DNA of 64,000 bases from the NCBI GenBank assembly GCA_018105865.1, contig CM030841.1, forward strand, positions 12,692,182 to 12,756,181. The letters run 5' to 3'. Below the pieces are notes generated by a model. The model was given only the letters and a program-made list of their open reading frames with translations, was not told where the DNA came from and searched no databases. Both the position numbers and the translations under genes were made by a program. This stretch comes from Metaphire vulgaris (taxonomy: Eukaryota > Annelida > Clitellata > Crassiclitellata > Megascolecidae). This document shows, one piece after another, positions 1 to 64,000 of the stretch (the first letter of the stretch is position 1; each line of letters opens with the position of its first letter).

Positions 1-620
1 AGTAATTACATCTGCCTTTCATTTTCTAATGAATACCTAATTCTCAAAGAGCTGCATCTGTAGAAACAGTGCAGCACTGCGATGTTACCACAGCAACATT
101 ATAATAGACCAGTGGTTGCGAATCTATGGCATACGTGCCACAGCCGACACTCAGAGCCTCATCTGCCGGCATGCAAATAGGGCCTAAGGCTCTTTGTATC
201 ATTGAAAACTCTCTTCTAGGTTTTTTCTTCATAAGACACATATGAATTGCTTTGCTAAACCAAAACCTCTGTATCTAGGCTTAATCAAATTTGAGCGTTG
301 GCACTTTACGATAAATACATGGGCTTTGGGTTGAATCTTGGGCACGCGACCCCTAAAAGGTTTGCCATCGCTTTAATAGACTCTTTGGGAAATTAAAATC
401 GTTGCTGCCTGCAAGGTATGGTTGTCATTAATACCACATCATATTTGTTCCAAACAGAGAACATGATAGGCATGAAAAGCAATTTTACTTAGTGAATCGT
501 GAAAATATGCACCATGGAATATTGCAAAGCAGAAATTCGACGAAACTATCTGGCAAGCTAAAGATAGATAATTATCTCAGACACAGGTCTCGCATCATGC
601 TTGAAACTGGTCCGAGGTAC
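1..620. other. Macoilin intron, no exon found
   Basis: Intron after exon 6. A minus-strand open stretch at 44-241 does not match the expected next macoilin segment and has no convincing splice sites. At about 300-360 the plus strand carries GGGTTGAATCTTGGGCACGC, which resembles an RNA polymerase III B box, so a worn tRNA-derived SINE is possible. Confidence 0.4.
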
Positions 621-723
621 CTTTCAGTTTGTCATTAACTGAGGCAGAGTCCGTGAGCGGTAGGGCGTCTTGGAGGAGTCGCATGTGAAAGTGATTCTCT
701 CGCTGCACGTCATGTTGTTTTTT
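621..723 (-). CDS. MACO1: Macoilin coding exon 6
   Basis: Acceptor TTATTTGTAG, donor AAAG|GTACCT, phase 0 in and 1 out. Encodes QRENHFHMRLLQDALP, matching the charged post-membrane segment of macoilin. The next exon must lie left of the window. Confidence 0.88.
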
Positions 724-3700
724 CTACAAATAAACAGCATGCAGAAAATTAATCATTTGCTTTACAATATGACCCATTTCTCACAAAACATCTTACATTT
801 ATTTCATGGTTCAACTGAATTTGCTGAAGAAGAAAAGAGATGTCAGAAATATCAAATAAATACATGAAAATTCAGCCTAGCACTCGTACGACAAAGAAAT
901 GAATCTATCAAACTCATGCCGGTTACCAATCGAAATCTCTGAGAAATGCAGCTTTTGAAACTGAATCCAAGTGTTATTACTGGATAACCAACACTGCAAA
1001 CAAAGAAGCAACATCCCTTTAACTCAAGTGCTAAGTAATGGTTAATGCCTTCTAGTCTCATTTCAGATCCAATATTGCCAGTACATCAACAAGTCCAGCA
1101 TGAAAAAGCACTTCCCAGCAAATTTAGATTAAAACCAAATGTATTAAAACCATTGCTGTGTCTAATGAAGACATTGTTTTCCATTATTTAACTTAAGGAT
1201 GCTCAATAAGTTGCCAATGTCGGGCAAAAGCACTCGATAAAGTCCTGAATTCAAAAACTATCTTTAGTTAATCAAACCAAAGCTAAAACCTCAATACCTC
1301 AACTTTAGTCTAAGTTAACAGAAAAGTTAACAGAAAGTGCTATTATTCATGACACCAAAGAGTGGACTGGAATTTTTTAATTACAGCATCCTGAGAAGAA
1401 CTGCTGAGGACTGATTCAGATGGAGACAAATCGTGACTTTCAACCTTTAAGTCGAAGAAGATGGCACATGATGAAAATGAACAGAAAGTAGTGAATGCAC
1501 GTGGATGTGGAATGCCTCGAGCCGTAAAAATATGAGTAAATACGAACACCTGTGCCGACTAACCAGTGTGCAGCAAACGGTCGACAGAGGTCCAGATGAA
1601 ACGGAAAGGACTTGAGATCCCTGAGACGAACTCCCACTTCAATGTACAGAAACAAAAACGAAAGCAGGATCGAAGGAAGACAACCGCTTCGCTCTAAAAA
1701 CAGAAACCGTAAACGATGCCTTATGAAACAAACTTAACTACATAGACATTGATAATAATTAAATATTGATACAAATTTTAGTTTGTGAAAACCCAATAGA
1801 CAACGATCGGAAAGAACTAATTTCTAACAAAGTTTCTTCCACGTTTAGCCTTTCTTTTTATTTCCAACAAGGTTTTTTCCACTGTTATTTTTAACCCTTA
1901 AACTGCCGGAACCGAGTATACTTGGTTACAGTGCATATAGTTACAAAGCATCTGGCGGTTTAAGGGTTAAATTTCCAATTACAACAGGTGAGGTCATATG
2001 CTTATATTCCAGCTATACCTTGGTCATAGACACCAAATCTTCATTGTCCACAATTCCTGGCAAACTACCCCATATGCTGAGAATTTCAGTGGCGTTTTAA
2101 CGGCTATCCTTTAATATCCACGTCAGCTTATTTAAATAATGCGGGTACAACTTTTCTGAAGTAGTGAAATGCATACACAGTCAAAACTTTAAAGAGCATA
2201 AGTTCCTCAATGCCAAAAGAAGCCCCACAAATAACTGATTACCAATAAACAAGCACATCACACAACAGACACACAGGGCTGAACGTCACTAAAACATCAG
2301 CATAAAGTACCTGTCTGCCATACGTACTGAACCCATACGTAGGTACTTGCAGTGAACATCAACCACTGAACGGGAATGAACAGGTAGCAGGCAACATCAG
2401 AAGTGATCGTAATGCAGACAAAGAAAATAGAAAATGCCTACAAAATCAAGAAAACTCACGTGAGAAATTCAAAATAAGCACTTCCAATACCAACAACGGC
2501 AGTTTAACGCACACAGCTTTGCACATACGTCACAAAGCCAAGAGAAGTCTTTGAAATTCATATAAAACTGCTATGCACAACATTCCTTCCAAACTGAATA
2601 GCTTCAGTCTGTGCACTGCTGAAAATTAGGAGTCTAGGCATTATTATTAATATCGGGACATAGGGGAACTAAGAAGAGAAATTAGAAAACTGAGCTACAC
2701 AGTCAAAGTGTACCAAGCCAAGTTTGGCTAAGTCACCCAAGCAGTACTAGGCAGCCATGAGGCATTACCGGTAGTTGCAACAGACTATGGTCCGACCAAT
2801 GTACCCGGCTCTATGTTTTTCTTTACGACACAGTATAAAGCAATACACAGCAATATTATTTTACGCTTCGCTTTTATATTTACAATATCAAATGTCCAAG
2901 TAGCTCACAAGTGCATCTGCTCATTTGCAATAATTTTGTCAGTAAACATCAGCCTAACCCCTTAAGTACCGTGGTGATGAGTGCCACTCTTCGTATATAC
3001 CATAGACACCATACATTTGCTGGCAGCAAAAGAGTTAAACACATACATGCAAAAAATTAAGTAGTCATTATCGCCAATTAACCAACCCGGATTGAACCAC
3101 AATACTTGAAATTTTAGTCCATTATGCTCCAAACTTGTTGAGTAAGAGCAGGAAGAAAGGCCCAAGCCAATCTTGAGCAAACTGCTGCCATTTCATACCA
3201 GCAGTAAATGATCGCACTGCAAAATTTTGTATCTGAGCGATTATTTATAATTATTATGACATGTGAACCAGGGCCTAGATTCTAAAAAAAACTGTCTTAA
3301 GATAATCTTAAGATGATTCTAAGCTTTGTTGTAAGTTTGAGACTTAAGAAGTCTTAAAATAATCTAGTAAATTCAGTTAAGGTATTTCACTTATGTTGCC
3401 AAGGTTGAAATTCAAATCATTGGCAGAACTTAAATAAGCATATCATATGAAACATTAATAAATTAAAAATAGGAAATGGGTTTCTGAAACTTCTCAGCTT
3501 GACTTAAAATCATAGACACGTCTGTTCTAGAGATAATTTTTATTAAAAAAATTGATAACACTCATAAAATTGCACCTAGACAGTAATAAACAAACAACAT
3601 TCACCTGTCATCTAAAAGCTGATATATTTTCAAAGACCTACAGTGTATAGTCAATAGTAGGTACATTCTGTTGATTAAGACTTTTACAATGATTAAGACT

Positions 3701-5475
3701 TATACAATCACAGAGAAACTTTGTATGTCTGTTTAACATAGAGATATCACAAGCTCTTAACATAAATAGCTTTTAAAAATCATTATAATAGATAACGAGA
3801 GGATTAAATTTGTAACTAGCTTGTAGACAATTCTGTACATACATGTAGACAGGTGCCTAACCAGTGACCGCAGTGTAAACTAGCTGTGATTTGTTAAAAG
3901 GAGGGTTTTTGTACATTAATTGAACATTTGAATGCCACTACACCTATCATGCTTCAAACACCAAGAAACAAACTTTCAATAGGGTTGGTATACAGAAAAG
4001 CACTCATATTTAGTACTCTGTCACAGTGCATACTGCATAGCCAATGCAACTTCAAAAACTCTTTAAAACAACCACAATAATACGCTGGAGACATTCAAGA
4101 AGCACCTTAAAACTGAGCTATTCATTAGATGCTATGATGTAATGTGACCACCTCTCTGTACTTATATAGGCAATTTTATTTCTGTTTCATATTGTTATTG
4201 TTACGTGCCCTTGCAGTCGTTAGACATCATGTCACGTTAATCTTGTCGTTTAATAATAATAATAATAATATTCTACAGGCATAAGCAAAAAGATGAGCAC
4301 AAAAATACCTTGCACTGTGCTAGATAATTAGAAAATATGGCCAAATAGGTGAATAGAAGAATTATACAATCACCAAAATATACTGTAACATTAACAAATT
4401 AGAAATACTTGATTAACAGAACCTATTCATAAGTCACAATATAGGCAAAACCGGTAATATAAGTAAATATATGTATAGGTATATATACACACAGGTAAAT
4501 CTGCCTTAAACAGTCACTCACCAGACCTTGGAACTTGTAACAATCATAAGCACTTTGAAGTGCCAACCAGAATGGCCAGAGATATTCAAATCGAAATTCC
4601 AAGATGAAGTCAGCCAAAAGCACCAGAGCCCAGACAAGGAAAAATTTCAAGTACATGAAGATGCTGTAAAATTTCAAATAAAAACAGTCTGTAGAGTTAC
4701 ATTATATAGAATTGTGTACTATGTGTTTTACACAAATATAAGGCATATGATCGAGAATATGCACTATGCTCCTTAACATCCATACATATAATAATATATA
4801 AGGTCAAGTACAAAATATCTGCCACCTGAGTGTGCACAGAAGTCAATTGCAAAAGCCCATATGCAAGAAGACATTGCAATGAATAATGCATTCACCTACT
4901 GCATTCTATTCAATGTCTAAGCGATCGTACAATGTTGTCTGGTCCCTGTGTTTCGTTTCTGAATTCTCTGCTCTATGTCCATGCTGATATTCTGGTCAAT
5001 GAAAAAACTGGAACTGGATCCAAAACTGGATCGGGGCAGATTAGTAACTTATGCAGATAAAAACAGAATAAATCTTCCAACACTGCCACTACAACGCTGT
5101 GCAATTACAATTATGCGCTAAGTGAGCAAAAATTTCGTGCATTTTTATTGCGCCTGTTGGGTAGTAACAAAGCAGATGCTTATTTTTAGGCACTTATCCA
5201 ACATCAGAAAAGCTGTGGTAGAAATGCAGTACTCAGTTTAGGCGAGGGTCGATAAAATCTCTGGGGCAGCATGCATTGGTGGCTTTACTATCAAATTATA
5301 TTACAACGGCGAGACGCCGATGCTGAGCCGTGGCCTATGCCGGCGGCGGTGGGAGCCCCCACTTCCATCCGCGAGTCTCTTACCTTGCGTAGATGCCGTC
5401 GGCGATTTTTCCAGGTCGTTTCAGGGGACGTCTCGGCTTTCCGGTGCAGCAGTCGCCGGCATTTCTCCTCTTCAT
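621..5475 (-). CDS. MACO1: Macoilin, N-terminal part (gene runs off the left edge)
   Basis: Six coding exons on the minus strand, 5384-5475, 4522-4663, 2311-2437, 1564-1693, 927-993 and 621-723, join in frame with GT-AG borders and matching phases (2, 0, 1, 2, 0, 1). They encode about 220 residues. The start is MKRRNA, the conserved macoilin N-terminus. Hydrophobic segments follow, including LVLLADFILEFRFEYLWPFW, VQWLMFTASTYVWVQYVW and the HLDLCRPFAAHC-VGYPVITLGF junction, all hallmarks of the family. Macoilin (TMEM57) is a conserved ER membrane protein, mostly neuronal, with N-terminal membrane helices and a long C-terminal coiled-coil half. Only the membrane half and the first charged segment (QRENHFHMRLLQDALP) are present; the coiled-coil exons would lie left of base 1. 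Identification is by recognition of these motifs; I am confident. Confidence 0.95.
927..993 (-). CDS. MACO1: Macoilin coding exon 5
   Basis: Acceptor TTTGCAG, donor TTG|GTAACC, phase 2 in and 0 out. Encodes VGYPVITLGFSFKSCISQ, the last conserved membrane segment before the charged region. Confidence 0.94.
1564..1693 (-). CDS. MACO1: Macoilin coding exon 4
   Basis: Acceptor TTTTTAG, donor CTG|GTTAGT, phase 1 in and 2 out. Encodes a helix (LLSFLFLYIEVGVRLRDLK) followed by the signature DLCRPFAAHC. Confidence 0.95.
1895..1966. mobile_element. piggyBac-type MITE, 72 bp
   Basis: Flanked by TTAA on both sides (1891-1894 and 1967-1970). The ends are inverted repeats, CCCTTAAACTGCC against GGCGGTTTAAGGG. 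A TTAA target with CCC...GGG ends is the piggyBac signature. Lies between macoilin exons 3 and 4. Confidence 0.75.
2311..2437 (-). CDS. MACO1: Macoilin coding exon 3
   Basis: Too short for a long open frame but has clean borders: acceptor TTTTGTAG and donor CAG|GTACTT, phase 0 in and 1 out. Encodes AFSIFFVCI and LFIPVQWLMFTASTYVWVQY, the second conserved membrane block. Confidence 0.93.
4085..4271 (+). mobile_element. 5'-truncated LINE 3' end with (TAA)n tail
   Basis: The open frame at 4088-4147 reads ETFKKHLKTELFIRCY then a stop, the typical C-terminus of CR1-like LINE reverse transcriptase ORFs. It is followed by a short 3' UTR and an AAT-repeat tail. Sits in the macoilin intron between exons 2 and 3, opposite to the gene. 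Confidence 0.65.
4522..4663 (-). CDS. MACO1: Macoilin coding exon 2
   Basis: Acceptor TTTTACAG, phase 2 in and phase 0 out at CTG|GTGAGT. Encodes the first strongly conserved membrane block (YLKFFLVWALVLLADF, then FRFEYLWPFW). Confidence 0.96.
5384..5475 (-). CDS. MACO1: Macoilin coding exon 1
   Basis: Begins at the ATG at 5475 (MKRRNAGDCC), a basic cytosolic N-terminus, and ends in phase 2 at a GCAAG|GTAAGA donor. The protein start matches the invariant macoilin start, which fixes the choice of ATG. Confidence 0.93.
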
Positions 5476-5760
5476 ATTCCGTCTAATGTCTGTCGTCGGA
5501 TTGCTCAAAATGCTCGATGCAAAGCGACTTCGAGAAACACGACGGTGCCAGAGCAGAATTATTATTCGCGTTTTTCTCTTTGTGTGATATACTCTGCCTC
5601 CGTCTCGAAGTCTATCTCAGTCTCAGTCTCTGTCTCATTATACTCTCATAGACTCATAGTCTCGTTCTCCGAGTCTCTCTCAGTCTCTCTGAGTCTCCGT
5701 TTATTTCTCGACTGTGATGCCGTAAACGATGTAGCCACTCCGTATTTTTAAAACACGAAC
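5476..5760 (-). promoter_or_regulatory. MACO1: Macoilin 5' UTR and proximal promoter, GAGA-rich
   Basis: Immediately upstream of the macoilin ATG the minus strand is CpG-containing and then becomes a run of GAGACT/GAGA-type purine repeats (about 5590-5706). No TATA box is apparent. Such GAGA tracts are common in metazoan proximal promoters. The transcription start is not visible directly; a site between about 5550 and 5750 is an inference. Confidence 0.45.
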
Positions 5761-5773
5761 AATCCCATTTCGA

Positions 5774-5821
5774 AAATAATAATAATAATGATGGTGGATG
5801 ATGATGATGATGATGATAATG

Positions 5822-5860
<39 letters not shown>
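5774..5860 (+). repeat. (ATG)n/(AAT)n microsatellite
   Basis: Compound trinucleotide run just upstream of macoilin. Confidence 0.95.
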
Positions 5861-5924
5861 GTCAGTTGAAACAGTAAACGGATTCAGAGGCTATCTCGAT
5901 AAACTAGGTTATTGAATGAAGATG

Positions 5925-6037
5925 GTTACATCAGTGGTTTTCACACAGGCTTACTTAGTCTCCTAATTAAACCACTTAAAATCACATTATTATTATATTA
6001 TTATTATGGCTCTTTTTTACTACTGCTATTATTATTA

Positions 6038-6069
<32 letters not shown>
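5925..6069 (+). repeat. Interspersed repeat ending in (ATT)n
   Basis: AGTGGTTTTCACACAGGCTT followed by CCACTTAAAATCAC and an ATT tail. The same unit is at 40290-40627, where it is split by a hAT MITE, and in worn form in inverse orientation at about 27919-28040. Confidence 0.7.
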
Positions 6070-6071
<2 letters not shown>

Positions 6072-6320
6072 AACTATTACTATTTTTATAACTAGAAGAT
6101 GGGATATTCTCATTCCAACAGTTCAAAATCGAGTGAGTTAGGGCAGATAAAGACATTTTAACCTCCATACAGGGTCGGTCTTCACTCCCTCCCCTAACTC
6201 CACCAGCAAATCGAATGAATCAAACCAACTCGGCTACCATTGAAAATACCATCCAGGAATAATATTCCAGTCAATCTAGTGAGGTATAAATCTCTTTTTA
6301 AATAAATGTATTCTGGACAG

Positions 6321-6477
6321 CAGGGATATTTTTACACTCCCCTAACACTCCCAATTTGAGGTCGACACCCCCCAAATTGGTAATGTGACAATGGTATGCA
6401 TACAAATTAGCTCAAGACACACCCCAACAAAAATTGAGGTTGACACCCCCAAATTCACAATCCTAGAAATATCCCTG
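6321..6477. mobile_element. hAT-type MITE, CAGGGATATTT family
   Basis: Ends CAGGGATATTTTTACAC and TAGAAATATCCCTG. Perfect 8-bp target duplication CTGGACAG at 6313-6320 and 6478-6485. Related copies lie at 22521-22852 and 59607-59983. Confidence 0.9.
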
Positions 6478-6570
6478 CTGGACAGTGTTACATCATATGC
6501 CTGATACTGTCAGAATCTCAGTCTAAAATGTTATCCAAGTGGAAGGTGATGTTGAGGGTACCGGTACTGT

Positions 6571-6917
6571 CATAGGCGCCCACATAAATTTTTCCAGGAG
6601 GGGCAAAACACAATGATCAGGGTTACGTCACATAAATTTTTTCAGGAGGGGCAAAACATTTTAACACAATGGTCACGGTTAATATTTTAGCAAGGAGTGT
6701 GAAAGTACCGATAATTGTGAAATCATCCTGTTTTCTGACATCCTTTAAGAAAAATCTTAAGACTTATTTGTTTAGAAAATTGCATTCTCTTCTGCCTTAG
6801 ATTGTTTTCCATTTATATTTTTTGCTGATGACTGTTATTTTATTTATTTTTATTGGACTATGTAATGTGCCCTTGCTCCTGACATTTTGGTAATATGGCA
6901 CACAAGAAACTGTCAGT

Positions 6918-6980
<63 letters not shown>

Positions 6981-7050
6981 TTTGTATTTGCATTTTCTAG
7001 TGGGGGGCAGTGCCCCCTCTTGCCCCAATGTGCGGGCGCCCATGGCCATG
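6571..7050. mobile_element. hAT-type element carrying a LINE tail
   Basis: Ends CATAGGCGCCCACA and TGCGGGCGCCCATGGCCATG. Perfect 8-bp duplication GGTACTGT at 6563-6570 and 7051-7058. A LINE 3' end (6742-6980) sits inside it, so the LINE inserted into this element or its ancestor. Confidence 0.75.
6742..6980 (+). mobile_element. 5'-truncated LINE 3' end with (TAA)n tail
   Basis: The frame at 6742-6800 reads SFKKNLKTYLFRKLHSLLP then a stop, the same type of LINE C-terminus as at 4088. A 3' UTR and an AAT run (6919-6980) follow. Confidence 0.65.
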
Positions 7051-7058
7051 GGTACTGT

Positions 7059-8509
7059 GCCCCTATTCATTTAAACGGACACGGATCCATTAATAAAAGT
7101 AGGGTGTCACTGTTTTTTGGCTGAACCTCCTCTACAGTATATAGATGGTTCTGGTTCTGGGGAGCTCCTGCTGAGAACAAATGTAGCATCTTGTAGCTGA
7201 GCAAGTTGGCAACAATGCTACATCAACACAGAAATAATGTACCTAATGGTTTAAAGAATGGTAATGGTTGATTTCATGGACATAAATATGCCTAAAAAAT
7301 TTTACCGCTCAAATCTATAGCATGAAAGAAAATACAAAAATTACAAAATATCTTTCTGAAATTTCTTAAAAATAGCTGTTACAGTCTTCAAGTACAGATT
7401 TATGTCTTATAAGTTCTACTTTACATAAATTCAAAAACATCAAACAGTGGGCAAATCAAAATGCTAGATACAAAAGAACAGGTAGTATGTAAAAATGATT
7501 CCAGTCATCAATCATATACAGTGTATCTATATAAAATTCTTTCAAGACAACAATAATATGCATGACTCCGCATAACAAAATACATAACAACAATGCCATC
7601 ATTCAACAAATACAATATGTAGCAATAATGAATGTTCGGTACTTGGCAATTCATAATCGTCAAATGTTAAGTCAACTAACATTAAGAAGTAGTATTGCAA
7701 TAATTCTTGCACTAAGTTTTGTCATGGTACATTAACACAATCATTACCTTATGCTATCATTACCTTATGTAATTATAATATAGGCCTGTGGCCGTGATTA
7801 CACACATTTTCTGTAAAGAATTCGACAAATAAATAAAGTGATCTCAAAGCTTACCACCAAGTTACTGAATCAACTGAACTTTTGAAACTATGTTGCAGTG
7901 AGCACTATTGCAACCCAAACAATCTATCAATTATAATGGTTGAATGACAAACAGTATAAAACAATATCACCCTACAACATACATTAGTGTTTGCTTTTTT
8001 AGACAATTTTTAAAGTACACTGTACGCTGCACAATCAGTGATAAAAATGCCTTGTAAAATGCTCTGAGTTAAATTACGATGATGGTAACTTCTCAATGCA
8101 ATATTTTAAAGCCTCTGAAGATATCTGATGTTCAATTTTCAGTGATGTTCAAGATGTCTGATGTTCATTTCAATTCTTTCCAGAAAATTCATCCCAAATT
8201 TCCATAATTGCACTTGTTTAAAGTCTAGACTGCAATAAGCCAAACTGATGAGCAGACAATCACAGAAGTATAAAATAAATCACAAACTGCAATTACGGAA
8301 CAAATAACTAGAAACTGTCCACAAATCAAAACAACATACTTCATATACCGGGTAAAATTGCAGTGAAATGACATTAAACGTTAACTATACATATGAAATT
8401 TGAATTTCTAAAGACAGTTGCTAAATTTAAATTTGAAAATGTTCAACTAAATAGACAGCACTGTTAGAAAAGCTTCCCCTCATTTAAAAAAATGAGAATG
8501 CCATATCTT
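7059..8509. other. Intergenic, AT-rich, nothing recognised
   Basis: No exon, RNA gene or clear transposon ends seen between the MITE at 6571-7050 and the receptor 3' end. Confidence 0.5.
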
Positions 8510-8530
8510 ATATGGCATATCGGAGATCAC

Positions 8531-8536
8531 TTTATT
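8531..8536 (-). terminator. Candidate poly(A) signal of the receptor gene
   Basis: AATAAA on the minus strand, about 320 bases past the receptor stop codon. It is the first perfect hexamer I noticed downstream. Cleavage near 8510 is inferred. Confidence 0.5.
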
Positions 8537-8636
8537 TTGAGCAGTTTGAGGTTAATGCTTGTCTGCTACAAATCATATGCCACGCTTAAAATTCACAAAA
8601 TATCTGCATATCTATATCAACATTCATACCGAATGT

Positions 8637-8827
8637 CAGTGGCGGCTCTATGATTTGGCAAGTGAGGGGGGCGTTGGGGTGGCAACTACTAATCATGGGG
8701 GGCCAACCATTTGTTGTTTAATGTATGCAGCATTAAGTATAGGGTCCCAACAGGGGGTCACTGGGGGGGCCAAGCACTCAATAGAGGGGCACGGGTCCCC
8801 TGGCCCCCTCCGGTGGAGCTGCCACTG
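8637..8827. mobile_element. hAT-type MITE in the receptor 3' UTR
   Basis: Ends CAGTGGCGGCTC and GGAGCTGCCACTG. Target duplication CCGAATGT (8629-8636) against CAGAATGT (8828-8835), 7 of 8 matching. It starts only 27 bases past the stop codon and lies before the candidate poly(A) signal, so it should be part of the mRNA. Confidence 0.85.
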
Positions 8828-8854
8828 CAGAATGTCGACACTATTCTCTGCAAT

Positions 8855-9736
8855 TCAATCGATGCTAAGCAGAAGATTATGAGGCAAGTAACCATTGTTG
8901 TTGCCAGGATAAAATCCGGTGTCCTGAATAACAGGATCTAAAAAGTTTAAATTGACACCGCTAAGACTTTGTTTAGAATGTGAAGGAAATTCCTCTTCCG
9001 TTGTCTTTGCTGCGCTAATTGGGCAGCTGTCGTTGACAGCCAACGCTTCTGTGCCGACAAGTATATCATCAGTCAGTGACTGGCCCTCACTTAGGGTCGC
9101 CAGAAGCTCATCGAGGTGGCTAACAGGAGGCACAGACTGTGTGCTGTTTGAATCGAGTTCTCCTGGTTGATGGTCAAAGCAAACCAGCAGAGTTGGATCT
9201 TCATTCCGGCTGTCGGTTGTACTTCTGCATGATTCTGGTTGATTTCTTGGAATAGATACCGCTGTTGTCGGTATCTGCTCTATCTTCGTGTATCCAATAT
9301 CTGAGAAGCCGCTGGCAATGGGAAAATGAAAATCGTTACAATAGTCAACTTTACCGTCCTTTGTATCACTAGCCAAACAGTTGCCAATGTTCTCTGGCGT
9401 GTTTCCACCTTTCATCCAATTTATCTCTTCCGGGAGAATATATTGTGTCGGGTGGGCTTGAGGCTTCACATCTACGTCCACATTGGGCACAATCCTGTAT
9501 GAGGTGATATCAAGAGCACTGCTGTCACTGCCATCATCATCCTCGATTGTTTCGATACCAGTAAAATTCTTTTGCTGGTAACAGTTTCTGCCTCTATTGG
9601 TATCCATTTGGTCTTTCAATTTGTCATTTATTTCCAAAAGAAGCGGCAACATAGCTGGAGAAGATGGTGGAAAACTGTAATGGCCGCTGTCGTGAGAACC
9701 AGTGCTCACTTGGCTCGGCTGTCTCCAATACTGCAC
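8855..9736 (-). CDS. Receptor exon 15: cytoplasmic tail and stop
   Basis: Acceptor AAAATTTCAG before 9736, phase 0; stop TGA at 8855-8857. Encodes 293 residues, acidic and Ser/Thr-rich. Tyrosines sit in contexts such as CYQQK, SYRIVP, QYILPE, DYCND, GYTKIE and, 11 residues from the end, GYLPHN. No exact YXXQ STAT3 site is present; YLPH and YQQK are near forms. Confidence 0.9.
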   Translation of the reverse strand: MQYWRQPSQVSTGSHDSGHYSFPPSSPAMLPLLLEINDKLKDQMDTNRGRNCYQQKNFTGIETIEDDDGSDSSALDITSYRIVPNVDVDVKPQAHPTQYILPEEINWMKGGNTPENIGNCLASDTKDGKVDYCNDFHFPIASGFSDIGYTKIEQIPTTAVSIPRNQPESCRSTTDSRNEDPTLLVCFDHQPGELDSNSTQSVPPVSHLDELLATLSEGQSLTDDILVGTEALAVNDSCPISAAKTTEEEFPSHSKQSLSGVNLNFLDPVIQDTGFYPGNNNGYLPHNLLLSID

Positions 9737-11932
9737 CTGAAATTTTACAATATCGGTACTTTATTGTACAAATCTGTCACTGCTCACTGTAACAATTAAG
9801 ATAAGTATAGTTTTTACAGCGGGAAGATAGAAGAGTGGTAACATCATTGGACTGTAGAGCCAACGGAAGCGAGTTCGAGACTCGCAGGAGTCCTGGGTTT
9901 GACTCGGCCTTCACTCAATTGCAGCGGTAAAATGAGTAGCAATGGCAACATTGCAAAGGTAGCCATAGGTTCGGCGGAAAAGGCTGGCCACTGTTCGCTG
10001 GTGAATGGCTGACACCTATGGGCTGATGGCCACAAAAAGGGGTCAGCACCGGACCCTGTTGGCACTGAACTTATGGGTGAACCTTTACTTCACTTTTATA
10101 ATTTTCACATTTTTATAATTTATTTTAAAAGGAATTTAAATGAATTGCTCAACTAGAAGTGCAATACAATAAATTTGTCATACCCAATTACCCATGATAC
10201 AAAAATATGGCAGAAGGAGAAAGAGTGGCATGCCTCAATAATACTACAGAACTAAAGGAAATCCAGATTTGTAAATAGTCATCATAAAACTTTCTCACCA
10301 AACAACAGCTACTGAGTCGTTGCAAAATGTACTAAGGATCTACAAATGAAACTGGTAGGAGACAACTTTCTGTTGTAGGACCAAAATGTATTGTACTTTA
10401 CAGCGATCAGACCAGGACTGTGTAATTAACTTCTGACATTGGTCTGCTCAGGTGAAGCTTTCACAACATTTAGATCAAAAATCAAACCTCACTTGTTCTA
10501 CATGTAGCCTATGTGCCATAACCAGAATGGGAAAAATCAGAATGACTTATTGGATCTGACCAGAGGAACTAACAATAAATTCTACTTTGGAGCAACCACT
10601 GACTTATGTCAAATGCATAACTAAAATGGTACTATAGAAGGACTTTAGCTAGCTAGCTTGCTAGTCAGTTAGTTTAACCATGACTTAACAATTCATTATG
10701 TTACCTCAGTGTGACCTTTAAGCACTGGTACCTCACTCGAAGTGCTCGACAGCTGAAACTGAAAATTAGACACAAACACATCTTCATTAAATAAATACAT
10801 TTCGAGAAAATGTATGCGTTCTCAGCAACTACAACTGTTATAAGTAGTATCAACAAATATGACTCCTTGATCAAGATATCGCAGCATTATCTTTGAAAAG
10901 AAATTACATTCAGGTGATATCATCTCAATACTACTACACAACTTTCCAGTCACAAGACCGATTCCAGCTGCCTAAATCTCATGGGGCACAGAGGGCACGT
11001 GCCACCCCAAAAATCTGTTTGCTAATTTCTTGTCATGGCAAAAATCTGAAAAATTATAAGGATAATAAATAAGCATTATCTTTTCTTCCTTTTCAAGAAT
11101 TTCAACTACAAGCATTTGAAGGGACTTGCAGGGTGGGTGAGAGTGAGACAGGGCAAGGCAGAATGGGAATGAAGTCAAAGCACCCTCAAACTGAAATTCT
11201 GGATATGCCCCTACTCCAAGCAGCAAAATCTTTCAGTTGATAGAAGCAGAGAGCTGTTTGCCAAACTCAATTTAAAATGACCTGTAAATATACAGGCATG
11301 ACACTTACTCTTTGCTGTGGTAGACTGACTTTAAATCCTGACGTTAACTTTTTCCGGTATTTGTCGCAGCAACTGAAACAAACAAATGTTTACTGTCATT
11401 CACTCAAGAATGAAAAAGATCACTCATATAACAGCAAATACCTTGACTTCGTAATATAGGTAATTAACAGTTTACAGATCCTTCTTCTTTCGACTTTCAC
11501 AAATGTCTTGAATGCACCACTGATATTCACAATCAAATGTCATTCAGTAAATTCTCCATTAAAGTAATGAAAACCTAGTTTCATGGCACCCACCGGAAAG
11601 TCACATAGAGACCAAAGATAACAACCATGGATGCAAGCAAAACTCCGACAGCTATTCCGACAATTTTTCCAGGCGTAAACCCTAGTAACACAAAGAATTA
11701 TTATTAAAATAACGTTAAGTCTTCAAATATTCTGGCAAAAATACTTCTTCATTCCAATAACAAAACTCCAACCTAGGTGGCATTCTGGGCTAAAAACTGG
11801 GGCCATGGAAATTGCTGACCTTGGGGTCCATTTGTCACAGTTGCAACATTTGTGACCAATTTGATTATTAAGCTGTGGTCTAGTTTCAATACAATATACA
11901 TTAGACAGACTATAAAGACAAATTACTTAAAC

Positions 11933-11967
<35 letters not shown>

Positions 11968-12132
11968 GTATAGTATATGCTGTTTAGAGACCCATAAAGT
12001 TTATTTATTTGCAAGAGACCCTGGAAATTTTCCATGCCATTATAAGGCCAATATGGCCCGCCCATCACACCCTTTATAGTGACAAAAAAGTCACAGAATA
12101 TAGTATTCATGATTCTACGTGTATAAGCTCCA

Positions 12133-12192
<60 letters not shown>

Positions 12193-14989
12193 CAGATTTC
12201 CTAAATTAAAAGCCTATCAAAATGCAAAAAAATTTTGAGAGTTGTCAGTTTAAAGGTAGAGAGAAATACTTTATGACTTAACGGGCAAAGAAAATTCGTT
12301 AATGTTATGAAGAAGTAAAATGCCAGAGAGTCAGTACATGGCTGGTGTGTTCTTCCGTAGACAGATTCAGAAGGTTTGCTTGATCCCTGTCTTGAATTGC
12401 TCTTCATCCAGACCCTGTACGTTGCATGGGGATCAAGTCCTTTCAGTGTAAAACCTCCGTCACCATGACCGGAAATTCTGAGATGATCCAGGTATTTGAA
12501 AATGACTACAGACTGGCTTTCAGCTGAAACAGTTACCATACAAGATGAATCTACTGAGCTACTGAAGTAGCCTGTTGGAGTTTTGTCGCTATACAAATTT
12601 TTTTAGCACTCTCCCCTCAAGTTATAAAGCTGATGTCATCGCTGACTGTACCACTTGGAACAGAAAACAAGAGAAAACAAATCTGACTCAATCGAATAGA
12701 TCTGACGTACACGTGCACTGATTTCAGATGATCCACAGGACAGTAAAAGATGGTGAAAGAACGGACACAGGCACTGAAATCACTGTAGCGTGGCTCCTTC
12801 CAGCTGACTTGCAGCTCGCTGTGCTTCCCAGCTGGAACTGAGATCTTGAGTCCCTCGGGAGCATCAGGCACTAAACAAAATCACATTGGAATAGGGCACT
12901 CTAGTAAATCAAATCCATTGCACATTTAAGTAAATAAGTAAGCAAGCAAAATATTGTGGATCTATATAGCACTTTCGAAAGTAGTACAACAACAGATGAT
13001 TAATTATTCTTAGGTGTTTATAGCCTTTCCTAAAATAGCTATGAGAAAGGCGAATGATCAGCCAGGCAATGGTCTATATATTTGAAGGGCAGTGAGGCTA
13101 GGTTGTTATAGCTATGGAGGAAATTATTCTAGAAAAAGGTCCACAGTGGACCAGTTCATTATAGTTACTTTGAAATCCAGTTAGTATTCAAGTGACGGTG
13201 AAACAAAATGGTCATAAACCCTCGGTGGCCCAGCTAAAAAAGTGTTCTTTACTTGCCCACCCTAGGCCAATCTGGACCTGAATTCTCTAAACCCATTATT
13301 GGCAGAAAATTCTCTATACAAGTGATTCAGACTACACAAGCAAGTAATACACTTTCCCGTTGTCTAGTCATCACATGATAATCACTAACTGTTCGTATGT
13401 CTTTGCTGCTGAATATACTTGTACTGTTAGTGAAGTCAATTTTGCATTCGCATATAAGCGTTTGTGTATAGCCAGACGCAAGTCATATGCAAAACGCATA
13501 TGCTACACTAGCATAGCAAATAATTGCAATTGTCATAATAATAACAGCGGTATTCACACCTATTATACTCATGATATTATGATATTATATTCATGAAGAC
13601 AAAGAACAGACCGACTGCCCAGCGACGCGCAGCATGTCTGCATCTAAACTACCAGTATGCGCACGTCTTATACAGTGTATTGACCATGCCTTTCTTGTGA
13701 TTGTAAAATATAAAAATTTCTGGCAAGTTTTCCTCATCAACCGTTGCACACACACACACACACATATAATGGCGCATTGTTGAAATAGATATGACTGGTT
13801 TGCTCTTTTGAGTGATGCATGAAACTAGTCCACAACTGTCATGGAAACCAGACATTCAGCAGAAGACTTCCTCTTCAAGTGTCATGTATTGCTTGTTAGC
13901 AACCACGAATTTCCACTCCTCTCTGTTTTTGGTTTTCCTTGTCAGTTCAATGTTGTCTTTAGTTTTTGTTGCTTCTCTTAGGCTGTCTGTATACTTTATT
14001 CTTTGTCTTCCTCTTGCTCTTCTCCCCTCTAGTACAAGACTACTCTTTGCATGTTTCGCTTGGTGGCATTTCTGGGGGAGTTTCATCACGATTCTTATGC
14101 AACAAACCTACATATGAGAGATTGTGTTTTGGCAGCTCCTCAGTTAGGAAAAATGATGAAAAAATTGTAAAGAACAAGGTAAAAGTCATAGACAGATCAG
14201 GGTCAACTGGAGAGCATAGTCTAAATAGTAGATTCTTATTTAGGCTTATTTAGGCCAGGTGATTCACACAAAAATTTCATTTCTACAACTGCAATGAAGT
14301 AACTAAAACGTTTTCTCCCAGTTCAAAGAGCAAAAACTGGTTTACAGAGTAAAAAAGTCAACTTAACATATTTAACGGTTTCGAATTTATCCAACGAATT
14401 GTAATGCACGGGTCCGGTTGGATACATACATTACAGCCAAGAACTGTTTATGAATTCTGTTACTAACGTTTAGTCAAAGAGTAGCTTCTCAAAGACCACT
14501 TTATGCCTGAATAACCACTGCCTGAGAACTTGACACTTGCACCAAATTGGAAATTCTTAAATTCTTCATCAACAGTGAGATTGAAATCACGATGCAATGG
14601 ATTATTGATCGTTTGCCACTGAATGGGAGTCTAAAAGAAAATCACATAAACCTGTAGACAAATTTGTTTAACATTCTTCATTTCAAATGTGACTGCACGA
14701 TGCCCTCCTGGTATAAAACTAAGTAAGTGAATATGCAAAATCATGTGAATTTTTATAGCGCCTTCAAAAGCAGGTACCTCAGTAACTGCTGCTTATTCCT
14801 AGGTGATTAATATACAGTTGAAATAGCTATAGAAGAAGCTTAGTGATGCACCAGGCAAGGTAAATTCCAGATATCAGTTAGAGTGGGAGTGGGGAAGCAG
14901 CAAGAACAGACTATGAAAATATACTGAAAGAGAAGTGATTTAACTATAGATTTCATAGTACTATAGTATCATTGTATTATATGTAATGT

Positions 14990-15045
<56 letters not shown>

Positions 15046-17264
15046 CTCAACTGTGTCTGAAAATGGCAAAAATGTACCAATGGCAATGAGACAGTGGTGT
15101 AACAGAAGAAGACATCATCACAATACTGCAAAATTAAAAGACAAACTAAATCTGTTATAGGCCTATATTCCATTTAATACAGAGAAAAATTGTGCAATGC
15201 AGGGGAAGCATGGCAAAATGAGACAAGAAGCACTTAAACCATGAAAACACTTATGAGAAAAGCATGAAAACAAGACATGCTGCAAGTGATGAAATAAATG
15301 CAACTAATGCATTTATAGCTGCCCATAAGCGTAGATCACCGAAATGGAGCATACAATTATTAATTTCAATTTAAGATTTTTTTACTTAGTTAGGTTAGGT
15401 TAGGTAAAAGTCAATTTATATAGCACAAAAACATGAACGAAGAGTCAAAGGCTAGAGTGCTTTACACTAATTACGAGTTCTAGAAGAAGTATTAGTATTT
15501 GTGAGAATTCATTATTATGAATGGCATGGTTTGATTCATATATGATAATTCCATCTCAAGTTTGTATTCATATTTTTTATTTAAAGAAAACCACTTCAAT
15601 TGCTATGTACCGTACAATGCGTATCATCAATACTGAATATAAAATTGTAATTTTTCTAATTAGCCTCTTTCAACACGGAGATAGGTAACAGCAGGAAGCA
15701 TGGTACCTCCTTAGCTTCCCCGGCAGTCACCCATCCACTCGCCACACAGCTTAACTTCAGTGACATCAAGCAGCAGATCATTTTAAGTACAATGTTTTGA
15801 GAACTATCAAAATAACAGGTGGTCATAATGGGCCTGTCGACACTAAGGAGTAATGAATGGGGATATGCTCCTACCTTGCATGTCTGGTGAAAGTCAAGAG
15901 GTTGACACCAAAACAACATAACAGATTCAATTCCTCTGTCAAAAGAGGGCTTTTGGACAAACCAATCGACTGAAACAATCTTGTCCTGTCCTTCGGCAAT
16001 TACCTCGATGTCAAAAAACAACTGGTCATCTGAAACAAGCACTTTATCATATTAAATCAATAAATTTCTTTGTTAAATCAACAAAATACAGATATTACTG
16101 TCATGCATCAATAATCAACCAAAAATTATCTAACCAAAAAATTATCTAACAACTAAGCATTGTCAATAGTCATGTCTCCCTCCCCATTTTCCCATCATCA
16201 TCATCATCATCCTGACTTCTGAAGCTCATATACTAAAAAGAGTCCAACAGTCATTAGTAAATACATCTATTTAACTCCAAAGAATGTATCTGCAGCTTCA
16301 ACTCTGCAATGGGGCCAAGTAGAGCAGCAAATAAATGTACAAACTCTGCTTTTTGACCAATAATGCACCCTAGTTATTCAATTTCTAAAACACTGTGGTA
16401 TCAATGGAGAGGTACTACAAAAGACCAGGTCCAGTGTCTGAGATGTAAGTTCAAACATGCTTAAACAGTACCGGTAATTCTTAGCATTCGAGAGACTTAC
16501 GTGGAAAAACCAAAAGTCACTATCGAGGGAAAGCCAACAAACGCAAAGGCATAAAATTTGGTCATAATCGAAACCACCTAATACAAAACCATAGACTTCA
16601 GGCAAAAACTACCGGTATGTACAGAATCTCTTTTAGTCCTATGGCTAAAAGACTGTGACAACATTTAACATATAGATGAATAATGACGAAAGTATCTCTG
16701 TCGGATTGCAAAGCTAAGAATACACATTCAGCTAAAATCCCACCCCATCCAGTATCGTACAGAATACCAAAATGCCAAAAATGTACAACTGACCAGAAGG
16801 AACATGAATGGCTAGCGATGGAAGCAGAGCAGAACCAATTTTATTTTGTGAAACTATCAACAGATCGCTTGTAAATCCCGTCCACGTCATCGCAGTACTG
16901 TAGCAGGAGTGGTCACACCCAGGATGTACAGAAGAACTAAGCATAGTTCTGTTGAACACATAATAGTGAAACTCTGACCCACAGTAATTCTTCTCCGATA
17001 TTGGCTGAAATTAAAATACAGTATGTCTTGTCTATGATGGTCACGATTTACTGAGAAACATATCCAAGAACTAGGTGAAGCCTAGTGTTCAACCAATCAC
17101 AGGTGATGATTCAACACTGTGCAGCCATCGTCTGCATTTCTGTATTATTTCGCATTAAAGCAAATCTCAAAACTCTAAAATTTTCAGTTTATATGCATTG
17201 ACTGTTTCTAGAAACAAAGATTTAATTTATGTACATACATACATACATACATACATACATACAT

Positions 17265-17295
<31 letters not shown>

Positions 17296-20200
17296 AACAC
17301 ATACTGGTATAAATACGTGCATGCATACATACAATGTCTTTATTCAGAAACCATGACAGAAAGCAAGGTCAAACAACAGGCTTATCACAATGCCTACCTT
17401 AAATGTTCAAACTATGCAAAAAAAGAAATTCATTTATCTACATTTTAGTCCTAAATATAACATTCTTATAATAAAGTTTGGCAAATTAAAATGATTGCTT
17501 TAATCATGGGTAGACTTTAACAAACAAGTGAAGCTTGAGTTTGAAAAAGGAAGATAAAAGAAATTAATTGCATATAAATAGGTAATTGCAAGATAAAGTT
17601 CAGCAAGCATAACAGAGAGCTGTAAAAATATGAGAAGAAAAGAAAAACTGTAGAGGATAAAAAGTTATGAAGCAAACAAAGACTACAGATAGGATGAGAA
17701 GAAGAAGAAGAAGAAGCAATGAAATGTTAAAGGCAAAAGTATAACCAAACAAGATTTAAATGGATTGTACCTGAAACAGTTACTGTTCTCAAGGATAAAG
17801 AAAGAAAGTAAACACAGCTTAGGATAAAGGTTCCTAAAGATTATATGGGATATAGAAGATAAAGCTACTATAACTTAACTTATTGGATATTGGATTTAAC
17901 AATGGGAGACGAAGATTCAAATCAAATAGCGACCATCAACTGACATCAAGAGCATGACTAAAATGGCGCTATAGAAGTTCAAAGATGACGACTATGATGA
18001 CGACTATGATGACGACTATGATGATGATGATGATGATGACGATGATGATGTTTATCATTCTCAATAAAAGGTCTCAAATGACTAGGACTTTACCTGCCAG
18101 TAAAGAACAAGCATTCTGTCAGCAATATTAACAGAATAGAAGTTTGCCATAACAAATGGATTTTCGCTTGGCACTAGAATAAAGAAACAGACTTGATTGA
18201 TCAAATCAAAATCATCATCACAATTCAAATGCAACATTTGCAGAAGAAGTTGGGATATTACCGGCACGTCATAAAAATATTCAGTGTCTGCTCCTGATCA
18301 AACCATCTGTGATATTCTCTCCCCTCCCCATCCCTTCCTGGATTCGCACCACCTTATCCATCATCACTAAGATGGCATTTTCAAAATTCATTAATTCCTG
18401 TCAACCTCAAGAATAATCTCACGGTATTCAGATAATTCGGAAGATATTTTGATGTTCAACAGCGCTGCAGACTTTCAAAACAAATGCATATTTTTTCAAT
18501 CAACATCTACAAAACTTATTGAAAGCCTTTTAGCCACTAAAAGGGTTAGAAAGTGAGCAGGGGTGAAAACGTCAAAACCCTTATATCAGAAAACTATAAT
18601 GATACTTATTTGCACACCAAAAATTAAAGCAAAACATGTTAATTAAAGTTTGTTTCAAATCTGTTGATAGGTTTACAATAAAGCACGATATATTGGTAAA
18701 TTTGTCTGATTACTACACTTTCCTGGTTTAGTGCTATATATTACAGTGATTTCCACAATTCTGACGATTCTAATTTAATAATTTACAAATTACCAGATAT
18801 ACAAATATGCCATTTGCAGCAAACACACAGTGTGAGTTATGGTGAAAATGATTTGGAAAAAAGTCAAAACTACAAACAGTTCAGATATTTCCATTTCGAC
18901 TGGACGTTATGTAGTTCTAAAAAAACTCATGTCTCATTTCTTCAAATCAATGTCACCGTAACCTCAATAATAGAATTTCAATCGCTAAGCTAAACTGCAA
19001 AAGTTCCTTTGATAAATAAACTATTCAGGTACATAGACAATACCGGCAGATGCAGATAATAGTGTGGAGAATGCTCGATCGCTTGAGAAACCGCGCTCTG
19101 ACGGAAAAGCGACAATCGAGATGGAATATTCAGTGTACGGCACAGCCGATACATTTAGCCAAGTGTCGTTGACAACAGTAAAGTTGCGAACCTAAAGAAG
19201 TTCATAATACAACTTGTCCTAATCTACGGATTTCGAAAAAGCACTTATAAACATGTCAATAAAAAAGTAAAAGTTTTTGATTAATTAATTAATTAAAATT
19301 TTTTAATAAAATGAATGCATAAGTCATTCATCCCAATAATGTTAAAAGTAGGGCTGCAGATATTAACGATTAATTAATTGATTAATCGTTAAAATTTCTT
19401 TAATCGATTAAAATTTCTTTAATAGATTAATTTTTCGATTAGATTTTAATATTTTCTTAACTTATTTACTTGAATACCTACTTAGCTTACTATATTAATA
19501 GTAATGAAAGCAATGCTGCAATTAAGCATTTAAGAAGAGAGATGAGCAAGCACTTTTGTTTAGTTTTTAATCTAACTGCAGACGGCAAAGTAGACAATAT
19601 GCAGAGTTACAATGCCAGGAGATCAGCTAAAAGCTATATGTAATTATTTTAATCAAAATTAATCAAAATTAATCGATTAAAAGTTTTTTCGATTAATCAA
19701 ACAAGAAAATTTTAACGTTACCAGCCCTATTTAAAAGTAATCTCTGTCAATTTTCTGTTGCATGCTTCTCAGAGAACAATCATTATAAAATGAGATATTT
19801 GTTAATTTAACTTTTTATATATAAAAAATCAGATGTGAAACCATAGAAATCTAAATAAAAATTTGCAAAAATAACCAATATAAATATATATATATATATA
19901 TGCAATCTCAACAGCATAGATTTTTGAACAATAAAGTAAGGCACTTCAGCTGCAACAGGCTTATCAAATAATGGAAGAAAATAAAAATAGGCCACAGTGC
20001 AAATGACAAAAATCATAAATTAGAGCAGAGCCCACCTCCCTCTTGGAATGTACAACAACATGGTAAATCACAGGCACTCTTTCAACAGTGGGTGCACGCC
20101 ATTCAATGGACAGCGCTTTTCCATCTTCCGCAGAAGTGTTTCGAATGATGGTAGGTGGCTTAGGTTTAACTAAAAATCAGCACAAAACAAATAAAATCCT

Positions 20201-20867
20201 ACGCTACAGTAACAACTCAACAGCCGAAAAAATATTTAACACAACTTAAATATATAGCAACTCATTTAGAAAGCTAATTATTCCAAAAATTGATGCAAAA
20301 TGGTAATTTCAACATTGTTTGAATGTAGCTTGCTTACGGTTTAGAATATTTTAAATCAAAATCAAGGTGGATGTGGTTTCCGCAGAACCTGAAGGCTCAA
20401 GAGGTGACAGAGGGATAAGTGATATCAAGGAGCAAAAATCAAACCATAAATAAACTTAATAGAAGTAGAGAGTGCAAGTGGGAAAATGAAACAGATGGGA
20501 TATGAATCAGAGAACCAATGGAAACTTCCAGATTGCAGAGAACAGGGACAAGGGTAAGAGGACCTCTAAATATAATTATAATCAATTACACAATGGCATT
20601 GAATACATTCAGTTCCTAAGTTCATAATGTTTGACTACATAGGTGATCAAAAGTTGGAAGCTTAGCAGCATGACGGTTTGCAATGTGGATATTATTTTCA
20701 AGTCTTTGGTTATTGACTGAATTAATGCAGCGGTGAATGGGAGTTAACTTCTGTAATTGTGACTGCTTCAGCTACTGTATTCTTAGTCATAATCTCATAG
20801 CAAGAATTTGCACACAATGCATATCTAATATACCGGGTATAGATATATTTACATATTATATTTATAG

Positions 20868-20912
<45 letters not shown>

Positions 20913-23900
20913 CAGATTGTTAGCATGAGATGATTATATGATTATATTCTAGATACCAGTGAAGTCTGCATGCAGCAATAAAAGCTCCATTAATTTTTAA
21001 TAAAAAAGATATATATATATATATATACACATATGCATACAGAAGGTACACTTGTCCACAAACTGCTCTTTATCTATCCAACTGCATAGCACAATATACA
21101 TAATTATTACCGGTGGATGTTAACTCTACTGTGAAAGAGTACGTCAAGTTTTTTTCACTGCTTCATTATACCTATTACCCGTAATTACCCTGTAATGTAC
21201 TGCAACATAGCAATGCTGTATTATACCGTACCAATGAGCTCAGGATTTCGACACTCGACCACAGACGAAATATTAGGCGTCTCAACACCCCCCACAACAA
21301 TTTTGATGCAGTATTCCTCCTTCATCGTAAAACTTTCTGACCGCCAGAAACATTGTTCTGAGGGCGTTTTTGGCCTTTCTGGGCATTCAATCCAGTTATC
21401 ACCATCACTAAATATGAAGAAGAAACATCAAGAAAGTTGGTATTAATAATATTTCAGATGTCAGCATTAAAGTTGACAAGAATGTCATGAAATTCTAAAG
21501 TATCCAATTTTCATATGTCAATTACTTAAATACCTATGGTTGACCAACATGCGGGATCCTATTCCCTTAGGTCAACCCTTTTCTCAATGATAATTCTTTT
21601 AGGTACCGTGGCATTGGTCAACAGGGCGCGATTTGTAGGGTGGGAAGGGCGATTCCCCCCCCCACTGCCCAACTGCATCCCCCCAACTGCTACATCCCTT
21701 CACCACTATATCCCCCCACTGCTACATTTCCACAACAACTACATTCTCCCAAACTCTCCCCCCAAATACCCCCCCCCCACTGCTCCAGTCACAAATCGCA
21801 CCATGCTGGTCAAATATGTTGTTATCAATCTATCAATAACTATAGCAACTCTGGTGTCATTGTGCAGTAGAGACTGTTCAGATTAAGACAATTTCGGTTT
21901 ATAATAATCGCATGTATCTGCAGTCACCAGATTTCAAAACATCGTCACTTGGAAGTGCCAAAAGCACGCTGGCATGAATGCTAAAAAAATTGTTGGTAGT
22001 ATGACAACATTTTTGCTTAGAGCGCCCTACACAGGTCAGGAGATGGTATCTGTTGACACCCACCCCCACCCCTCTCCCACAGATTCAACGGTGTCAGCAC
22101 TCGATGAAGCAGAAATCAACACTAGCGATAAGATTGATTTTTATGTAAAACGTTGTTCAACATGAACTCGTCAATTTATAGCATAGAACAGTCCCTGCGT
22201 TCACTCATTTAAAGGACATAAGTACAGTCAGCTCAGATACTGACTCAGAAAATAAATAGTGTGGTGCTCTAAATGCAATGTCATTAAGCTCAGTGTTTTT
22301 CAATTCAGGACTGTCCTCACCATCATTATTATTACTATGTACGGATGTATGAAGTAAAAGAGACCTATTCTACAGTTTTTTCACCATCCTTATAAATACA
22401 AATAAATATCATAGATTTCTTTGGAATCGATTACCACGAAGCTTGGGTTCATACGGGCGCCTTTTACCAGCCCCTGGAGTACAAGTAAACTGCACCCAAC
22501 TGTCTTTCTTATCGTCATAGCAGGGATATTTTTACACCCCCCTAACAACCTCCCCCCATTTGAGGTCGACACCCCCAAAATTTAGTAATGTGACAATGGT
22601 ATGCATGTAAAATGCATATTGATTAGCCCTGAACACTCCCAAATGGAGAAGGACACCCCCAACTTTTATCCTCAGATGACCCTTTTTTTGCTTGTCAGAC
22701 TTTTTCGGAAGAGATTTCCAAACTCCGACACCCTCCAGATTTTCCCGACACCCCCTCCCCAAATTCACAATCCTACAATCCTAGAAAATAATCACACACC
22801 TCCAGATTTTCCCGACACCACCCAGAAATTCACAATCCTAGAAATAACCCTGCATCATAGTGCTGTCATCGCACGCTTTGACTGTTTCAATATGGATCTC
22901 CACGCCTCTCAATTGGCTGCCTAACTGCACATATTTTAAAATAAGTCTACACTATAAATTAGGGATCGTATACCCATTGCATTGCAAATAGCTGCTAGCT
23001 TGTACCGGTAATCAGAGGCGTAGCTAGGGGGCGGGTGGTACATATGTCCCAGGGCACCAAAATCGGGTTTGTGGTAGCAAAAAATCTAAAAGAAACATCA
23101 ATTTAGTTGTGACAACCTTTTTTGCTTCTCAGGGTTTTCATGAAGTTGAGGGTTGGGTGCCATCGGTATGCTTTGTCCCCGGGCGCCGGACACCCTAACT
23201 ACACCTCCGCTTGTAAAACAATAGAATCAGAACTGGAATAACTAACCCAGGATGCTGCCACAAAAGCTTCTGCCTCACAGACCGTATTGAAGTCATATGT
23301 TTAGTCTGGGTCGATGCATTTGGACCCCACGAGCAGACTAAAAACTCCCAATTTTCCACAGTGCACCCAGATCAAATATGGCATGAGAGGAATTCCTACA
23401 AAAATTAAAAAACAAAATCGTTCGGGTCATTCGAGTACGTCTTCCTTTACAAAGAGAAACTGGAATCACTGATAGAAGGCTATTATAATTAGCACTCAAT
23501 TTTGAAATGTTTCACTCAATTTCTACCATTAAAGACTAGAACACTGTAAAAAACTACTGTAAAAAACTAATTCCAATCCCTAAATTTCTACTCCCAACGT
23601 TGGGGAGTTGTCCTCATCCAGCAAGGCATTAAACCCTCCAAGGAGTCCAAGCCCACCTCCAAATCAAACATTGCTCATGAGCGATTGTCAAATCCTCAAA
23701 TCACTTTTCTAATGTAAGATTCCAAAATGCAAAACTCATATCAAGTATTCATGAAAAATTCTTATATCTATGGACAAAAATTGCACCTACTTCTGACATT
23801 CACAGACTGTGCATTCTGAAAATAATAGCCACTGACGTTGCAGGTGGGAGGGAGTTCACACGAGAATCGTCCATTATTTTCAACCGTCACATTTGGAAGA

Positions 23901-24338
23901 CTAAATTGTGCAGTTTTGTCGGTAATGGCTTGAATGTGCGGATACTTAAAATCCATGTTATTATGGCGAATATACAAATCCCTGGCACTGCACGGTCCAC
24001 TGTACAGTGACGTCAGCGTGCAGTTGAGAACAAGAGTATCAAATTCTATAACTTTGGGATTATCGGGCTTCATTTCTGTCAAAATAAAACAGCAAATGTC
24101 TAGCCTATTGCCATTAAGGCACAGTAAAAGTAATGTTTTAAATATAAAATGATATATAAAATAAATAAATGAAGCAAGAAATGTTTTAAAATCAAAGTGT
24201 GGATGAATGAAAGCCTTAGTTCATCTGGTACATACCAACTGGTCCTGGGTGATCCAAGAACCCAAAAGTGATTGAGTTCAGTGACAGGAAGGCAATCACA
24301 AAACTGATAAATATTGAAGTTCCCACCATCTTAAACAT
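8855..24338 (-). CDS. gp130/LIFR-like class I cytokine receptor
   Basis: Fifteen coding exons join in frame into 985 residues: 24236-24338, 23787-24075, 21232-21407, 20036-20169, 19044-19191, 18094-18173, 16794-17004, 15875-16029, 14468-14630, 12711-12870, 12338-12588, 11594-11681, 11309-11372, 10705-10758, 8855-9736. Order: signal peptide (1 to about 26), Ig-like domain (35-130), gp130 D2-like second half with paired Cys (131-189), D3 (190-283), three further fibronectin-III units (284-380, 381-486, 487-623), membrane helix (about 630-652), basic stop-transfer CCDKYRKK, and a tail of about 333 residues. D3 opens VKPKPP as gp130 does and ends with GFSSDRAFST where WSXWS is expected. Exon phases (1, then 0 or 2, then 1) follow the two-exons-per-FNIII pattern of this family. 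Inferred role: cell-surface, JAK/STAT-coupled receptor. Orthology to gp130 rather than LIFR or others is not resolved. The first half of D2 was not found. Confidence 0.87.
9830..10080 (+). mobile_element. tRNA-derived SINE in the last receptor intron
   Basis: A perfect T-arm (GCGAG, TTCGAGA, CTCGC at 9869-9885) acts as B box, preceded by an A-box-like TAGAAGAGTGG. The body is GC-richer than the surrounding intron. The absence of a full tRNA fold and the long unrelated 3' body argue for a SINE rather than a tRNA gene. Confidence 0.6.
10705..10758 (-). CDS. Receptor exon 14: short cytoplasmic exon
   Basis: Eighteen codons in phase 0, FQLSSTSSEVPVLKGHTE, with donor GAG|GTAACA. The acceptor is a CAGTTTCAG tandem, so use of the second AG would drop Phe-Gln. 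EVPVL could be part of a diverged box1. Confidence 0.78.
11309..11372 (-). CDS. Receptor exon 13: juxtamembrane segment
   Basis: Consensus acceptor TTTGTTTGTTTCAG and donor AAAGA|GTAAGT, phase 2 in and 0 out. Reads CCDKYRKKLTSGFKVSLPQQ. The basic cluster fits the cytosolic face. This is where a box1 JAK motif is expected; only the loosely proline-containing SLPQQ is seen. Confidence 0.85.
11594..11681 (-). CDS. Receptor exon 12: transmembrane helix
   Basis: Acceptor GTTACTAG, donor TTCCG|GTGGGT, phase 1 in and 2 out. Reads GKIVGIAVGVLLASMVVIF, then GLYVTFR: one hydrophobic helix flanked by basic residues. Confidence 0.9.
12138..12191. repeat. (AT)n microsatellite
   Basis: Long pure TA run in the receptor intron between exons 11 and 12; an (AC)n run sits nearby at about 11938-11963. 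Confidence 0.95.
12338..12588 (-). CDS. Receptor exon 11: second half of D6
   Basis: Acceptor TTTGTATAG, phase 2 in; donor CCAT|GTACTG, phase 1 out. Reads GGFTLKGLDPHATYRVWMKS, then GSSKPSESVYGRTHQP, the F-G strand end of a fibronectin-III domain. Confidence 0.88.
12711..12870 (-). CDS. Receptor exon 10: first half of D6
   Basis: Acceptor TTTGTTTAG, donor CACGT|GTACGT, phase 1 in and 2 out. Reads PDAPEGLKISVPAGKHSELQ, then VSWKEPRYSDFSACVRSFTI, a textbook fibronectin-III first half. Confidence 0.9.
12950..13175. repeat. Interspersed repeat, copy 1 (pairs with 14745-14890)
   Basis: TATATAGCACTTTCGAAAG, TTATTCTTAGGTG, AAATAGCTAT and GCCAGGCAA recur in the same order at 14745-14890. Likely a SINE-like family; ends not defined. 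Confidence 0.5.
13856..14089 (-). mobile_element. LINE ORF C-terminal relic
   Basis: Minus-strand frame contains RRARGRQRIKYTDSLREATK and RKTKNREEWKFVVANKQ, the charged tail typical of LINE reverse-transcriptase ORFs. Related relics at 26520-26860 (plus) and 32690-32880 (minus). Confidence 0.65.
14468..14630 (-). CDS. Receptor exon 9: second half of D5
   Basis: Acceptor TTCTTTTAG, donor AAAC|GTTAGT, phase 0 in and 1 out. Reads TPIQWQTINNPLHRDFNLTV, then FGASVKFSGSGYSGIKWSL. GYSGIKWS resembles a relaxed WSXWS-type end. Confidence 0.85.
14745..14890. repeat. Interspersed repeat, copy 2
   Basis: Shares ordered blocks (TATAGCGCCTTC, TTATTCCTAGGTGATTAAT, AAATAGCTATAG, CACCAGGCAAGG) with 12950-13175. 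Confidence 0.5.
14991..15040. repeat. (CT)n microsatellite
   Basis: Pure CT run in the receptor intron between exons 8 and 9. Confidence 0.95.
15875..16029 (-). CDS. Receptor exon 8: first half of D5
   Basis: Acceptor CTTGTTTCAG, donor TGCAAG|GTAGGA, phase 1 in and 0 out. Reads DDQLFFDIEVIAEGQDKIV, SVDWFVQKPS, then ESVMLFWCQPLDFHQTC. Confidence 0.87.
16794..17004 (-). CDS. Receptor exon 7: second half of D4
   Basis: Acceptor TTTTAATTTCAG, donor TTCTG|GTCAGT, phase 0 in and 1 out. Reads PISEKNYCGSEFHYYVFN, then CDHSCYSTAM, then LLIVSQNKIGSALLPSLAI. Four Cys suggest extra disulphides in this domain. Confidence 0.87.
17231..17296. repeat. (ACAT)n then (AC)n microsatellite
   Basis: Tetranucleotide array passing into a dinucleotide run, receptor intron between exons 6 and 7. 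Confidence 0.95.
17986..18051. repeat. 12-mer GATGACGACTAT array with (GAT)n
   Basis: Three tandem copies of GATGACGACTAT run into (GAT)n, only about 40 bases from the donor end of receptor exon 6. Confidence 0.9.
18094..18173 (-). CDS. Receptor exon 6: first half of D4
   Basis: Acceptor ATTCTAG, donor TGGCAG|GTAAAG, phase 1 in and 0 out. Reads VPSENPFVMANFYSVNIADR, then MLVLYWQ with the core Trp. Confidence 0.85.
19044..19191 (-). CDS. Receptor exon 5: second half of D3
   Basis: Acceptor TTCTTTAG, donor GCCG|GTATTG, phase 0 in and 1 out. Reads VPYTEYSISIVAFPSERGF, then SSDRAFST. The last motif occupies the WSXWS position and is degenerate. Confidence 0.9.
19349..19729. mobile_element. hAT-type MITE filled with TTAATCGATTAA units
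   Basis: Ends TAGGGCTG and CAGCCCTA, with target duplication GTTAAAAG (19341-19348) against TTTAAAAG (19730-19737), 7 of 8. Near both ends the interior repeats AATCGATTAA-type palindromes. Lies between receptor exons 4 and 5. Confidence 0.82.
20036..20169 (-). CDS. Receptor exon 4: first half of D3
   Basis: Acceptor GATTTTTAG, donor GGGAG|GTGGGC (weak but in phase 0). Reads VKPKPPTIIRN, then ALSIEWRAPTVERVPVIYHV: the proline-rich entry and core Trp of a fibronectin-III domain. Confidence 0.87.
20871..20910. repeat. (AT)n microsatellite
   Basis: Pure AT run in the receptor intron between exons 3 and 4. Confidence 0.95.
21232..21407 (-). CDS. Receptor exon 3: second half of D2
   Basis: Acceptor TTCATATTTAG, donor ATTG|GTACGG, phase 2 in and 1 out. 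Reads DGDNWIECPERPKTPSEQCF, then KEEYCIKIVVGG. The Cys-X10-Cys arrangement and following strands match the second half of the gp130 D2 domain. Confidence 0.85.
21622..21805. mobile_element. hAT-type MITE, CAGGGYGCGATTTGT family
   Basis: Ends CAGGGCGCGATTTGT and ACAAATCGCACCATG; duplication TTGGTCAA (21614-21621) against CTGGTCAA (21806-21813). Inverted relative to the copies at 36170 and 61776. Confidence 0.88.
22521..22852. mobile_element. hAT-type MITE, CAGGGATATTT family
   Basis: Ends CAGGGATATTTTTACACC and AGAAATAACCCTG; duplication CGTCATAG (22513-22520) against CATCATAG (22853-22860). It splits an open frame that would otherwise run from 22924 to 22390 on the minus strand. Confidence 0.88.
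23012..23214. mobile_element. Probable hAT-type MITE, CAGAGGCGTAGCTAGG ends
   Basis: Left end CAGAGGCGTAGCTAGGG and right-side CCCTAACTACACCTCC are imperfect inverted repeats. I could not read a target duplication. Confidence 0.55.
23787..24075 (-). CDS. Receptor exon 2: Ig-like domain D1
   Basis: Acceptor TTTTGACAG, phase 1 in. Contains LVLNC and NNGRFSC, an Ig-type Cys pair, plus further Cys and NCT, NVT and NVS sequons. Two donors are possible: AGAA|GTAGGT (end 23791, phase 1) and GTAG|GTGCAA (end 23787, phase 2). Only the second keeps frame with exon 3 directly. Confidence 0.85.
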
Positions 24339-24383
24339 ATCTCTCCCTCCAATATTATTGACTCATATTTTTGGCAAACATAT
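24236..24383 (-). CDS. Receptor exon 1: 5' UTR end and signal peptide
   Basis: Acceptor TTTTTTGCAG before 24383, so an untranslated exon lies upstream. The ATG is at 24338; coding sequence is 24236-24338. Translation MFKMVGTSIFISFVIAFL, then LNSITFGFLDHPGPV, a clear signal peptide. A short upstream ORF (ATG at 24381, stop TAA at 24355) precedes the start in another frame and could dampen translation. Donor CCAGTTG|GTATGT, phase 1. Confidence 0.85.
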
Positions 24384-25362
24384 CTGCAAAAAATCAAATT
24401 CATTTCTTAGAATCGATGTCAAAAAACTGCATTAGCATAAATATTTAGCAATTGCGGTTTCAAGAATGCATACAAAAAGTTAAAAAGACAGCAAATATTA
24501 CAAATGTCGCCACAAAATGTGAATCCTGATAACATTCAAAGCCCATATATAGAAATTATCAGCACCAGTATTAGTAAGCATGGCAACATTACCTAAACAA
24601 CATGACAAATGGTTTGCCAAAAGCTCCACAATATCAAGAGAACCCGCAAAACATTTGCACTAGATAGAACTGCACGTGCATAAATTGCAATCAAGTTATT
24701 TTTTCCCTGCATTATCTAAGCAGCATGACAACATTTTTTCAGACTCATTAATGATGAAGCTAAAAACAGAAAAAACGTGAAGTTATCATAACTGATAATC
24801 ATAAAGTTTTTCCATTTCTGGACCAACAAACTACACATGGGAATGTCAGATGGTCAACCATAACTAAACAACACAAGCAAATACAATTGCTGAAATGACA
24901 GAAAAACATTGTATCAAAGCAAAACAGAGGAATAATGGAAATGTACACCAGAGACGTCGTCCCTTCACGCCCACATACAAGCTCGCTCACGGAATAAAAA
25001 CACGCAAACAATTAATTATAATCAAAAGCTGTAGAATATTTTACCTCACATTATAAACAATAGGTCAATTTTCACATGGCTAAAATTACTGGTAGTATTT
25101 GTAACAGAGTTGTCTGGTAAAAGTGCTAGGAACTTGCTATGGAATATTTCACATTATGGGATGTTTATGACCTAACAAGTTCTTCAGTAGGAATATTTTA
25201 CTGCCAGGCAAATTAAATAATAGGATGTTTCAAGCACTCTTAACTTAAAGTGATTTCTGCTTAAATTCATTAAGTTCAAATTATGAAGAAAATCATTACA
25301 ATTAATTGGCTGTGCACTGAACAGCAGTGTACAGATGTATAGATGAATTAAGGAAGAACATT

Positions 25363-25391
25363 GATGATGATTGATGATGATGATGATGATG

Positions 25392-25464
<73 letters not shown>

Positions 25465-25529
25465 GAGGACAGGCAAATGCGTTATTTGGGACACTACAAT
25501 CACAAACACGTTCGCTGCTTTCTACTGTT

Positions 25530-25566
<37 letters not shown>

Positions 25567-25699
25567 CAATAATAATAATAATAATAATAACAATTAATAA
25601 TATTATAATAATAATAATCAAATATAATTAATGTAATATCATTAACAATTATTATTACTATTATAATTATTACTACTATTATTACTATTACTCTTACTC

Positions 25700-25781
<82 letters not shown>

Positions 25782-25885
25782 TGCTGACTGTACAGTGCTT
25801 TTGGTTTTGGCTGATGGCTATGTTACTGCGCTTCATAAATTGTCGATAATAATAATAATGATAATTATTATTATCACTATTATTA
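25363..25885. repeat. Compound (GAT)/(AAT)/(ATT) microsatellite cluster
   Basis: A (GAT)n then (AAT)n run to 25464, a second AAT-rich block to about 25640, and an (ATT)n block clean from 25700 to 25781. Because AAT and ATT arms are complementary the cluster can fold on itself. Confidence 0.95.
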
Positions 25886-26104
25886 TTAAGAAGTCATAGA
25901 AGAATGATACATTCAGTGAAGTTGCAGAACCCGTTATATCCATATATTCATATATTAAACCAAGCTTATTGTAACCCAATTGCAAAATCTGCCTCTATTG
26001 CTTTTCACAGTCTTTTCAAACAAGGTTGAAGGTACAATATTCATAGCATTCACCTCTCAACCTCAACAAATAGTACATCAGTTACCTGAGTGCTGGAGGA
26101 TGCA

Positions 26105-26243
<139 letters not shown>

Positions 26244-26519
26244 GTTTTCTATTTATAACCAAAAAGCAAATCCAAGCTACCAAGAGACGGTTGAATGCTA
26301 AAGTGTTTACTCTCCACAGTTCTATGAAAGTGAATAATACCGGTACACTACAGGTGAAGAAAGTTATTCAAGCCAGAGCAAGAACACGCACAACAAACAT
26401 ACAGTGCAATTGGCAAGCACAAGCGCTGTGACGTCTATACAGCAAAATCTGTATATACTTCTGTAAGCTGTTTATCACAAACAAATTAACAAGACATGAG
26501 CAATAAGGTTAAAACCAAT

Positions 26520-26860
26520 ACGCTACTAAAGAATGAATGGGTATTAGAGAAGGGAGGCATTGCAAGAGAATTTTTGGAGTCTATCAAGAGAAGAAAACTG
26601 TCATACCTTTGGCCACTTCATGAGGAAGACAGGTACCTGTTTGGAAACAGAAATTATACAAGGCACAACTGATGGGAAAAGAAAAAAAAGGCAAACCCAG
26701 AACCAGATGGACTGATAACATCATGCAATGGACTGGAAAGACAATGGAAATGGCAAGCCGAATGACAGACAACAGAAAACAATGGAGAAATCTCATTCAT
26801 TGTAGCAGATGGCTGAAGACAAGACTAAAGAATAGATTAAAAAGCTAGATTAAAATGAGC
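26520..26860 (+). mobile_element. LINE ORF C-terminal relic, frameshifted
   Basis: One frame gives GKPRTRWTDNIMQWTGKTME and NRKQWRNLIHCSRWLK, the typical charged LINE reverse-transcriptase tail. The preceding part is in another frame. A short AAT tail follows at about 26888-26902. Confidence 0.65.
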
Positions 26861-27639
26861 AAGATTCATTTTGCAATATCAACACACAATAATAATAATA
26901 ATCTAGCAATGCATCAAGTCCACTGCCATGAAGCTACATTTGGATAGCAAAACATAGTCCATATATTATCATATCTTTCATAGTTTTGGCTCATATTATT
27001 GCAAAGAGTCACAATGTGTTCAAAAAGAATATGCAAATCAAACTAAATTTCGGTTTCTCTATATCCAAAATGCTGGGTCACAAACTACCATCTGTAATAC
27101 TGTACAAGTTTAACAAGGTCCATAGTCAAATTACGCAAACATGAATGTCAACAGAAGATCAATAACTTATTCATTATCAGGCCTCTGTACCAGTATCACA
27201 ATTCAGTGTGGTCTACAGAAAACATTAACATCAAACACCTACAAAAAACCAGTCAGCATGGCTAATAAGACTTCAGAAAAGTCTGCACCAAAGCCCTTAA
27301 AAACTCACACACGGGTACAACTTGCCTGCCTGCTCTCCTCAACAACACGTGGCTTCTAATGGAAATGCATTCTCGCAAAATCCCCACATTTACCAAATTT
27401 ACATTTACCAACCCTATACCAATAATAAAATGTTTGACCCGATGAAGACAAGGATATCGGTACATGATAAAATTGACACAAGGGGAAAGAATAATGATCG
27501 CCATACACTAAAACACAGCAATCCACTACAATGGCATTTGATTGCTTGCAACCTCTGCGTAATCTATCACAGCGATCTCTCCTCAAAGCACATTGTTTCT
27601 GGATGCCACTCTACTCACTTTCCCATTCATACATACATC

Positions 27640-27720
27640 CCTCTGGCTTGTGCTTTGATCGGTGGTCGTCTTGACTACTGTAACTCACTAAAACTCTGGG
27701 TGCTGCTACAAAAGTTGACA
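27640..27720 (+). mobile_element. LINE reverse-transcriptase fragment
   Basis: Frame includes GGRLDYCNSL, matching the SRLDYCNSLL block common in CR1/RTE-type reverse transcriptases, with loss of frame soon after. Confidence 0.55.
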
Positions 27721-27917
27721 AGAGTCAGGGTTTGTAGCATTTTTGCAGGCTGATATCTAGTAAATATGTTGGTAGTTTGGGCCAGGCCACTTGCTAGCTT
27801 ATATCCTTGTCAGACTTTGTGTTTTAAAATGGATGTGTGCATGATCTAGACAACATGAGTCTGAAAATGGTTCTAAACAGGGTAAATGCTTACCGGAAAT
27901 CCTGTGCCATTTTGTTA

Positions 27918-27982
<65 letters not shown>

Positions 27983-28040
27983 GGTTTAAAGTGGCTCAGG
28001 GGGATTTGCCCTGTGTGAGAACCACTGTTGTAAGCAATAG
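27918..28040 (-). repeat. (AAT)n plus worn interspersed repeat
   Basis: AAT run to 27979 followed, on the minus strand reading toward it, by AGTGGTTCTCACACAGGGC and CCACTTTAAACC. This is the 5925-6069 family in inverse orientation. Confidence 0.6.
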
Positions 28041-28922
28041 TAGTAGTAATAGTAAGCAATCATCTCTTAATAGCTTGGCCAAAATGGGTGCAATGTGGAC
28101 TGTATGCTGTATTCTGGATGTCTGGCAGATGCGGATGCTACTGCACCAGAACTGCTATTAAACATCAACTGCTGGATAATAAAAGAGACAGATGTTGGAA
28201 ATCTGCCACAACCCCCTCCCCCAGTAATAATGCAGTATTAAATGCAAAAATAATCTAAGCAAATTCAGGCAAACAAGAAACTAACTATCTGGTATCAAAG
28301 TCAAGCCAAATAAACCCAATCTTTTTTTGATAGAAGACAAGGTCACTCATATAAATAATATTAAGGATTCATATAAATAATATTAAGGATTCACTAAGTA
28401 CAGATATCACTGACAAAAGCATAATTTGTGAGGCCATGAAAATAACATTCTCTTTGAGTAGGTCTCCGGGATGAAGACTGGATTTACTATAAAAAAACTC
28501 AACCCAAGAGGATGAAGATGAGGATGTATTGTGAGATCCTGGCAATTAATTGTATGCATCCTCAATATCTGCACTCCCTGAAAAAAGCAATTTCAGCTGA
28601 CGTGGGAGGGGGCGTTGGGGGGTTGGTGTTCAATATGATACAGCTGAATATGATACATCTGATGATCTGAATATAATGCATCTGAATATGATACATGATA
28701 AGTCATTAACTTCTATCTGTACAACCTGTGCTAATCTGCAATACAATCTGTGCTAAGTGGATAGATGAATCTAATGGACTATGGTAAATTTCTGTCCTAT
28801 TTACCATATGTATTAATGTATGAGAAGGAAGACTCATAACCCAGACAAATCAACGTTGCCGAAGCTGAAAGATAAGCCAAAAAAGGAAATATTGGACACT
28901 CTTAAAGCCATTGCCACAATTA

Positions 28923-28983
<61 letters not shown>
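28923..28983. repeat. (GAT)n microsatellite
   Basis: Pure GAT run. Confidence 0.95.
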
Positions 28984-30495
28984 CGGTATGTGTGGCACGT
29001 GATAATGAATTGGCAAGGAATACCGCATGTTATGGATGGTGTTGCTTCACAGTAAGGTGCAACTCAATTTAGTATACCGGTATGTACAATTTAAAAGCTG
29101 TAATGCAGACAACTATTTCAATGTAATATGCAGAACTGAAAGGAACATAGAGGGTATTTATGGTTGCTAGACGCCCCACATTGCGGGAAATTGTCCCACA
29201 TTGCAGGAAATTGTCCTGCAATTAAATGTACTGTCCATTGTCCTGCAAGCACTTCTGCCGGATCATGTCTTGCACTGCAACAGTTGCATGGAGCATCATT
29301 TAGTTTCAATCTTTTAAATATTATGGCATATATATATATTGGCATCGGTTTGGCCCACAGAGAGAATTATATTGGATATGAGAATAGTCAAAGCTGAATT
29401 AATAGTGAAACAAAATAGTTCCATACCTTGTGCTGAATTTTCAAAATATTTGTTGAAAGATATACCGTATATGGTAGTTTCTTGCAAAACTGAAGTCTAG
29501 TTTGAAATACTAAAGCCAGTGTGCAGTACAGTAAATGTGTAACAATATTATTGACATACATCCTAATGGTATGTTAATTATTTATTGTTCTGTTCATTCA
29601 TTCATTTTGTCCTGCGTTTTCCCACAAAATGTCCCACATTCCCTTAAAATATTTCTGACAACACTATGGTATTTCACAAAGTTCATATGAAGCTAACGAT
29701 CAATTTCACCTACACAAAACGATAGCGATAGACTCTAATATAGTATTTATGCCTGACTGCAACAAATTCTGCAGGGCAAACCCTTAGCTGCATACTGACA
29801 ATTTTCAAAAGATTTATGACTTTTCATCATAAAATGCAAAAGGAATCCCGTCTATAGTTCTATACGGGGTTTTCAATTGTTTCACCAAACCAGTTAATTT
29901 ACTTTTACTTTTAACAGACATCTGTGAAAAATTACAGAATTTTTAAAAATGCTACTTTATGACATGATGAAGCTTGAGTGGAAGCCGTGAACAAGTAAAA
30001 GAAAACATTTCTGCCTAAGAATGATGCAAACACATCCAATTTAATGCAACTCAAATCTTGTTCCGGAAGTCCTTCTACTGGTAAAAAACCACAGAGTGGA
30101 TAAGATGAACACACGATGACCTAATCCACACCCACACCCAAGTATCAACTACTGCCAGTAAACTACAGTTTTCAAGTCCTAAGACTCCTCCACTAAGATC
30201 ACAGATGAGAAAATAACTAATTCATCACCGTCTGCCACTGTTGCACATGTCAGGCCAAAGCGCCATCTAGTAACTCTAGCTAGCAGTTGACCTCACATGC
30301 CCAACGCTTCATATGTGAATCAGGTACTTAGCCTCTTGATAAGAAGTATCTACTACCGCCGGCAAACTATAACTTTTACGCCCTTGCATGGACCAGTATT
30401 GATTGATCATCCATGCATTACAGCCTAAAAACTCCACTGCGTGCTAAACGGTTCGCGTCTACAACGGCTCATGTGAGTAAGAGCACTCTTATAGA

Positions 30496-30993
30496 CAGTG
30501 TTGTGACTATTGAAATAGTCAATACTATTTAAATACTATTTAAATAGTTCTGAACTATTTAAGCGACTATTTTAAATAGTTAGCGAACTTACCTATTTAA
30601 ATAGTATTTATAAATAGTTTAGCACTATTTATAAATACTTGATTTTAAATAGTTGTATTATGTTATCATCTCAAAGCGTAGAAATCGCTTACTATGTGAC
30701 AAAACATTTGAGAAACTGCTGCTCCTCAAGATTAATCAAGACTTTTGGTGAATAACCTAACAGCCTAGTAACAGGTGACTGTATTATTGATCAATGTGAT
30801 CGTGCAGATAACTAGTGACAGTGCTTTTAGATTATAACGCCAGTGATAAATGATAATACAGTTTTCCATTGAAATAGTATTTAAATACTATTCAGTTGCG
30901 AACTATTGGCTATTGGAAAACTATTTTAAATAGTGTTTGCTCAAATTTGCAATAGTATTTAAATAGTCTTGTCAACTATTGTTCCAAACACTG
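30496..30993. mobile_element. hAT-type MITE filled with CTATTTAAATAG units
   Basis: Ends CAGTGTTGTG and TTCCAAACACTG, with perfect duplication CTTATAGA at 30488-30495 and 30994-31001. Near both ends the element is built from overlapping ACTATTTAAATAGT palindromes and half-sites. Confidence 0.88.
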
Positions 30994-31152
30994 CTTATAG
31001 AGAGGTCAAGATGGTAACAGTCATAGCAGTGAACATAACCAAAAGCTAAACCAATGAGTACTTAGGCAACCACAGGACCATGAGTTCAAAATCAGCCTTT
31101 GAATGGCCCCTTGGCTTACCATTATTATTAAAATCACATTTATCATCACAGT

Positions 31153-31155
<3 letters not shown>

Positions 31156-31218
<63 letters not shown>
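31156..31218. repeat. (ATT)n microsatellite
   Basis: Pure ATT run preceded by AAAATCACATT, suggesting a repeat tail. Confidence 0.93.
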
Positions 31219-31219
<1 letters not shown>

Positions 31220-33607
31220 AGATAGGGTAAAGTTTGCAACATCAGAAATCTGTTTTGCAAATTCTTCATTCTAGTTCAAGGTCAACAATCAATCAATAAC
31301 TTCTATGGCGCCACTATCATATGTAATGTCCAGGGCATCACATACCGTATACAGTCAACCTATATCTATAAAATCCTATTTTTTGCAATTACCATAGTTA
31401 TTTTATGCAGTGTTCGGGAATAAAAGAATAATAAAAACAGGTTGGCTCTCAAGTTCGAGGATTCTGAGACAAGTACCTGCAAATGAAGTTCAGTTGGCAT
31501 CTCGCAAATGTGCCACTGATAAGGTCAGAGCACAACACCCTCAAAAAGTCTTGGATCAAGTGCATCATATACACAGACACTAGGAAGATAGCTAAGCATG
31601 TCAAGAAGCAGTATTTTAATATCTATATTATATCCTGGAACACCATTTTTCACACAAACTATCATTAATCAATCCCATATATTATAATAGATCTGTCGAA
31701 ACGTAAAAATACAACATAAAGGAATAAATTATGGGAACAAAATTAAAAACGAGCAAAAAACCCTTGGTCAATATAGCATAACTACCTCTTATCTGACTGG
31801 GATGTCCTTCAGATATCCGGAACCTGATGCAACAATGTTTGCCCTTCAATTTGCCTGCGACCTGATAACAATTCCTCTTCAAAATGGCCAAACCTCAAGT
31901 TCTGTGGAACCCTGGTATCCTAGTACCGGTAAATTACACAACAGGAAATATACGACAAGGAGATAACCACTCGTAGGATATAATTTCAATTAACTTCTTC
32001 AAATCCCATCCGCTCCGCTAGCGTAAGCGATATTACTGCAACTATCAAAGCGAACAGAAAAATAAAAAATACTGAACAAGGATGTGATAGACATGCGCTT
32101 TAGGATGCCACTACACCTGATCCTTGAGAAAATTTTAACTCCAAACAGATGGACTGCGAAGGTTTCATAAAAAGGCACGAAACACTATATAACCCAACAC
32201 AGTCACACGATGAAAACCAAGTGACCACCTTAGTCCTTGATACTCATTTTCATCACTCCACATAAGCCTTGTTCAGCTTATGGTTTAAATTGAATACCAA
32301 AATCTGGCCACACCTCTAACACTCCTCAGTGTACATGGCATAATAGCATCATCTGAGTAGCATTATGGCCTTTTACCAGTAACTCCGATATCAAGCTAAC
32401 AAAATCCAAACCATTTCATACATATGGACAGAAATGACGGCTAAATAAAGTTATTACAACGCTACATGGTCAACAGGCACAACAGGTTTTACATCAAAGC
32501 TTCAAACACAAAAAAATTTATATGCAAACTTGAAGCCACCAGATGGATTGCAACATCAAAAGTGCTATTCAAAAGTGACACTAAGACAAATCAGCAAACT
32601 TCATATTGCACAGTAGGAATAACACAGAATTTCACCAATTACTCTACCGGTATTTTTGTTAGCAATATTCAAGTAAAAACTACTTCTTCTTCTTCAGGTG
32701 CCCTGTATTACTATATTGGCAACCATGAACTTCCACTCCATCCTATCATATGTCGCTTGTAGCAGTTCTACTTCTGATATATTGTATTTCATGTCACTTG
32801 TCAATCTTTGTCTCCCTCCCTCTTGCTCTTTTTCCCTTCACTTTGCCGGCAGTGACTAGATTTTACAGGCCTTTTTTCCTCATTATATGTCTGAAGTAAA
32901 AACTAGAAGTATTATACTCTATATTAAACATCAAGTTAACAGGACAATGAAAGAACCATTTGCAAAATGGTCTCCTTAATCACGTCTGTGACTAATGCAG
33001 CATTGGATTTTGATTGTCATTTATTGAAAATCCTGTCAATTATCTTAAATGTTTTCAATTTATATGGAGTTTTAGGGCATTGCACTAGATGGGAGTTGAA
33101 ACTTGAAAGCAGCATTAAGCCAATGATGTTATTTAATTAAAGTAAAGGCCGGTACAAAGTGGTGGACGCCCAACATAAGAATTTCTCCAGTCTCACCGAC
33201 TAGAACTTTGAGTGAAGAGGCTTTATACTACAAAAGCTGCCATAGATAAAACTCAAGCACTACCCCATCATGTGCCCAGTTAAAATCAATACAATAACAC
33301 AAACCTGCGTCATTGTAGTCATTGTAGGCCGAGTGTTATAGAGATTATCACACTAATTTCGCTCCACAACAGTCAATTTAGTTGTTACTTGGCCTAGATA
33401 TCAAAGAATCAAAAGTAATATATATGATACAGCACAGCCAGCTGTTGTCTAAACCTTTACATCAAAGGTAATATTCTAAAATACTGTAGTAATATTGTAA
33501 TAATCTTGCAGCATAACAGATCGTCATGCCTACGGCCTTATCGTAGAATGCTCTTAAAATCCAACATGGTCGCTCAGTTTTCATTGTGCCGAGTTTGGTT
33601 GCACAAT
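31219..33607. other. Intergenic, mostly featureless
   Basis: No exon recognised. A LINE C-terminal relic occurs on the minus strand at about 32690-32880 (EWKFMVAN context, as in the relic at 13856). Confidence 0.45.
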
Positions 33608-33917
33608 CAGTGGCGGTTCCACCATGTTGATGACTGGGGATGCATCCACCCACCGGGGTTCCGAATGACCTTTTTTGGCTTGTCAACCTATTTTCTGGTG
33701 AGTTTTTAAAAAATTTAGTGAAAAATACTGCGAATGACCTTCTTTTTTTGCTTGTTGGGCTTATTTGGCAAGGTTTGTTAACATTTAGTGGGCAAACACT
33801 AACAATGACCTTTTTTCTCTCTTTTCTTTTTTTCTTCTTCACTTTGCATCCCCACCCCACCAACTTCCTATAATTTTATTTTCATCCGCCCACCAAGAAT
33901 TCCTGGAACCGCCACTG
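33608..33917. mobile_element. hAT-type MITE, CAGTGGCGGTTCC ends
   Basis: Ends CAGTGGCGGTTCC and GGAACCGCCACTG; perfect duplication TGCACAAT at 33600-33607 and 33918-33925. Inside are three spaced copies of an AATGACCTTTTTTGGCTTGT-like unit. Confidence 0.92.
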
Positions 33918-33925
33918 TGCACAAT

Positions 33926-36169
33926 GGCAACTGCAGGCTTTTCTAGGTATCAGTGATAAAAGAAAAAATGTTATTAATATATAGCTTCGAGTGACTGAAA
34001 AGTCATTCCATGGGATGGTTGACAGCATTTCCAATCAGGACCAGTACAACCAATTCCTTATCTTATCTACAGAAATTAGAAAAGATTTTGACTCAACAAG
34101 GATTGCTTAATATTACCGGGAATTCCTTCCAGAGACCTCACTAGTTGCCACCACAGCCAAAAAAAACACATGGGTCTGCAGAACTTCTTGTGATAGCCAT
34201 ACAGGATCCCCAAAATACAGTGTATAGGTCAAAGGTGAATGCAAAATGGTTTCTTGTTAGAAATGAAATAGTCAAGACAGAGGGCCTCCTAACTCAATAA
34301 CATCAGGAACAGACGGCAATAATAACAAATCGCAGAACAGCTGGCAACAGGACTTTCAATAATTATTACAAATGTTAATTCACAGACCAGAACAGAAAAA
34401 TTCACCGCTGTCTGTCTAATTTCATCTGTCTGTTAATTTACAAATTTGATTTTCAACCATTTAGGCTATCGTCAGAGGCAGTTTCGACCAGCCATCTTTG
34501 TTAACTCACACGGAACCATTACTGCAGTAACCAGGCAATTTACTGCTGCTAACCTGGATGTGCAGTCCAATGGAGGAGGAGGAGGCTTATACCGGATATC
34601 ATAGGAAACGGATATCACAGGAGACGCATCCTGGTTTATCATGTCTCACTGATTAAAAGTTCTGAACAGCAACAGCCTTTCTTGAAATCATTAATATCCG
34701 TAAAACCAAACACCTCCTCAAACTATAGTTATGGCATTATTAGTAATAAAATAGTCCTGTGATAACCTAGCAGCTTGGCCACTATTTATAAGTAATGTCA
34801 GAAAAGCATAAGAAGAAATACTGCATAGTAAAAAAAAAAATCTAGTATTTCCAATACAGTTCTCAAACTGACAAAATCAGAAAATATCTTAAAGCGAAAG
34901 GAAGTATGCAAGAAGATCACAAACATGCATTGCACAAAAACTGAGACAAGACCTAACACATGTGAACTTGTGAAGTGCATGCACTAAAATCTCAGGAAGA
35001 GAAATTATTGAGGCAATTTAAACCCTGTATAATACAAATGACCCCGGAAAAACTTTTAAACCCATGAAGCTAGAGGCTATTAAAAAAACAATTAAGATTT
35101 TCCATCATTTCAGAAACATTGGTAACTCTACCGAACATCCTGCAACCCAACCATATCAACATTCACACGATTTAAAATACTTCTGCTTGAAATCATCAAC
35201 TGCAATACACCAATTCTAATTTCATTAGAATTCATTACGGATCTACAGACCAAAATAAATGTCTTGACAAGCAAAGTGTCCTCATATTGTATTAAATCAC
35301 ATATATATGGCTATCTTATGATTTTATTATTTATTGTTACATGATACTTTTTCATTTAAAATTCTGCACCCCAACCCAAAGAAAGTTGCACCTGGGATGA
35401 CTTGCCCCTGACCCCTGACCCCCTGCTACACCACTGCCTGGAAGTGAAAAATTCAACCGTGTGCAGTGTAGATGAAACAACTGATTTCTGCTATAAAGAT
35501 CCAGAAACACCATGAAAGCGAATACCATGTAGGTACCGTATACAGGACTGTTACCAGACTGCTCTGTTTAAGCATCCTAAAAAAAATTACAAGACCCTCA
35601 GTTATCTGAAGTAACAGTTGTCACCACAAGTGTGTGTGCTAAAACAGACCCTTACAGCTGCATCCTGCAAAAGGCACCAGAAAATTGCCAGGTCATAAAA
35701 ATTACTGAGCTTTGCAAGTCAACAGAAAACTGTGGTTAAGTTGATAGAAGAGAACTCGGTCTTAAGCTGGATTATAGTTTGTTTCAAATTGTCTTTAGGT
35801 CTATATCCAATATTGACCATCATCAGGAGATAATTCAGCAATATGCGTTCGGTAAATCAACCCCACAAGAACTAAATTTCTTTCCTGTTCTTGGTTTAAA
35901 GCAAAATTCTCTGTTCGCTGGAAATTTTGATATATAAATCACAAAGTCAAATCCAGGTCAAAGCGGTCAAAGTCAACCCGAACCCTACCATCTACAAGAG
36001 CATTTATGAAACACACTACCCAAGTCAGTCCACTGTTACCTGCAATCACACACATACAGTACAGCAACTTCAACCATCTATCTTAATACTCTTTTGTGCA
36101 AATGATACTAAAGCACAAATATAGCAAACTAATATAGATAATGGCCTTATCAGTTATCATAGCTATCAC
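33926..36169. other. Intergenic, nothing recognised
   Basis: No exon or complete transposon seen. Around 35400-35450 a fragment ending GCTACACCACTGCC looks like one end of a worn hAT MITE. Confidence 0.4.
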
Positions 36170-36336
36170 CAGGATGCGATTTGTGACCTGGAGCAGTGGG
36201 GGGGAGGATATGTCAAACTTTTGGGGATGTAGTTGTTGGGAAATGTAGCAGTGGGGGGATATAGCAGTAGGGGGGATGCAGTTGGGCAGTGTGGGGGAGG
36301 GGAGATTCCCCCTTTCCCCCTACAAATCACGCCCTG
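36170..36336. mobile_element. hAT-type MITE, CAGGGYGCGATTTGT family
   Basis: Ends CAGGATGCGATTTGTGAC and ACAAATCACGCCCTG; perfect duplication GCTATCAC at 36162-36169 and 36337-36344. Confidence 0.92.
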
Positions 36337-36832
36337 GCTATCACCTCATTATTTATGATGATCAGAAAGTGATTTGTGTGATCTTTAGACCTCGTTGTTA
36401 TCCCACTTCAAAATAAGCAATGCAAGTTTCAGATATCCTGTAATCAGGGCTGTAAGTTTAAACTGGACCTTTAGACAAACAGATCTGCCTGCCTGTCTGT
36501 TTATCCGTCTGCCTGTCGGTAATCAAATGCTACATAGATAAAATTAAAGCATTCAGATACTGTGTACTCTCTGAGCTTCTTGACTGAGGTAAACATTGGC
36601 GTCAACTATTAATACACAATCAAATTACCGGTACTCATCACAAACAATTAAATTTATAAGTTACTCAGCGCAAGACTTCAGGAAATTTACAGGCAACACC
36701 CAAACTCTAATGGATAAATCCTGCTTGAAATAACGTCGTTTTCAGAAACTTTCCTCCTTGCAGTCTGCATCTGCTACAAAAAGGTTGACTATATATATAC
36801 TAAACAGATTACAAAATCTGATAACTCACCAC

Positions 36833-37282
36833 TAGGGCTGTCATCGGGTACCCGGGTAGCAAAGGAGGGAAGGATTACCCGTGAAAGCGTGAAAGTGTCC
36901 CTGGTGTACAATCTGCCGAAAAAACATTTTGCCAACTGACTGCTACAGATTGTACCTGACTGACCTGTTTTAAATACGTCCTTATTGTTGTTGACATTTG
37001 GCTTCATTTTAGTTTAGTTTATGTAATGATTTTTGATTAATCATATTAAAAGTTAAAATACCGGTAAGTTTATGTTGTGGATATACAGATCATTATTAAT
37101 ATTAAGTAGGCCTAACTGGAAACGTACCTTACTGTTTGATTACTGTATGAAATAGGCAGCTTGTGTATGATTTGCGGCAATAACATTATACTTATTTACG
37201 AACGGGTACCCGGGTACCCGTTCGAAATCTTGACAGGTACCGGGGTCGATTTTTGGAAAAAATTGACAGCCCAACTGGCCTA
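36833..37282. mobile_element. hAT-type MITE with GGGTACCC palindromes
   Basis: Left end TAGGGCTGTCATC; right side TTGACAGCCC followed by a few bases to CCTA. Duplication CTCACCAC (36825-36832) against CTCACCCC (37283-37290). CGGGTACCCGGGTA near the left end and ACGGGTACCCGGGTACCCG near the right are iterated palindromes. Confidence 0.7.
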
Positions 37283-37469
37283 CTCACCCCCAATAAATTA
37301 TTAACAAATTAAAAATTTTTCATACCATTACAATCCACAAACTCCCAGTATTACTTATTCATCAGGCATAATGACGGCATGCATTGATGAAATCTTGAAA
37401 AGCATTTAGATCTATGTCATCAGGTGACACTGTCAACAAAATTTATGATAGGCATGTCTGTCATAATTT

Positions 37470-37690
37470 AGGTAAAAGGTAAAAGTATGACCGGTACTCG
37501 AGTTGGGTTCTAGTGCTTATCTCCGGTCTAGGCAACCAGCAACGTAGGTGGTACAGTATAAGCCATTAATCTGGGGTAGGTTGCCATTACTTTCCCCAGG
37601 CCCACATTTTACTTGGAAGCTTTTTGCAGCCAATTTGTATCAACCATCTAAAACTGACGGCAAAGTAATGAATCCTATAGAGAGGTTTAA
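37470..37690. repeat. SINE-like repeat, copy 1 (pairs with 45530-45690)
   Basis: Shares ATCTCCGGT, CAGCAACGTAGGTGG, CCATTAATCT and CCCACATTTTACTT, in order, with 45530-45690. Family not identified. Confidence 0.45.
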
Positions 37691-38205
37691 AATTTACGAT
37701 AAAAAATGCCTAATACAACAATGACCTTACAATAGTAATACTATTACATAAACACAATTAAATATTAACCATAACATTGTTAAATGAATGACGTCTAAAC
37801 ACAACAATAGTCAGAATGCCCCATTGCCTTATTTCACTGAAAACGAAGAAATCATATGTCTTAAAAAGAAAACCACCTTCATATTAAATGCAATTAAACT
37901 GCTCTCAAGAGTTATAATGAGTCTACAAGCAAATATACCGTATACTTCAGAGCACTCGTGCAAGAGTCCTTTGCCAAAGGTTATAGAGTAATTTAACTTA
38001 ATTTAAGAGTACACGTAAACCAACCGCCAGGTTGAGAACAAATATTTTGTACCATAAAAGTTTCGGCCTCAAAGTTTGAAGTGAACAGTCTGATACAAGT
38101 ATATGCACAGAGCAACATTACTGCCGAAATATGACCGCATTTATTATTCATCAAAATGCATTAACCACAAGAAAGCAACTATCGTACCATGCATCAGTCA
38201 ATATT

Positions 38206-38425
38206 ATTATAAGATGGAAATTTACATAATAATATTATTAATTATAATTATATATAATTATAATTCTTAATAATTATATATTATATCTAATATATAACAT
38301 TATATACAGTAATATATATATGCTATACATAATTATAGTTATAATCATTATTATATTATAATTATATAATTATTATAATATTATATACATAATATTATTA
38401 TTAAATTATCATTATTATTACTGAC
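38206..38425. repeat. AT-only palindromic low-complexity tract
   Basis: Nearly pure TAATTATAATTA/ATATTATA sequence with many self-complementary stretches. Confidence 0.85.
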
Positions 38426-38707
38426 ATTCAGCTATTTATTCCAGTAAATGTAGAACTAACTGTGGATGGATTTGAAAAAGCAAAAGATGGTACTATTCAC
38501 CTGTTTTCTGCTGTAAACTTCTGTCTTAGCAGGTGTACTAGCCTCAAGAAATATCAGATTTACTTTAGCTCCTAGACAGGCATGCCCCCAGTTGTCTCTG
38601 GTTTAACCTCAAACCACCAAGGACAAGATCATGACGCGGTTTCTTACTGGAGCGACCATCAACCGGCGCTGATGTACGACTACAATGGCGCTAAACTTTC
38701 TAAAGAA

Positions 38708-38738
38708 GTTTACATCTACTACTACTACAACTACTACA

Positions 38739-38774
<36 letters not shown>
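38708..38774. repeat. (ACT)n microsatellite
   Basis: ACT array, slightly interrupted by ACA at its left end. Confidence 0.93.
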
Positions 38775-38830
38775 GCTTATAAGTTTCATTTTCATCACTG
38801 ACTGGTGGCAATGCAATAGATTATTGTAGA

Positions 38831-39033
38831 CAGTGTTTTATCCAGACCCCAGGCCTTTGGGGGGGGATTTGAGGCTTTTGTGGTGAGGGGGAAATTGACT
38901 TGAATGGAGAGTAAAAGATACAGTTCAATGCAAAGCAAAATTTGTGTAAGTGCTGGGATTTTTTTGGGGGTCGGGGATTTTGAGGTTTTGAGGGGGAAAA
39001 TCTCCCCTCCTAACAGGGCTGTATAAAACACTG
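38831..39033. mobile_element. hAT-type MITE, CAGTGTTTTAT family, copy A
   Basis: Ends CAGTGTTTTATCCAGAC and CTGTATAAAACACTG; perfect duplication ATTGTAGA at 38823-38830 and 39034-39041. Confidence 0.93.
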
Positions 39034-39411
39034 ATTGTAGATTCTATAATTGGATCTGCTAAAAGCCTACCATTAATGAAAGTACTACAAAGAATTGTCG
39101 TAAATTATTCAGTTCAAGTTACAGTTTATTTCTTGTTCACTCTACATTGGCTACAAACAATATTACCATTCCACAGTAGTGTGCTGAGGGGGCGAGGAGG
39201 GGCGGTGGCGCTGGCCATCCACCAGAGGGGGCCATAAAAATTGACTTGACGAACTTTTTGTTTGCTCGTCAACACCGGGCATGCGGCATACATCAGAGAT
39301 GGGGCCGGGCATCCAAATTGACTTTGGTCCCGGGCATCCACCACTCTCTCTTTGATTCTGTGTTTTTAGACAACAGTACGACATAAAGAGGACATGAAGA
39401 ATAATCCTAGT

Positions 39412-40097
39412 CAGTGGCGGATATACATTTTTTTAGGCCCCAGAGCACTTTCTTCTAAAAAGTTACAGATTAAGTGTGAAAAGTGGCGATAACCTTTGGG
39501 GCTGTCCATTAATTATGTCAACAATTTTTGGGCAATTTTTGACCCCCTCCCCCTTGTCAACAACTGTCAACTTTCACTTAGCCACCCCATAATTACGTCA
39601 AAAACTATTGACCCCTCCCCCAAGATCAATGACAGGTCCCAATAACAAGGTTATTATTTTTTGCGGTGATGGCCATTTCTAACCTTTTTTCTCATCGAGT
39701 GTCAAAATGTGGTGGTGATGACCTTTTTTGCCATGATTTTTTCCATTGTAATAAGTAGTATTTCATGAAATTTCCTATTTTTTGATTATTTGTGAAAGGT
39801 GAAATTGTTGACGTCAACTTCTCTTGACCCCCTCCCCCCTGTCAACAACTGTCAAACTTTTTCAAACCCCCTCCCCCCTAAATTGTTGACGTAATTAGTG
39901 GACAGCCCCTTTTTTCAGGACACGTTGCGTGACAAATGGTTGCATTTCGGAAAATAAAGTTGTTTAAACAAATAAATCATAGAAAATCGTTATAAAATAT
40001 TGCTAATAGAAAAGATGGGTCCTAAATTTTTATTTCGCTGGTGGGCCTGCCGGCCTGGTACAAATGTACCATTTGTACAGTGGTAAATCCGCCACTG
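39412..40097. mobile_element. hAT-type MITE interrupted by a Harbinger-like MITE
   Basis: Ends CAGTGGCGGATATACA and GTAAATCCGCCACTG; flanks ATCCTAGT and ATCGCAGT agree at 6 of 8 bases. The element 39498-39909 is nested inside. Confidence 0.75.
39498..39909. mobile_element. PIF/Harbinger-like MITE, GGGGCTGTCCATTAATT family, copy 1
   Basis: Ends GGGGCTGTCCATTAATTATG and ACGTAATTAGTGGACAGCCC(C); flanked by TTT on both sides. Long internal symmetry (GTTGACAGTTGTTGACA-like blocks near both ends). Nested in 39412-40097. Confidence 0.75.
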
Positions 40098-40289
40098 ATC
40101 GCAGTATTAGGTCGACATGTGAAATCAACTTCGAGAGAATTGAGAACGTTGGTACAGTGGTACTGCTGGTCTGATCACGTTTCACAGTACCGCGGTCAAT
40201 GCGTAGAATTTCAGCTTCAAAGGAACTAAATGTTTTGCCGACAGATGATACAGCTTCGTCGCCCCGTGAACATAGATCGACGATAGTTG

Positions 40290-40555
40290 AGTTCAGTGGT
40301 TTTCACACAGGCTTGCTTAGCAGTGTTTTATACAGTCCTGTTAGGAGGGGAGATTTCCCCCCAAAACCTCAAAATTCCCCCCAAAATCCCAGCACTTATA
40401 CAAATTTTGCATTGAACTGTGCCTTTTCTTTTCCCCTCCAACCAAGTCGATTCCCCCGAAAACCTCAATCCCCCAAAGGCCTGGAGTCTGGATAAAACAC
40501 TGTTGCTTAGCCTCCTAAACCACTTAAAATCACATTATTATTGTTATTGTTATTA

Positions 40556-40627
<72 letters not shown>
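40290..40627 (+). repeat. Interspersed repeat ending in (ATT)n, split by a MITE
   Basis: AGTGGTTTTCACACAGGCTT then, after the MITE at 40321-40502, CCTCCTAAACCACTTAAAAT and (ATT)n. The uninterrupted relative is at 5925-6069. Confidence 0.75.
40321..40502. mobile_element. hAT-type MITE, CAGTGTTTTAT family, copy B
   Basis: Ends CAGTGTTTTATACAG and CTGGATAAAACACTG; perfect duplication TTGCTTAG at 40313-40320 and 40503-40510. Inverted relative to 38831-39033. Confidence 0.95.
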
Positions 40628-40628
<1 letters not shown>

Positions 40629-41200
40629 ACGTTCCGACTGTCGAATCACCAATGCACTTACCCTTTCTCGACACATCCGCTTTGAACACGAGCGGCCTTT
40701 AACAGAGACGTCCAACAGTTCGTTTTCGACGAAAACCTTCTACCGTAACAGCGACAAACTTCAACGGGATTCTCTCGCCTCAACTCATCCGAACGACTAC
40801 AACAGTGTTTCGTAAACGGAAAAGTATCTACTTCCTCGAAGTTTCTAGATTCTAGAACGTACGATTCTTATTATTACCGTTGTTGGTGTTTAACGTGTAA
40901 ACCTGCCGACTACACAACCGCCGACAGCATTCTAATATTTTACGAATGCGCTAACTCGGCCGAGTGCCACTCAACTTAACGCTGCTGGCAAGCACCTGCT
41001 TGCGACGTAGGCTATCCGTGAGCGCTGAACAGCTGCCAATCATCAGCCGACAGGCGATGACTTGCAGACGTCACAGAGCGGTTGGCTATAGACACCGTCA
41101 CGTGACGCGGGAAATACTGTGAGCCTCGGTAGAAGAAATGTATCCGTCCGCATAGAGGTAACTGGCTCTCGGTCTAAGTTCTAACACTAACATTCTAACT
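40628..41200. promoter_or_regulatory. CpG-rich unique tract, candidate promoter
   Basis: Markedly richer in CG than its surroundings and free of recognisable repeats. It includes GTCACGTGACGCGGGAAA near 41099-41116 (an E-box CACGTG next to an E2F-like GCGGGAAA) and a CCAAT. GT-type donors occur on both strands. It may hold the missing untranslated first exon of the receptor (minus) or of the TNFAIP8-like gene (plus). Inference only. Confidence 0.35.
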
Positions 41201-41404
41201 GTTAGTGGAAAATTGAGTAATGGATGGACTGGTCTCAATTACATATGGTTCGGAAAATATATAGAATTCAAGAGTTCTATCCTAAAAAGATGTACTTATT
41301 CTTGACTATTCCCACGCTTCACTATTTCTGAAACGAACCTTTCCCCAACCGGTCCGATCCTAGGGAATTGAGCTTGATGCTAGCAGACGCAGGCTAGTTT
41401 ATTA

Positions 41405-41814
41405 ATATTAATTAAGTACGTCAACAATTTAGGGGAGAGGGGTTTGGAAAAGTTTGACAGTTGTTGACAGGGGGAGGGGGAGTCAAGAGAAGTTGACGTC
41501 AACAATTTCACTTTTTTAAATAATCAAAAACTAGGAAATTTCATAGAATACTACTTATTACAATGGAAAAAAGCATTAGAATAAAAGGTAGCCTAATCAC
41601 CACCACATTTTAACACTCGATGAGAAAAAAGGGGAAAATGATCATCACCACAAAATAATAACCTTGTTATTGGGACCTGTCATTGATCTTGTGGGGGGAT
41701 CAAGAGTTGTTGACGTAATTATGGGGGGGGGTAAGTGAAAGTTGACAGTTGTTGGCAAGGGGGAGGGGGTCAAAAATTGCCAAAAAATTGTTGACACAAT
41801 TAATGGACAGCCCC
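41405..41814. mobile_element. Harbinger-like MITE, copy 2, worn left end
   Basis: Right end AATTAATGGACAGCCCC is intact; the left side keeps TACGTCAACAATTTAGGGGA but has lost GGGGCTGTCC. The interior matches 39498-39909 and 47543-47939, in the orientation of the latter. Confidence 0.7.
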
Positions 41815-42309
41815 TTAAACAATTTGCATTTGTGGCCTCTTGTGCTGCTATAGTGTGCCAATGTAAAGAATCGATCATATGGCACATCTACTTTCCCAGT
41901 CATTATATTTTGTATGTTTCTATCAAATTCCCTCTCTCTCTCTTGTCCTTTCTAATGTTGTCAGTCCAGTGTTTTGTATGCGACACATGGATGACATGCT
42001 GGACCCCCCCCCCCACACACACACTATTCGGGCTGAGACCGTCGTTAATTGGAGCTGTTCAAACCCGTTGAGTATTTGGAGGGAGGATATGATATATGAA
42101 TGATATATGAATGTGTGAGAATGAACGATAGAAGTTGAATGTGCTGGAGATTGACACGGGTACGACGTCTTTTGCTCGTCAAGACTTGTTTCACTTGAAC
42201 GCCTGAAAATGTCGATGTGCCCCCCCCCAATTCTGGAATCCTGGTTACGTCACTGCTGCAACATGGAATATCTGGCAGGCCTAATCAGTAAAATTTCGTA
42301 CGCGAGACC

Positions 42310-42495
42310 CAGTGTTTAATCTAGGCCGTTTCCGGGGGAAATTGCCCTTTTCCCCCCGGAAATTTCAAATTCCCGGAAATTTTGGAATACTGCATGGACT
42401 AACAGCGGCCCCTAGCAGAATTCCCCCCGGCTTTGTCAGTTCCCCCCGGCTTTTTCAGTTTTCCCCCGGAGTCCAGGAGTCTAGATTAAACACTG
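42310..42495. mobile_element. hAT-type MITE, CAGTGTTTAATCTAG family
   Basis: Ends CAGTGTTTAATCTAGGCCG and AGTCTAGATTAAACACTG; perfect duplication GCGAGACC at 42302-42309 and 42496-42503. Confidence 0.93.
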
Positions 42496-42502
42496 GCGAG
42501 AC

Positions 42503-42883
42503 CAGTGTTTTGTGCAGAGTCCAGACTCCAGCCTTCAGACCTTCCGGAGGGGGATTGACTTGGTTGGAGGGGAAGAGAAACAGTTCAATGCAGAAATTAG
42601 TGTCAGTGATGGGATTTGGGGGATTTTGGTGGTTTTGTGGATGACATCAACCCCTATCAGGCCTGTATAAACAGTGGCTTAGCCACGGGGTTGCTTGGGA
42701 TTGTCCAAACAACCCCATTTCAAAAAATATGACCAACACAATTTATGTAAATCTGTTTGACTTTTGGTTGAAGGAGGGGTAGTGGGGGGAGGGCGGCCGC
42801 GGCTTCAGTGTTCAGTTGCATAGTGCCTCTAGTTAACAACCCCACTTTGCATAAGCTGGCTACGTCACTGTGTATAAACGATG
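42503..42883. mobile_element. hAT-type MITE, CAGTGTTTTAT family, copy C, split
   Basis: Starts CAGTGTTTTGTGCAGAGTCC on the last base of the previous element's duplication. Its right part reaches CCTGTATAAA, is interrupted by the element 42672-42870, and resumes as TGTATAAACGATG. The end is worn and no clear duplication is visible. Confidence 0.65.
42672..42870. mobile_element. hAT-type MITE nested in 42503-42883
   Basis: Ends CAGTGGCTTAGCCACGG and CTGGCTACGTCACTG; perfect duplication TGTATAAA at 42664-42671 and 42871-42878. Confidence 0.92.
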
Positions 42884-43113
42884 GGGCAAAACATGCAGGG
42901 CTTTGCGGAATCGACATCGAGCGGGATATTATAGACCCCCTATAGTGAACATTAGCCATTTAGCCTACGAACATGCGGTCGACCGTTCATGCAAAAAGGC
43001 GCACTCTTTGTTCTGGGGGGGGGGATGACAACCGCGTGCGTGTCAACGGGTCGACTTGAAAGGACATGCAACTGACATGATCTTCGCAGGACGAGTGTCT
43101 GAACGTGGCGGAC

Positions 43114-43298
43114 CAGGGGCGTAGCCAGGAATTTGATTTGGGAGGGTATAAATATTTTGGGTGGGTATAAATCTTAACTACAAAACAACATAAACCATAT
43201 AAACCACATATAACCACACGTAAAACACATAAAAAACTTTAAGGTAGACTGATTTTGGGGGTATATACCGATATACCCCCAGTCGGTATACGCCCCTG
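43114..43298. mobile_element. hAT-type MITE, CAGGGGCGTAGCCAGG ends
   Basis: Ends CAGGGGCGTAGCCAGG and GGTATACGCCCCTG; perfect duplication TGGCGGAC at 43106-43113 and 43299-43306. A partial relative ends near 47144. Confidence 0.93.
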
Positions 43299-43660
43299 TG
43301 GCGGACATCGATCGAGACGATGCAGAAGACGCTGGCGGTTCAGAGAGAAATGCAGGCAATTGAGACCAACGAAGAAATACGCACCCCTCAGCCGTGCGAT
43401 GCTGTGACGTCGTCGTCGTCGTCTACTAACGGTGCCAGACAGGCGGGGCCTTTTTAAAACTTGAAGTGATGCACAAAAAGTTGCGGGGGAGAAATTGAAA
43501 ATGGGCAGTGTTGAAATGACAATTTTCTGTGCTTAGTGCGGTGATAAATTTTCTGGACGACGTTTTCTGTTTGTTTTTACGCGGATGTCCACAGGTTTAG
43601 TGCAGTGATAAAGTTTCCTTTAAAAGGCTCTGGTGCCGGGTATGGCAACACCTGCAGGGC
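43299..43660. promoter_or_regulatory. CpG-rich unique tract, possible promoter
   Basis: Contains TGTGACGTCGTCGTCGTC (a CRE-like TGACGTC) and a GC box-like GGCGGGGCC near 43443. No repeat recognised. Function inferred only from composition. Confidence 0.25.
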
Positions 43661-43661
43661 A

Positions 43662-43945
<284 letters not shown>

Positions 43946-44099
43946 GGCCTATCATCATCATCCTTAATAAATTATTTTCAAACCAAAAGAGAAAGCGCTC
44001 ATGCAGACGCTCATTTTTCGTCATCTGTTATACTCGGTATACAGCGTATACACGGAGGGGGAGCGCACGCGGAAGTTTATCGTATCTAGGACCTACCTA

Positions 44100-44435
44100 C
44101 CGACTGATGGGGGTATGATTTTATCAAATTCTTCCTAGTTCGTTATAAAAACGATAGTGTTGGCCGAATCGGTTTGCTACGCAAATAGCCCGCAGTGCAG
44201 TCGAGACGGCGTGTTTCGAAGCACATCTCTCTCAGGTAGGCAATAAACTAGAGCAGCGCCTGCGTGCTCTTTCGCTCGTCTGTCTTCGTCCTCAGACCTC
44301 CTCAGTCCATCGGTCGGTCAGACAAACTGGGTCCCATTAGAGTAATTTCTTAAGGATATCTTAGAGTTTAGACGACGCAATCTCACGACCTGGTAATTTT
44401 TCTGGGATTCGTCAAAGCGCTATACTACCACTTCC
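44100..44435 (+). promoter_or_regulatory. CpG-containing unique tract with plus-strand donors
   Basis: Unique sequence with CTCTCTCAG|GTAGGC near 44237 and GACCTG|GTAATT near 44392. It could be an untranslated first exon of a plus-strand gene such as the TNFAIP8-like gene 18 kb downstream. No direct support. Confidence 0.22.
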
Positions 44436-44906
44436 CAGCCAGGGTTTAATCTAGGCCGTTTCCGGAGGGGACAATTGCCCTTTTCCCCGGAAATTTCAGA
44501 TCCTCCCCGCGGAAATTTTGGCATACTACATCAACTAACAGCAGCCCCCTAGCAGAATTCCCCCGGCTTTGTCAGTTCCCCCGGCTTTTTCAGTCCCACC
44601 CAGAGACGTCATTTCACTGTTTTTCAGGGGGAAACACTTTCGACCTGACAATTTACAAGTTTGCGGAAAAGCTGACGACCTTTTTTTTGCTTGTCAGTCA
44701 GTTTTTCACGGTTAGTTACTTAGTTACTTCAAATTACTCGACATCATCAAGCACTCCTTTAGGGCGTGTAAAATCTAAATAACACAAACACACACATTGG
44801 CCAAAAAAAATTTTCCCCTCAAAATCAGGGGGCAAATGCCCCCCTACCCCCCCAAATGACGTCCCTGGTCTCACCCCCGGAGTCCAGGAGTCTAGATTAA
44901 ACACTG
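44436..44906. mobile_element. hAT-type MITE, TTTAATCTAG family, interrupted
   Basis: Left CAGCCAGGGTTTAATCTAGG, right AGTCTAGATTAAACACTG; perfect duplication CCACTTCC at 44428-44435 and 44907-44914. Related to 42310-42495 and interrupted by 44601-44867. Confidence 0.88.
44601..44867. mobile_element. hAT-type MITE, CAGAGACGTCATTT family, nested
   Basis: Ends CAGAGACGTCATTTCACTG and CAAATGACGTCCCTG; duplication GTCCCACC against GTCTCACC. Sister copy at 45889-46202. Confidence 0.9.
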
Positions 44907-45529
44907 CCACTTCCTCTGCCTCTCCGCTGAGAAGCCAAAAAGAAGAGCTTCAGTAGTGTTTGATATATAACTATCGCTGCGCAATTCCCATATCGTAGAT
45001 CTGTCAGTTTCACTCCGTAAATCATGTGATTGGCGCAAATGCGCAATATGCGTGGGGGGCCTATCTATAGAGAATTGAACTAAATTATGGGCCTAAGTGA
45101 GGGGCAAACGTCAGCGGTCGATTTATCAAAATAGCAGTTTGGGTTAGACTACCACCCCCACCCTCAAGAAAAACTGTTTGACCCTCACTGGGGTCGTCTT
45201 GGACCAGTGGGAGAGGGGATTTTGTTGAATAACCCATCCCTCGGCAAATCGAACACTGGGAAATAGGCCTAGGGATACAGCAGAAGGGTCTACAGAAGAA
45301 CGTTACTGAACGCACGGTGGATTATTGGGGGATTTGGGGTGTGAAATTTTGCCATGGTCAGTGACTGGTTTGCAGAAAATTTGGAGTGTAACTCCCCTTC
45401 CGGCCTACCCATCAGTTCAAGATGACCAAACTGGGGTGAACGAAAAATCTCGCATGGACACGCGGTCTGGCACCCACGGCAAATTGGGAAATCGAACAAT
45501 GGTCTTGACCTATTAATGGCTAAAGGAGT

Positions 45530-45690
45530 CGCGTACTCGATTTCGAGCGTAAGATCCGGCTCTGATCTCCGGTTTCTAAGATAAACAGCGACGAAGGTGG
45601 CTTACACCATTTATCTAGTCATAGGCCCTACATCTAAACCCACGTTTTACTTCATAGATCAACGCTGCTCCTCGTTCATCACTGCCCTCT
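45530..45690. repeat. SINE-like repeat, copy 2
   Basis: Shares ordered blocks with 37470-37690, including ATCTCCGGT, CGACGAAGGTGG and CCCACGTTTTACTT. Confidence 0.45.
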
Positions 45691-45888
45691 AGCGAGTAAA
45701 GGTCGAGTCGAGTCTTTAGTGATACCAAGATCTGCTGCATAGAATATATAACATCTAATCTGATCTTAAAACTTCTATAGCGCCACTTCATAATGCACAG
45801 GTGCATCAACCGATGGCACATCTCACGAATGAGTCTCACAAATGTCTACAGTTCACAACCGGAAGTTGAAACGTATCAGTTCCTTTTC

Positions 45889-46202
45889 CAGAGACGTCAT
45901 TTCACTGCTTTTCTGGGGGAGGGGGCAAGACACTTTCGACCGGTCAAGTTTGCGAAAAAGTTTGCAGTTGGCGACCTTTTTTTGTTTGTCAGCTATTTTG
46001 TGCGATTAGTTACTTCAGATCCCAGATTTGACATCAAGCCCTCCTTTACGGGTTCATGACTTTTTTTTACTTTTCAGTCTTTTTACCTATTTAGCCAGTC
46101 AATTTACATGTAAAAACGAAATAACACAAACATTGGTGGGGAAAAAATTTTCCCTAAAAATCAGGGTGGCAACGGCCCCTCTGCACCCAAATGACGTCCC
46201 TG
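45889..46202. mobile_element. hAT-type MITE, CAGAGACGTCATTT family
   Basis: Ends CAGAGACGTCATTTC and CCAAATGACGTCCCTG; perfect duplication TCCTTTTC at 45881-45888 and 46203-46210. Confidence 0.93.
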
Positions 46203-47542
46203 TCCTTTTCAATTTCTCCTTACAATATCGCTCTCATAATATCACAATGGACATCGTTATTCGCATATTAAACCAAATCAAAGCCCACTTCAAATCGACT
46301 TTAATAGGGCCTACCACCAGACCTACGCAAACCGCTCTAAAAACTAGACTGCAAATGGGCATTGATAGGCATACATAGTGTGTAGGCCTCTTCGTTTTCA
46401 CATAGGCCTATTCAGACTAACGTTTTAATAGGTCTAAGTCGTCATTTGAATTCCGAAGCAGTAGGGGCCTAGCTACGGTTCTACTGTAGGCCTATATTGG
46501 TCAATTTTACTAATAGAAAAATAGAGCAATTAGGCCTACTATCCCCTCCACAGTTTTGAACCCCGCTTAAGGCTAACTTGGCTAAGAGTCGTTCGCAATA
46601 TCAGTAAAACTATGGTTGCGTTGTAGTCTGTGCACACAAACATAATCGACGCGTGAACACTTAAAACAATATCTAGATATCTAGTCTAGAGCATTGCAAA
46701 GACAGGAGAAGATCAGACCTCTCGAACATGAAGAGGCAATATAAGTCTCGTCGTGATAAAAATTACACTAAGCATTTTCGTGCGGGGCGGAGAGCGCGAG
46801 GACCGTACGTAGCCTAGAAGGGGAGGCACCATTCAATGTGGGTATTTCTGCAGCGTTGGTGTAGCCAAGATGGGGTCCAGGCCCCCTGTTTGGTCTGGGA
46901 TGAGTAGTGGGATTTGCGCAAAACCGATGGGATTTTTTTGGAGGGTAGGGTGATTGTCAACACAATCTTAGCCATATGGGATGACCTTTTTTGCTTGTCA
47001 GACTTTTTTGGCAGAGGACCCCCCCTCGGAATTTACCGACACCCCTCTCCCCCAATCGATAATCCTAGAAATCAGTGTTTTAAGGTAGACTGATTTGGGG
47101 GTATATATACCGATATACCCTCCCCTCCCCCGTCGCTACGCCCCTGAGTACAGCTTTTGGCCACTCGGTAATAAAATCACAATTAAAGTCTTTAAAATAT
47201 GCAACAGAGCTTAAATTAATTAATACTGTCCAGTCAGGATATCTCGAAATTTCCGTGACTGGTCGGAGCCCCATACCCCGATGGGGAACTCACAACGATA
47301 CCCCACTTTCCCCAAATTCTCTAATCGGACCAAATAGGCCCTATGATTCGCATGTGGGTGACTGCTGGAAAACTGGATAATTTCCTTTCCTGGGTAGGCT
47401 AGCATGGGGTCTGCGACAGACCTGGTGTTGATGAAAAAACAATTTTTGTTTTGGTGGATTAGTTTGCCAGCCCCCATTCTATGCCATTGACGTCAAACTG
47501 GCCGGAGAAGCAAATTATTTGGCAAAGTTCTCACTCTAATTA
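46203..47542. other. Intergenic; worn MITE fragments near 46860-47150
   Basis: No exon seen. The part from about 46920 carries ATGACCTTTTTTGCTTGTCA and AATCCTAGAAAT (CAGGGATATTT family interior) joined to a fragment of the 43114 family ending CGCTACGCCCCTG, so two worn MITEs abut. Confidence 0.5.
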
Positions 47543-47939
47543 GGGGCTGTCCATTAATTACGTCAACAATTCAGTGGGGAGGGGTTTGAAAAAGTTTGAC
47601 AGTTGTTGACAGGGGGAGGGGGTCAAGAGAAGTTGACGTCAACAATAATTTCACTTTTTACAAATAATCACAAATAGGAAATTTCATGGAATACTACTTA
47701 TTAGTTATTACAATGGAAAAAAGCATGGCTAAAAGGTCATCACCACCACATTTTGTCACTCGATGAGCAAAAAAGGAAAAAATGGTCATCACCACAAAAA
47801 TTATAATAACCTTGTTATTGGGACCTGTAATTGATCTTGAGGGGGGGGGGTAAAAAGTTTTTGACGTAATTATAGGGGAGGGGTAACTGAAAGTTGACAG
47901 TTGCCCCAAAAATTGTTGACATAATTAATGGACAGCCCC
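47543..47939. mobile_element. Harbinger-like MITE, copy 3
   Basis: Ends GGGGCTGTCCATTAATTACG and ATAATTAATGGACAGCCCC; 3-bp duplication TTA on both sides, as expected for PIF/Harbinger. Confidence 0.85.
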
Positions 47940-48217
47940 TTAGCACACTAGAACCAACAGGGAAAAAAGAATTATTAGCATTTTCAAACCGGTCTAAAGT
48001 TCGCTTTTGTCGACAAGTGGTCTATTGTCTGAAGAGGTTTATTTTAGCCGGCTATAAACTACACCAAGGGATAGGCTAAATACCATAAATTATATTACAT
48101 GCAACCAAAAATAGGAAACTGAATACCATAAATTATATTAGGCAACCAGAATTAGGAAACTATTGAATATCGATCGGCTGCATGAATGGCCTTCAGTGAT
48201 TAAAATGAATGTAGGTC

Positions 48218-48291
<74 letters not shown>
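48218..48291. repeat. (AAT)n microsatellite
   Basis: Pure AAT run. Confidence 0.95.
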
Positions 48292-48293
<2 letters not shown>

Positions 48294-48542
48294 CACTTCT
48301 ATAGCACCAGTTCTAATACCCAAGGGTAGCCTATCAATCGATGGTACTTCAAAATCGATCTGCAAAAGATCCAGGTCATACCAGAAATCAGTCAGAGGGA
48401 GCAGTGCTGGAGTTGTGAAATTTGAGCTGGGGGGTGTTGAGGACTGAAATTCAATGAATGACAGAAACTGCATGTACCCGATAGGCCCTATGCGATTTTT
48501 GGAAGGGCTTCAAAGTTAGCTGGGGTCAACCCTGGCAACAAC

Positions 48543-48547
<5 letters not shown>

Positions 48548-48620
<73 letters not shown>
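48548..48620. repeat. (AG)n microsatellite
   Basis: Pure AG run. Confidence 0.95.
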
Positions 48621-48622
<2 letters not shown>

Positions 48623-48629
48623 AGACGGA

Positions 48630-49449
48630 CTATAGAGGAAAAGCTAATTGAAAGAGATGTGTCTTCAATGAATTGGAAGATCTGACAGCCGGAGGGAGAG
48701 AGCTCCAGATTTTAGGCCCAGACATAGAAAAGGTCAGGCACTAGCTTCGATTAGGCCTAAATGAACCCACACGTTGAACACATCAATTTATATTTTACAC
48801 AAAATCAAGTCTCTTATACGACAGAGTTTTTAAGATTTTCGCCGCACGAATTCAGAACGACAGTAGAATAACTATTTATTTTACAATCACCTTAGTTCCA
48901 TACTAACCGCATACAGCAACTTCAAGAAGTCCGATATTTTTGCTCCGCAGTGTACATGGTTGTTCAGCCAAAAGTGCAACAATCTAACCTCCTCGTTAAC
49001 TTCCATAGACAGCTATTGACAGGAATGTACCCCTCAAGGGCAAGGCTAATAACTAGATGGAATAAGCTCGATCCTCTAATTTACCGTTCACGTAGCCTCA
49101 GTTGGGACAGGCAAAGAGTCGACAATCATCGCTTAACTTGTCATCTGGCAAACCAAACATGAAAATAAGACAAGACCAGCTGGTCCCCATAATATACTGA
49201 TCACGACTGGTGAAAGGACAGAAGCCGACTCTATATGGCGGCATCGGAGAAGTTGATTAATATATAGGCACGCAGGCAGCTATCATATATTCAATCCAGC
49301 ATCTTTCGCTTTTGGGACACGACGATCAGATCAGCCATCCTACGCTGCTCAAAAGAATATATCATCAGACTTGGATAAATTGTATCAATAAATATTATGA
49401 AGACAAACAGGTCATTTTCACAGAATCGCATTTATTAATTAATTATTGA
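48630..49449. other. Intergenic, no exon recognised
   Basis: A 70-codon plus-strand open frame at 48950-49162 has no recognised motif and no splice support. Confidence 0.4.
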
Positions 49450-49860
49450 GGGACCGAAAATAAAGTACGCCACGCTATTTCTGAGTTTTTCACCCCTCAT
49501 CCGTCACAAATCTCGGACAATCCCTTAAGGCGCCGTCCATAAATTACGTCACGGAGATTTTCCATTTAATTTTAATAATTTTATTCGAGTTTCTCGTTCA
49601 ATTTTCAGCCGTGAAATAGATATATAGTCAACGTCAGGCAATGATAACGAATATAATTTAGAGCTTAAACTTTGTCAAAATCAAATCTTTGTCAACATTT
49701 CATGTTTATCAGGAAAAAAGTGTTAATTAGCAAAAAAAGTCCTCTCTAAAACGTTCTTACTATGCCTCCAATCAAGTATTTTCAAGATTTTATTGCAGTG
49801 TGACGTCACGGTGGTCCTTCCCTCTGTTACAATCTCACACATTTTTTTAGACCAATAATA
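49450..49860. mobile_element. MITE with (C)CGTCCATAAA-type ends, copy B, worn
   Basis: Left ACCGAAAATAAAGTACGCCACGC and interior blocks (CGCCGTCCATAAATTACGTC, TCGTTCAATTTTCAG, GTGTGACGTCACGGTGGTC) match 58073-58519 in order. The right end is lost. Confidence 0.6.
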
Positions 49861-49956
49861 ACAAAACACAGTAATAACAAAAGTGAACACGGAAAGTCTA
49901 TCAAACTTGCTTATACTACATTTTACTTTTAAGATGAAAAACTGTACAGTACAATC

Positions 49957-50238
49957 AGTGGCATAGGCAAAGGGGGTTTGGGGGTTAAAACCACCCCCGA
50001 AAAAATATTTTTAATATAGTTTCCATGCTTTTAAAATTTTTTTGCGACTTTGGGAGTCAAAACCCCCTTGGCTATAGACTGTAAATGTTTAAGGGGCGAC
50101 GACCTTTTTTTGCTTGTCAGCTACTAAAAAACTAGAGGTGAGAACGATTTTTTTGCTTGTCAGGATTTTTGAAAAGTTGGTCACGGTTAAAACCAAAAAC
50201 CAAACCAAATTCCTTCAGAAATCCTGGCTATGCCACTG
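49957..50238. mobile_element. hAT-type MITE, CAGTGGCATAGGC ends
   Basis: Ends CAGTGGCATAGGCAAAGG and TCCTGGCTATGCCACTG; duplication AGTACAAT (49949-49956) against AATACAAT (50239-50246). Two copies of the TTTTTTTGCTTGTCAG motif inside. Confidence 0.9.
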
Positions 50239-50312
50239 AATACAATTACTGGTACACTGTAATAATTCATCTTTTTTCTCAATGAAATTAGGTGAACATG
50301 TAAAACTCCTTA

Positions 50313-50318
50313 TTTATT
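50313..50318 (-). terminator. BTF3: Candidate poly(A) signal of BTF3
   Basis: AATAAA on the minus strand, about 240 bases past the BTF3 stop codon. Confidence 0.45.
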
Positions 50319-50557
50319 AATTCAAATAAAAAAAAATTTTTCAACAACATGCTGACTAGACAAAAATGAAATTGCAGAAACTTTATATGTTACAATTAAA
50401 ACTTCTGTTAAACATCAGTTGCTGTTTCATCGAGATTTGGAATGGAAGCAGTTTAAAGTAAAACCAATAATAATCAATACATTGAGGCTTGAAGACATTT
50501 TCCACTCCAACTGTCTGAAATCTGTAACAATCTTGATGCACCACCATCGAAACTCAG

Positions 50558-50604
50558 TTAGGAAACCTCTGCTTTGGAAGCATCGTCAAAGTTCCCCACT
50601 AATT
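50558..50604 (-). CDS. BTF3: BTF3 exon 6, C-terminus
   Basis: Acceptor ATTTTTGTAG, phase 1 in; encodes [15 protein letters not shown] then TAA. Matches the conserved (D/E)LVENFDEASK end of NAC beta. Too short to show as an ORF. Confidence 0.92.
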
Positions 50605-53600
50605 CTACAAAAATGCACTTTTTCAAATGATAAAAGTTTAAAAATAAATCAGACTCAATTAGTAACTGCAGGCACTTCTGTTACAAAGTTCAGTATCTTG
50701 CCGTCTCACTTTATTTAGCAACTATACTTCTATTAGAAACTAAACCTCTACAGTAATTTGTGTTACCCACGTAGGTCTAATCTTGAAGCAGGCATGCACT
50801 CCAGCTCCCAAGCACTGGGCCCAGGGGATCACTGTCTATCATGAGCATCATGATACCCTGTGGGGAGCATTGCTATAGTCTTTATCCCTCCCACCACAAT
50901 TACTACCAAACAAAACTTACAGACTCTTGTAAAGATGCATTACAGCACAACCAAAGCTAATGAAGTTCTGAACTTTTGGTTATTCAATTAGCAATGGAAA
51001 TATCCTCAGCTCTGGTTACAATCTACATTGTAGGCCCAAGACTGCCAAGCCAACATAATACAGCCGTTACTTTTAACATATAAGTAATACGCATTTTTTC
51101 TGCCTGTGTAAAGGTTACAGTAAACCTTTAATATCGGAATAGCTAGAACCAGAATGGAAATCATGGAACTGCCACCATCTGGAAACTACTCAGCCAGGCA
51201 GGAAATTGGTCAGTGTCGTTGCCAAGGGGTCTGCCCAGCAAAACACCCTGCTCCAAGCACCACTTTAGGCCTATAATCATCCTCCACTACCCCTTGCGTT
51301 GAAACCGATAGCAATTTTTAATAGGAGTCATTAGAAAGGTTTCTTCTTTTGACGAGTCATTGGAATACTTGATCATACCTGGAACCTCTTCATCGTCGTC
51401 AACACCACCTGCCTGACTTCTCTTCTCACCTTCTCTACCTGTAAATTTAATTAAAAACTGAAAGTGTTCGATTATAATAAAGCTAACCTGCAATAGAAGA
51501 ACCAGACAAGCCAGAAGATAGGACATAATACAGAATCTGAAGATATAACTAAAACAAATAAACACCCCAAGTGCAAGACTGTAAGACTGTCTATATGGTA
51601 AAATTGCCTATCATTTCATTCGGAACTCAATATAAAACATCTTAACCCTTTGACTCGTCGATCCCTGTCAGCAATCGGTTATAAAGCTGAAATATCAGCC
51701 TTATGGAGTGAAAGGGTTAAGACAATGATTCATCAACAGCTCAAGTTTTAAAGGCCAAATGTCGATGCAAAATATTGTTCTGAACTACAGGTTGACATGT
51801 GAAATACTGAAAAGGTGTTGGATATTCTGATGAAAGCATTTTTATTTCACGAGGCCCATGGCAAACAAATAATTTGGCCAGAATAATCAATTTTGGCTTT
51901 GGCCTAGTGACAAAAATTAACACAGACAAAAAACATCACAAATGTTATGGCTTTCTGAAATCTGCAATTTATGCAGGCCGTCATTTAACCAATATTTTAA
52001 AAGACAACTTTTTTAAAACTTCATGTTCCATACAAATCATAAAATCTTCTCTTGCCAACAATGCTGAACTACAGTAGTATCCTAGCTCTGCAAATAGAAT
52101 TAGTGAGAATCAATTTTTGCAAATGTAACGAGAAAACAAAACTACAAATCACAATTACCTAAGCATTTGCTGACAGAATTACAAAAGCCGACCTGTAAAT
52201 CTACCGCTGCGACAAACAAACTGCAATTTAACGCTAACGATGGCCACTTGCCTCCGAGATTTGGTGAACTAGCGACGAGTTTCTTCAAGGCCGATGAGAA
52301 ATTTTCATCACTCAACTGGCTCAACAAGGTAGGAAGCAAATCAGAAATTTCTACAAAATTGACAACCAAGAGCAACTGATGAATTAAAGCTAAGACCACA
52401 CAAATAATTCAATATATCATTCATTCTAGAATAAAATTACAAACTATACATGCATCATTTATGGAACAACAATTGCCAGGAATGTCCATTAAAAGCGGTG
52501 CAAAGAAGCATCAATTCTCCATGCTGAACCAAACGTGCCATTATGGCAATCAAACCATACATCTGTGCTTCATACTGTCAAAATTCAAATTGTCATATAA
52601 GAAAATACTTATTCAAATAAATAATCTAATAAAATATAAAACAGCTTGAAACAGTTTGGAGGTCCGGTGCCATTGGGTTCTAGATACTTCCAAACAAGAT
52701 CTAAAAAAAACTATTTGGAATTCATTACTTTAACTAGCTCATATATTCCCGTTACTTTAACTAGCTCATATATTCAAATGAGATTAGAACAATCTGCCAT
52801 ATACCAAGTGGCCCTTTTGTCAGAGCTTATTTGTAGGGGCCATTTTGTTCTGGGCTGTTTTGATGGGTCACCGCCCCACCTAACTATCATCATACTCAGA
52901 TCAAGTCATCTCACAAAACTATGACTTATGACATCGCAAGAAACCCGTTGCTGATTTAGTATCTGTGATTAATTATTTTGTTAAGGTTTTCTTTACAAGT
53001 CTTCAATTTATTTTAGTATTCAATTAAATATTCCTACAGTTCTTGAAATAACCATGTGCTATACTAAATCATCATGATATACAGGGTGGAGCAAAAAACC
53101 GGACTAGTCACATTTAGGTTTGCTTTCAATATAGTTCGTTTTTTGCGCCACCCTGTATTATGCTGCAATTTCAACATGTACTTGCACATAATCCATTCAG
53201 TTCTCAAACTGAATGTATTATCATAATACTTTGCTGATTCATGAAGAAACTCCAACATAACAAGTCAGAAGCTTCTTAAAGCTGTTTTTACCAATGGTTT
53301 GAATGAATCTGTCTTGCCAATGTCATGTGCCATAGTTTTGTTAAGTGAAATGAATGAAATATTATATAGGCAGTGGTTCTCAAACTGGAGTCCGCGGTCC
53401 CATAGGGAACCGCCAAGCGGTTTCAGGGGGACTGTAAATGGATTACTTTCTCAAGATATCTCACCGACACAAAACACACTGATGGCTCTAAGAGTGCCGA
53501 TTCCACATGAATTTAAATTTGACGACTAAGATTTGCAATTTTCTGATTAACTAATTGATTGACAAAACAAGAAGCCTGTGTGCTAATTGCAGTTAATTTA

Positions 53601-55419
53601 AAATTCAAATTTTATAAGGTCCGCGAGTCATTGAAAACATTTCTAAGGCACCGCCATGCAAGAAATCCTAAAAAGTTTGAGAACTGTTGTTAAAGAGGGT
53701 AGAAGTGCTATCTATCCAATGCACATTTGTGCTCCCCAGATCAATTGTACAAAGATGTAGTTTGGTGGAAATAAAAGCAATAAGCGAGTTTGTTTGCCCC
53801 ACATGAAAATGAAACCAAAAAATTTGTTTGTACTTATTGAATGCACGTTCACGACTACAGACGCTACTAGAATCATACACATATACTGATAGTGCGGGCA
53901 TCTTTATGTCAAGCTCAAAAGCAGTAGAACAACGCAAGTTCCAGGTAAGTTTGCTTACTCTTTACTTCAGCATGGCCTGTCACAGCAAAGGTGTTCGATG
54001 AAAGCGAAGCCTGTACCTTGGGATTGTTGAAATGGATCACCTCTCCATCATCTTTGATCATGTTGACCTCAAAAAGAGACATCTCCAACATTTTAAAATT
54101 CGGTACATAGTACACATATTTGAGATAATTAAAGAAATTTTCTAACCAGCAAGTGCTTAATGCTACAATTGTCACTGATGAGAAACAATGAATTCATATA
54201 AATGAAGTAGCTGGTAAGATTCTGTCAATGCAACTGCTAGAATCACTCACTGCAATTACCAGTACTTAGTCAGATCTAAGCCTAGGCCTTTACTGCATAG
54301 TAAAACAGTCAAAATAAGGGGAACAGCTGCAATAAAAGGGCGTCTTTGCATCTATCATCATGCCAAATCGAAAGCATGCCAGTAAAATCATGTATTGATA
54401 CAAAGTTCTGCTAGCATAAGTTCAATTTTCCAAGTGCAAAAGTTGTCTAAATAGCAGTTATCTTCAAGAGAAGCAAATATTCTATTCCATCAAATAGAAT
54501 GCCTTGAAATAATCCAGTTTCAGGCTCAATTTTTTTGTCTAAAAATAAATTCTTTATGACCAATATGGCACCCAAAACTGAACATACATATGCACAGTCA
54601 CAGACCCCTACACACACATATATATATTGATTACAGAACATGCTAGTATTCAATTGTTACACAAATTTTGCCAATAATCAAAATGTCAAAAAAGTCAGAA
54701 TTCCAGCAATGACAACAAACACAGATAATAAATTAATACCTCTTCAATCCCCGGAATATTAGTGAGTCCAAGCTTCTTCAACGAAGTTTGCAATTTCTTG
54801 TCATCGGTGGCGTTTGTGCGATGGATAACTTTCTTTTTTCGCCGTGCACTTCCCTACCAGAGAGGACAATAGCATCATATCAGCATTCCAATCCTACGAT
54901 ATGATGTAGCTCAGAAAAAATCAATCTAACATTCGGCAACACAAATTCTCTTAACCACCACCACCACCATTAATAACTTTCCTATATACAAATAAAATTC
55001 AATACGGACTTGTAGTTCAAGTAAGATTTTATGAGAGGATGGCTTTTTAAGACAGATCTGTTACTTTTTAAGAGGTGATCCAATGGGTGACAGTAAACTT
55101 AAACATGACATTATCTATAGCAAGTAAAACAATTTTACTGTGCTTTGGCCCGCATCTCCATTTTCTACTCAATAAAGTGGTTATCTGGATAGGATGAAAG
55201 CATTGAATTAAGGCAGTTCCACATTTACAGAAGGCCATAGATGGGAAAAAAGGAATACAGAATGATGTGGAAAGCAGAAGCACAACTGATAGAGTAGTAC
55301 ACACAACCATGGAAAAGACTTGATGTAGAGCATCCAGAAAGGAAGAGGAAAATTTTACCACTAACCTTTCCACCAATTCTGACTTGTGTTTCCAACTGCT
55401 TCAGTTTTTCGACATTCAT
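50558..55419 (-). CDS. BTF3: Transcription factor BTF3 / nascent polypeptide-associated complex beta
   Basis: Six coding exons on the minus strand, 55366-55419, 54740-54853, 53959-54067, 52159-52350, 51379-51438 and 50558-50604, join in frame (phases 0, 0, 1, 1, 1) into 191 residues. The ATG gives [18 protein letters not shown]; then [13 protein letters not shown] with the ribosome-binding basic motif RRKKK; then the NAC domain ([51 protein letters not shown]); then an acidic end DDDEEVP and the terminal [14 protein letters not shown] beta pairs with NAC alpha at the ribosomal exit tunnel. Compared with known homologues there is an unusual, fairly hydrophobic stretch of about 30 residues (from [17 protein letters not shown] on) before the acidic part. 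It depends on choosing the phase-compatible TTAG|GTAATT donor of exon 4. Confidence 0.95.
51379..51438 (-). CDS. BTF3: BTF3 exon 5, acidic segment
   Basis: Acceptor AAATTTACAG, donor CCAG|GTATGA, phase 1 both ends. Encodes [19 protein letters not shown]. The intron after EVP is at the place expected for BTF3. Confidence 0.9.
51646..51716. mobile_element. piggyBac-type MITE, 71 bp
   Basis: TTAA at 51642-51645 and 51717-51720; ends CCCTTTGACTC and GAGTGAAAGGG. Lies in the BTF3 intron between exons 4 and 5. Confidence 0.75.
52159..52350 (-). CDS. BTF3: BTF3 exon 4, end of NAC domain and unusual linker
   Basis: Acceptor AATTTTGTAG, donor TTAG|GTAATT, phase 1 both ends. Encodes [20 protein letters not shown] and LKKLVASS, then the atypical linker. 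The 3' border is the least certain of this gene. Confidence 0.8.
53082..53155. mobile_element. mariner-type MITE, 74 bp
   Basis: TA at both borders; ends CAGGGTGGAGCAAAAAACC and GTTTTTTGCGCCACCCTG are near-perfect inverted repeats, typical of a minimal Tc1/mariner element. In the BTF3 intron between exons 3 and 4. Confidence 0.85.
53371..53690. mobile_element. Probable hAT-type MITE, CAGTGGTTCTCAAACT ends
   Basis: Left CAGTGGTTCTCAAACTGG, right AAAAAGTTTGAGAACTGTTG, a known style of hAT MITE terminus. No convincing target duplication, so the right border is approximate. Confidence 0.6.
53959..54067 (-). CDS. BTF3: BTF3 exon 3, NAC domain
   Basis: Acceptor CTTTTTGAG, donor AAAGA|GTAAGC, phase 0 in and 1 out. 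Encodes [20 protein letters not shown] and [16 protein letters not shown]. Confidence 0.96.
54740..54853 (-). CDS. BTF3: BTF3 exon 2, basic motif and start of NAC domain
   Basis: Acceptor CTCTGGTAG, donor GAAGAG|GTATTA, phase 0 both ends. Encodes [20 protein letters not shown] and [18 protein letters not shown]. Confidence 0.96.
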
Positions 55420-55438
55420 TCTTCAAAGCTTGGTGAAA
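55366..55438 (-). CDS. BTF3: BTF3 exon with the start codon
   Basis: Acceptor TGTCTTGCAG before 55438, so an untranslated exon lies upstream. The ATG is at 55419; donor GGAAAG|GTTAGT, phase 0. Encodes [18 protein letters not shown]. Confidence 0.93.
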
Positions 55439-57040
55439 CTGCAAGACACTGTACTAAAATATGAAACACATCAGTGCTAATACACTAATTAATACCAAGC
55501 AGAATAAAAACCCACAATATTTATTTTCTACAAGACATGTCTTTCCAAGAATCTAGTATTTGCCACAAAATCATATTCAAACATTGCAATCGGCAATGAC
55601 AACATTTTCAGCCAGATAAATAATTTTTCAAAGCTTTAGTTGGTCGAGTTTTGATCAGGACAGTAGTCTCGTACTTATCAAAATTAAAGTAAAACATTAG
55701 ATAAAGATTTAATTGCACAACCATTAAAAAATCACTGCCATAAAAGATGCGCACCAGAAAAATATAAGTTCTTGCTTAGCTTCTGTGGCAGCCATTAATT
55801 TGTTTGACCAACCATCGTTGAGTTTAACTACCAAAAACCATTACCAATACAAAGATAGCCAGCTAGGTAAACATGTAAGTAAAAAGTCTTTGTGTGTGTG
55901 TGTGTGTGTGTAATTTACAAAGTAAAATTATATTAGCAGCTTATTTTTGGTGCTTAATCTAACATTAAAACAGCTATGCCAAATGAGGGTCCTCCGTCCA
56001 CTAGGCATTGAGGCTGGGGCATCATTGCTAGAGGAATGAGTTTTGGGAGACACAGGTGTCGAGATTAGATATAAGAATTTGAGACATTTGCAAGAATGGA
56101 AGAGAATGGCTCTATCAAACTTGCCATTTGACTGTGGCATGGGCAGTAGAGGTAGGTAGAAACTGCTACATATGAAAGTGCATAGTTGCAGATTTTAAGT
56201 GATGATTGATTCAATAACTGTGGCAGGTTGAGATGAGACGACAAGCAGGTGGGCCGAGGTTGCAACATTGTAAAAATAAGCAGGCCTTGATGGATGGCTT
56301 GAATTTGCAATTAAATTAAGTGATATTATTTTGTGTCCAATGCATTCTGTTATTTTTCAGCCAGTATAGTAATTCTGAATTTCTGTTATTGGTAAACTAT
56401 GACAAATTTGGGAGACTTGATATCTTCGTGAGCCAGCGCATTGTAAATAGATTGAATATTTTAGAAAGACTGTAGTATAAGGCATTATAATAGTTCAATC
56501 TATGATGGGCAATTGAGATGGCAATGGCGAAGACAGTATAAACAGCAAAACAAGGACGACTGGACTGTGACCACAGTAGGGTTATGGACGTTCTAAAAGT
56601 GTGCGCTTAAAAACTTAGAGCCGAAATGAATTCCAAGATTGAGTGCCGTTGGAACAGCGGTCAATAGTGAGGTCTTACGTTTTGCGCATTAAACGTCGGC
56701 TTTTTAAAAATGTATTCACATTCTACAAATATTAACTTCGAACGATGTCTTCCATTACTCACATCCATAGAATATAATACATACAATCATACATTGATGT
56801 ACATTAAATTCTATGATATGTAATCTATCTGGGACCTATGATATAGGGAATCTTCTGATGCAGAAACTGTAAAACTTGATTATTTTACGTAAATACTAAA
56901 TACTAGTAAATAGTAATCATCTGTCATTTATTATGATATAGGCCTATCTGATGCAGAAAACCTGTTAGACTTTTGTACGTCTTGTCGTAAAACGAATAGC
57001 TATTTTAATTTGAGGGCCACACACAATAAGTAGATATGTA
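55439..57040. other. Upstream of BTF3; no exon identified
   Basis: Should contain the BTF3 promoter and an untranslated exon, but I cannot place them. A (GT)n run lies at about 55889-55911. Confidence 0.45.
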
Positions 57041-57043
57041 GAT

Positions 57044-57109
<66 letters not shown>
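57044..57109. repeat. (AT)n microsatellite
   Basis: Pure AT run. Confidence 0.95.
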
Positions 57110-57112
<3 letters not shown>

Positions 57113-57149
57113 AACCTAGCTTCACTGCCCTGTTCGGATATTGACCATT

Positions 57150-57360
57150 GTCTGGCTCATGGAGTTATCGCTCAAGTGAGACAACATAGCTATTTTAAGA
57201 AAGGCTGAGGGCCTAAGAATATTGGGATAAGTAGATATGTTGTTATTGAAATTGCCGTCGAATTGAAAGACTTTGCGATGCAAACTTTGTCAGTAAGACC
57301 TTTGGGATAAAGACAGAATTAAGCAGGACTTGGAAGCTGGCTTCTTGGATTGTCTATAGT
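57150..57360. repeat. Diverged tandem duplication, unit 1
   Basis: TCGCTCAAGTGAGACAA, GACTTTGCGATGCAAACTTT, AGACAGAATTAAGCAGGACT and GATTGTCTAT recur in the same order at 57596-57816. Confidence 0.85.
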
Positions 57361-57363
57361 TTT

Positions 57364-57405
57364 ATATATATATAATATATATATAGGAATTTTAGCCAGA
57401 ATAAA

Positions 57406-57436
<31 letters not shown>

Positions 57437-57454
57437 ATTATATATATATATATT
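57364..57454. repeat. AT-rich run between the duplicated units
   Basis: ATATATATAATATATATA-type tract able to form hairpins; it directly follows unit 1. Confidence 0.9.
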
Positions 57455-57595
57455 CCAGACAACAGAAGACCAACCCAAAAAGAGGTGCTCGGATTAGTCA
57501 TTCCCCTTCCTGACCTGTCCCTTTTCTATCGATGACTTATTAAAAACTCATTCAGGTTGTCGGTCTGTTAAAAAAAGAAATTATCCGCCAAAGTA

Positions 57596-57816
57596 TCGTC
57601 GCTCAAGTGAGACAAGCTCAGACAACAGGAAGAAGTAAGTGTGGACTTTATCTAGATTAATCCATTTGGAAATATAGGAATATTTACTTTTGTAAGTTAT
57701 TGAAATCGGCGTCGAATGGAAAGACTTCTTGCGATGCAAACTTTGTTACTAAGACCTTTGCGATAAAGACAGAATTAAGCAGGACTTGGAAGCTGGCTTC
57801 CTGGATTGTCTATTCT
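57596..57816. repeat. Diverged tandem duplication, unit 2
   Basis: Same order of blocks as unit 1, with a different insert between the first and second block. Confidence 0.85.
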
Positions 57817-58072
57817 CAGTTTTGATGTATTGTGAGCGGTGACTTTTGTCTTATAAAGAAGTTCTTGTCTTTCAGAGCTAATCCTGCATCTTTACTTTAT
57901 TCCTTTTCAGTAGCATCAGTTGGAATGCCAAAGAGCTTAGTTTGCCATTTCCTAACTTTGTAGCTTGAAAATACACAAAAACCATCTGTTAGTTTGCATT
58001 AATTGTAGTGAGTGCCTTAGATATATTTCTGAGAAGGTGGTATGTAAATGACATTTGATCTGTTAGGGGTTT

Positions 58073-58519
58073 GGGGCCGTCCATAAAATACGTCATGCTA
58101 TTTCTCGGCCATTTTTGACCACCTCTGTCACAAACTGTCAAAAATCTCGGACCCCGTAAAAGTGTGTCACAAATCTCGGACCTCCCTTAGCCTAATGTGT
58201 CGTCCACAAATTATGTCAGGCAGGTTTTGCATTTAATTAATTCAAGTTTCTTGTTCAATTTTCAGCAAGAAAACAGATATTCAACTTCAGACAATGATAA
58301 TTAATACAATTGAAACCTAAAATTTAATGTATCTCAGGCAAAAAGTGTTAATCAATGATTAAAAACATTGTTTGCTATATGTCCTATCAGGTATATTTAA
58401 GGTTTTTATACGGAAGGTGTGACGTCATGCTGGTCTTTACCCTCCGCCCCCCTATCACAAACTGTCACACTTGTTTAGACCCCTCCCCTTGAAGCGTGAC
58501 GTACTTTATGGGCGATCTC
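58073..58519. mobile_element. MITE with GGGGCCGTCCATAAAATACG ends, copy A
   Basis: Left GGGGCCGTCCATAAAATACG, right TGACGTACTTTATGGGCGATC, imperfect inverted repeats resembling ISL2EU/Harbinger-type termini. TT on both sides may be the duplication. A worn copy is at 49450-49860. Confidence 0.65.
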
Positions 58520-58616
58520 TTGGGTTTAACTCCTCACTGTTTAAAGACATCTCCAATTGAATTAGCAACATTTGATTTTAGCTATCTGACCCTCACCTAT
58601 GTATGCTTTGAATTTG

Positions 58617-58650
58617 AATTGTATGCTCAACGTATGTTGAGCATACAATT
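58617..58650. other. Perfect 15-bp hairpin
   Basis: AATTGTATGCTCAAC, loop GTAT, GTTGAGCATACAATT. No transposon border or T-run is associated. Function unknown. Confidence 0.6.
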
Positions 58651-59606
58651 TTCCATTGCACTACATCTATATCTGCTTTTGCTGTTGTGTATAGCCAGAA
58701 TACCAGTAATTTAAGACCTTAAAATATGGCCTTCAATTACTTTTATGTAATCTTACAGTAGGTAAACTGTTGGACACATAAACTTGTCTGATACAGGACT
58801 TCTCTTTGTAAGTTTTCTTGATATTTTAAATTGTTAACTATGAGGATGTATTGTTTTAATTTTAGCAGTGGCTTGTTGACTTTTATGCCAGTTGTGAAAA
58901 GTGAAAGAAACATTAAGTATAAAAGTGACAACTGTCTTGTTAATTAATTTGGCATGAGTGATTTAAAAAAATGTTAACTTACACTAGAAGTGCAAGTGTT
59001 CACTCAGTTACGTAGCTCATTTTCTTGCATCCTAATTCTCTTTGCCTGCTGTCAAAATGGCTAGGTAGATTTGTGCGTGCGTGTGTGTTTGTGCATGTGT
59101 AATTGTAGGTGTAACTGCCTTGATGTGGGAGTTGTGTGATGATTTTTTCCACAAATTCAGAAGAAATTACTTGATTGGTTATCATAATCGTTGTTGGTAA
59201 TGTGGTAATATGCCTGCTAGTTATGAAGATTTTGAAAGGTTGAAAGCATAGAGGCTGCTTGTCTGCTGTGAGTTAGTTGTTTATTCTCCTTTTTGTTGTA
59301 GGAACATCATCACTGCTTTCATGTCGACATAGCAAATGGCTGAATAATAATAATAATATGCTCTTGATGCACTGCAATGCACCCTTTGACACCAATTTTG
59401 TTTATTTTGTGCTGAAATGTTGTTTCTTTATATTTTGATAAAGGGCTTTGTGCAAGCTTATTAAGAATAAAGTTGAGAGTTCCCAGAGTAGACAGATGTT
59501 GGCAATTTCATCATCATCATCATCACCACCACCACCATTATCATCATCATCATCATCTCGGCTCCCCGCCAGCTAAGTGCGGCAATAGCTAGATAGGAAA
59601 TGTTTC

Positions 59607-59983
59607 CAGGGTTATTTCTAGGATTGTGAATTTAGGGGGTGTAAGTAAAATTTGGGGGTCTCTGCCGAATAAGTGTGAAAAAATCATCCCACAAAAAAAT
59701 TCTTACAGGCAAAAAACCAAAAACATTATAGAATCTAAAAAAATTCTGACAAGCAAAAATCGTTATCAGGTCTCAAAAAGTCTGACAGGCAAAAAAGGTC
59801 AAAAGGTCATCTGAGAAATAAGGTTGGAGGGTGTTACTTCTTGAATTAGGGGGTGTTCTATGGCTATTTAGGGTAATTTAGGGTACATACCATTCTTAGA
59901 TTAGGAAATTTTGGAGGTGTCGACCTCAAATTGGGGGGAGGGGTGTTGGGTGGAGGTGTTAGGGGGGTGTAAAAATATCCATG
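59607..59983. mobile_element. hAT-type MITE, CAGGGATATTT family, inverted
   Basis: Ends CAGGGTTATTTCTAGG and GTAAAAATATCCATG; perfect duplication AATGTTTC at 59599-59606 and 59984-59991. Inverted relative to 6321 and 22521. Confidence 0.92.
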
Positions 59984-59991
59984 AATGTTTC

Positions 59992-61302
59992 CAATCTTTC
60001 CTTTCTTTAGCTTTTTTTTTGGCTTCTGTGATGTTGATTTGTCTGGGGTCTTCCTTCTTGATTTACATCAGGATAAAATGTCTGACAACCTTTTCTGTTC
60101 AGTACTATGGTTAAAGAGCAGTGCTGTGCCAGAAGTTCTTAATTTATTTGGTCACCCAAGTTCAAGAAACTGGGAGACCCATCAGAAATTTTGTTACCTT
60201 GGAATTTATTAAGTTTTGTGTATAGCCACTGTTTTTTTGCAAGAGCATAAAGGATGAACCAAAGTGTGTGGTGATAAGCAGTTTTATGAAAATATAGGTT
60301 TATTATTAGTGCATCAACATTTGCCTGTGGGCAGTCAGTCTTAATAATTTCAATCTGTTCAGTAGACATAGTTCTATATAATTACTGAATATCATAATGA
60401 CCCCATTCTGTTTGGTTTTGGGCATATCGGGTTTAATGGTATTATGTGTAGGGGACAACTTTTTATTCTTACATAAACTAATTCAGCAGAAATTATAAGA
60501 CTAATAAAGCTTTATTATCCAACAATATGGCTTTGAAGGAAGTCTGCTAAAAGGCTTAAAGAGATGTTGAAATCTGGTCTTATAGAGGAAATATTGTTTG
60601 TAGTTGAATCAAGATGCATAATTTTGTAGTGTTTTAATCACCAGTAATTGTTTCAGCGTGAAATCTGGTCACAGACACCTAATTGGAAATAAATGAAAAT
60701 ATGGAAATAAATGAAAGATGAAACATGTGGGCTTATCTCAGTACTGAGGACAATGGTAGTTGATTTAGTAACTGCAGGCTGTTTACCACTGCCTACATAC
60801 ACTCACATATTTTTGAGATATTGCAGGAGCATTGTCGGTTTATAATTGTGACAGTTTTACGCGGTGTACTGAACTTACTTACCGGTATTCATTTCTGCAG
60901 TCTGTATGGGACCTCTATGGACAGAGAACCAGTAATTTCTGTCTGATACTATTCAGCTTGTATTGACCAGCTTTTGAGAACCAGCGTTGAGTAGACTTGT
61001 GCTCCAAAAGATGATGCATTCTTTATTATAAATGTCAGCCCTGTTTTGTTACCAGTAATCATTATGCTAGTGAGGACAACACAACAAGGCTTTGATGTTA
61101 TTCCATTTGTCATTGGCCGTACCCATTATTCCGACGTGTAATTTTGTTCCCAGTCCTTTGTTTATGCTAATTAATGATGACACTCTGCTCAGGGTCATTT
61201 TGCATAAAGTCACAAATGATTTATTGACAACATGCTTTTTTCACCCAACCATACAAAAATTATTCCACCTAATGTTGCAGATCAAGTCAAACTACCAAGC
61301 TG

Positions 61303-61303
<1 letters not shown>
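59992..61303. other. Intergenic, nothing recognised
   Basis: No exon, RNA gene or transposon ends seen. Confidence 0.4.

Positions 61304-61368
<65 letters not shown>
61304..61368. repeat. (GT)n microsatellite
   Basis: Pure GT run. Confidence 0.97.
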
Positions 61369-61369
<1 letters not shown>

Positions 61370-61775
61370 ATTTTATAATCAATTATGAATTATGAATATC
61401 TGTGTTTTCGTAAGGTATCTATCTTGAATTTGAAAATTGTCCTATGGCTATTGAAAAATATTATAATATTAAAGTTTTGAAAGGGGTCAGTCAAAATCTT
61501 TTCACATTTCAAACCTGCCATGGTATAGAAGGCTTTTCCTCTCTGCTCCCAACCATTAATTTCCCACTGAGATGGTTCTGAACAGGTCCAGAAATTCTGT
61601 TAGGCTCGTATATTTTTTTCCTTCCATCCGTGTACTCCGTTATTCTTCTGTTTTGGGATTTAGAGTGAGATTAAACACAGTCACCAGATACTACTGGAGT
61701 TACAGCATTTCAATAGTGGCAATGTTAGTGTTACAGCAGAATGAACTGGTTTTGATGAAATCTGACACTTGTAAG

Positions 61776-61951
61776 CAGGGTGCGATTTGTGACCTGGAGC
61801 AGTGGGGGGGATATGTCGAGCTTGGGGGGATGTAGTTGTTGGGAAATGTAGCAGTGGGGGTGTAGTGGTGGGGATGTAGCAGTAGGGGATGCAGTTGGGC
61901 AGTGGGGGGGGGGAAGATTCTCCCTTCCCCCCCCCTACAAATCGTGCCCTG
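61776..61951. mobile_element. hAT-type MITE, CAGGGYGCGATTTGT family
   Basis: Ends CAGGGTGCGATTTGTGAC and ACAAATCGTGCCCTG; perfect duplication CTTGTAAG at 61768-61775 and 61952-61959. It lies about 160 bases upstream of the TNFAIP8-like exon. Confidence 0.93.
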
Positions 61952-62107
61952 CTTGTAAGCCTTGTAGTTTTGTCATGCAGTCACCAGTTGAGATCAGAAA
62001 TCCTAGAATCCTATTGTCCCGATGCCTCCAGTAATTCTGAATAGTAAAAATAGTGAAAATGAGAAAGTAAGCAAGTCTAACCCGTAGATTGTTGTTTAAT
62101 TTGTCAG

Positions 62108-62667
62108 TGTCTGAGATATTCAATTCGCATAGCATTGGACTTCGAGCACAGAAGAAACTCCTCGGAAAGATGACCTCGCGAAAGGTCATTCAGACATTCA
62201 TCGACGAGAGAAGCGGACAGTTGTTAGATGACCTCTACCATCTGGTTAAAGATCATTACGATCGGAAGCGGGCAGAAAAGGCGATCAAGTACATGATCAA
62301 GACAGTAATAAAGATCGGCATTCTTTTTCGCAATGATCAGTTCAGCGTGGAAGAACTGGACTTGGTAGAAGACTTTAAGAAGAAATTTCGAACGCTTGTT
62401 ATGACCGTTGTAAGTTTTGCTCAAGTAGAGTTTTCGTATGATCGTGCTTTTCTCGTGAAAATAATGAACGAGTGTCGCGACTTGATTAAGAAATTGGTCT
62501 TGCGACATCTCACCGAGAAATCTTTGCAGCGCATAGACAATGTCTTTGAAACCTTTGGCAGCTGTGATTTCTTGGATGCAGTTTTTAAGTCGGATAGCCC
62601 ACATGAAGAGGCTAAATTCAAAGTGATCCAAGACCTCAATGTATTGCTTGAAGCCAATATGGTTTAA
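62108..62667 (+). CDS. TNFAIP8L: TNFAIP8/TIPE-family protein, main exon
   Basis: A single large exon encodes nearly the whole protein. It starts after acceptor TTTAATTTGTCAG at 62107 in phase 1 (VSEIFNSHSIGLRAQKKLLG) and stops with TAA at 62665-62667. Family blocks: AQKKLLGKM, FIDERSGQLLDDLYHL, KAIKYMIKTVIKIGILFRND, FKKKFRTLVMTVVSFAQVEF, LRHLTEKSLQRIDNVF and FGSCDFLDAVF. These are the six-helix TIPE fold, a lipid-binding cytosolic protein that shuttles phosphoinositides and modulates death and immune signalling. The vertebrate family has one big exon after a small 5' exon, as here. If the upstream exon is non-coding, translation could begin at the internal ATG at 62170 (MTSRK). An ATG at 62089 is in frame but lies before the acceptor. 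Which vertebrate paralogue is closest cannot be decided by eye. Confidence 0.94.
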
Positions 62668-63443
62668 ATTTGCAGTTTTTTTTCTCTTTTGCATTCTATT
62701 CAAGACGCTTTTAAGAAAATCAGTCCTATTTTAGGGTAAAAATGAAAGATTTTGTACTTTTGCAGATTCTTTCCTGATTATTATAATGTGAATTTCATAG
62801 TTTTTAACATTTAACATTGTATTTAATGCTGTTGACAAAGAGAGTTACGGATATACATTTTATTAAGAATCTGACAAATTGGTGACAAATGAAACTGATT
62901 ACATCAAGTTTGCACTCTAATTGCCAATGCTGTAATAGTGATATCGGAAGCTTGTATTGTTTAGTTCTAGTATATTCTGGTCTAGCATGCATTTCAGAGT
63001 TAACCAAGCACAGCTTTTCTTCAGATGTATGAATTTTGTTTTTGTGTACCCAGTATTGATTAAGCAAAACTACTGATGATGCCTCTCAGGTAACGCATTA
63101 TAAAAGTAATCCATTGGTCTAGCTTGTTATTTTTGAGTACCGGTAACCAATGCGGTTAACACATTAAAGTACTTTGTTTGCAAGGTAACTTTACTCAGTA
63201 ACTGGTTACAATTTTTTGTAACCAGTAATGCATATTTGCATCACTATTGCATTACATCTGTAAAAATTACGGCTTAAACATACTGGATCATTGGCACTAG
63301 GGTTAAAACTATGGTAGTACTGTTAAGTCTGTGTTTGGCACAGTGGAGCAATGTAGACCTGTTGCCAACCATTTTTACATATTTAACTAGTAGTATCTAA
63401 ATACCAGTAGTTGCAACTATCAAAAGTAGCCAGTAATGTACAC
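62668..63443 (+). other. Probable 3' UTR of the TNFAIP8-like gene
   Basis: No coding sequence. I saw no perfect AATAAA in the first several hundred bases; one occurs at 63800-63805, beyond the MITE at 63444-63587. Confidence 0.4.
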
Positions 63444-63587
63444 CAGAGCTCGAATTGCTGGGGGGTTGGGGGGTTCAGCCCCCCTTTAAAATGGCAGACC
63501 CTCCCTAGAGAAATGCAAAAATGACAAAAGTGTACATTCTTAAAAGTTTTCATGACCCCCTTTCATTTTCTCACAATTCGAGCACTG
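63444..63587. mobile_element. hAT-type MITE, CAGAGCTCGAATTG ends
   Basis: Ends CAGAGCTCGAATTG and CAATTCGAGCACTG; perfect duplication ATGTACAC at 63436-63443 and 63588-63595. Confidence 0.94.
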
Positions 63588-64000
63588 ATGTACACTCTGT
63601 AGCTATAGTCCCTATTTTGCAATAACTGGTAACTATAACTTGTTACTAGTTCTTTTCTAAGTAACACGCCCAGCTCTGCAAGTTTAAGTATTGTTGGCTT
63701 TTAAAGTATGCAAATGTCTATGTTTACCCACTTGTCTTTTAAGTACAAGCAATGCATTCGATAAATCCCACGCCCCCCCACCTTCAGCATGTCCATAATA
63801 ATAAATGGTATTGCATGAGATAACATTTTGCAGACCCACCCATGCCCCCTACAGATTGCCGGACCCCTGGGCATTTGCTCCCCTCTCGGCAGGTCTGATC
63901 TTGTCTAGCTATCTGAAGAGTATGTGATGCAGATTACTATTTTTTTTTGAAAATGATTAGTCATTGTAAACTCTTTAAAACAAACATCTGTCATTGACTT

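Follow-up and report, generated by a model that had tools for sequence, protein, structure and literature searches.

A probable class I cytokine-receptor-like gene with the gp130 / G-CSFR layout in Metaphire vulgaris DNA

Introduction

Does a chain of exons on the minus strand of the 64,000-nucleotide stretch of DNA analysed here (the window) encode a cytokine receptor of the gp130 type, as an earlier note proposed, and would such a receptor be a rarity outside vertebrates? Judged from the sequence, its product is probably a signal transducer that resembles class I cytokine receptors and has the gp130 / G-CSFR layout, a reading given a probability of roughly 0.8. In this reading a signal peptide, an Ig domain (D1) and a cytokine-binding module (D2-D3) precede three membrane-proximal FN3 units (D4-D6), a single helix and a tail for signalling.

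Results

Gene model and coding evidence

The proposed chain of 15 exons was rebuilt with its ends at 24338 and 8855 reproduced exactly. It reads in frame from ATG to TGA and yields a product of 959 residues; all 14 introns are GT-AG, the phases match at every junction and no exon has an internal stop in its true frame. The last exon has an open frame of 293 codons. A frame of this length has a probability of 3.4e-8 under an iid model and was reached by none of 3000 first-order Markov sequences of equal length. The codon score was best in the proposed frame for 14 of the 15 exons, E6 being the exception and E11 nearly tied, and the GC content of the CDS is 0.443 vs. 0.371 for the gene span. The receptor gene is in all likelihood real, and its exons are predicted from these signals to be spliced as a single chain. 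A fusion of two or more genes into one model was rejected because the phases agree throughout and 14 of the 15 exons show the codon bias. Searches with Rfam (gathering scores) and with ARAGORN gave no matches.

In the product, a signal peptide, an Ig domain and FN3 units are followed by a single membrane helix and a tail of 335 residues, ten of which are tyrosines. The overall order previously claimed (signal peptide, Ig, five FNIII-like units, helix, tyrosine-bearing tail) was recovered, but the first FN3 unit of the 15-exon model proved to be a half domain only. Each of D3 to D6 is split over two exons with a phase-1 outer border, as had been described, and the inner phase is 0. The phase series in the window is 1-(exon 3)-2-1-0-1, then 0-1-0-1-0-1; the module phases of the vertebrate gp130 group are 1-2-1-0-1. 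The features are collected in the table, where the exons are numbered to include the probable additional exon described below.

Table. Features of the receptor gene (16-exon numbering) and of the neighbouring gene in the window
Feature	Positions	Strand	Remarks
Exon 1	24236..24338	-	Start codon, signal peptide; hydropathy up to 2.03, residues 9-27; ends in phase 1
Exon 2	23787..24075	-	Ig-like domain D1; Ig_2 E 0.001, under the Pfam cut-off
Exon 2 donor, 15-exon model			gtgcaa; ends in phase 2
Exon 2 donor, alternative			gtaggt, four bases earlier; last exon base 23791; ends in phase 1
Exon 3, probable	23247..23337	-	CxW half of D2; enters in phase 1, leaves in phase 2
Exon 3, possible upstream part	23338..23395	-	Acceptor (tgtag) richer in pyrimidines; frame differs from that of the CxW half, in which there is a stop
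Exon 4	21232..21407	-	Second half of D2; C-x10-C
Exon 5	20036..20169	-	First half of D3; starts VKPKPP
Exon 6	19044..19191	-	Second half of D3; WSXWS position reads GFSSDRAFS; D3 fn3 E 0.0038, under the Pfam cut-off
Exon 7	18094..18173	-	First part of D4
Exon 8	16794..17004	-	Remainder of D4
Exon 9	15875..16029	-	First half of D5
Exon 10	14468..14630	-	Second half of D5
Exon 11	12713..12870	-	First half of D6; D6 fn3 E 3.9e-11
Exon 12	12338..12512	-	Second half of D6; weak acceptor (gaaagccag)
Exon 13	11594..11681	-	Transmembrane helix; hydropathy 2.75, residues 604-622
Exon 14	11309..11372	-	Basic juxtamembrane stretch; single LP at the expected Box 1 place
Exon 15	10705..10758	-	Cytoplasmic
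Exon 16	8855..9736	-	Cytoplasmic tail, nine of the ten tail tyrosines, stop codon; YWRQ (YXXQ, residue 669); YLPH near the end
TNFAIP8-like gene	62071-62667	+	Pfam E 4.6e-67

A probable overlooked exon in D2

The 15-exon model is therefore not complete, since half of D2 is missing from it, and the probable other half lies inside the preceding 2.4-kb intron. A probable sixteenth exon at 23337-23247, overlooked in the earlier note, reads ICSWGPNAS... and joins the alternative donor of exon 2 to exon 4 (phase 2) in frame, so that the choice between two donors four bases apart decides whether it fits. It was the one candidate exon left in the intron after the phase demand and simple splice filters, the latter having been chosen after the candidate had been seen. 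In a chance control, 43 of 3000 random introns yielded an exon in which CxW stood at a comparable distance. Exon 3 is likely to be part of the gene.

The sequence farther upstream is less orderly. Behind the acceptor at 23395 the phase-1 frame contains a P..P..C-like stretch, and the full C-X9-C-X-W stands in another frame, which is open from 23365 downwards and has a stop before the first Cys. Among 3000 random introns, 284 contained a C-X9-10-C-X-W pattern by chance. If the in-frame acceptor at 23337 is used, only C-X-W remains. The stretch 23395-23338, being in another frame and carrying a stop in that of the CxW half, is therefore broken relative to this half here. Splicing at the inner acceptor may explain this, as may a sequencing error or a damaged allele.

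Sequence matches of the domains

The domains were compared with 177,635 distinct PDB sequences by phmmer. The 15-exon protein, without exon 3, gave 10 matches at E<=5. The first five were to the growth hormone receptor (best E 0.016), with the alignment covering exon 4 and the beginning of exon 5, and the remaining five were to adhesion and phosphatase FN3 proteins. Adding exon 3 turned the matches into class I receptors almost alone. With D1-D3 as the query, 10 of 11 matches at E<=10 were to the leptin receptor or the growth hormone receptor, the leptin receptor being the best (E 1.4e-4); with D2-D3, class I cytokine receptors accounted for 10 of 11 matches at E<=10, led by the leptin receptor (2e-4) and the growth hormone receptor (0.004). 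The reversed D1-D3 sequence, used as a control, had a single match, NCAM2 at E 0.43, and none to a class I receptor. No gp130 sequence was among the PDB matches of the 15-exon protein, D1-D3 or D2-D3. A profile of eight vertebrate modules scored 34.7 bits over one stretch, positions 21-195; the best of 2000 shuffles scored 9.8. When the six domains were permuted, 7 of the 720 orders did at least as well as the in-order pairing with human gp130, and 1 of 720 as that with G-CSFR, the observed order counted in.

Pfam assigned fn3 to the whole protein with E 2.4e-13, the best stretch being D6. The cut-off was passed by D6 alone; the Ig domain and D3 fell below it, and D2, D4 and D5 had no Ig or fn3 match. 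No cytokine-receptor model was found by Pfam in the receptor. When the whole receptor was searched against 5.8 billion proteins, none of 5581 candidates reached E<=1; D1-D4 with exon 3 included gave 1333 candidates in the same collection, none at E<=10. The Ig exon folded alone had a pLDDT of 63.8 and no Foldseek match at E<=0.001, and no Ig receptor was among the best 50 matches listed in either fold search, a result that carries no weight for or against.

Hallmarks of class I receptors and of the gp130 group

Several features that characterise class I receptors were found. The cysteine spacing in exon 4 lies within C-X(10-15)-C, the module resembles solved class I members with the best E value given above for D2-D3, and hydropathy reveals a single transmembrane helix. 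The layout of the gp130 group (group 2), namely Ig, module and three FN3 units, is present in order, the VKPKPP opening of D3 noted earlier was seen, and the tail carries a YXXQ STAT site. Of the class I pattern C-X(9-10)-C-X-W in the first FN3 unit of the module, the in-frame part of exon 3 shows C-X-W. With the exon ends chosen, the distance W-X34-C is outside the published 26-32, a value that depends on the exon 3 donor. The WSXWS motif is absent from the second FN3 unit of the module. This motif belongs to the definition of class I and is described as variable, for example in the growth hormone receptor (PMC1963337). A PxP Box 1, the motif for JAK, was not seen in exons 14-15 or in any convincing alternative exon; three overlapping, poor candidates for a cassette exon that would supply a proline-rich Box 1 were rejected.

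The gp130-type identity that had been claimed is consequently upheld as regards the class I module and the gp130 layout, but the nearest solved sequences are the leptin and growth hormone receptors, and the receptor is not filed as a gp130 orthologue.

The neighbouring TNFAIP8-like gene

In a tree with 70 relatives, the TNFAIP8-like protein encoded elsewhere in the window fell into a clade of 38 rows, itself and 37 database proteins, with support of 98/93. Molluscs, arthropods, amphioxus, starfish and the homoscleromorph sponge Oscarella stood outside this clade. The source labels of the 37 proteins are ena (19), lgn (18), jgi (3) and ncbi (2), some carrying two, and were read as bulk and metagenome assemblies. 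The search sees only proteins that share short words with the query and, because of this, species missing from the clade are weak evidence. A clade of this make-up might represent demosponges or another neglected phylum; a vertebrate host was judged unlikely in view of the clade and of the lack of matches. The viral and prokaryote contig collections gave 52 and 62 pattern matches, respectively, and no TNFAIP8 locus among these was confirmed.

Discussion

Alternative explanations

One rival reading is an Ig/FN3 adhesion or guidance receptor of the LAR/PTPRF, neuroglian or Dscam kind, in which the cytokine-module look of D2 would be due to chance. When D3-D6 and the helix were searched without D2, the 25 PDB matches included no cytokine receptors; PTPRF was the best (E 0.0014), and neuroglian, Dscam and the insulin receptor were also found. 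A placement of the domains in an unrelated FNIII receptor family, such as tyrosine phosphatases or axon guidance receptors, had been named in advance as a result that would speak against a cytokine receptor, and it was seen in part, for D3-D6; for D2-D3, every match below E 1 was to a class I receptor. The match of D3-D6 does not discriminate because a search with the module of human gp130 finds PTPRF as well, with E 2.9e-13, and the resemblance is generic FN3 likeness. Moreover, D2 is cysteine-rich, with CxW and C-x10-C, a single Ig domain is followed by FN3 units in the gp130 order, and Pfam found no phosphatase or kinase domain in the 959 residues, where the matches at E<=1 are limited to fn3, fn3_4 and one weak match to Ig_2. 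An adhesion or guidance receptor is thus considered improbable.

If the gene were a class I receptor copy that is damaged or does not signal (a pseudogene, a decoy or a short co-receptor), this would account for the difference in frame between the CxW half of exon 3 and its possible upstream part, and for a Box 1 that is not recognisable. However, all 15 remaining exons are open and have splice sites, 14 of them show codon bias, and the long tail retains its ten tyrosines, including the one in YXXQ. Such a copy is unlikely, and a signal transducer of the class I cytokine-receptor-like kind is preferred.

This transducer, predicted to be spliced and expressed, would most likely bind a ligand, dimerise, engage a JAK and activate a STAT in the manner of gp130 and G-CSFR. 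D1-D3 of two receptor chains would grip a secreted helical cytokine, and D4-D6 would draw the membrane helices close to each other. The tail tyrosines would then be phosphorylated by a JAK bound to the juxtamembrane stretch, and YWRQ would recruit a STAT.

Evolutionary context

The statement that receptors of this completeness are rarely described outside vertebrates was overstated because gp130/IL6R-like receptors of molluscs, the sea urchin, the acorn worm and the sea squirt are already in the literature (PMC1963337, PMC13203501), as is Domeless of arthropods. A 2026 survey, as far as it is drawn on here, traces IL6R/gp130-like receptors to molluscs and JAK and STAT back to sponges, in which it reports no IL6R/gp130-like receptor, and it places the vertebrate IL6R near those of the sea squirt, acorn worm and sea urchin (PMC13203501). 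One proposal sees the gp130/Domeless layout as the ancestral form of class I receptors (PMC1963337). A class I cytokine receptor from a sponge did not appear in the titles and abstract openings of the literature searched on that subject.

In a bilaterian invertebrate, the receptor joins a kind already described, and a well-preserved invertebrate gene with the split-exon plan is a data point on the age of that plan. If the host were non-bilaterian, for example a sponge, a full receptor of gp130 layout might, as a tentative suggestion, predate the bilaterians and could serve the JAK/STAT pathway of sponges. The origin of cytokine-receptor signalling would then move back, and the question of receptor before ligand would become directly testable.

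Comparison with known receptors

The closest correspondence in plan is with gp130 (IL6ST) and G-CSFR, which share the Ig domain, the D2-D3 module, three FN3 units, the helix and the YXXQ tail, the domains matching in order. The leptin receptor shares the VKPxPP linker; it has two cytokine modules, whereas the Metaphire gene has one. The growth hormone receptor has neither the Ig domain nor D4-D6. Its D2 is alike over the ECP...C...YCIK stretch, and the strict WSXWS is missing there too, according to the account consulted (PMC1963337).

Among invertebrate receptors, CRLF3 shares the cytokine module family with the receptor. It is described as short, with WSXWS kept and the Cys signature missing (PMC1963337), and is reported from Cnidaria upwards and, in the part of the source relied on here, as absent from Porifera (PMC6797617). 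Domeless of arthropods is described as a gp130-related class I receptor with three FN3 units, a STAT-binding site and, after the module, a region of about 200 amino acids that the cited part of the work says is not found in vertebrate receptors (PMC2914635). Its cytokine module is encoded by one exon (PMC1963337), in contrast to the module described here, which is split over several. The splice structure of the gp130-like gene of the sea squirt has been likened to that of gp130 (PMC1963337). By description, this gene and the 'IL6R' of molluscs, sea urchin and acorn worm have the same Ig-module-FN3-TM layout as the Metaphire receptor (PMC1963337; PMC13203501).

Features flanking and within the receptor-like gene

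Positions of additional features in the window
Feature	Position	Strand	Remark
Possible upstream part of exon 3	23338-23395	-	starts at second splice acceptor
SINE-like sequence	about 9820-10090		intron preceding last exon of receptor gene; judged by eye
ORF, LINE-like C-terminal end	26624-26848	+	judged by eye
ORF, LINE-like C-terminal end	13856-14107	-	judged by eye
TNFAIP8-like gene	62071-62667	+	
Long ATT and GA microsatellites	about 6.9, 25.5, 26.1, 27.9, 43.7 kb		

The second splice acceptor near exon 3 of the cytokine-receptor-like gene is richer in pyrimidines. The frame of the stretch that begins there disagrees with the CxW half encoded by exon 3, possibly because of a sequencing error or a damaged allele.

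The sequence in the last intron looks like a tRNA-derived SINE; no tRNA gene was found by ARAGORN. By eye, the two ORFs resemble C-terminal ends of LINE-type elements. Stretches of R-T-R-W-T-D / R-Q-R-I-K-Y-T-D are present in these ORFs.

Only two genes were recognised in the 64 kb among the ORFs scanned, and on that basis the window looks gene-poor. One database protein is 99% identical to the TNFAIP8-like product across the conserved part, and the tree of relatives placed this product in a 38-row clade.
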